This document shows, piece after piece, positions 1 to 33,481 of a stretch of 33,481 nucleotides of DNA. The notes below the pieces were generated by a model. The model did no database searches, was not told the origin of the DNA, and saw only the letters and a program-made list of their open reading frames with translations. The position numbers and the translations under genes were made by a program. The stretch spans positions 1 through 33,481 of the forward strand of contig JAILZY010000033.1 of the NCBI GenBank assembly GCA_023512255.1, in the 5' to 3' direction. The first letter of the stretch is position 1, and each line of letters opens with the position of its first letter. The stretch comes from a bacterium (GTDB lineage: Bacteria > SZUA-182 > DTGQ01).

Positions 1-74
1 ACTTTCTTCTCTCTTTATTTTCTCTCCTCCCCTTTATATTTTCAACATTATTTTTTCAACATGGGGAACATCTG
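1..74 (+). repeat. Left arm of a 74 bp inverted repeat at the window ends
   Basis: Bases 1-74 are the exact reverse complement of 33407-33480; the match stops at base 75. The arm is pyrimidine-rich and contains TTCAACAT twice. It lies just past the stop codon of the Thr-rich protein gene. Either a dispersed repeat stopped the assembly at both ends, or the segment is truly flanked by inverted repeats. Confidence 0.95.
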
Positions 75-92
75 ACCAAAAGGGTTGTACAA

Positions 93-764
93 CTAAATTC
101 CGAGCAGTAGCAGGGTGGTTGTTGAAATGCCGCCGCCACCGAGCAACAAAGCCGTGGTCGTGCCGATTGTGGTGGTGGTGGTTGGCAGAAGAGTAGTTGT
201 CGTGGTGGTAGTCGGCAGCAGCCCAAGCAGAGCCAGCGTGGTCAGAGAGCCTGTACCAATAGTGGGGGTAGTAGTAGGAACAGTAGTAGGAACAGTGGTA
301 GTTGTGGTGGTAGTTGGGACAGTACCGAGCAGAAAAGCTGTGGTCAGACCAGGGAAAGCAGTGGTAACTGTTGGGGTAGTGGTAACTGTTGGGACTAAGG
401 TTGGAGCTAAGGTAGCTAAGGCAGTTGCTGGTAAGGTAATGGTAATAGTAGCCGGAGCAGTCGGCACCAGGGTGGTAATGCTCAATCCAGCAGGAGTGAC
501 GGCTGGAACTGTGGGGGCAGGAGTAAGAGCAGTCAGTAAGGTAGAAGTGGTGGTTAGAACATGCGGCCCTCGATAAGGACCTACAGGAGCTGCGGGCAGT
601 GGTGGAGGAAAGGGGAGATATCCATAGGAGAAAGGCCCTGCATAATATGGTCCAAAGGGCCCGATGTAGCCGAACTGAGCATTCGCTTTAGGGTTGAGAA
701 TAGTTAATACTGAAATTAAGATACTGAAAATAATTATCCCTTTTAAAATTTTTCTCTTTGCCAT
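93..764 (-). CDS. Exported threonine-rich low-complexity protein
   Basis: No known function is recognised. Starting at base 764 the protein has 223 residues: a Lys/Arg-rich N-terminus, a hydrophobic segment at residues 8-23 and a signal-peptidase-like ANA site near residue 29. Next comes a short Gly/Tyr/Phe/Pro-rich stretch (about 30-60), then a tail dominated by Thr, Pro, Ala, Val and Leu. The tail includes two related units of roughly 35 residues, each with an LLG-type motif, a run of seven Thr and a TIG motif. I chose base 764 over an upstream in-frame ATG at 782 because GGGAGG lies six bases before it. Such composition suggests an extracellular or cell-surface structural protein; Thr runs could be glycosylated, which is inference. 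A long Val-rich frame on the opposite strand is only a by-product of the Thr codons. Confidence 0.72.
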   Translation of the reverse strand: MAKRKILKGIIIFSILISVLTILNPKANAQFGYIGPFGPYYAGPFSYGYLPFPPPLPAAPVGPYRGPHVLTTTSTLLTALTPAPTVPAVTPAGLSITTLVPTAPATITITLPATALATLAPTLVPTVTTTPTVTTAFPGLTTAFLLGTVPTTTTTTTVPTTVPTTTPTIGTGSLTTLALLGLLPTTTTTTTLLPTTTTTIGTTTALLLGGGGISTTTLLLLGI

Positions 765-1053
765 AGAGTGCCTCCCTTTCATAGAATTCCAAAATTTATG
801 ATCATGATTTGACTTACAAATGGTTTGGCTTAAAACACGATAGGGGATACGTCATGGAAAACTAAAAATTAAAAATAAAATAAAATAAATAAAAAAATTT
901 ACAAAGCTTTGATGTGGCCTCTCTACCTCCTTTCTTTGAAAGTGATTATCAAGGATGAAAAAATGATTATCAGGGATAATGAGGCGATATCCTCTTTCCT
1001 GACCAACACATATAGTGCTTCAAGTTTGGTTTTTCCAGGCATGATTTTTGATT

Positions 1054-1160
1054 CGCTCTTATATATCAGACACCATAAACCCTATATCAGAAAAACCATA
1101 AACCCTCGAAGGGGCTTAGCTCTTATTATGTCTCTCAATGGTAGCTAATAAATAAGAGCG
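1054..1160 (-). mobile_element. MITE-like element, copy 1
   Basis: This 107 bp element starts CGCTCTTAT and ends ATAAGAGCG, so its ends are inverted repeats. It is flanked by a perfect 8 bp direct repeat, TTTTGATT, at 1046-1053 and 1161-1168. It is the reverse complement of the copies at 10859 and 14613, from which it differs by a 6 bp deletion and a few substitutions. It encodes no protein, so any movement would need a transposase supplied elsewhere. Confidence 0.88.
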
Positions 1161-1378
1161 TTTTGATTAGCTATTTTGGTGAAAATTTATAGTTTATTTC
1201 AATATTGTGTTCAGTTTACCATAAAAATATGTTTATTGGCGTGATTATCAATATTCATGCCAACCAAAACCTAACTTGAACGAGTATACCTTTCCTGACC
1301 AACACACACTTTAACTGTTTGACGATTGGAGAATAAGATCTCTTATGCTTTAATCAGAATCCTGACAGCAATTCTAAA

Positions 1379-1509
1379 GGTTTTTTCGCTAAGTGCGTAA
1401 CACAAGTTGCGCAGCAGATCAATTATGCTATCAATTGTAGGTGCGGATAAGCTAATTGTAGGGGCGGACCTTGTGTCCGCCCTTATTATTGCGCACTTTA
1501 TTGTGAAGC
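1379..1509 (+). repeat. Second palindromic repeat family, copy A
   Basis: The left arm reads TTTCGCTAAGTGCG and the right arm contains GCGCACTTTATT, matching copies B, C and D. The interior carries a perfect hairpin, GGGCGGAC-cttgt-GTCCGCCC, and a tandem duplication of about 21 bp near 1431-1472. Its left half matches the reverse complement of copy D closely. Confidence 0.8.
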
Positions 1510-1550
1510 TTTAAAAAATCTGCACTGCCTGAGCTGTTTTGTAAGCAAGA

Positions 1551-1601
1551 AAATAAAAAACGGGGAAAGCTGGCATAGTTAATTTAGCCTTGGCTTTCCC
1601 C
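1551..1601 (-). terminator. Rho-independent terminator
   Basis: Read on the minus strand, GGGGAAAGC (1601-1593) pairs with GCTTTCCCC (1570-1562), followed by CG and a T-rich run (1560-1551). It probably ends the transcript of the beta-propeller gene whose stop is at 1766. Repeat copy B sits between that stop codon and this terminator. Confidence 0.7.
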
Positions 1602-1646
1602 CCAAATTGTCTATGGTTATCTTAATTCTTTAACGCTTATATTAAT

Positions 1647-1743
1647 GGTTCTATCGCTTAAGTGCGAGGGCAGATCCAATACCCAATAAATTGTAGGGAC
1701 GCTTGTATCTGCCCAACTTACGCATTTTGTTAACGAGAGGACC
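1647..1743 (+). repeat. Second palindromic repeat family, copy B
   Basis: This 97 bp copy opens GGTTCTATCGCTTAAGTGCG and closes with a TTAACGAGAGGACC arm. Its inner stem is GGGCAGAT with ATCTGCCC, a different sequence from the inner stems of copies A and D. It lies 22 bp beyond the stop codon of the beta-propeller gene. Confidence 0.78.
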
Positions 1744-1765
1744 ACTACTTTAATCTTGTGAATAC

Positions 1766-3769
1766 CTAATTGATCTTGGTAGCATCATAATTTTGGCCGT
1801 CATCAATGGCTGTACAAGGCCCGCTCTGGTCATGCGGCACTTTCACCTTGACCTTGCCTTCACATTCTCCACCCTTCCCATCACTGGCCGTAAAGGTGAT
1901 CTCATAGACCCGGCCATTTCTATTACCAGACCTCTCTGCCCGAAGCAAAGCTGTGCTGCTGCCTATACCTTCAGCATCTGGAGCATGCTTAGCTCCGCCA
2001 GAGCCTTTGTCAGAGGCCGTAGGCTCATCACTGGTGATAGCAGTGATGGTGATAGTTAGCGGATCACCATCAGGATCAGTTACTCCAAGGATATTCACCG
2101 GAACCATTTGGTGATTCGGTGACCAGAGGCAGTTAGGATCTGCATACGCCTTGGAGCAGTCTGGAGGCTCATTGGTCATTACCGTCAGATCGTATAGGAT
2201 AGGACTATCCTTAATGCCATCGCCATCGCTATCTTGAGAACTACGGGTAAAGGCGACCTCGATTTTCAGATATTGACCAGTGTTTGGCAACTCTTGCCCA
2301 TTGGTTACTGGCACTAGTGAGTCAAAATTACTTGGATCATCACTGCTGGCTACTGAGACAACTATGGAACTGTCACCTGGCGTATAGCAAGACCAGTTTA
2401 TTTTTCCCCATTCAGCACCAGGATCTTGGCTATCGGTAATCACCGTCCAGGTACCCTTGTTTGGAGGGGCAATGACCGTGCTTCCAGTCATATCACTGTA
2501 GTTGTAGAGGTTTCCACCAAGGTTAGGGCTTGTCCAGACAACCTCGCCTATCGGTGTTAGGCCATCGGCTCCGATATTACCTTTAGTGGGATCAATCTTA
2601 TATACCTTTTGGCTGTAGTAGCCAGTAGCCCAAATATAGCCGTCTGCGTCTACAGCTACTCCGGTAGGGCCAGCTTCGTTTTCAAGAAATACATTGCCAA
2701 TGTAGGTGCCATTCTTCAAAATATGGCCAACTGTACTTGAAGGCCCAAGTATGCTATGAGCTACCCAAATATGACCTTTCTTATCAGCCACACATCCTTG
2801 AGCATAATAATTCCCGTGGCTATAGGTGCCAAGCAAGGTACCATTGGGGGCAAGTTTCCAAATCTTGTTGTTATACAGCGAGGTATTCCATATATTCTCA
2901 TCACTATCAATGCCAAGACCATAACTATAATCCCCAAGAGAGAGGCAGGTGCCACTACTTAAAGGTAGCGAAGTATCCCATCGCAACAAGGAGCCTGAGG
3001 TTGATGACCAAATAACTCCATTCTTATCAAGCAGGCCGCCATATCCACCACAGTTAATCGAAGATTCAGTGCGAATAATTTTACCAGTTTCAACGTCTAT
3101 AAGATCAAAATTCCTATACCCTGTACCGCTGACCCAAACATCATTATCCTTATTAACCGAAAGATGCCGGGTGCCGATGGAATGAACCCGGACATAGTGA
3201 ATAATACATTCATCCTCAGCAGTGGAAGTGCCACCATAGGTATCGGCGCCATTAGCGTTAGTCCATGGTTTTACATCGTCCAGGCCAGTGGAGGTATCAC
3301 AAACTCCGTTACCGTTTCGGTCTATCCATATTGTGTCTGGTGAGCCGATGTAAGTTACCGATCCCATATATTGGCCTTCTGACGGTACCCAGCCACTCTC
3401 AGCTCGGTTAGCTACCCATACATTGCCATTGGCATCTACAGTGGTTCTAGATGGATCTTTACCCATGCCATCTGGAGCGGTTTTGTATTCACCTACGATT
3501 TGATTAGTGCGGGTGTTAATCTTAACAATCGTTCCCTTACTTGACACCGCTACCCAGATAAAATTGAAGGCTGAAGTTTTTTTATCAAGTTGGAGTTGAT
3601 CAGATGGATCATGGACTACATTGATCAAATCCCCTTTATCAAAATCAGCGTCTGTGGTGTAGGTATAGGTGTCTGCTTGGGCAGGTGAAATTATTAAGGG
3701 CAAAAAGCTAATAGCCATGATGATGAAAGTTACTACCTTTATTACTTTTTCTAATGCTTTTCGGCTCAT
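1766..3769 (-). CDS. Exported beta-propeller (NHL/Vgb-like) protein
   Basis: A 667-residue exported protein. Residues 1-32 form a signal peptide with a cleavage motif SPAQA. Residues about 45-420 contain repeated blade motifs with the pattern D-x-x-G-x-I/V-W, for example NGNVWVAN, NDVWVSG, KGHIWVAH and DGYIWATG, typical of NHL or virginiamycin-B-lyase-like propellers. The region near 430-540 looks like a beta-sandwich. The C-terminus (about 550-650) holds a CLWSPNHQMVPV motif, a DPDGDPLTI motif and a VPHDQ motif, a module I recognise from other large exported bacterial proteins. The start has AGGAGTAGGAG upstream with good spacing. Lyase activity should not be assumed; propellers of this type often only bind ligands. 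Function and substrate are unknown. Confidence 0.85.
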   Translation of the reverse strand: MSRKALEKVIKVVTFIIMAISFLPLIISPAQADTYTYTTDADFDKGDLINVVHDPSDQLQLDKKTSAFNFIWVAVSSKGTIVKINTRTNQIVGEYKTAPDGMGKDPSRTTVDANGNVWVANRAESGWVPSEGQYMGSVTYIGSPDTIWIDRNGNGVCDTSTGLDDVKPWTNANGADTYGGTSTAEDECIIHYVRVHSIGTRHLSVNKDNDVWVSGTGYRNFDLIDVETGKIIRTESSINCGGYGGLLDKNGVIWSSTSGSLLRWDTSLPLSSGTCLSLGDYSYGLGIDSDENIWNTSLYNNKIWKLAPNGTLLGTYSHGNYYAQGCVADKKGHIWVAHSILGPSSTVGHILKNGTYIGNVFLENEAGPTGVAVDADGYIWATGYYSQKVYKIDPTKGNIGADGLTPIGEVVWTSPNLGGNLYNYSDMTGSTVIAPPNKGTWTVITDSQDPGAEWGKINWSCYTPGDSSIVVSVASSDDPSNFDSLVPVTNGQELPNTGQYLKIEVAFTRSSQDSDGDGIKDSPILYDLTVMTNEPPDCSKAYADPNCLWSPNHQMVPVNILGVTDPDGDPLTITITAITSDEPTASDKGSGGAKHAPDAEGIGSSTALLRAERSGNRNGRVYEITFTASDGKGGECEGKVKVKVPHDQSGPCTAIDDGQNYDATKIN

Positions 3770-3834
3770 TTTTCTCCTACTCCTGTTGACATATAAGATT
3801 TTGATGAGAAAGAAATAAAAAACAATAACTAAAT

Positions 3835-3927
3835 GGTTATTTCGCTAAGTGCGAGAGCAGATCCAATTAATTTTAGGGGCAGCCCTTGGGATCCAGCAAA
3901 ATTGCGCACTTTATTAGCGAGAGGACC
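3835..3927 (+). repeat. Second palindromic repeat family, copy C
   Basis: This 93 bp copy opens GGTTATTTCGCTAAGTGCG and closes GCGCACTTTATTAGCGAGAG. The hexamer ACTAAA stands just left of it (3828-3833) and just right of it (3928-3933), a possible short target duplication. It lies 65 bp upstream of the beta-propeller start codon. Confidence 0.8.
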
Positions 3928-4372
3928 ACTAAACCCAGGTGTCTTAGATTGGCCATCACCTCCTTAATTTTGTTTTCTCTCGGTCTTAGGAAAGAGAATA
4001 GAAATAGAGAAAGTAGAACCTAGGGGGGATAATATTTTATATCTATATATTATACGCATAAATTATGCCATTTTAAATTAGATAAATCGTTTTTTTCTTA
4101 AAATTAGCTAACATATTGAAACCATACAAAAATTGCTTAAGATAATAATTATATAACCAAATAATTATATAAAAATCCGAACGAGAAATGTGAAAAGTTA
4201 TTCATATCTTTCAATCTCAATTATTAAATTTAAAATGGATAAACAATTAGTTACTTATATATAAAAATTTTTAATAGAATATGAAAAAAATTTCAATTTT
4301 AGGGTCTATCAACTCAATAAAATTTCGTCTTGAAACCTTTGTGGCGAAACGTTGCAGAATACTTTGACTTTG

Positions 4373-4412
4373 ACCCCGGTAAGCCTTATCTAACCCCGAT
4401 AAGCCTTATCTA
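4373..4412. repeat. 20 bp tandem duplication
   Basis: Two adjacent 20 bp units (4373-4392, 4393-4412) differ by one base. Each contains AAGCCTTATCTA. Confidence 0.9.
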
Positions 4413-4537
4413 ATAGCGATTTGGAAGCTTTACTTGGATGGTGCTTTCCGTTATACTGACTGAGACTAAGCTATACTTTTATTGAGAGTTAAGCTATTTA
4501 CTGAGACTGTAGCGATGCTTTGAGCCTTATCTGTAAT

Positions 4538-4576
4538 CTTTACTTAACTTACTGAAAAACCTTTACTTAACTTACT
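4538..4576. repeat. 16 bp direct repeat, period 23
   Basis: CTTTACTTAACTTACT occurs at 4538-4553 and exactly again at 4561-4576, just upstream of rluD. Confidence 0.88.
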
Positions 4577-4611
4577 TAAAGACTCACCCTCTAAAAGTAG
4601 GATGAGAAATT

Positions 4612-5592
4612 ATGAGCAGGTCATATCAGTTCATCGTACAACCAGATGAAGCCCGCCAGCGGCTTGACCGCTTTCTGAGCCGAAGGCAAGCTCTCGATCT
4701 TTCAAGGTCTCAGATTCAAAGGCTTGTTGAGATGGATCAGGTTGCAGTCAACGGCCAGATTGCGGCCAAGGCAAGTGTTTTGCTCAGAGCAGGTGATCGG
4801 GTTGAGATCATCCTGCCTGAGCCGCAAGAGAGCCGAATTCTCCCCCAGGACATTCCCCTAGATATTGTCTATGAGGATGAGTCGGTCATTGTGGTCAATA
4901 AACCAGCCGGTATGGTGGTGCATCCAGCCGCTGGAAACTACACCGGCACTCTGGTGAATGCCCTGCTGTATCATTGCCGGTTTCTGTCTGGGATCGGTGG
5001 CGAGCTAAGGCCAGGCATTGTCCATCGGCTCGACAAAGGCACATCTGGGCTTCTGGTGGTGGCTAAAACCGATGCTGCTCACCGCAGTCTGAGCGAGCAG
5101 ATCAAGGCCAGAACGATCAGGCGCGTCTATAAGGCGATTGTTTATGGTAAGATGCCTCAGTCAGAAGGGGAAATAGAAACCTTGATCGGCCGCCACCCTG
5201 CTGACCGCAAGAAAATGTCCACCCTGACTAAAAAAGGGCGCTTGGCTATTACCCGCTATGCAGTGGAAGAGTTTTTTTCCTCTGGGTTTAGCCTCCTTAG
5301 GCTCTGCCTTCAGACGGGGAGGACCCACCAGATCAGGGTTCACTTGAGCTCCCTGGGGCATCCCCTAGTGGCAGATCCGGTCTATGGACGCCGCAGCCCG
5401 CCTCTGTCTGTCAGGAAGCATCAGAAGTTGTATCAGGCTATTGTTGATCTGAAGCGCCAGGCCCTCCATGCCGAACTCCTTGGGTTCATTCATCCTGAGC
5501 AAAATAGATATCTTGAGTTCACGGCTCCCCTACCGCAGGATTTGGCTAATCTGCTCGATGCGCTCCGCGAGAGCGAGGGAGAGAGCCCCTAA
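4612..5592 (+). CDS. rluD: 23S rRNA pseudouridine synthase, RluA/RluD family
   Basis: This 326-residue enzyme isomerises uridine to pseudouridine in rRNA in the cytoplasm. Residues about 16-66 form an S4 RNA-binding domain (RLDRFLSRR then GDRVEI). The catalytic domain follows, with HRLDKGTSG and catalytic Asp141, and the TGRTHQIRVHL motif at 235-245. Length and domain order match RluD, which modifies helix 69 positions in E. coli; the exact target here is inferred and RluC-type specificity cannot be excluded. The start ATG has an AGGA about ten bases upstream. The gene stands alone, separated from moaB by 249 bp. Confidence 0.95.
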   Translation: MSRSYQFIVQPDEARQRLDRFLSRRQALDLSRSQIQRLVEMDQVAVNGQIAAKASVLLRAGDRVEIILPEPQESRILPQDIPLDIVYEDESVIVVNKPAGMVVHPAAGNYTGTLVNALLYHCRFLSGIGGELRPGIVHRLDKGTSGLLVVAKTDAAHRSLSEQIKARTIRRVYKAIVYGKMPQSEGEIETLIGRHPADRKKMSTLTKKGRLAITRYAVEEFFSSGFSLLRLCLQTGRTHQIRVHLSSLGHPLVADPVYGRRSPPLSVRKHQKLYQAIVDLKRQALHAELLGFIHPEQNRYLEFTAPLPQDLANLLDALRESEGESP

Positions 5593-5654
5593 TGGGTTAA
5601 CTAAAAATATGGGGAAGCATCCGATGCTCTGGATCTGATCTTTCAATGTACTGG

Positions 5655-5681
5655 TTGAGGATATTTATTTTATGGTATAAT
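5655..5681 (+). promoter_or_regulatory. Candidate sigma-70 promoter for moaB-holB-ricT
   Basis: A perfect TATAAT at 5676-5681 has TTGAGG at 5655-5660, giving a 15 bp spacer that is shorter than ideal. Overlapping GGTTGA-like boxes would give 17. It lies about 160 bp before moaB. Confidence 0.4.
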
Positions 5682-5841
5682 GCACTCACACTATCAGTTT
5701 ATGACAGTTCTATTTATGAGTCTGTCTGTGAGTCTATTCATGAGCCGCATAATTTTATTTCATACTTTTATTCAATGCGGCAGGATGTTATTCAAGGGTG
5801 TTATTATCATAGTGTTATCATAATTATGAGGATTAAAGCCT

Positions 5842-6357
5842 ATGGTTATTCGCACGGCGATTATCATTACCAGCGATCGGGGGGCGCGGGGCGAGAGAGC
5901 TGATCGGAGCGGCCCGGCTATCCGCCAGATGCTTCAGGAGCAGCAGGACCAGACCTATGAAGTTGTCGGCCTTGAGGTCGTGCCTGATGAGAAGGAGGCT
6001 ATTCAGAAGGCAATCAAGCAGTTTTCCGATGCCAAGCCAGTCGGCTGCGACCTAATTCTGACCAGTGGAGGAACGGGCTTAAGCCCTAGGGATGTAACGC
6101 CTGAGGCCACCATCGAGGTAGTGGACCGGCTTGTGCCTGGCTTTGCTGAAGCCATGAGGATGGTTAGCCTGGCCAAAACCCCCCAGGCTATAATTTCGCG
6201 CGCTGTCTGTGGCACGCGCTGTCAATCGCTCATCTTGAATCTTCCGGGCAGCCCCAAGGGAGCTAGGGAATGCCTTGAGGTTGTTCTACCAGCTATTCCC
6301 CACGCCATTGCTAAGCTGAAGGGTGATCCGAGCGACTGTGGTCTAGGAGGTAGCTGA
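5842..6357 (+). CDS. moaB: Molybdenum cofactor biosynthesis protein, MoaB/Mog family
   Basis: This 171-residue single-domain protein binds molybdopterin. Mog-type members adenylylate molybdopterin before metal insertion. The family signature TSGGTGLSPRDVTPEAT is at residues 74-90, and the second ligand-binding loop LNLPGSPKG follows further on. The N-terminus begins with the usual beta strand IRTAIIITSDR. The start is supported by GAGG upstream at about ten bases. Its stop is four bases before holB, so they are co-transcribed. MoaB and Mog cannot be told apart by eye; no other moa/moe genes are in the window. Confidence 0.9.
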   Translation: MVIRTAIIITSDRGARGERADRSGPAIRQMLQEQQDQTYEVVGLEVVPDEKEAIQKAIKQFSDAKPVGCDLILTSGGTGLSPRDVTPEATIEVVDRLVPGFAEAMRMVSLAKTPQAIISRAVCGTRCQSLILNLPGSPKGARECLEVVLPAIPHAIAKLKGDPSDCGLGGS

Positions 6358-6361
6358 GCCT

Positions 6362-7390
6362 ATGCCCTTTGGTCAGATTGTCGGCCAGGAGCGGGCTATC
6401 CGATTTTTGCAGGCCTCGTTGTTGAAAGGAACCGTCTCTCATGCTTATCTTTTCACCGGACCTGATGGAGTTGGCAAGAGACTCACTGCCTTTGGCTTGG
6501 CCAAGGCGGTTAACTGCCTGGAAAGGAATGGGGATTTTTGCGGCCAGTGCGACTCATGTCGCAGGATCGAGCAGAGAACCCATCCAGACCTGTTCCTGAT
6601 CGAACCTGAAGCCGAGGGAGCAAGGCTTAAGATTGAGCAGGTGAGGGAGCTTCAGGCTGCGGTCGGCTATCGGCCTTATCTAGCCAGACGAGCAGTGTGC
6701 ATTATTGATCAGGCTGAGCGAATGACTGAGGCTGCGGCCAACTCAATGCTTAAGACCCTGGAGGAGCCCCCAGCAGCTATGCTCATAGTAATGGTGACGG
6801 CAAGCCTTGAGCGAATCCTGCCCACGATTCGCTCTCGGTGTCAGGTGGTGCGGTTTTCCCCACTACCCAAGGATGATCTTGAGCGACTGATCGGAGAGCA
6901 GCTTAGCATTCCAGCAGACAAGGTGCGGCTTTTGGTCCACCTGTCCGGGGGAAGTCTGGGGAGAGCCCGAAGGATTGATTTAGCTAGCCTACAGGATAAG
7001 CGAGAGAGGATTTTTGGCCTGTTAGATAGCCTTAGCTCAGAGGCCTGCGTTGAGGTTTTGTTCAGCCAGGCGAAAAAGCTGGCTGATGAGGAGGATGTTG
7101 ACAGCCTTCAGCAATTCCTTGACCTTTGGCTGTATTGGTATTATGATCTTTGGAAATATCAACTGACGGGTGATGAAAGAGGCCTGATCAATACTGACCG
7201 GATGAAAGAAATTATTCGGCAATCCCAGATCTTGTCCAGCCACCAGATCGAAGAAAATATTCGATTGATTGAGGAAACCTCTGCCGCTTTGCAGCGTAAC
7301 GTAAATAAGCAACTTGCGCTTGAGACCATGATGCTGAGACTTGGTGGCGGCCAGAGGGAGAAGGATAGTCAAGTGCCAGGAGAAGGATAG
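6362..7390 (+). CDS. holB: DNA polymerase III delta-prime subunit
   Basis: This 342-residue AAA+ subunit belongs to the clamp loader that places the beta clamp on DNA. The Walker A motif GPDGVGKR is at residues 33-40, zinc-binding cysteines are C52, C60, C63 and C66, the degenerate Walker B segment DQAE is near 116-119, and the SRC sensor motif is at 158-160. The DQAE form and the zinc module fit delta-prime or a short tau/gamma-like paralogue; neighbouring ricT favours holB, since holB-ricT is a common pair. The last codons and the stop lie in a 17 bp duplicated unit (7357-7373 and 7379-7395), so the C-terminus may have been changed recently. Confidence 0.93.
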   Translation: MPFGQIVGQERAIRFLQASLLKGTVSHAYLFTGPDGVGKRLTAFGLAKAVNCLERNGDFCGQCDSCRRIEQRTHPDLFLIEPEAEGARLKIEQVRELQAAVGYRPYLARRAVCIIDQAERMTEAAANSMLKTLEEPPAAMLIVMVTASLERILPTIRSRCQVVRFSPLPKDDLERLIGEQLSIPADKVRLLVHLSGGSLGRARRIDLASLQDKRERIFGLLDSLSSEACVEVLFSQAKKLADEEDVDSLQQFLDLWLYWYYDLWKYQLTGDERGLINTDRMKEIIRQSQILSSHQIEENIRLIEETSAALQRNVNKQLALETMMLRLGGGQREKDSQVPGEG

Positions 7391-7395
7391 TCAAG
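7357..7395. repeat. 17 bp direct repeat over the holB stop codon
   Basis: GGAGAAGGATAGTCAAG occurs at 7357-7373 and exactly again at 7379-7395. The first copy is read as coding sequence. The second is read in another frame and supplies the TAG stop of holB. Confidence 0.92.
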
Positions 7396-7433
7396 CAGGG
7401 AGCAAGAGCAAGACCTTACTAGGATTGAAATAA

Positions 7434-8900
7434 ATGGGAAACATCAATAACCATAATCAGAAAAAGTTATCACCGCCGGGCCAGCAGGATGTAGCTGGCC
7501 GTGAATTCAGCGAGGCTGAGGAGACCAGGGAGCAGATACCTGATACCAACCAGCAGCAGCCCCCCGACGCCGACGCCCACCAGCAGCCTGATGAGGCTGA
7601 CAGTCTGCTGCTCGATGCTTCTCAGGAGGTGCCGTTTGCGGCTAGGGTGTCTGATGAGCAGGCGTTGAGCGACCGGCTGTCTGATGATCAGGTGTTTGAC
7701 AGCCAGGAGGCTGACGAGCCGTTAAGTGATGATCAATTACTCGATGATCAACTGATTGAGGATCAGCTTTTGATCGAGGATGACGACCAGGCGGGGAGCA
7801 AGGAGGTTGTCGAGATCGTCGTGGTTGAAGATCCGGCTAGCGGTGGCGAAGTCATTGAGGTCAAGAGTAAAATCGCCGATGATGAGTTCATCCTCGGCGG
7901 CCAGGAGCTCCCCGATGTGGAGGAGAGCTTGGACCACGGAGGGGTCGAAAGCAGCTCTTCTCTCCAGGAAGGGAAAGGCTCTGGCCCCCAGCAGGGTGTG
8001 GCCACGGCTGATGAGAATGATGATTTTTCCGAGACCGAAATTGTTGGCGTCAGATTCGAGCCAACAGGCAAGACCTATGACTATCTGCAAAATGGCATTG
8101 ATCTTCGCTGCGGAGACTACTGCATCGTTGAGATGGATAAAGGGGAAGAGATAGCCAGGGTTTTCAGGCTTTCGTCTACTAGGGGCAAAAAGCAGGGCCG
8201 AAAACCCACAAAGCGGGTTCTTCGCAAGGCTACGCCGCAGGATCTTGAGCAAGCCAAGCGAAACGAGGAGATGGGCAAGAAGGCTCAAGCCATCTGCCAG
8301 AAAAAGATTATCGAGCGGGGCTTGCCCATGAAGCTGATCAAGGTCAAGTATTCCTTTGACGGCAGCAAGGCAGTGTTTTATTTTACGGCTGAGGGTAGGA
8401 TTGACTTTCGAGATCTGGTAAAGGACCTGGCTGTTCGCTTCAGGACTCGGATTGAAATGCGCCAGATCGGGGTCAGGGATGAGGCCAGGATGATCAGTGG
8501 CTTTGGCTGCTGCGGCCGGCAGTTGTGCTGCTCTTTGTTTTTGCGGGACTTTGAGCCTGTTTCGATCCGCATGGCTAAGGATCAATGCCTTACTCTGAAT
8601 CCAGGGAAAATATCGGGCATCTGCGGGCGGCTGATGTGCTGTCTAGTCTATGAGGCGGCTACCTATGAGGAGATCCGCAAGAAGCTCCCCAAACTGGGCG
8701 AGCGGGTTCTGCTGAATAATGAAGAGGGCAAGGTGGTCTCCTTCGATATCCTGAAGGGCTTGGTCTTTGTGGAATTTCCTGACGGAAGGGTACTCAAGGC
8801 CGAAGGTGGGGCTATTCAGCGAATCAACAAGGGAGAGCAGCAGAAAAAAACGGCTAAGAAGTCCGCAAAGCAAAATAGCGGGGGAAAACAAGCTCAGTGA
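7434..8900 (+). CDS. ricT: RicT/YaaT-type PSP1-domain protein with acidic N-terminal extension
   Basis: This 488-residue protein falls in two parts. Residues 1 to about 200 are low-complexity and strongly acidic, with Asp-Asp-Gln repeats such as SDDQ and DDQLIEDQ around 77-119. Residues about 201-460 form the PSP1 domain, opening VGVRFEPTGKTYDY and containing cysteine clusters CC (359-360), CC (365-366), C385, C397 and CC (402-403) in the typical GFGCCGRQLCC and GICGRLMCC settings. In Bacillus subtilis RicT works with RicA and RicF in a complex with iron-sulfur clusters that affects RNA processing; partners are not seen here. Usual length is near 270 residues, so the extension is unusual. Its end overlaps the convergent ksgA by 47 bp. 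Confidence 0.9.
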   Translation: MGNINNHNQKKLSPPGQQDVAGREFSEAEETREQIPDTNQQQPPDADAHQQPDEADSLLLDASQEVPFAARVSDEQALSDRLSDDQVFDSQEADEPLSDDQLLDDQLIEDQLLIEDDDQAGSKEVVEIVVVEDPASGGEVIEVKSKIADDEFILGGQELPDVEESLDHGGVESSSSLQEGKGSGPQQGVATADENDDFSETEIVGVRFEPTGKTYDYLQNGIDLRCGDYCIVEMDKGEEIARVFRLSSTRGKKQGRKPTKRVLRKATPQDLEQAKRNEEMGKKAQAICQKKIIERGLPMKLIKVKYSFDGSKAVFYFTAEGRIDFRDLVKDLAVRFRTRIEMRQIGVRDEARMISGFGCCGRQLCCSLFLRDFEPVSIRMAKDQCLTLNPGKISGICGRLMCCLVYEAATYEEIRKKLPKLGERVLLNNEEGKVVSFDILKGLVFVEFPDGRVLKAEGGAIQRINKGEQQKKTAKKSAKQNSGGKQAQ

Positions 8901-9774
8901 GGCTGGCAAATTCTGAAAGCGAGAGGGTCTCACCCCGTCGCTGGGGAAAGATGTGGGCTTGGGCGAGGATAGTTGGCCACTCGCTGCGGCTGACCCCAAG
9001 CTCCTGATGCGCACTCAAGGCATTTAGTAAGGTTTTTCTGCGCTGAGAGAAAGCGGCCTGCACTAGGCGAAAGAACAGAGCCTCATCCTGGACATAGACT
9101 GCTGGAGTTGGCCGTGGGCGAAGGGCAATGATCTCTGAGGCTACCTTGGGCCGAGGATAAAAAGCCTCGGGTGGAAGATAGGCGATTTTTTCGATCCAGT
9201 AACGGTACTGGAGACGGACGCTCAGCTCCCCATAGGCTTTTCCGCCTGGTTGAGCCATGATTCGCTCGGTGAGCTCCTTTTGAAGGGTGATAATCAGAAG
9301 GCAGATCTGGTCTATGATCTCCTCAAGGCCAATTATGATTGGCACAGCCGCATAGTAGGGAAGATTGCCGATCACTTTGATTTTCCCCTCCTCCTGCCGC
9401 GGAAAGAAATCTATTATTCCCCGCCACAAGCAGCGAGCCGCATCGGTCTGAATCAGGGTAATGTTTTTGAAGGGGGCAAGCTCTTTTTGGAGAATAGCCA
9501 CAAGTTGCGGATCAAATTCAAGAGCAATGACCCACCGGGCCTTACTGGCCAGCAAGCGGGTAATCTGGCCAAGGCCTGCTCCAATCTCAATGACCAGGTC
9601 CTTGTCTGACAGGTCAGCGGCAGCTATCAGCCGATCAAGGGCCTGATCACTTACCAGGAAGTTTTGGCCAAGGCTTTTTTTAGGGAACATCCGGTACTGA
9701 GCTAAGGTAGCCAGGAGCCTCTCGCGAAGAGAGGAAGTTTTAGCCAAGGCCCTTTGGGGAGAATATCTGGTCAT
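8854..9774 (-). CDS. ksgA: 16S rRNA dimethyladenosine transferase KsgA/RsmA
   Basis: This 306-residue methyltransferase dimethylates two adjacent adenines near the 3' end of 16S rRNA, a late step in small-subunit assembly. Motifs run PKKSLGQNFL (31-40), the SAM-binding EIGAGLG (63-69), NLPY (137-140), then FYPRPKV, FSQRRKTL and RGETLSL toward the C-terminus. The start overlaps the end of pdxA by four bases (ATGA) and has GAGGTGG upstream, so the two are translationally coupled. The N-terminal stretch before PKKS is normal for many bacterial members. The 3' end overlaps ricT on the opposite strand. Confidence 0.96.
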   Translation of the reverse strand: MTRYSPQRALAKTSSLRERLLATLAQYRMFPKKSLGQNFLVSDQALDRLIAAADLSDKDLVIEIGAGLGQITRLLASKARWVIALEFDPQLVAILQKELAPFKNITLIQTDAARCLWRGIIDFFPRQEEGKIKVIGNLPYYAAVPIIIGLEEIIDQICLLIITLQKELTERIMAQPGGKAYGELSVRLQYRYWIEKIAYLPPEAFYPRPKVASEIIALRPRPTPAVYVQDEALFFRLVQAAFSQRRKTLLNALSAHQELGVSRSEWPTILAQAHIFPQRRGETLSLSEFASLTELVFPRYFALRTS

Positions 9775-10826
9775 TTTTCCACCTCCCCACTACCTCCGCC
9801 ACTTTGCCGCACCAGATAGGCAGCCATATCCACCGCGGCCGAGAGGCTTGAGATTTTCGCCTTCCCCTGCCAGGCAATATCATAGGCGGTCCCATGATCT
9901 GGTGAGGTTCTGATGATTGGAAGGCCAAGGGTTATATTGACCCCGGAGTCGAAAGCCAGCATTTTGAGGGGAATCAGTCCCTGATCATGATACATAGCTA
10001 CCACGGCCCCGAAAATTCCTCTTTGAGCCTGGTAAAAGAGGGTATCGGCAGGGTAGGGACCATCAACAGGGATCCCTTCGGATCGGGCTATGGCTATGGC
10101 TGGTGAGATAGCTTCAATTTCTTCTCGGCCAAACAGGCCGCTCTCTCCTGCATGGGGATTAAGTCCACAGACCGCGATCTTTCGCTCCTGGGGAAAGAAT
10201 TTTCGAAGCCACTGATCAGTCAGCCGAATTGTCCGCAAAACCTGCTCCTTGGTGATCTTGGCCGAGACTTTGGCTATGGCCTCATGAGTAGTTACTAAAA
10301 CCACCCGAAGTTTTTCCCCAGCCAGCATCATGGCATAATCACGGCTATTGGTTCGCTGAGCCAGCAATTCCGTATGTCCGGCAAAGTGAAAGCCAGCCAG
10401 GTTAATAGCTTCCTTGCTTATCGGTGCAGTAACCATGGCCTGAATCTCACCTACAAGGCAAAGATTAATGGCCCGCTCGATGTATTCCACTGCCGCCCGG
10501 CCACAGGCTACTCCTGGCTGTCCAATCTTTACTTCCTCAAGGGGCAGATTGTTCAAATTAAGAACATTGACCACGCCCGGCTTAAACTCTGCCTCAGATG
10601 GGGAGGAGATAGGGCGAAATTTTAAGGACTGCTCAATACCCAATCGTGCGGCCACCTCCTGCAAAATGCCTAGATCCCCAATCAATAGACTTCGCTGGCC
10701 CCTGCCTGCTGCGGCAGGCTCTTGGTGAAAGAAGCGGACAATGATTTCAGGCCCAACTCCAGCCGCATCCCCCATAGTTATGACGATAATGGGCTCTTTG
10801 ATAAGCTCTTTGCCGTCGTGGGGCAT
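9771..10826 (-). CDS. pdxA: 4-hydroxythreonine-4-phosphate dehydrogenase PdxA
   Basis: This 351-residue enzyme oxidises 4-phosphohydroxy-threonine with NAD in the DXP-dependent route to vitamin B6. The family opening TMGDAAGVGPEI is at 17-28. Metal-ligand histidines expected from the E. coli enzyme are H181 (VTTHEA), H225 (NPHAGE) and H280 (YHDQG), and TSPDHGTAYDIA is at 307-318. A GAGGAGG box sits 13 bases before the ATG, a long spacing. A MITE-like element begins 33 bp upstream of the start codon and may carry or displace its promoter. It is the first gene of a pdxA-ksgA operon. Confidence 0.96.
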   Translation of the reverse strand: MPHDGKELIKEPIIVITMGDAAGVGPEIIVRFFHQEPAAAGRGQRSLLIGDLGILQEVAARLGIEQSLKFRPISSPSEAEFKPGVVNVLNLNNLPLEEVKIGQPGVACGRAAVEYIERAINLCLVGEIQAMVTAPISKEAINLAGFHFAGHTELLAQRTNSRDYAMMLAGEKLRVVLVTTHEAIAKVSAKITKEQVLRTIRLTDQWLRKFFPQERKIAVCGLNPHAGESGLFGREEIEAISPAIAIARSEGIPVDGPYPADTLFYQAQRGIFGAVVAMYHDQGLIPLKMLAFDSGVNITLGLPIIRTSPDHGTAYDIAWQGKAKISSLSAAVDMAAYLVRQSGGGSGEVEK

Positions 10827-10858
10827 TCTCTTTTTGATTCCTCCTCATTTTATTTATT

Positions 10859-10971
10859 CGCTCTTATTTATTAGCTACCATTAAGAGACATAACCCTAAT
10901 AAGAGCTAAGCCCCTTCGAGGGTTTATGGTTGTTCTGATATAGGGCTTATGGTGTCTGATATATAAGAGCG
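10859..10971 (+). mobile_element. MITE-like element, copy 2
   Basis: A 113 bp element with CGCTCTTAT and ATAAGAGCG ends, inserted between the divergent pdxA and cadherin-like genes. Flanks are TATTTATT on the left (10851-10858) and AATTTATT on the right (10972-10979), an 8 bp duplication with one mismatch. Confidence 0.88.
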
Positions 10972-11015
10972 AATTTATTATCGTTTTATTTATCATCATA
11001 GGGTGATTTTTTAGC

Positions 11016-11031
11016 TGGCATATCATTTGCT
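11016..11031 (+). promoter_or_regulatory. Candidate sigma-54 promoter
   Basis: TGGCATATCATTTGCT matches the -24/-12 pattern: GG and GC are ten bases apart, TGGCA and TTGCT are intact, and only the base after TGGCA differs from consensus. Transcription would start near 11042, about 66 bases before the GTG start. The ATTTGCT part also pairs with AGCAAAT at 11043-11049. Confidence 0.5.
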
Positions 11032-11107
11032 TTCTCTATTATAGCAAATTTTTGGGGCAAGGTTTATCCATAAACGCGTTTTAGATTGACATATAAGGGG
11101 GGATTTT

Positions 11108-12721
11108 GTGGATACGAGGAAGCTCCTGATCATCATCATCTTGTGGTTTATTCTTTCTTTGTCCACCTTTTTGGCCAGCTCGACAGTTTTGGCTACCAGC
11201 GTGGCTTTTGATACCTTTGAGTATTGGGACAGCCCTCTGAATCATGGATGGCGAACCTCTGACCCAACTTACCCGGTATTCGGCTACAATGTTGGAGTCG
11301 GCAGGTTGCAGACCCTAGTTGATTTTGCTGAAGGAAGCCGCGTCCTTCAGGTCCAAAGCATACCTTCGGTCTTCAATCAGCTTATGCCCTATCAAATCCA
11401 TAACAGCAACCTTATTGATCCTCAGACTGGCAACCTGATCAACAAGAAGGTCATCTCCTTCAAAATTCAGGCCCCTCTAGAGGTTGAATATTTCGCTATG
11501 TTTCAGTTCTGCGTGGCCGTAGTTACCACCAGCGGTGAAAACAAGGTACTTGTCTACCGTCCGGTGGAAGGCCCTGGGCCGATGCTAAAAGGAGACATCA
11601 TCGAGGTCTGTCTTGGCCGCCAGTACCAGGACGGCACCTGGCATCTGATCGCCCGAAACATGGATGATGACCTGAGAGCGGCTATACCTGGTGTTGGGCT
11701 AAAAGAGGTCAGGGCAATCATGATCAGGGGGAATAATTATCGACTAGATGATATCTATTTTCACGACGATCTTGAGTTCATGAACAATCATCCCCCAGAG
11801 CTGTGGAGAATTGGGCCGCAGTTTGCTACCCTGTTTGTACCTTTTCGTATGCTGATTGCCGCCCGTGACCCTGACGGAGATTTTCTGGATTTTGTGGTTA
11901 CCATCGGCGGATATGGAGCCTTTGGATCAAATACCAGCAATTTGGCTCTTCGCCTGCCGCAAGATCCCAATAACCCAAGCGCTGGAGTTATACCGAATGT
12001 GGTTCTCATGCAGTTTGTTCCCCAGGTTTTGGAAGACCTGATTGTAACCGTTCGGGTAACTGATGGCCTTTTGTCGGATGTTGAAACCTTTCCCCTGTCA
12101 GTGGTTAACTATCCAGTATCCGGGATAAATCATCCGCCGCTGCTCGAAGAATTAAATGCTGCGGTCGCCAGGGTGGGAGAGGAATTTGTCTACGATGTTT
12201 TGGCCAGAGACCCTGATGGCGATATCATCACCTACTCAGCCACTATAAATGGTCTTCCTTCGTATCAGTTCGGGCCGTGGAATTTTAACATCATCAATCC
12301 GATCACCGGACAGATTAGGTTTACACCTTTCTTTGAGGGGAAATTCGAGATTGTAATTACGGTCAAGGACAGTCGGGGGATGATTACCCAGGGCTCACTT
12401 CCTCTGACCGTGGCTAATCCTGGCACTTGGCTGAATCACAATCCAGTGCTCTGTAAGCATATTCAGAATCCGCAGGTGGCCAGAGCTGGCCTGCCTTTTA
12501 CTATACCGGTGGAATTCGTCGATCCTGATGGCGACAAGCTTAACTACTCCTGCAATATCGGCTCGGTGTCCGAGCGGACCGATGGTGCTCAAGGGGCTGT
12601 GTTCAGCTTTTTCACCTACTTTCCTGGCCAGTACCTGGTTAGGATTATTGCCTATGATGAGCGCGGGGGGCTGGCGGAGCAGGCTTTCCTCTTGGATGTT
12701 CAGCCCTGGTGGTCGTATTAG
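11108..12721 (+). CDS. Exported cadherin/Ig-like multidomain protein
   Basis: A 537-residue protein with a signal peptide at residues 1 to about 33. The N-terminal domain, up to about 220, looks like a beta-sandwich of the carbohydrate-binding or concanavalin-like type (opening FDTFEYWDSPLNHGW and ending RLDDIYF). Three cadherin-like or Ig-fold domains follow, each introduced by an NHPP or NHNP motif and containing a calcium-binding-type DPDG motif (ARDPDGD twice and VDPDGD). It starts with GTG behind AGGGGGG five bases upstream. No catalytic motif was recognised, so an adhesive or matrix role is likely. The gene stands alone, with a terminator downstream and a possible sigma-54 promoter upstream. 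Confidence 0.85.
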   Translation: MDTRKLLIIIILWFILSLSTFLASSTVLATSVAFDTFEYWDSPLNHGWRTSDPTYPVFGYNVGVGRLQTLVDFAEGSRVLQVQSIPSVFNQLMPYQIHNSNLIDPQTGNLINKKVISFKIQAPLEVEYFAMFQFCVAVVTTSGENKVLVYRPVEGPGPMLKGDIIEVCLGRQYQDGTWHLIARNMDDDLRAAIPGVGLKEVRAIMIRGNNYRLDDIYFHDDLEFMNNHPPELWRIGPQFATLFVPFRMLIAARDPDGDFLDFVVTIGGYGAFGSNTSNLALRLPQDPNNPSAGVIPNVVLMQFVPQVLEDLIVTVRVTDGLLSDVETFPLSVVNYPVSGINHPPLLEELNAAVARVGEEFVYDVLARDPDGDIITYSATINGLPSYQFGPWNFNIINPITGQIRFTPFFEGKFEIVITVKDSRGMITQGSLPLTVANPGTWLNHNPVLCKHIQNPQVARAGLPFTIPVEFVDPDGDKLNYSCNIGSVSERTDGAQGAVFSFFTYFPGQYLVRIIAYDERGGLAEQAFLLDVQPWWSY

Positions 12722-12765
12722 GGAGAGTTTGGGTTTATCTAAGAGTTTAGCTTAATCTAATTATT

Positions 12766-12795
12766 ACAAGGCTCTTTCCTACAAAGCTCTTTCCC
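12766..12795. repeat. 15 bp tandem duplication
   Basis: Two adjacent units, 12766-12780 and 12781-12795, share 13 of 15 bases. They lie just before the terminator of the cadherin-like gene. Confidence 0.8.
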
Positions 12796-12839
12796 CACTG
12801 CAATGGTCTGATCAACCTATTGCGGTGGGGTGCCTTTTA
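12793..12839 (+). terminator. Rho-independent terminator
   Basis: CCCCACTGCAAT (12793-12804) pairs with ATTGCGGTGGGG (12819-12830) at 11 of 12 positions, followed by TGCCTTTTA. It ends the cadherin-like gene transcript. Confidence 0.75.
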
Positions 12840-13219
12840 GGAAATTTGCTTTTGACTTCCCCTCTTCCCCTTACCCTATCGTTTTTTTTAGTCCTGATGT
12901 CCGAAAAAGTATTCACTATCGGACACTTTTATCGTCAATCCCGCGAAAGTGGTAATCCATGTATGGTTGTAGAACCCTCTGGATTTCCGCCTACGCGGGA
13001 ACGAGATAAAATGCCTGCACTTAAAAGGCACATACAAAACCGGAAGATAAAATGTGTCCGGGTAGTAAGAAAAAGTAACAAAACCTTATTATCAGCGCTG
13101 TGTTTTTGTTGAAAACAAAATAGTGCTCAAGATCCTTGTACGTACTGAGCGAGAGAGAAAGTTTTACTTTTATCGCTAACTTCTTCAGCAGCTTTTATAT
13201 TTTCGCAATTTGCAGGTCC
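12840..13219. other. Gene-free stretch with nested palindromes
   Basis: No convincing gene is present. A 95-codon frame in this stretch is made of palindromic repeat sequence and reads like the usual translation of such repeats. The palindromes at 12898-13060 are listed separately; from 13061 to the accD promoter nothing else stands out. Confidence 0.6.
12920..13060. repeat. Nested REP-like palindrome
   Basis: An outer inverted repeat, CGGACACTTTTATC (12920-12933) and GATAAAATGTGTCCG (13046-13060), encloses an inner one. The inner arms are related to the widespread 'CCCGCGAAAGCGGGAATCC' type of dispersed palindrome (about 12934-12959 and 12980-13007). A separate hairpin, TGTCCG with CGGACA (12898-12925), overlaps the left outer arm. 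Confidence 0.65.
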
Positions 13220-13248
13220 TTGACAAGATTTTCAGGAATGATTATGAT
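13220..13248 (+). promoter_or_regulatory. Sigma-70 promoter for accD
   Basis: TTGACA (13220-13225), a 17 bp spacer, then TATGAT (13243-13248). Expected start near 13255, leaving a leader of about 260 bases before accD. Confidence 0.65.
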
Positions 13249-13311
13249 TACGGATACTTTACCAGCCATTGGCTTGACCTTTAGACAGTTCATTAGCTAG
13301 CGGGTTGAGTC

Positions 13312-13410
13312 TTGAGCACCCAAGTGCTCAAAGCCCCCGAGGTGGTGGCAGTCATGGAGCCATAGCTAGTGCCACAGCCGGAGCTTCGGCTGCTTAGCCC
13401 AGGGGGTGGC
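13312..13410 (+). ncRNA. Candidate structured leader RNA of accD
   Basis: Within the long accD leader, TTGAGCAC (13312-13319) and GTGCTCAA (13324-13331) form a perfect 8 bp stem with a 4-base loop. After it, GCCCCC (13333-13338) can pair with GGGGGT (13402-13407), enclosing two stems: GTGGCA with TGCCAC (13345-13350, 13370-13375) and AGCCG with CGGCT (13376-13380, 13387-13391). This is a three-way junction. I do not recognise it as a known riboswitch. A cis-regulator of fatty-acid synthesis is inference only. Confidence 0.35.
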
Positions 13411-13515
13411 AGCTATTGGAATTTTAGATGCTTTTTGGCTAGCAGATTTTTTGGCAAGAAGTTAATTCTAGCGGGTGAAATTTTGAGAGGCAAGAGAGGT
13501 AGGGGATAGAGTCTC

Positions 13516-14442
13516 ATGGATCATACGCTTTGGTCAGCCGCAGCTCTTTCAGAATTATGGAGAAATCCTGTGTGGTTTAAACGAGAAAATAAACCAAAAG
13601 AAAAAATTGAAAATAAAAAATTGCAAATACCGCAGGGGCTTTGGATCCGTTGCAAAAACTGCAAGGAAATCATTTATAAAAAAGAGGTTGAACGAAACTT
13701 TGACATCTGCCCAAAATGTCAATACCATTTTTATATCAGTGCCCAAAAAAGGCTTTCTCTACTTTATGACCAGGGAGAGTACAACACCTTTGACGATCAC
13801 CTTCAGCCTACCGATCCTTTGAAATTCCGTGACCGGAAAAAATACCGCGATCGTCTCAAGGAGTATGCCGCCTTGACCGGCCTCAAGGATGCTATCATCA
13901 GTAGCGAAGGAACTATCGGCGGCTATCGGGTAGTGATTTGCGCCATGGAGTTTGGGTTCATGGGGGGAAGCATGGCCTCGGTGGTCGGAGAAAAGATCGT
14001 TCGGGGGGCGGAAAGGTGTCTGGCTGAAAAAATTCCCCTGATCACCATAGCTTGCTCTGGTGGGGCCAGAATGCAGGAGGGGATTATCTCTCTTATGCAG
14101 ATGGCTAAGACAAGTGCGGCTGTTGGCAAGTTAGCTGAGGCTGGGCTTCCTTTTATCTCTATCTTGACCGATCCGACTACGGGAGGAGTTTCAGCCAGTT
14201 TTGCCATGCTGGGTGATATTATTATTTCGGAGCCAAAGGCTCTGATTGGCTTTGCTGGACAGCGGGTAATTGAGCAGACCATTGGCCAGGAGTTGCCGCC
14301 GGGATTTCAAACTGCAGAATTTCTTCTGGCTCACGGGATGATCGACATGATTGTTGATCGCCGACAAATGCGGTCTACTCTCATCAAGATCTTGAGCTTC
14401 TTTGCCCTTGGCCCACCCCCTCAAGGGCCGGATGGCCAGTGA
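13516..14442 (+). CDS. accD: Acetyl-CoA carboxylase carboxyltransferase beta subunit
   Basis: This 308-residue cytoplasmic subunit pairs with AccA to move the carboxyl group from biotin to acetyl-CoA, giving malonyl-CoA for fatty-acid synthesis. A zinc ribbon has C46, C49, C65 and C68. The crotonase-like core carries [20 protein letters not shown] and [12 protein letters not shown]. Two starts are possible: ATG at 13516, behind AGGTAGGGG, and GTG at 13570, behind GGAG, which would begin at WFKR, close to the usual AccD N-terminus. The first 18 residues are therefore doubtful. A consensus promoter lies about 260 bases upstream and a MITE-like element lies between accD and folC. Confidence 0.96.
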
Positions 14443-14518
14443 GAAATTATAACCCATCTCCATCCGCTTCCTTGTCTTGTGAGAATCATAAAGGGGGCAG
14501 AAGATCAGAGAAAACTAT

Positions 14519-14550
14519 AGTGAGAAGGCACAAAAGTGAGAGGGCACAAA
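14519..14550. repeat. 16 bp tandem duplication
   Basis: AGTGAGAAGGCACAAA (14519-14534) is followed directly by the same 16 bases with one change (14535-14550). Confidence 0.9.
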
Positions 14551-14612
14551 ACCCCATTCACACTCACTTTCTGTTTTGGTCTCCTCACTGGCTCTTAGGG
14601 CTTTGTTTTGGT

Positions 14613-14723
14613 CGCTCTTATTTATTAGCTACCATTGAGAGACATAACCCTAATAAGAGCTAAGCCCCTTCGAGGGTTTATGTTTGTTCTGATATAGGGT
14701 TTATGGTGTCTGATATAAGAGCG
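14613..14723 (+). mobile_element. MITE-like element, copy 3
   Basis: A 111 bp element nearly identical to copy 2, with CGCTCTTAT and ATAAGAGCG ends. Flanks are GTTTTGGT (14605-14612) and GTTGTGGT (14724-14731), an 8 bp duplication with one mismatch. Confidence 0.88.
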
Positions 14724-14762
14724 GTTGTGGTATAAAAGTATGCTAATCGCGAAAAGAAGAAG

Positions 14763-16130
14763 ATGATCTCATCATACGATCAGGCTATTCAATACCTCTA
14801 TAATCTCCAGCCGATAGGGATCAAGTTTGGCCTTCGTAATACCTTGTCTTTACTGAGCTATTTTGATAATCCGCACCTTAAGATCAGGACCATTCATGTA
14901 GCTGGCACAAACGGGAAAGGCTCGATTTGCTCTATGATCTCTTCGGTGCTCCAGGCTGCTGGATATCGGGTAGGGCTCTACACCTCACCTCATCTGGTGG
15001 ATTTTACCGAGCGCATCATGATAAATGGCCTTCCGATCCCTCAATCCGAGGTGATCCGCCTGAGCGGAGAAATTCGGCAGGCCATCAGTGATGGCGATTT
15101 TCAAGCTGGGCATCCGACCTTTTTCGAGGTGGTTACGGTCATGGCCTTAGTCTATTTTGCCGAGCAGCAGGTTGATTTTGCAGTCATGGAGACCGGGATG
15201 GGAGGAAGGCTTGACGCCACCAATGTCATCCAGCCTCTGGTTGGCATCATTACCACCATTGATTTTGATCATCAGGAGTATCTTGGCCATTCGCTCCTTG
15301 AGATCGCCGGTGAAAAGGCAGGAATAATTAAGCCGGGGATGGCTGTAGTCAGCGGAGTACAGCAGTCGGAGATTATTCAACTCCTGGCCAAGGTCTGCCG
15401 GCAGAGGAATGCCGAGCTGATCCAGGCGCCCTCTGTCTCACCTTCGGTTGTCCGGAAGGTGAGTCAAAGCCTGGGTGGGCAGGAGTTTGAGGTCATCTGG
15501 CCAGTGAGTGGGTCAGATGCTTTGGATGGCAAGTCCTTTTGGCAGCGATTTTTCATCTCCCTAATCGGCAGGCATCAGATTCATAATGCTCTCATAGCCT
15601 TGACGGCTATTCAAACCCTAAGCCGAAGGCTGTCTGGGCAGCAGCAGGGTGGGGAGATATCTTTGTCCCATATCACCCAAGGGCTTGCTTGCGCCAGGTG
15701 GCCAGGCAGGGCACAAGTGTATCCCGGATCGCCTCCGATTATGCTCGATGGAGCTCACAATCCGGCTGGCGCCAGGCAGCTTGCCTTGCTCCTTGAAGAG
15801 CTTGAATTTTCTCGCCTCATTCTTGTCCTTGGCATTATGAAGGACAAAGATATAGGTGGAATATGCCAGGAGCTGGTTCCTCTCGCTGACCGTGTTATTG
15901 TGACCCGACCACGAATTGATCGGGCAGCAAGCGGGCAGGAGATCATAAATGTTTTGGTTTCAAAGGCTCTGGTGGCAGATTGGAAGATGGTCTCTGTGGC
16001 GGCTACTGTCCCTGAAGCCATAATCATGGCCCGCAGCATGGCTGAGGCGGGGGACCTTATTTGCCTGACCGGCTCACTGTATACGGTTGGGGAGGCCAAG
16101 GGATTTTTGGATGCTTTGGATGCACGGTAG
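14763..16130 (+). CDS. folC: Folylpolyglutamate / dihydrofolate synthase
   Basis: This 455-residue Mur-ligase-fold enzyme adds glutamate to folates and usually also joins glutamate to dihydropteroate. The ATP loop GTNGKGS is at 48-54, then TSPHL, METGMGGRLDATN, a DHQEYLG segment, GEKAGIIKPG, the ATP-contacting GRHQIHNALIA and, in the C-terminal domain, DGAHNPAG and TGSLYTVGEA. Length is near the family norm of 420-450. The ribosome site is weak (GAAGAAG). The 3' end overlaps the start of lptD, so they form an operon; accD upstream may be part of it, interrupted by the MITE-like insertion. Confidence 0.95.
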   Translation: MISSYDQAIQYLYNLQPIGIKFGLRNTLSLLSYFDNPHLKIRTIHVAGTNGKGSICSMISSVLQAAGYRVGLYTSPHLVDFTERIMINGLPIPQSEVIRLSGEIRQAISDGDFQAGHPTFFEVVTVMALVYFAEQQVDFAVMETGMGGRLDATNVIQPLVGIITTIDFDHQEYLGHSLLEIAGEKAGIIKPGMAVVSGVQQSEIIQLLAKVCRQRNAELIQAPSVSPSVVRKVSQSLGGQEFEVIWPVSGSDALDGKSFWQRFFISLIGRHQIHNALIALTAIQTLSRRLSGQQQGGEISLSHITQGLACARWPGRAQVYPGSPPIMLDGAHNPAGARQLALLLEELEFSRLILVLGIMKDKDIGGICQELVPLADRVIVTRPRIDRAASGQEIINVLVSKALVADWKMVSVAATVPEAIIMARSMAEAGDLICLTGSLYTVGEAKGFLDALDAR

Positions 16131-18339
16131 GTATGTTTCCCTGGCTGTGATGGTGGCGATTCTTTCCTTTCAAGCTCTTCCCTCCTTCGGAGCAGCAGGT
16201 GGAATCCCCCAAGAGAGCAAAATTTCCATTATGGCCGATCGTCTTGAGTTTGATCATCAGGCAGAGCGGATCAGGGGTGAGGGGAAGATTCAAGTTGACT
16301 TCGCAGATCTGTCATTTACCTGTGGCGAAATCGACTTTTCGATTCCCTCGCGTATACTTTGGGCCCGCAAAGGTGTGCAGCTTTTCCCTGGCCGCGGTTG
16401 GCAACTAGAGAGCGACTCCTTGCGGCTTGATGTTACCTCCAATCTTTTCAGGGTTCAAAACAGCCGTATTTTAGTTGAGCCATCCTATTATTTCACTGCC
16501 GAGACCATTGAGCAAGTTTCGCCAAGGGAAATTATAGCTACTCACGCTGTCTACACCGCCTGTGATCCGAACGATCCGGTTTGGAAAATTTCCTTCTCCC
16601 AGGGAAAAGTTGATATTGGACGCTCAGCCATGCTGAGAAACATTACCTTTCAGATTAAGGATACCCCCGTGCTCTATTTCCCCTATTTCTGGTTTCCGAT
16701 CAATCAGGAGAAAGCACCAGGGTTTTTGATCCCTGATTTTGGCCGATCTAGTGAGTTGGGAAGTTTTGTGCAGAATTATTTTTATCTGCCGCTTTGCGAC
16801 TGGACCGATCTTGGCTTTCCGATCGACTATTTTGAGAAACGGGGAGTCGGTGCCGGACTAGAATACCGCTACTGCCTCACTAGGTCTGATTTTGGCCGTC
16901 TTCGAGCCTATGGAATCTACGATCGGCAAAAAGGACAGGGGCGGGCTGAGGCCGCTCTACAGGTTCAGCAAAGGGTTGCTTCCCACACCCGGGCCGTAGC
17001 TGAGGTGAATGCCCTGAGTGATGATGACTATTATCGGGATTTTCGGCAGGAGATCGGACAGCGCTACAGTCAGAGCCTTGAGTCGCGAGCCTTTGCCGAA
17101 ACCTCCACTGATCCCTGGCAGGTGGAGATTTCAGCCGATCAGGCTACCTATCTCTATGAGGGGCCGAATATCTACTATCGCAGGATGCCGCAGGTCAGCT
17201 TCTCAACCAAGCTCAGGTCTTATGCCCATTTTCCCCTCTTTATGCAGTGGGAGTCCTCTTGGGCAGACCTTGAGATCAGCGACTCCCAATCAAAATCCCT
17301 GATGAAAACACAACGGGTTGACCTTTCTCCCAAAATCTTTACCCCTATCCAAAGGCGGCTCTATACCCTGACCCCTTGGTTAGGCTGTCGAAAAACCCTT
17401 TATTTTCAGACCGATGGACAAAAAGAGGCAAGAAATATCTTTGGCGGCGGCCTGAGCCTTACCGGTCCCAGATTTTGTCGAAGCTTTCCTGGCCGTCTGG
17501 ACCACACCCTTTATCCTCAACTCGACCTGGTCTATGAGACCCTGGACTGGGACAGAAGCCAACAGACAGGGGCAGATAGAGAGGCAGCGGTTTTTGGCCT
17601 CGATCAGCTTGACCGGCTGGGAGAAAATCGACAGCTCTCTCTATCGCTAATTAACTGGGTATGGGAGAAGGAGCCCACAGCAGAAGAAAAAAAAGAGAAG
17701 GGGGAGCCAGCAAACCGCAGCCGCAGCAGCAGCCGGCAAGGCCAGCCGTGGCTGAGTTTGATTCTTCGGCAAAAATATGGCTTTCGGAAAAGTTGCTCGG
17801 CCAAGGATCAGCAGGTCTGGATAAGCCAGGGTAGGGTAGATCGAAGTGAGGGAGTTGAGGCTGGATTTAAAGACTTTGAGCTTGAGGCCTCCTCCTACCC
17901 TTTTTCCCCTGATCGAAGCGGCGGCAGGATGAGCCACTTTGATCTTACCTATAACTATGATGTTGAGGCTGGACAAAATAGGCTGCTAGATTTGCGCTGG
18001 TCGTTTGGCTCCTTGCAGGATTTTTTTGACCTTGGTTGGCGCTACAGCCAGCTTGAAAAAATCGGTGATGGAGGCAGGATCATTCAGGATCAGAGCATCA
18101 GTCTCCTGCAGGCAAATACCCAGTCAGCCTTGCCGCTTTGGGCTTTGCCCCCTTTTCGATGGGTTGGGAAAGTGTCCATCTCCTATGATCTTGAGAGCGG
18201 ATCAGTTGTTGAGAATCAATACAGCCTTATCTGTCGAGGAAGTTGCTGGTCCGCCAGGCTGACTCACATTCAGAGATTTGACGGACAGCGGTGGAATTTT
18301 ACGATCGGTCTTGAATCTTTAGGAGAGCTTGGGTTTTAG
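16111..18339 (+). CDS. lptD: LPS-assembly outer membrane protein LptD
   Basis: About 742 residues from the ATG at 16111. LptD with LptE inserts lipopolysaccharide into the outer leaflet of the outer membrane. A signal sequence is followed by an OstA/LptA-like jelly-roll domain (opening ISIMADRLEFD, with a YTACDPNDPVW segment). The LptD-specific stretch LYFPYFWFPI then GFLIPDFG comes next, followed by a long beta-barrel with alternating aromatic strands ending in FTIGLESLGELGF. I chose 16111 because AAGGG lies eight bases upstream; an in-frame TTG at 16087 and an ATG at 16120 are alternatives. The start overlaps folC by 20 bp. It is the clearest sign of a double-membrane cell. lptE is not in the window. 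Confidence 0.92.
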   Translation: MLWMHGRYVSLAVMVAILSFQALPSFGAAGGIPQESKISIMADRLEFDHQAERIRGEGKIQVDFADLSFTCGEIDFSIPSRILWARKGVQLFPGRGWQLESDSLRLDVTSNLFRVQNSRILVEPSYYFTAETIEQVSPREIIATHAVYTACDPNDPVWKISFSQGKVDIGRSAMLRNITFQIKDTPVLYFPYFWFPINQEKAPGFLIPDFGRSSELGSFVQNYFYLPLCDWTDLGFPIDYFEKRGVGAGLEYRYCLTRSDFGRLRAYGIYDRQKGQGRAEAALQVQQRVASHTRAVAEVNALSDDDYYRDFRQEIGQRYSQSLESRAFAETSTDPWQVEISADQATYLYEGPNIYYRRMPQVSFSTKLRSYAHFPLFMQWESSWADLEISDSQSKSLMKTQRVDLSPKIFTPIQRRLYTLTPWLGCRKTLYFQTDGQKEARNIFGGGLSLTGPRFCRSFPGRLDHTLYPQLDLVYETLDWDRSQQTGADREAAVFGLDQLDRLGENRQLSLSLINWVWEKEPTAEEKKEKGEPANRSRSSSRQGQPWLSLILRQKYGFRKSCSAKDQQVWISQGRVDRSEGVEAGFKDFELEASSYPFSPDRSGGRMSHFDLTYNYDVEAGQNRLLDLRWSFGSLQDFFDLGWRYSQLEKIGDGGRIIQDQSISLLQANTQSALPLWALPPFRWVGKVSISYDLESGSVVENQYSLICRGSCWSARLTHIQRFDGQRWNFTIGLESLGELGF

Positions 18340-18369
18340 GGCTTTTGACTTTCTGTAACCATATTAATT

Positions 18370-18483
18370 GGCTTTTTCGCTAACAAAGTGCGCAATTTTG
18401 GTGACCACACAGGGGGACGTCCCTGTGATTGATAGCGTAATTGATCCGCTGGGCACTTGTGTTACGCACTTAGCGAAAGAACC
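18370..18483 (-). repeat. Second palindromic repeat family, copy D
   Basis: A 114 bp copy in reverse orientation to A-C. Arms are CTTTTTCGCTAACAAAGTGCG on the left (one 20-base core conserved) and CGCACTTAGCGAAAG on the right. The tip hairpin is CACAGGG with CCCTGTG. ATTAAT stands close to both ends (18363-18368 and 18485-18490), a possible target duplication. Confidence 0.8.
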
Positions 18484-18484
18484 G

Positions 18485-18522
18485 ATTAATTCTTGCATAT
18501 TAAATTAATTCTTGCATATTAA
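18485..18522. repeat. 19 bp perfect tandem duplication
   Basis: ATTAATTCTTGCATATTAA occurs at 18485-18503 and again at 18504-18522, directly beside repeat copy D. Confidence 0.95.
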
Positions 18523-18565
18523 TTTTATAAAATAAAAATACCTTGAGAGAGAAGGTTGCCGTAAG

Positions 18566-18606
18566 TTGAAAATCAAGGCTTGAGATCTATTTATCTAATT
18601 AGATAA
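18566..18606 (+). promoter_or_regulatory. Candidate promoter with palindromic operator
   Basis: TTGAAA (18566-18571), a 16 bp spacer and TATTTA (18588-18593) precede the hydrolase gene. A perfect 16 bp palindrome, TTATCTAATTAGATAA (18591-18606), overlaps the -10 box and expected start site, a typical place for a repressor. The binding protein is unknown. Confidence 0.4.
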
Positions 18607-18658
18607 TTTTATTTGAATTTCAATTAAACTGAACCAGTGCCAAGGAAGGATTTTTCAG

Positions 18659-19174
18659 ATGAAGACCGAGGTGATTTTGGTCATTGATATGATTAAGGGA
18701 TTTTTCCAGGAAAATTTCCCTCTCTACGGTGGAGACAAGGTAAGGGAGATCATCCCCTATGTGAGTGAATTTCTCAGGTTGTATTCCCATATTCCGATTA
18801 TCTACCTATGCGACCATCATGCTCCTGATGATAAAGAGTTTCAGATGCTTCCTCCTCACTGCATTGAGGGAACCGAAGAGACAGAGCTCATTGAGGAGTT
18901 GCGGCCCTACCCTGGGATTATAGTACCGAAAACCAGGTTTAATGGTCTTTATCAGACCGATCTTGAGGATATTTTGCGCAAGCTCAAAGTCGATACCGTA
19001 ACCATTATGGGCATCTGCACCGATATCAGTGTTCTTTTTACTGCTGCTGCCCTGCGGGAGCGAGACTATACGGTTAGGGTAGCGGCCCAGGGCGTGGCCT
19101 CTTTCAGTAGCCTTGAAATTCAACACTTTGCCTTGAAACAGATGGACACCATACTTGGTGTAAAGATCATATAA
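18659..19174 (+). CDS. Isochorismatase-family cysteine hydrolase, nicotinamidase-like
   Basis: This 171-residue hydrolase is probably cytoplasmic. The expected triad is visible: D10 (VIDMIKGF), K91 (VPKTRFNG) and C120 (MGICTDISV). A metal-site-like CDHH at 51-54 and PPHCIEG near 65-71 recall nicotinamidases, which release nicotinic acid from nicotinamide for NAD salvage. The exact substrate is inferred; other family members act on isochorismate, carbamoyl groups or biurets. The start has AAGGAAGGA eight bases upstream. It stands alone between lptD and a convergent gene, with a palindromic site upstream suggesting its own regulation. Confidence 0.85.
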   Translation: MKTEVILVIDMIKGFFQENFPLYGGDKVREIIPYVSEFLRLYSHIPIIYLCDHHAPDDKEFQMLPPHCIEGTEETELIEELRPYPGIIVPKTRFNGLYQTDLEDILRKLKVDTVTIMGICTDISVLFTAAALRERDYTVRVAAQGVASFSSLEIQHFALKQMDTILGVKII

Positions 19175-19657
19175 CCGAGATAACCAAAATAAAAAAAACA
19201 GCCGCAAGGCGCAAGAGCTGAAAACAAAGCCTTAAAGAAGCTAGCGGTCTTCAGTCTGCTTGCCTTGCGGCTTGCTCCACAAAGCCTGCTTTGTTTGGCA
19301 GAGCGCCCGGTTTGTACGAGCCTCCCTTACTTCCTTCGGTGCAAAAGAGTGTCTGCCCCACACTTGCAGGAGGGATTTTAACTTATCATCCTTGGGCTAC
19401 CCTGCTATCCTTAAAACCTATATGTGAAACCTATACTATACAACCAACCATAATGAGTTATAACCTTCTAGCCAGATAATTATTTAACTTGTCTATCGCT
19501 ACCTCATTATGTCAAGTTATAAGCCTTTATGGTCAGGCACTTATGGGACTATGGGTCCTTATATTATGCTTGGGCTACCCCCTGCTATCTTTAAAAACCC
19601 ACCTGCTACCTACTACCATGTCCGTATTCTGTCTCACACCCTGTGCGAAAGCTGGCG
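19175..19657. other. Convergent gap without genes
   Basis: Between the hydrolase gene and the GLYG-repeat gene lie 483 bp with no credible gene. An imperfect direct repeat of about 30 bp occurs at 19391-19419 and 19569-19600 (shared core CTTGGGCTACC and TTAAAA). The terminator-like hairpin at 19187-19272 is listed separately. Confidence 0.6.
19187..19272 (-). terminator. Terminator-like hairpin with T-run on the minus strand
   Basis: AGCCGCAAGGC (19200-19210) pairs perfectly with GCCTTGCGGCT (19262-19272), with a long intervening loop. On the minus strand the stem is followed by GTTTTTTTTATTTT. It probably ends the GLYG-repeat transcript, about 390 bases after its stop codon. Confidence 0.5.
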
Positions 19658-20434
19658 CTAAACAACCGGGGTTGTTAGAACCAGATTTATGGTCCCTGTA
19701 TCGACCACCGCACCGCTGCCAAGGTTGATGATAGAATACGTTCCGCCCATAGTCGTGGTTGAGGTTAAAAGCCCATTGATATCAAGTTTAAAGGTCTGGC
19801 TGCCGATGCCTATGCCAGTGCCAGAAACAATAACCTGGCCGTTTAGGGCAACGCCGCTAACCGGTACTGAGACCCCAAGCGTATAATTAGTCAGCAATTG
19901 GGCAGTTCCAGTCAAGGCCTGAGTCAGCGGATCTGCTGCCAGATTAAGGGTCATGGGGCCGGAATAGATATTATTAGACCAAAGCCCCTGCCAGAAACCA
20001 GCCTGCTCGGCAGCCACTGGGGCCGTGGCCGCAGGAGGATTGAACAAGTACGGGAAAAGAGATGTGTACAGCCCGGCTATACCGAGAAACGGGGCGATCT
20101 GCAAGAAGGGCACCTGATAGGTTAGCCCTGATCCTGTATCAATGGTGAAATACATATTTTGCAGTCCAAAGGGACTCATGATTCCACCATAGAGGCCGCC
20201 ATATAGGCCGTATAATCCGCCGTAGAGCCCATAGCCGCCATATAGACCACCATATAGGCCCATCCCATACATCCCATACAGGCCATAGAGCCCGCCGTAG
20301 AGGCCCATCCCATACAAGCCATAGAGCCCACCGTAGAGGCCGCCATAGTAAGCTTTTGTTACTCCGGGAGATAAACTAACCATTAGTAAACAGAGAAAGC
20401 TTATGAGTAAGGTTTTAACTTGAGAAAGTCTCAT
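19658..20434 (-). CDS. Exported GLYG-repeat protein
   Basis: Taken from base 20434 the protein has 258 residues. A signal peptide (cleavage after TKA, residue 28) is followed by about 58 residues built from GLYG, GGLYG, GMYG and GYG units containing only Gly, Tyr, Leu and Met. The remainder (about 115-258) looks like a beta-barrel or beta-sandwich domain opening GFWQGLWSNN and rich in Gly, Thr, Leu and Val. I prefer 20434 over an in-frame ATG 45 bases upstream because GAGGTGG lies just before it and the signal peptide then starts cleanly. Gly/Tyr repeats resemble structural or self-assembling secreted proteins; adhesive or matrix use is inference. No homologue is recognised. Confidence 0.75.
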   Translation of the reverse strand: MRLSQVKTLLISFLCLLMVSLSPGVTKAYYGGLYGGLYGLYGMGLYGGLYGLYGMYGMGLYGGLYGGYGLYGGLYGLYGGLYGGIMSPFGLQNMYFTIDTGSGLTYQVPFLQIAPFLGIAGLYTSLFPYLFNPPAATAPVAAEQAGFWQGLWSNNIYSGPMTLNLAADPLTQALTGTAQLLTNYTLGVSVPVSGVALNGQVIVSGTGIGIGSQTFKLDINGLLTSTTTMGGTYSIINLGSGAVVDTGTINLVLTTPVV

Positions 20435-20480
20435 GATTCCCCACCTCTCTTTCTCCCCCCAAAGACTATCTTGGCTCATT

Positions 20481-20510
20481 TAAGTAACAAGAACTTAAGG
20501 AACAAGAACT
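20481..20510. repeat. 15 bp tandem repeat upstream of the GLYG gene
   Basis: TAAGTAACAAGAACT (20481-20495) is followed by the same 15 bases with one change (20496-20510). It lies 47-76 bp upstream of the GLYG start codon, a position suitable for an activator or repressor, but it may be just one more of the local duplications. Confidence 0.6.
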
Positions 20511-21423
20511 TATTAGGAAATAAGAAAAAAGTTATCTTGCAGAAATTGACTCTTTCGCTCTCTTTCGCTTTTTAAATAGCCGCTCTCACCTCCTAACCCT
20601 CTCTCCTCATCATCAGCATCTATGTCATAAGCACTAGATGAGAAGCAGATAAAAACAGCTCATTTGATCTGCACTTTGGCGATCAGGAGCAAGAAATTAA
20701 ATGCGGTCGGATGTAAAAATCAAAGCGTATTCAAAGCGTCTTTTACGAAGAGATGTCGAGTCTGGAAAACAATGAGTCGTTTTTCACTCAGAGAGCAGAA
20801 GCACGATCAGTTTGTCAGCATGTTCACTTGCGCCCACAGTAGAGACTCTATTAATTACTAGATTTGAGCTTAAAGAGCACGCGCAATAGGGTGAAAGAGG
20901 TGCAGTTTGAGAGCAAAGAAAGCAGCAGCCGCACGCTAAGCTGTTTTTTTGTCCTCATCAGTACAATGTCTCTATATTTTTATTATGTTGATGATATGGA
21001 GTAATTTTTTATTGTCCCATAGGATACTCTCTCCTAAGTTGATGGTTGCCTTTCGATGACCTGTATGGGTGATGGTTAATCTTGTTGACTGTCTGCCTGG
21101 TGAGGCAATCTTTATGCCAGGTGGTGAGGGAGGATTTCTACCTGAGCGGAGGAAGATGATAATCTTATGTTTTTCTTATATAAAATTTTTGGCAGGGAGA
21201 GGAAGATAGCTGGGGTCAAACCGACGGAACTCGATTGATCAGGGTATGGTGTTCATAGAATTTATGAGTAGGTACATAGTTTGTATGGTGGAGATTGCGG
21301 TCAAGCCCTTGACCAGGGATATGCTTTAGTTACAGTGAGATGAAGCTCTGAGGGGAGATTATTAAAGAGCAAAGAGAAATAGTAAAGAGCCGACTGTATA
21401 ACTTTTTGTAAATTCTCTCTAAA
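20511..21423. other. Gene-free stretch between divergent genes
   Basis: No convincing gene is found in these 913 bases. CTCTTTCGCT occurs twice in tandem at 20550-20569. A T7 run at about 20942-20948 follows only a weak stem. A 65-codon frame near 20664 has no ribosome site and no recognisable content. The length is large for this window, so a small RNA is possible, but nothing supports it directly. Confidence 0.5.
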
Positions 21424-21452
21424 TTGACATTGGATCAGGCTTGCTCTATAAT
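21424..21452 (+). promoter_or_regulatory. Perfect sigma-70 promoter
   Basis: TTGACA (21424-21429), a 17 bp spacer and TATAAT (21447-21452), all exact consensus. Expected start near 21459, giving a leader of about 57 bases before the flavoprotein gene. Confidence 0.85.
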
Positions 21453-21515
21453 GGGAGCCTCTGTGGTGAGGGGTGATGAGGGGCTTTTTGTGGTGGAAAT
21501 GAGGAGGAAATTTTT

Positions 21516-22532
21516 ATGGAGCTGAAATATCTCGATAAATTATGGGAAAAGGGGATTCGGTTTCTAGGAACACGCTATGCTATTTTGTGCGGGGCCATGA
21601 CCTGGGTCAGTGAGTCTCGCCTGGTGTCAGCGGTCTCGAATCATGGCTGTTTTGGGGTTTTGGCTGGCGGCAATCTGCCGGTTGAGATGCTTGAGAAGGA
21701 AATTGAGGCCACCCAAGCCCTAACCAGCCAGCCCTTTGGGGTGAATCTGATCACCATCGCCCCCAATTTTGAAAAACACGTTGAGCTGGTTTCTCAAAAG
21801 AGGCTCAGCCACGTAATTTTTGCCGGAGCCATTCCACCGGATAAGGCTATTGCTCAGGTTAAGGCAAGTGGGGCCAAGGTTATCTGCTTTGCCAGCACCT
21901 TAGCCCTGGCTAAAAAGATGATCAAGGCAGGGGCAGATGCCCTTATCATTGAGGGGAATGAGGCCGGAGGGCATATCGGTCCGGTGTCAACTACGGTCCT
22001 GGCCCAGGAGATATTGCTGCACATACAGAAAGTGCCGGTATTCGTAGCTGGCGGAATCGGCACGGGAGAGATGATTGCCCAGTATCTCCTGATGGGAGCC
22101 GCAGGATGCCAGCTAGGCACTCGGTTCGCGGCGGCTGAGGAGTCAATAGCTCATCCACAGTTTAAGAAAAAGCTGATTGACTCAGATGCCCGCGATGCCC
22201 AGCAGACTTATCAGTTTGATCCCTTTCTTCCAGTTGTCCCTGTGCGAGCTATTGTCAATAAGGCCACCAAGAGGTTCAATCAGCTCCAGCTGAACCTTCT
22301 CAGAGAGCTTGAAGAGGGAAAGATTGACCGAAAGAGTGCTCAGATGAAGCTAGAAGAATTCTGGGTCGGAGCTCTGAGGAGCGCGGTGATCGATGGGGAT
22401 GTGGAGAATGGCTCGGTTATGGCCGGACAGAGCGTGGCCTTTGTCAAGGAGGTTCAGCCCGTGCGGGAGATTATCAGAGAGCTGGTCGAGGGAGCAGAAC
22501 GTAAGCTAGCCTCACTGTGGGAGCAAGGTTAA
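21516..22532 (+). CDS. Nitronate monooxygenase / FabK-like flavoprotein
   Basis: This 338-residue FMN-dependent TIM-barrel protein carries the family motif EGNEAGGH at 146-153 with candidate catalytic His153, then AGGIGTG at 178-184 and MGAAGCQLGTRF at 193-204 for phosphate binding. The family includes nitronate monooxygenases, which detoxify alkyl nitronates, and FabK enoyl-ACP reductases of fatty-acid synthesis. The C-terminal GDVENGSVMAGQ segment resembles the FabK-like group, but the activity cannot be settled by eye. The ribosome site GAGGAGG and an exact consensus promoter suggest strong expression. It stands alone and converges on larC. Confidence 0.88.
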   Translation: MELKYLDKLWEKGIRFLGTRYAILCGAMTWVSESRLVSAVSNHGCFGVLAGGNLPVEMLEKEIEATQALTSQPFGVNLITIAPNFEKHVELVSQKRLSHVIFAGAIPPDKAIAQVKASGAKVICFASTLALAKKMIKAGADALIIEGNEAGGHIGPVSTTVLAQEILLHIQKVPVFVAGGIGTGEMIAQYLLMGAAGCQLGTRFAAAEESIAHPQFKKKLIDSDARDAQQTYQFDPFLPVVPVRAIVNKATKRFNQLQLNLLRELEEGKIDRKSAQMKLEEFWVGALRSAVIDGDVENGSVMAGQSVAFVKEVQPVREIIRELVEGAERKLASLWEQG

Positions 22533-22557
22533 GGTAAAAAATGAATTTTAAAGAGTC

Positions 22558-22604
22558 TTAAGAATCGATCCTAAGCCGTTTTAAGAATCCAATCCTAATC
22601 CGTT
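22558..22604. repeat. Tandem duplication over the larC stop codon
   Basis: A 23 bp unit (22558-22580) and a 24 bp unit (22581-22604) are near identical, both opening TTAAGAATC. The second contains the stop and final codons of larC (minus strand). Confidence 0.85.
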
Positions 22605-23794
22605 CGCAGTATATCATCCGATATTGATTTTATGGCCGCTTGGTAGATTTCCTTCAACGGACGATTAGTCTTGAGAGCGATTTTTCGACAGTCTTCGTAT
22701 TCTGGGGAAGCAGTAACAATCTGGCCGTTTAATCTGCCGACCTTGATTTTGAGCGGGCCAAAGGGTGAGGAGACAGAAATTATTTCTCTTGGCAGGGTTT
22801 TTCTCCAGCTCTCTTTGATTCGGATACCTAGGGTTGAGGTTTCTTGAAAGATGACCGAGCACAGCTCATCGATCAGGGAAGTGGGGGCAAGGACGCTGAG
22901 GCGGATAGCTGGCCGGTTTTTTTTCATGATAATGGGAATGAGGGCCACATCCAGGGCTCCGGCTGATAGGAGCCGGGCCATGAGATAATCATAGATTTCC
23001 GGATTTAGGTCGTCAATATCGGTCTCTAGGATCGATATTTGCTCTAAGTGCCACTCAGGGACGCTGCTCCCCATGACTACCCGCAGGAGATTTGGTATCT
23101 GGGCCAGATCCCTGCTTCCAGCGCCATAGCCTGTCTTTTGGATGGATAGGGCGGGCATAGGGCCAAAACCTGAAGCCAGGGTGGAGATGATGGCTGCGCC
23201 CGTAGGGGTAGTGAGCTCCTGGGGGATGCCGGTTGAGTATACCGGGACAGTAGCGAGGAGCTCCAGGGTGGCTGGAGCAGGCACAGGGAGGGTGCCATGT
23301 TGGGTCTGGACAAAGCCGGTACCAAGATTTAGGGGAGATGAGAAAATTTGGTCAATGCCAAGAGCCTTGATTCCCAGCACCGCACCAACGATATCGACCA
23401 CTGAGTCTAAATAGCCAAGCTCATGGAAGTGAACCTCCTCAATGCTCTGGCCGTGAACTTTGGCTTCAGCTCGGGCCAGGGCAGTGAAAATACGAAGGCT
23501 TAAGCCGCGGACCTCCTCTGAAAGAGGGCTGTGCTGAATGAGATCGACAAAATCCTGTAGGGTCCTTCGGGGATGGGAAGATAGATCTGATGATGACTCT
23601 GGCAGGCAAACCTTAATGAGCGTACCGCTAAGACCTGCCCGGGCAACGGATTGCGGCTCAAGGACTAATCCCTTCAGAGGAATGGACCGCAGTTGTTCGC
23701 TCAGCCACTCGATATCAAGCCCCACCTCTTTGAGCGCGCCCAGAATCATATCGCCACTGATACCGCAATAGCAGTCAAAGTAGAGAATTTTCAA
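22595..23794 (-). CDS. larC: Nickel-pincer cofactor nickel-insertion protein LarC
   Basis: This 399-residue protein inserts nickel into the pyridinium bisthiocarboxylate mononucleotide, the last step of the nickel-pincer cofactor first found in lactate racemase. Conserved stretches are YFDCYCGISGDMILGAL at the N-terminus, EVHFHELGYLDSVVDIVG, TPTGAAII, and in the second half ETDIDDLNPEIYDY and TLGIRI. In Lactobacillus plantarum larC is split and read by frameshift; here it is one frame. The start is TTG, well supported by GAGGAG eight bases upstream. It lies 24 bp after larB on the same strand. larE and larA are not in the window. Confidence 0.94.
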   Translation of the reverse strand: MKILYFDCYCGISGDMILGALKEVGLDIEWLSEQLRSIPLKGLVLEPQSVARAGLSGTLIKVCLPESSSDLSSHPRRTLQDFVDLIQHSPLSEEVRGLSLRIFTALARAEAKVHGQSIEEVHFHELGYLDSVVDIVGAVLGIKALGIDQIFSSPLNLGTGFVQTQHGTLPVPAPATLELLATVPVYSTGIPQELTTPTGAAIISTLASGFGPMPALSIQKTGYGAGSRDLAQIPNLLRVVMGSSVPEWHLEQISILETDIDDLNPEIYDYLMARLLSAGALDVALIPIIMKKNRPAIRLSVLAPTSLIDELCSVIFQETSTLGIRIKESWRKTLPREIISVSSPFGPLKIKVGRLNGQIVTASPEYEDCRKIALKTNRPLKEIYQAAIKSISDDILRTD

Positions 23795-23818
23795 GCCTTA
23801 TCTCCTCTTCTTTTGTCT

Positions 23819-24607
23819 TCACCTTGCCTCATAGCTCATTTCGGAACTATTATCTGATGGCTTATCCAGGCTATTAATAAGATGGGCGATACATCCCGCA
23901 GAGTAGCCATTGTCGATGTTGACCACAGCCACCCCACCCACACAACTGTTTAACATGGTCAGAAGGGCAGCCACGCCTCCAAAACTTGCTCCATAGCCAA
24001 TACTAGTAGGAACAGCAATGACAGGCTTATTAACCAGCCCTCCGACTACACTGGCCAAAGCACCCTCCATTCCAGCTACGACTATAATTACCCTGGCCTG
24101 ATCAAAAAGGTGCTGGTGATCAAGCAGTCGGTGGATGCCAGCTACCCCGACATCAAAGAGGCTGCTTACCCGACTGCCAAAGACTTGAGCCGTGATGGCG
24201 GCCTCCTGGGCCACAGAGATATCAGCCGTTCCGGCTGACAAAACCAAAACCTGCCCAGTGAGCGGCCGCGGCTCATCCTGAACCACGATCATCCTAGCCT
24301 GCGGGTAAAACGTGGCTTGAGGAGCAATCGAGCAAATGGCCTCGTAAATCTCCTGATTGGCCTTGGTGGCCAGAAGGGTTGAATGAGCAGCGATTATTCT
24401 GCGGGCAATCTGCACAATCTGCTCAAGGGACTTACCAGGACAAAAGATTGCCTCCGGAAATCCCCGACGAAGCCATCGGTGATGGTCCAGCTTGGCAAAA
24501 GCAAGATCCTCATAGGGGAGATTTTTGAGCTCATTTAGGGCCTGATCAAGGCTAATAGCTCCCTTTTGAAGAGCTTCTAAGATAGTTCGAATGTATGTAG
24601 GATTCAT
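23819..24607 (-). CDS. larB: Nickel-pincer cofactor carboxylase/hydrolase LarB
   Basis: This 262-residue protein carboxylates nicotinic acid adenine dinucleotide and cleaves its pyrophosphate to give pyridinium-3,5-biscarboxylate mononucleotide, the first step of the nickel-pincer cofactor pathway. The N-terminal part has LDHHRWLRRGFPEAIFCPGK. The C-terminal AIR-carboxylase-like domain has SAGTADISVAQEAA, DVGVAGIHRL, VAGMEGALASVVGGL and a PTSIGYGASFGG loop, then NSCVGGVAVVNIDNG. No ribosome site precedes the ATG; a near-consensus promoter ends five bases before it, so the message is probably leaderless. It is followed by larC. Confidence 0.95.
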   Translation of the reverse strand: MNPTYIRTILEALQKGAISLDQALNELKNLPYEDLAFAKLDHHRWLRRGFPEAIFCPGKSLEQIVQIARRIIAAHSTLLATKANQEIYEAICSIAPQATFYPQARMIVVQDEPRPLTGQVLVLSAGTADISVAQEAAITAQVFGSRVSSLFDVGVAGIHRLLDHQHLFDQARVIIVVAGMEGALASVVGGLVNKPVIAVPTSIGYGASFGGVAALLTMLNSCVGGVAVVNIDNGYSAGCIAHLINSLDKPSDNSSEMSYEAR

Positions 24608-24612
24608 GAGAA

Positions 24613-24642
24613 ATTTTAGACATATTTGAGAATTTTTGTCAA
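24613..24642 (-). promoter_or_regulatory. larB promoter giving a leaderless start
   Basis: On the minus strand TTGACA (24642-24637) and TAAAAT (24618-24613) are 18 bp apart. Only five bases separate the -10 box from the larB ATG (24607), so transcription should begin at or beside the A of ATG. Confidence 0.6.
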
Positions 24643-24660
24643 CCGCTAAGTTAAGAAAGG

Positions 24661-24786
24661 GGAAAACCCTTTTGAAAAAGGGTTTTTCCTCTCATCACCC
24701 TTTTCCTAAAACTTTAATATCACAGCTATTAAAGTTTTAGGAGGATGGTTTGGAAGGAACCCTCATTGAATAAGGGTTCCTTCCAA
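24661..24786 (-). terminator. Three stacked hairpins between radC and larB
   Basis: Hairpin at 24750-24786: 14 bp perfect stem (TTGGAAGGAACCCT). Hairpin at 24705-24741: 15 bp perfect stem (CCTAAAACTTTAATA) with a 7-base loop. Hairpin at 24661-24689: GGAAAACCC with GGGTTTTTCC, followed on the minus strand by CCCCTTTTCTT. The first begins six bases after the radC stop. Together they should end radC transcription before the larB promoter. Confidence 0.65.
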
Positions 24787-24792
24787 CTTTCT

Positions 24793-25473
24793 TTACAGCA
24801 GCCGGCCAGTTTTGATACTGTATGCCTGCGAGGGGCAAACGATCAGATGATCGTGTAGAACGATGTTGAATTCCGAAGCCAGGCTATCTATTCTCTGAGT
24901 CATGTACTGATCTTGTTCAGAAGGGATAGCTCGACCGCTGGGGTGATTGTGAACGAGAATCATAGCCGTGGCATTATGCAGCAAAGCTGGTCTGAAGATC
25001 TCCCTGGGGTAGACTGGAGCCTGATCTACGGTCCCCTCCACCAGGATTTCATGGTGAACCAGCCGATTGGCCGCGTTCAGGCAAAGAACCATCAGACACT
25101 CTCGCTGACTGGCTCCGATAGCCAAGCGAACAAAATCTGCCACATCTTCGGGTGAGGAAATGGCATCAGCCCTCTCTGCCTTTTGCTCCAGGTAGCGGGT
25201 CATAACAGCTCGGATGGAGATTAAGAACGTGGCCACTGATGGCCCTATGCCAGAGAGAGTTTGCAGCTTTTCCGCAGGTTGATCGAACACGGCGGCGAAG
25301 TTACCGAAGGTGGCGATTAGCTCTTTAGCGATGAGTTTGGTATCCTTGCGGGGAATGGCATAAGAGAGAAGCAGCTCCAGAAGTTCATAATCGGCCAGAG
25401 AAGAGCGTCCGTTTTTTAAAAAACGCTCTCGCAACCTTGCCCTGTGACCAATATGGGAATCCGAGATGTTCAT
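24793..25473 (-). CDS. radC: RadC/JAMM-domain protein
   Basis: This 226-residue protein has an N-terminal UPF0758-type region with helix-hairpin-helix motif LSGIGPSVA and a C-terminal JAMM (MPN+) metalloprotease fold with VHNHPSGRAIPSEQD, the zinc-binding HxH...D motif. The name comes from an old link to DNA repair; its true role in cells is uncertain, and many relatives sit in mobile islands. Here the setting is ordinary chromosome. A weak AGGA precedes the ATG. Length is the family norm. It is followed by three hairpins and then larB. Confidence 0.94.
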   Translation of the reverse strand: MNISDSHIGHRARLRERFLKNGRSSLADYELLELLLSYAIPRKDTKLIAKELIATFGNFAAVFDQPAEKLQTLSGIGPSVATFLISIRAVMTRYLEQKAERADAISSPEDVADFVRLAIGASQRECLMVLCLNAANRLVHHEILVEGTVDQAPVYPREIFRPALLHNATAMILVHNHPSGRAIPSEQDQYMTQRIDSLASEFNIVLHDHLIVCPSQAYSIKTGRLL

Positions 25474-25536
25474 TGTTGTTCCATCCTTACAACATATTTA
25501 GCTATACTTCAAATATTTAAATATCAGTATGAAATA

Positions 25537-25566
25537 AATATACAAAAAATATTAGATGAATGTCAA
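25537..25566 (-). promoter_or_regulatory. Candidate radC promoter
   Basis: On the minus strand TTGACA (25566-25561) and TATATT (25542-25537) are 18 bp apart, about 63 bases before the radC ATG. Confidence 0.5.
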
Positions 25567-25581
25567 ATTTTAAGTTCGCTG

Positions 25582-25640
25582 CAAGAGCAATAAAGACTTA
25601 GTTTATATTTCAAGAGCGATAAATATTTAGTTTACATTTT
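25582..25640. repeat. 29 bp tandem duplication
   Basis: Units at 25582-25610 and 25611-25639 match at about 25 of 29 bases, both beginning CAAGAGC. The second copy supplies the TTTACA -35 box of the next promoter; the first has TTTATA at that place. Confidence 0.85.
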
Positions 25641-25659
25641 CTGACACAAGTGATATAAA
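25631..25659 (+). promoter_or_regulatory. Candidate promoter of the grpE-like/hsp70 operon
   Basis: TTTACA (25631-25636), a 17 bp spacer and TATAAA (25654-25659), each one base from consensus, about 64 bases before the start codon. No CIRCE inverted repeat or clear heat-shock sigma box was seen. Confidence 0.5.
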
Positions 25660-25723
25660 ACCCGCAAAAACATAAAAAATAGGTGGTGTGTGTAAACGAG
25701 GATGATAAGAGAGGAGAGGCTTG

Positions 25724-26464
25724 ATGATTTCAAGGAAGAAGAAAATCAGGAGAAAAAAATATCTGGCTAGCTCCCAGACTGCCCTATTAATCAAGCCAGA
25801 GAGCAGATTTTCGATCAGCGCCGCCGCCGAGTATGCCGGAGGAAAAATCACCGGGGAGGAGGTTTCTAAGAATATGGAAATAGAGCATATTTACTATCAG
25901 AAGGGAGGGCAGGGGGGTGAGATTAAAATGCCTGCCCCAGGACCAGCGCTTTACGAAGACCAGAGTCAATCAAGAGAGGCAAAAATATCAGATAAAGCAG
26001 AGCCCAAAATTTCAGAGAAAGCCGATCAGACCTTGAATATCCGCGAGAGCAGAATTGCCGATTCTCTGCTCATGCAGCTTGAGGATGAGGTTATCGGCTT
26101 CATCAACCGCCGGCTTGAAGAGCATGTAGTGAAGAGAATCAAGGGCTTGCTAGTTCCCGTGGCCAAATTGTCCCTCAAGGTGCGCAAGCTGCGGAAAACA
26201 CTTTCTGATGAGGCAGCCGAATATCTCACTGATCTTGAGGATGATCTGGATTATATTCTGGAAAGCAGCAAGGTAGAGCGGATTTCCCCACAGGTTGGTG
26301 AAAAATTCGACCCTAATCTTCATGAAGAGGTCGATTTCGCCTGGGACCCCGATCAGGAGGAAGCCAAAATCCTGGCTACGGTGAGGGATGGATTTTTCTG
26401 GGAATACAATCGGGAGATGATCATTAAACCTCAGGTAGTGGTCAACAGGAGGTTGTCAGCATGA
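25724..26464 (+). CDS. GrpE-like protein (putative nucleotide exchange factor)
   Basis: A 246-residue divergent GrpE-like protein. The best evidence is the C-terminal beta domain: VGEKFDPNLHEEV at 191-203, as in GrpE's 'G-x-x-FDP-x-x-HEAV', then DGFFWEYNREMIIKPQVVVN at 222-241, matching GrpE's 'GY..-RPA-V-V' ending. Residues about 105-185 are predicted helical, as expected for the dimerising stalk. The N-terminus is unusual: a Lys/Arg-rich start (RKKKIRRKK), then about 70 low-complexity residues. I chose the ATG at 25724, with GGAG seven bases away. Its stop overlaps the start of the Hsp70 gene by four bases, the strongest context support. Without a database search the assignment stays moderate. 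Confidence 0.72.
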   Translation: MISRKKKIRRKKYLASSQTALLIKPESRFSISAAAEYAGGKITGEEVSKNMEIEHIYYQKGGQGGEIKMPAPGPALYEDQSQSREAKISDKAEPKISEKADQTLNIRESRIADSLLMQLEDEVIGFINRRLEEHVVKRIKGLLVPVAKLSLKVRKLRKTLSDEAAEYLTDLEDDLDYILESSKVERISPQVGEKFDPNLHEEVDFAWDPDQEEAKILATVRDGFFWEYNREMIIKPQVVVNRRLSA

Positions 26465-27975
26465 AGATTGGCCTTGACTTTGGTACCTCAAACACCGTGG
26501 TCGCTTACCTGGAAAACCGCACGCCAGCGGTTATGAAGTTCACCTACGGGGGAGTGGTTAGGGATGTCTTCCCTTCGGTTTCATTTTATCCTCACGGTGA
26601 GGCCAGGGGGGTACATGGGCTTGAGGCTCTGGAGTGTGCCTTCAGAAAACCGGGCACGCTGATTCGCTCTCTTAAGCGAAGCCTGAGAAATTATTATCCA
26701 GGTCTGCAAATTCAGGAGGGAGAATTTAAATGGGAAGTCAAAGATTTGCTGGTTGATTTTCTTAAAATTCTTAGGGAAACCATTGTTTCCACCCAGCACC
26801 TTGGGAGCGAAGAGCTCGAAGCCCTGCTGACTGTGCCAGCCAATGCCAATGGCGCCCAGCGATTTGTTACCCGGCAGGCCTTTCGTGAGGCAGGCTTCAC
26901 TGTCCTGCCTCGGATGATTGATGAGCCGACAGCTTCAGCCATCGAATTTTCATATTCCGGTCTGTCTGATCGGCTGTCTGTCCGGGGCAAGCCTGTCTAT
27001 GTCCTGGTCTACGATCTTGGAGGGGGCACCTTTGATGTTTCGCTGGTCCGAATCGAGCCACAGCGCTATACGGTTATTGCCTCGGCTGGAATTGAGCGGC
27101 TCGGGGGGGATGATTTCGACCGCTGCCTATATCAGATGGTCATTGAAAGCCGGCAACTTCAGGCTCTGTCTCCTTTGCAGGAAAAACTGCTGCTTCACCG
27201 ATGTTGCGAAGCCAAGGAGTCCTTGTCCAATATTATTGATCCCAAATATGTGCGGATTGATCTGGAAGAGGCCAGGATCGGTGAGGGAGCGGTCAGACTG
27301 CGGGTTGAAGACTACTATGAGCGGATCCTTCCCTTGGTCAATCAGACCCTACTAAAGCTAGAAGAGGTGCTGCATTCAGAGGCGGCGCGGGCCGAGGGGA
27401 TCAGCAGCCTTGCTCAGATCGAGAAAATTTACCTGGTCGGAGGAAGCTCCCGGCTCCCTTTGATCTTGAGGCGAGTGCAGGAAAAATATGGCCAGGACAA
27501 GGTGCATCTGTCAAGTCTCCCCTTTGCCTCCATAGCGCTTGGCGCCTGTCATATGGCTCAGGAGAAGATTGAAGTGGAGCAGGTCTTGAGCCGGACCTTT
27601 GGGGTAATCAGAACCTGCGGGGGCCGGGAATATTTTGATCCGATCTTTGAGAAGGGGACCAAGATCCCTGCGGTCAAGCGGTTTGAAATCTCCCCTGAGC
27701 ACAACATCGGCCACTATCGGTATCTAGAATGTGTTGAGCACCGCGATGGTCAGGCGATCTCGCCCCGGATGTGGAGTGAGATTTTCTTCCCCTACGATCC
27801 TGACTGGGACCTGTCTCGACTGCCACAGTCGGCTGATATTGAGATCAAGCAGTATGGATCTGGGGGCAGTAAGGTGATCGAGGAGTTTTCCTGTGATGAA
27901 AATGGCCTTATCACTGTAAATCTTATCCGGCAGGCCGATTCTTTATCCATAAAGTATGAAATCTGGCCGCAGTGA
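26461..27975 (+). CDS. Short Hsp70/DnaK-like chaperone lacking the helical lid
   Basis: A 504-residue Hsp70. The ATPase domain covers about 1-370: IGLDFGTSNT at 3-12, DEPTASA at 154-160, YDLGGGTFDVSL at 184-195 and VGGSSRLP at 326-333, with K72 and T190 where DnaK has its catalytic Lys and Thr. The usual hydrophobic linker (DVLLLD) is replaced by VEQVLSRTF. A short beta-rich substrate domain follows (about 375-504) with a KGTKIPAVK segment, and the protein ends where DnaK's roughly 100-residue helical lid would begin. Normal DnaK has about 610-640 residues. AGGAGG precedes the start, which overlaps the GrpE-like gene. It is probably not the main DnaK; client proteins are unknown. Confidence 0.9.
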   Translation: MKIGLDFGTSNTVVAYLENRTPAVMKFTYGGVVRDVFPSVSFYPHGEARGVHGLEALECAFRKPGTLIRSLKRSLRNYYPGLQIQEGEFKWEVKDLLVDFLKILRETIVSTQHLGSEELEALLTVPANANGAQRFVTRQAFREAGFTVLPRMIDEPTASAIEFSYSGLSDRLSVRGKPVYVLVYDLGGGTFDVSLVRIEPQRYTVIASAGIERLGGDDFDRCLYQMVIESRQLQALSPLQEKLLLHRCCEAKESLSNIIDPKYVRIDLEEARIGEGAVRLRVEDYYERILPLVNQTLLKLEEVLHSEAARAEGISSLAQIEKIYLVGGSSRLPLILRRVQEKYGQDKVHLSSLPFASIALGACHMAQEKIEVEQVLSRTFGVIRTCGGREYFDPIFEKGTKIPAVKRFEISPEHNIGHYRYLECVEHRDGQAISPRMWSEIFFPYDPDWDLSRLPQSADIEIKQYGSGGSKVIEEFSCDENGLITVNLIRQADSLSIKYEIWPQ

Positions 27976-28016
27976 GAGAGTCTGGGTTTAATGCAGTGAG
28001 AGAGCCTGGGTTTAAT
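27969..28016. repeat. 24 bp tandem duplication over the hsp70 stop codon
   Basis: Units at 27969-27992 and 27993-28016 differ by one base. The first includes the last codons and stop of the Hsp70 gene. Two further partial copies of CTGAGAGAGTC follow at about 28029 and 28043. Confidence 0.93.
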
Positions 28017-28077
28017 AATCATTGCGCGCTGAGAGAGTCGCACTGAGAGAGTCTGGAGAAAAGAGCGAAAAATGCAG

Positions 28078-28117
28078 GGCTTGCCCCTATCAGTTATGGC
28101 TTGCCCCTATCAGTTAT
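28078..28117. repeat. 20 bp perfect tandem duplication over the HD-GYP stop codon
   Basis: GGCTTGCCCCTATCAGTTAT is present at 28078-28097 and 28098-28117. The second copy contains the HD-GYP gene's stop codon (minus strand, 28110-28112). Confidence 0.95.
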
Positions 28118-29396
28118 CTAGGCAGGGGCTGCCTGTGCATTTTTTCTCTGGGAAATTATGGCAATAGAGGGGGATGTTCCGAAAGGTTTTATTCCAGTTT
28201 CTGGCTAGCTCTTCCAGGGAGGAGTTGCGCTCCTCGGACTCTTTTTCCCAGATTTTGAGATTTTCCTCTAGGCATTTTTCCAGCAGCTCAATGGCTCTGG
28301 GCAGGATAATCCTAGGCTTACTTCCCCCATTGCCGCCGCAGTTTTGGTGCTTAAACTCTGCCAGGGCATCGGTTAGGCTTAAGATTTTTTCCTTGGGTTT
28401 GTAATATCTCCATGAGGTCATGGCATCGAAGCAGTCAGCCAGAATAAGAATACTCAAAGCGAGGTCTATCTCTCCTCGGCCCTTGTGATAGTAGCCCAGG
28501 CCGTCGCACCGCTCATGATGATTGGTAATTAGCCGCAGCACCTGCGGGCTGATATTCACCATGTCCAGAAGCTTGTAGGCATAGAAGGGATGTCGTTTGA
28601 TTTCCCGATATTCCGCTTCAGTAACTCGGCCCGGTTTGTTGAGGATGCCGTCAGGGATACTGATTTTACCCACGTCATGCAGCTCGGCAGCCAGGATGAG
28701 ATTATCGGCATCCTCCTCTTGGAAATCCGGCTCATGCTCTTCGAGAGCCTTTTGGCTGATGGCCCTTACATATTTGGTTACAAAATCAGCATGCATGTAG
28801 GAGTAGATGTCCTTGGCCTCAAGTGCCTTCAGGAAGGCTTTTTTGATATTTTCACCCTGCTCGGCCTGGAGTTTGAAGATTAAGAACTTGTTAAAGATTT
28901 TGCTGATGTAGTATAGATCTCGCCACTGATTTTCGACCTCAAAGTCATACCCTGTTTTCTTTTCACAGGCGAAAAACAGCATTCCCTTTTTCTGGCTGGT
29001 GGCATCGCAGATGGCAAAGAAGCCATACACAAAGTTGATGAACTGATTATTAATGATTACCTGATCCTCATCAGGGAAGCAGAAGGGAATGTGGGGCAGA
29101 TCATCTCCCAGCCCCTCTGGAAGGTTTTGGACCATATGGAAGCTGGTTTGATTCTTAAAGTTGTAGAGAGTCCGAACCCTTTGTTCCCATGGTAGATAAC
29201 TGGCATCGAACGGTAGGTACTGAGTTTGACCCTGCTGGTCGGTTTGGATAAAAAAGCCAGCTTTCAGGTGGAAAAATTTACGTCCGATCCGATCGACTCT
29301 GGCCAAAAAGTCCTGCATCGAGGTCTTGTAGTAATCTACGTCAGTGTATAATTCCTTGAGAATCTCATAAAATTCAGTGCCATTGAACTGATCCAC
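28110..29396 (-). CDS. GAF-like/HD-GYP protein, probable cyclic di-GMP phosphodiesterase
   Basis: A 428-residue cytoplasmic protein. Residues about 25-180 look like a GAF-type sensor domain. The HD-GYP domain (about 195-350) has HD at 240-241 in LHDVGKISIPDGILNKPG, H269, HHE at 293-295, DGLG at 298-301 and D321. The signature reads GYY rather than GYP (301-303). HD-GYP proteins hydrolyse cyclic di-GMP; the metal ligands are kept, so activity is plausible. The C-terminus ends in a small Cys-rich tail (C at about 411, 420, 425). Start is GTG behind GAGGGTAGG. It lies 71 bp after a receiver-only regulator on the same strand, probably in one operon. Confidence 0.87.
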   Translation of the reverse strand: MDQFNGTEFYEILKELYTDVDYYKTSMQDFLARVDRIGRKFFHLKAGFFIQTDQQGQTQYLPFDASYLPWEQRVRTLYNFKNQTSFHMVQNLPEGLGDDLPHIPFCFPDEDQVIINNQFINFVYGFFAICDATSQKKGMLFFACEKKTGYDFEVENQWRDLYYISKIFNKFLIFKLQAEQGENIKKAFLKALEAKDIYSYMHADFVTKYVRAISQKALEEHEPDFQEEDADNLILAAELHDVGKISIPDGILNKPGRVTEAEYREIKRHPFYAYKLLDMVNISPQVLRLITNHHERCDGLGYYHKGRGEIDLALSILILADCFDAMTSWRYYKPKEKILSLTDALAEFKHQNCGGNGGSKPRIILPRAIELLEKCLEENLKIWEKESEERNSSLEELARNWNKTFRNIPLYCHNFPEKKCTGSPCLDN

Positions 29397-29467
29397 AAAA
29401 GCCTACCCTCACTGTCGCCTCTAGCCTGTTTGTGTCCACAAGCCGAATCGCACGACTCAAACTTTTG

Positions 29468-29878
29468 TTAAGCGGATTGCTTCTCGGAAATGTATTTGAG
29501 CATATTTTCCTTTTGAAATGACTTATTGAACAGGGGACAGTCAATTTTCTTGGCCGCGTCCTCAATCCATGGGTCCTCCCAGGAGCTCATGAGAATGACC
29601 TTATCAAGCATCTCCTTATTCTGACCCCACTTTTCAGCGACGTAGATAATCCCATAGGGTCCGACATATTCTTCTCTTGTGCCCATTTTCTGGGCAAGCT
29701 TTTTGGACCGGCAAATAACATCCATGATAATGATGTCATTATTTTCGATCTGACCGATCTTATCATCCATTTCATCAAGATCATTAATTACAACGACATT
29801 ATTGCCCATCTTCTCTAGATCATTCTCCATGGCTTTAGATAATTGGACATCATCATCGAACAACAATATAGATGCCAT
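29468..29878 (-). CDS. Receiver-only response regulator
   Basis: A 136-residue single-domain CheY-like protein. The acidic pocket is D8-D10, the phosphoacceptor is D53 (IIIMDVIC), the switch Ser is near 98-99 and the conserved Lys is K119. It has no output domain, so it must act on a partner; the HD-GYP protein encoded just downstream is the obvious candidate, a split version of the common REC-HD-GYP fusion. An insertion of about 20 residues after the phosphorylation site is unusual. AGGAGG lies eight bases before the ATG. No histidine kinase is in the window. Confidence 0.82.
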   Translation of the reverse strand: MASILLFDDDVQLSKAMENDLEKMGNNVVVINDLDEMDDKIGQIENNDIIIMDVICRSKKLAQKMGTREEYVGPYGIIYVAEKWGQNKEMLDKVILMSSWEDPWIEDAAKKIDCPLFNKSFQKENMLKYISEKQSA

Positions 29879-30301
29879 TCCGTCTTCCTCCTGAGAGCTC
29901 TCCCGTTTGAGTATTTGAGAGTATTATGAGTTTTGTGTGTGAGTGTTGAATATTGAGCATCCGTATAGACCTGGTAGATAATAGCCACTGATCGGGCATC
30001 TTTTGCCCACTTCCCTTTTTTGCCTCTTCCCTTTTATGTTATCGGGCCCTTTTCAGCTTGACTTCGGCCTTCTTACTATCTTGCCTCTGCCCAGGGGCAA
30101 GAGGAGATATTAAAAGTTATAGATAATATTTTTTGATTAGTCATAATTTATTGAAATTTACGATTAAGTTTATACTCGATTCAGATGTTTTTAGCAAGGC
30201 CACCAAATAGCAGCAGAGCTTATAAAAGTGGGTAAAAGGCGGGCGAAACCGAAAACAGCCCCAAAAAGAATAAATAGATAGAGAGATAAAGGAGCTTAAT
30301 A
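29879..30301. other. Divergent intergenic region
   Basis: 423 bp without a gene, upstream of both the receiver gene and the PQQ-propeller gene. It holds a pyrimidine-rich near-duplication of period 16 (30010-30035) and a hairpin CCTCTGCCC with GGGCAAGAGG (30084-30104) lacking a T-run. I found no cyclic di-GMP riboswitch consensus and no clear promoter. Confidence 0.5.
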
Positions 30302-32110
30302 ATGGATACAAGTCTCGTGGACAAGAGCAAGAAAGTTTTTCTTACAGCGATGGTTATCTTTTTTATCAGCAGATTATATATTTATTCTATTTCTCCTCCT
30401 TGCATCTGTCTTGGTGTGGCCAAAGCCCAAGCCGCATCTGTTCAGACGGGAGCAAGAGAGTGGTCCTTTGGCTTTTTTAACCAGGGAAAAACTCATAGCA
30501 GTCATGAAGCAGATGAGCTTCTTGGGCTTCTCCCCTCCTATGCTCAGACCTCTTGGCCTACCATTCACCGGGATTCAAGAAATTCAGACTATCTTCCCTT
30601 TACTACTCCTGCTCATTTGAAGCTGAGCTGGCACGCTCTGGAGGATGAATATTCGGCGGTGCTGACCGCGGTGGTCATAGGTCCTTCGGGAAATATTTAT
30701 TTTACCACTGGAAAAGAGGAAAGTTATGGCAACCTCCATGCCTTTGATCGGCAGGGAAATGAGCTTTGGAGGAGTTATCTTCTTGACAATGGAGCTCTGT
30801 GCAGTGCTCCCCTGATAGATCGCTGGGGGGATATCTATCTTGGTGATTCGGACGAATTTTTCAGCTTCCATCCTGATGGAACCCTGAAGTGGAAATGTTC
30901 CCCGGTCAACGGCCCCTTTGCTTCAGCCTCATTCACTCTCGATAGCTACATCGTAGGGATAGGCGCAAGTGGCTGGGTTTATGTTTTTGACCCGGAAGAT
31001 GGGCATCTGGCCGCTCCGCCTCTTGAGCTTCCCGGATATGCGCCTGGCAATGCCTATAAAATTTTTACTCCTCCCGGCCTGTGGCGGGACATGATTAGTG
31101 ATGGAGATCGCTTGACGATTAGCGACATCTTCAATGGTCTGCTCGGCTATCAATTCAAGATTGCCAATACCCCGGCAGTCAATCCGGTCAATGGACGAAT
31201 CTATATTGCCGGCAGCATCAAGACGGCGCTCTTTTCATCTAATATCCAGGGCGTGTTTTATGGAATAGATTTTATTCCCCCGCCTCCCCATGAATCCAGC
31301 GGCAGGCTACAGATCGTTTTTCAAACTCCAATGAAGCCTGGCAGCGGATCGAGCCCGGCGATTTCAGCCGACGGATCACGAATCTATGTTCTTGACAATC
31401 AGGGCACTCTCTACGCTTTTGATGCAGATGGAGCCACGATTTGGACCCTTGATATGAAGGCCAAACCAGCCTCGCCAACGATTGGGCCGGATGGAATAAT
31501 CTATGGAGTGAGCGAAGGGCAGCTCTACGCGGTAAAAGACCAGGGTGATTGGGGAGAGGTCCTCTGGAGGATGGATTTTGCCAAGACGCCGATCGCGAGC
31601 CTCCTTAGCTCCCTATCCTACTTGGTCGAAGATTTACCCTTTAAGGTGATAAAACCCGCTATCCAATGTAACAGTGTAATTACGGCCAGCAAGAATCATC
31701 TTTATCTTACCCTGGCCCTAGGCTATGAGTTTGCTCTTTCGGAAAGTAACCTGTCTAATATCTATCCCTTAAAAAACTATCTTTTGGTCCTGACCCCATC
31801 AGCCAAACAGAGCAGGCTTGCGCCCATGATCAGCTCGATCGTAGAAATTCCCGACACAAGCGAAAGCGTGATTACCGTAGACCAGGATGGCACGGTTTTC
31901 TGCGCTCATGGCTCGGTTACAAGCTCGATTGCTTATTCCATGGCTCAAAGATTGGGCTTCTTGAGCCCGCAGAAACCATCGGGAGGGGTGAGCGTACTGG
32001 TGCCGGTTGGCTCAAAAGAGGCGCTGTCTCGCTCGTATATTAACTTACGTCTTAAGTGGATACGGGATTTTATTAGTCGCACTCTTGATGCCCTGCGCCA
32101 GGGTGGGTAG
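30302..32110 (+). CDS. Exported PQQ-type beta-propeller protein
   Basis: A 602-residue exported protein. A long N-terminal signal sequence ends with AKAQA near residue 44. Residues about 85-450 contain repeated blade motifs such as GPSGNIYFTTG, LHAFDRQGNELW, FSFHPDGTLKWK, GTLYAFDADGATIW and GPDGIIYGVSEGQLYAV, the pattern of PQQ-binding-like propellers of the BamB or quinoprotein-dehydrogenase fold. No dehydrogenase active-site residues or disulfide ring motif were recognised, so it is probably a binding or structural propeller rather than an enzyme. AAAGGAG lies eight bases before the ATG. The final codons and stop lie in the first of three 20 bp repeats spaced exactly 61 bp apart. Confidence 0.85.
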   Translation: MDTSLVDKSKKVFLTAMVIFFISRLYIYSISPPCICLGVAKAQAASVQTGAREWSFGFFNQGKTHSSHEADELLGLLPSYAQTSWPTIHRDSRNSDYLPFTTPAHLKLSWHALEDEYSAVLTAVVIGPSGNIYFTTGKEESYGNLHAFDRQGNELWRSYLLDNGALCSAPLIDRWGDIYLGDSDEFFSFHPDGTLKWKCSPVNGPFASASFTLDSYIVGIGASGWVYVFDPEDGHLAAPPLELPGYAPGNAYKIFTPPGLWRDMISDGDRLTISDIFNGLLGYQFKIANTPAVNPVNGRIYIAGSIKTALFSSNIQGVFYGIDFIPPPPHESSGRLQIVFQTPMKPGSGSSPAISADGSRIYVLDNQGTLYAFDADGATIWTLDMKAKPASPTIGPDGIIYGVSEGQLYAVKDQGDWGEVLWRMDFAKTPIASLLSSLSYLVEDLPFKVIKPAIQCNSVITASKNHLYLTLALGYEFALSESNLSNIYPLKNYLLVLTPSAKQSRLAPMISSIVEIPDTSESVITVDQDGTVFCAHGSVTSSIAYSMAQRLGFLSPQKPSGGVSVLVPVGSKEALSRSYINLRLKWIRDFISRTLDALRQGG

Positions 32111-32231
32111 GGGCGATGCGCCATCCAGCCTGCTGCGCCGCCGACACTGCGCCCTGCGCCAGGGTGGGTAAGGGGAAAGCCGTTTCGTGGCAATCTGAAA
32201 CTCCTCATGATGCCCTGCGCCGGGTTGGGTA
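32090..32231. repeat. Three 20 bp repeats at exact 61 bp spacing
   Basis: GCCCTGCGCCAGGGTGGGTA begins at 32090, 32151 and 32212 (third copy with two changes). The 41 bp spacers are mostly unlike each other. The first copy contains the end of the PQQ-propeller gene. Each copy can form a small CCCT/AGGG stem. Confidence 0.88.
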
Positions 32232-32497
32232 AGTGCCTGAGTACAATAAGCTATGTAAAACTTACTCCACTAGCATGGAGACTACGTGCCTACTCTGTCG
32301 GGAGACTATGTGCCTGCTGCTGGGGGGCAAGTGCTTCGCTTATCCTAGTAGGAAGATATGAAGATTATTTGCACATTTTGGCTATAAGAATTTAGTCTTA
32401 ATCTCAGCAAAAAGAAGTAAAAATATTTCATTGAACCGATAGAATAATTGTAAGAGGCATTTTTGTTGTAAGATTCAACCTGAGGAGGTGAGATTTT
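32232..32497. other. Rest of the gap before the membrane-protein gene
   Basis: No gene seen. An 18 bp near-duplicate occurs at 32278-32295 and 32301-32318 (GGAGACTA...GTGCCT). No promoter with both boxes near consensus was found. Confidence 0.55.
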
Positions 32498-33169
32498 ATG
32501 GGTATTGTTGCCAATATCATAGGTGCCTGGAACGCTGTGTCTAACAGGGTCATGATGTTTTTGCCTAACCTGATGGCCGCGATCGTGGTTTTTCTTCTTG
32601 GCTGGCTGGTGGCCAGAGTCGCCAGGACATTGATTATCAAGGTCCTGGGTGCATTACGCTTCGATGTCCTGACCGAAAGGGCCGGAATAAATGCCCTCCT
32701 GGTCAAGGGGAATATCCAAAAACAACCCAAAGAATTGCTGGCCATTTTGGTGTATTGGTTTCTTATGCTGATTGTGATTATTGCTGCTTTTGACGTTCTG
32801 GGTTTGCCTATCATCTACAATCTGCTCAACAAGATAGTACTCTATATTCCGAATATCATTGCCGCGGTGGTGGTTTTGATCTTCGGGGGAATTTTAGCCA
32901 ATTTCCTGGAAACTATCGTCAAGGCGGTAAGCTCTGGCTTAGGTTCAGAAACAGCCTCTTTGCTGTCGAAAATCGCCAAATATTCAGTGGTGATTCTGGC
33001 CATAACTATGGCTCTTCAGCAACTCAATATAGCCAGCTCCGTGGTTACGGTAGCTTTTGCTATTCTATTTGGCGCTTTTTCACTAGCTCTGGCTCTGGCT
33101 TTCGGATTGGGTGGCAGAGACGCGGCTGCAAACTACTTGCAGAAGATGCGAGAAGCAAGACATAAATAA
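32498..33169 (+). CDS. Conserved-TM-helix membrane protein, MscS-related (CmpX-like)
   Basis: A 223-residue inner-membrane protein with about five hydrophobic segments (near 20-45, 80-103, 112-137, 155-172 and 178-202). Two repeats of the 'conserved TM helix' module are visible: FLPNLMAAIVVFLLGWLVAR at 21-40 and IPNIIAAVVVLIFGGILANF at about 116-135. The C-terminus has the GLGGRDAA motif typical of this family. Relatives are linked to small-conductance mechanosensitive channels and osmotic or envelope stress, but this protein lacks the long MscS beta domain. GAGGAGGTGA gives a strong ribosome site. A hairpin terminator follows. Confidence 0.85.
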   Translation: MGIVANIIGAWNAVSNRVMMFLPNLMAAIVVFLLGWLVARVARTLIIKVLGALRFDVLTERAGINALLVKGNIQKQPKELLAILVYWFLMLIVIIAAFDVLGLPIIYNLLNKIVLYIPNIIAAVVVLIFGGILANFLETIVKAVSSGLGSETASLLSKIAKYSVVILAITMALQQLNIASSVVTVAFAILFGAFSLALALAFGLGGRDAAANYLQKMREARHK

Positions 33170-33175
33170 TACTTA

Positions 33176-33228
33176 TGCTGGGAGAGGAGAGATTCCTCTT
33201 CCAGCACTTATCTTCTTAATTTTTTTTA
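33176..33228 (+). terminator. Terminator-like hairpin
   Basis: TGCTGGGAGAGGA (33176-33188) pairs with TCCTCTTCCAGCA (33194-33206) at 12 of 13 positions with a 5-base loop. A T-rich stretch follows about 13 bases later. Confidence 0.65.
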
Positions 33229-33232
33229 TAAT

Positions 33233-33272
33233 CCTATACCTTTAATTCTATCCCTATACCTTTAATTCTATA
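33233..33272. repeat. 20 bp tandem duplication
   Basis: Units at 33233-33252 and 33253-33272 differ by one base (both open CCTATACCTTTAATTCTAT). Confidence 0.92.
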
Positions 33273-33406
33273 CCTTGTAATCCTACTTACTATACCTTGG
33301 CCCTTTTTCTCCGACCCCTTGATTTTACTTAGGATTTTACTGGGTTTGGTATGAAAGATAATTTTCATCAAGGCATGGAGAGATTTTTGCACCCAAGTTG
33401 GAAAAA

Positions 33407-33480
33407 CAGATGTTCCCCATGTTGAAAAAATAATGTTGAAAATATAAAGGGGAGGAGAGAAAATAAAGAGAGAAGAAAGT
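33407..33480 (-). repeat. Right arm of the 74 bp inverted repeat
   Basis: Exact reverse complement of bases 1-74. From the end of the membrane-protein gene to here there is no other gene. Confidence 0.95.
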
Positions 33481-33481
33481 T

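Follow-up and report, generated by a model that had tools for sequence, protein, structure and literature searches.

A lidless Hsp70 paired with a divergent GrpE-like protein that carries a conserved basic tail

The locus and the two proteins

The DNA analysed here (the window) is a stretch of 33,481 nucleotides and forms part of contig C12 of a draft genome of 3.83 Mb. Genomes are referred to by code, G000 being the source genome (that of the window organism) and G000–G003 the genomes of its family, with C numbers for contigs and L numbers for loci. The genes for a GrpE-like protein and for an Hsp70 without a helical lid lie in tandem (Table 1). The first is preceded by a ribosome-binding site (GAGGAGAG), and its stop codon and the start codon of hsp70 share the sequence ATGA, so that the coordinates and the four-base overlap reported in the first-pass annotation were confirmed. 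Ahead of the pair lie two direct repeats of 29 bp, of which no further copies were found elsewhere in the G000 genome and which are a possible candidate for an operator or promoter element; a CIRCE heat-shock element was looked for within the window and none was found. The divergent neighbour radC is not claimed to be part of the machine. Adjoining it are larC and larB, genes for the nickel-pincer cofactor (22595–24607), and at the other end of the locus three short tandem duplications (units of 24, 14 and 20 bp; 27969–28117) lie at or just after the hsp70 stop codon. Further downstream, on the opposite strand (28110–29878), are genes for an HD-domain protein and a degenerate response-regulator-like protein, neighbours that are also present in G001 and not in G002.

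Table 1. Features of the locus (nucleotide positions are those of the window; residues are those of the protein concerned)
Feature	Position	Strand	Remarks
radC, divergent neighbour upstream	24793..25473	-	Same placement in 4/4 family genomes
Two 29-bp direct repeats	25582..25639	+	Single copy in G001, at the corresponding position
GrpE-like gene, 246 aa	25724..26464	+	ATG at 25724, stop ends at 26464
GrpE-like protein, basic tail	residues 1-27, 25724..25804	+	MISRKKKIRRKKYLASSQTALLIKPES; conserved
GrpE-like protein, unconstrained linker	residues about 28-104 (77 residues)		Variable length (four-genome alignment)
GrpE-like protein, helical region	residues about 105-181		Conserved, RIADSLLMQLEDEV...KRIKGLLVPVAKLSLKV (four-genome alignment)
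GrpE-like protein, beta-wing domain	residues about 182-246		Conserved, GEKFDPNLHEEVDFAW...GFFWEYN..MIIKPQV (four-genome alignment)
Lidless Hsp70 gene, 504 aa	26461..27975	+	ATG at 26461, stop ends at 27975
Hsp70, nucleotide-binding domain (NBD)	26467..27552	+	All ATPase residues and the P143/R151 switch
Hsp70, replaced interdomain linker EVEQVLSRTFG	residues 371-381, 27571..27603	+	DnaK counterpart VLLLDVTPLSLG
Hsp70, SBD-beta, no lid	27598..27972	+	Signature PxHNIGx[FY]R[YF]xEC

The Hsp70 matched the Pfam profile PF00012 over the ATPase domain only (profile positions 2–370 of 599). Residues D8, T11, K70, E171, D194, T199 and D201 (DnaK numbering) are invariant among the four family members, as they are in the relatives that have no GrpE-like gene (59 of 59), and the same holds for the allosteric pair P143/R151. 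An AlphaFold2 model built from six sequences (mean pLDDT 72) aligned along its whole length with the NBD and SBD-beta of DnaK (E 1.4e-30, TM-score 0.74), which identifies the C-terminal 130 residues as SBD-beta by fold, and no residue of the window Hsp70 aligned with the SBD-alpha lid of DnaK (508–605). Profile, alignment and model are thus in agreement with the first-pass description of an Hsp70 with all ATPase motifs, a replaced linker, a beta domain and no helical lid. Loss of the lid by frameshift was considered and rejected, as the C-terminal end is the same throughout the family and the solo relatives described below are also lidless. The signature motif of the SBD-beta lies in the loop corresponding to L3,4 and neither M404 nor A429, the arch residues of DnaK, is retained; the suggestion is that the client or ligand of this protein differs from the general hydrophobic segments bound by DnaK. 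Against the NCBIfam HscA equivalog the window Hsp70 scored 160.6 bits, below the cut-off of 708.55.

The product of the upstream gene had been called a divergent GrpE-like protein and the profile search keeps it inside GrpE: it scored 40.7 bits against PF01025 (cut-off 25.8, E=2.6e-10), although the match spans only profile positions 64–163 of 165, and all four orthologues score above the cut-off. A profile–profile comparison of the four proteins with the single GrpE of E. coli was not significant (the alignments were tiny), whereas the Pfam comparison was. The portion that best matches GrpE is the beta-wing, where the motif GEKFDPNLHEEV aligns with FDPxxHExV of canonical GrpEs. The helical region, which contacts the NBD in the DnaK–GrpE complex, is strongly diverged from that of canonical GrpE: the coiled-coil motif AExxNxRRR (E. 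coli L63–R75 region) is not kept, with LEDEVIGFINRR in its place, and by alignment there are about 7 residues fewer ahead of the four-helix region. The AlphaFold2 model is poor (pLDDT 44) and shows helices at 110–159 and 162–181; a fold search with this model, for which it is of too low a quality, gave no match. The N-termini are basic in all four orthologues and include the top K/R densities among 84 ORF starts, whereas those of the canonical GrpEs compared are mostly acidic or mixed. In the four-genome alignment the basic tail of the window protein reads MISRKKKIRRKKYL, and the tails mix hydrophobic and basic residues (IRRKKYL, VRRKRFF, IKRKQIL, MRRRKII), a combination of the kind preferred in peptide segments by DnaK-like SBDs.

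Conservation of the pair, solo relatives and the chaperones of the genome

All four family genomes have retained the pair; in three the genes overlap by 4 bp and in the fourth a gap of 2 nt separates them. The Hsp70 of G003 is split across two contig ends. Identities within the family are 82, 70 and 65–67% for the Hsp70 and 69, 62 and 62% for the GrpE-like protein and, as the synonymous sites are near saturation, retention in four of four genomes is not due to chance. A check on co-occurrence and neighbours, proposed in the first-pass annotation, thus found the pair in every family genome with radC beside it; the genes downstream differ between genera, from which the conserved unit is the two genes. 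The pair is absent from G004–G008, which belong to the same order and class, and the divergent GrpE-like gene is in every case coupled with that for the lidless Hsp70, being missing from genomes of that order and class that do not have this Hsp70. Two of the family genomes, G002 and G003, correspond to the public MAG contigs DAOURK010000039.1 and JAUWIR010000074.1, labelled as Pseudomonadota bacterium isolates CSMAG_150 and CSMAG_2299 respectively. Between G000 and G001 dN/dS (by the Nei–Gojobori method) is about 0.10 for hsp70, 0.11 for the core of the GrpE-like protein and about 0.10 for its tail, the last figure resting on few codons (27), while in the linker even nonsynonymous sites have diverged freely (dN 0.93). 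The basic tail is therefore under the same purifying selection as the core and the linker between them is unconstrained, so that the basic N-terminus noted in the first-pass annotation is real, conserved and selected.

Relatives of the Hsp70 were found by a search with the SBD-beta alignment, which gave 78 further loci (L054–L131), mostly in Acidobacteriota, and one gene in G088, from another phylum; an exact peptide scan of the contigs with the whole Hsp70 gave no match. A tree that also included DnaK, HscA, YegD and the zinc-ribbon Hsp70 clustered the window Hsp70 with these lidless HNIG proteins (support 94/70), a placement to be read with caution as the branches are long; the window Hsp70 has the PxHNIGx[FY]R[YF] loop, the RxFG linker and the lidless C-terminus of that family. 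This unnamed family (about 500–560 aa), for which no dedicated model was found in Pfam or NCBIfam, has the same architecture, linker type and signature loop as the window Hsp70, but its members are usually solo genes. A six-frame search for GrpE at full sensitivity, in which every paired control was found, gave no match near the G088 gene or at a single one of the 78 loci, some of which have short flanks. A gene similar to those for calcium/proton exchangers comes next at about 13 of the loci. Since acquisition by a single lineage requires fewer steps than repeated loss, comparison of these loci suggests that the GrpE-like gene was a later, lineage-specific addition to a lidless Hsp70. The GrpE-like protein had no match when 52 genomes from the phylum to which G088 belongs were searched, which is weak evidence as that set contains no positive. 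No relative of the GrpE-like protein was found in the viral contigs scanned and neither protein matched the PADLOC anti-phage models, so that an origin from phage or in defence is unsupported.

The first-pass annotation had noted that no dnaJ is nearby, and no J-domain gene was found on contig C12. It had also suggested looking for a full chaperone set elsewhere, which is present on C3, where dnaK, grpE and dnaJ lie in a row; the window Hsp70 is thus not the only Hsp70 of this organism. A second, ordinary grpE lies on C114 and further J-domain genes lie on other contigs. In 97 genomes of some 93 families the number of GrpE genes is mostly 1, the highest counts being 5 in G001 and 4 in G000, both of the window's genus, with 0–3 in the other 95 genomes searched. 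The GrpE paralogues of this lineage are often beside or near an Hsp70 paralogue, as with a 590-aa Hsp70 that is found with a GrpE in G001 and G003. G000 also has a second non-canonical chaperone operon (G000:C52:168-6415, L042), in which a 788-aa Hsp70 with a zinc ribbon after the ATPase domain is followed by genes for LysM/zinc-ribbon, TPR and J-like proteins, the last of 88 aa and lacking the HPD motif, and then by one for a divergent GrpE (46 bits); the Hsp70, LysM, TPR and GrpE-like genes of this operon are conserved in G001, and parts of it are found in G003 and G004.

GrpE and J-protein dependence and comparison with known systems

Hsp70s that are clients of GrpE are recognized by a long IIB hairpin (276–302) with a signature at 290–295 (PMC10825016; PMC8215388) and by the salt bridges K55–E267 and R56–E264, the lack of which makes HscA release ADP about 700-fold faster (PMC8215388). 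In the paired Hsp70s both bridges are absent (L–C and E–H in four of four) and the signature is gapped, so that by the rules derived from DnaK and HscA the protein should neither need nor bind GrpE. The hairpin of the window Hsp70 is 2 residues shorter than that of DnaK and 8 longer than that of HscA (segment 41 against 39 in 55 of 58 solo relatives, 2 longer). Substitutions specific to the paired family lean to the GrpE-contact regions, to an extent that is not significant (odds ratio about 2, p 0.06–0.12). What is odd is that a private GrpE accompanies an Hsp70 without the known features of GrpE dependence.

Three of the positions compared, Y145, D148 and D393, we take to be J-domain contacts. 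In all four family Hsp70s Y145 is replaced by N and D148 by G, and D393, which falls in the replaced linker, reads Q/Q/P/Q. R167, which together with L391 directly contacts the HPD motif (PMC8215388), reads R/R/Q/Q and is thus lost in two of the four. Most J-domain contacts of the paired Hsp70 therefore appear to be lost.

The DnaK–GrpE systems of E. coli, Geobacillus and M. tuberculosis have in common with the window pair the NBD fold, the ATPase residues, the SBD-beta and the GrpE beta-wing, and the principle of exchange is probably shared. Compared with DnaK, however, the window Hsp70 has a different linker, a gapped 290–295 signature and few of the J-domain contacts, and it is without the lid, the VLLLD motif and the cleft salt bridges; its partner differs from canonical GrpE in its basic tail, its long free linker and the divergence of its helical region. 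Specialized Hsp70s without the GrpE signature are known in HscA and HscC, and HscA and most HscCs also lack the cleft salt bridges (PMC8215388). In these respects they resemble the window Hsp70, but they have retained the lid as well as a dedicated J-protein and lack a GrpE, whereas in the window pair the arrangement is reversed, with a dedicated GrpE-like gene and no J-protein gene nearby. YegD of E. coli (450 aa) is likewise short and its J-domain contacts are not conserved, but it forms its own long branch in the tree, the window-type linker and SBD do not align with it and K70 is not conserved in the alignment.

A second Hsp70 together with a second GrpE gene is also found in Myxococcus xanthus, as SglK–GrpS (MXAN_6671/MXAN_6672; adjacency is inferred from the locus tags). 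SglK is of the DnaK type (PRK00290) and complements E. coli dnaK, while GrpS has been reported not to be required for viability and its partner has yet to be settled (PMC8265645, PMC10313047); the window Hsp70, in contrast to SglK, is lidless and distant from DnaK. Secondary Hsp70–GrpE pairs occur also in G020, G024, G042, G047, G089 and G090. At the G047 locus (G047:C136, L132, 361-2677), from an unrelated lineage, the gene for a lidless Hsp70 (531 aa) with a short hairpin (segment 37) overlaps that for a divergent GrpE (41.2 bits), but this Hsp70 lies far nearer to DnaK (411.8 bits against PF00012) and the GrpE tail is not basic, and by comparison the G047 pair appears to be of independent origin. 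Secondary Hsp70–GrpE pairing is thus known in kind and the window pair is a variant of it with unusual features. The first-pass suggestion of an undescribed system was too strong, given that solo genes for the lidless Hsp70 are widespread and that secondary pairs exist elsewhere, one of them lidless, with sglK/grpS as a further case by locus tags.

A proposed two-component machine and its alternatives

On balance, and with only moderate confidence, we lean to the view that the two proteins form a dedicated Hsp70 machine, independent of a J-protein, in which the exchange factor has diverged along with its Hsp70. Binding and hydrolysis of ATP would shift the SBD-beta between states that bind a limited range of clients weakly or more tightly; in the absence of a lid these clients would exchange fast. 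A dimer of the GrpE-like protein would bind the NBD through the beta-wing and the co-diverged helical region, open the cleft and so release ADP, doing for the paired Hsp70 alone what GrpE does for DnaK. With most J-domain contact residues lost, no J-protein would be expected to drive hydrolysis. The selected basic tail, on its free linker of ~77 residues, would reach the SBD or a cellular anchor. The tail of E. coli GrpE binds the substrate groove of DnaK through an IIM motif (PMC12915176), although a review regards such binding of tail to groove as not directly seen (PMC12987570); by analogy the basic tail may plausibly be a docking element or a pseudo-substrate or tethering arm, there being no lid in the way. 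Of the dedicated exchange factor in a specialized pair that the first-pass annotation had proposed, the pair stands well, by its conservation, translational coupling and purifying selection, but the exchange role is one that we infer and the published criteria predict no dependence on GrpE.

In favour of an exchange machine are the Pfam match and the beta-wing motif, the intact ATPase residues and P143/R151 switch, a hairpin longer than that of the solo relatives, the non-significant lean of substitutions to GrpE-contact regions and the secondary Hsp70s of other lineages that have a GrpE paralogue beside them. It counts against an exchange machine that, with the cleft salt bridges absent, an exchange factor is perhaps unneeded; the gapped 290–295 signature, the loss of AExxNxRRR, the poor model of the GrpE-like protein with no fold match and the solo relatives, which manage with no such gene nearby, count against it as well. 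A possible, if somewhat unlikely, alternative is that the GrpE fold serves as a targeting or docking subunit, which holds the NBD while its tail brings the Hsp70 to membrane, nucleic acid or ribosome or plugs the substrate groove, exchange itself being spontaneous; that the GrpE-like protein would in this way take the role that a J-protein has for HscA and HscC is put forward just as tentatively. The loss of the bridges, of the GrpE signature and of most J-domain contacts fits this alternative, as do the strong divergence of the helical region and a tail that is selected while the linker is free, and basic where the GrpEs compared are mostly acidic or mixed. It is less easily reconciled with the beta-wing, which contacts the NBD in GrpE and is still the part that matches GrpE best, and we know of no bacterial GrpE whose main task is other than exchange. 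A related idea, which we think rather doubtful, is that the GrpE-derived protein selects the client site or location for an Hsp70 that is not expected to need an exchange factor, its basic, hydrophobic-tipped tail filling the lidless groove or anchoring the Hsp70 and so replacing both lid and J-protein.

It is improbable that the target of the GrpE-like protein is the general DnaK or some other Hsp70 of the cell and that its gene adjoins that of the lidless Hsp70 only through shared regulation: the genome does have a canonical DnaK and GrpE paralogues are numerous in the lineage, but a canonical grpE already lies beside dnaK, and the divergent gene tracks the lidless Hsp70 in every family genome and is missing where that Hsp70 is missing in the same order and class. 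Both proteins are very divergent and the lid is missing, as they might be if a truncated Hsp70 and a degenerating copy of GrpE were decaying without function. We give this almost no credence, as dN/dS is about 0.1 for both genes, the ATPase residues are invariant, the C-terminal end is the same across the family and lidless solo relatives exist; as far as can be judged from sequence, the pattern of selection refutes it.

The pair is a mirror image of the view held of HscA and HscC, in which the J-protein was kept and the exchange factor dropped (PMC8215388): here there is a private GrpE, no J-protein gene lies nearby and the J-domain contacts are mostly lost. With two small proteins it becomes testable whether the GrpE signature and the salt bridges predict the use of GrpE, and the pair would likewise allow the role of the N-terminal tail of GrpE to be tested on an Hsp70 that has no lid.
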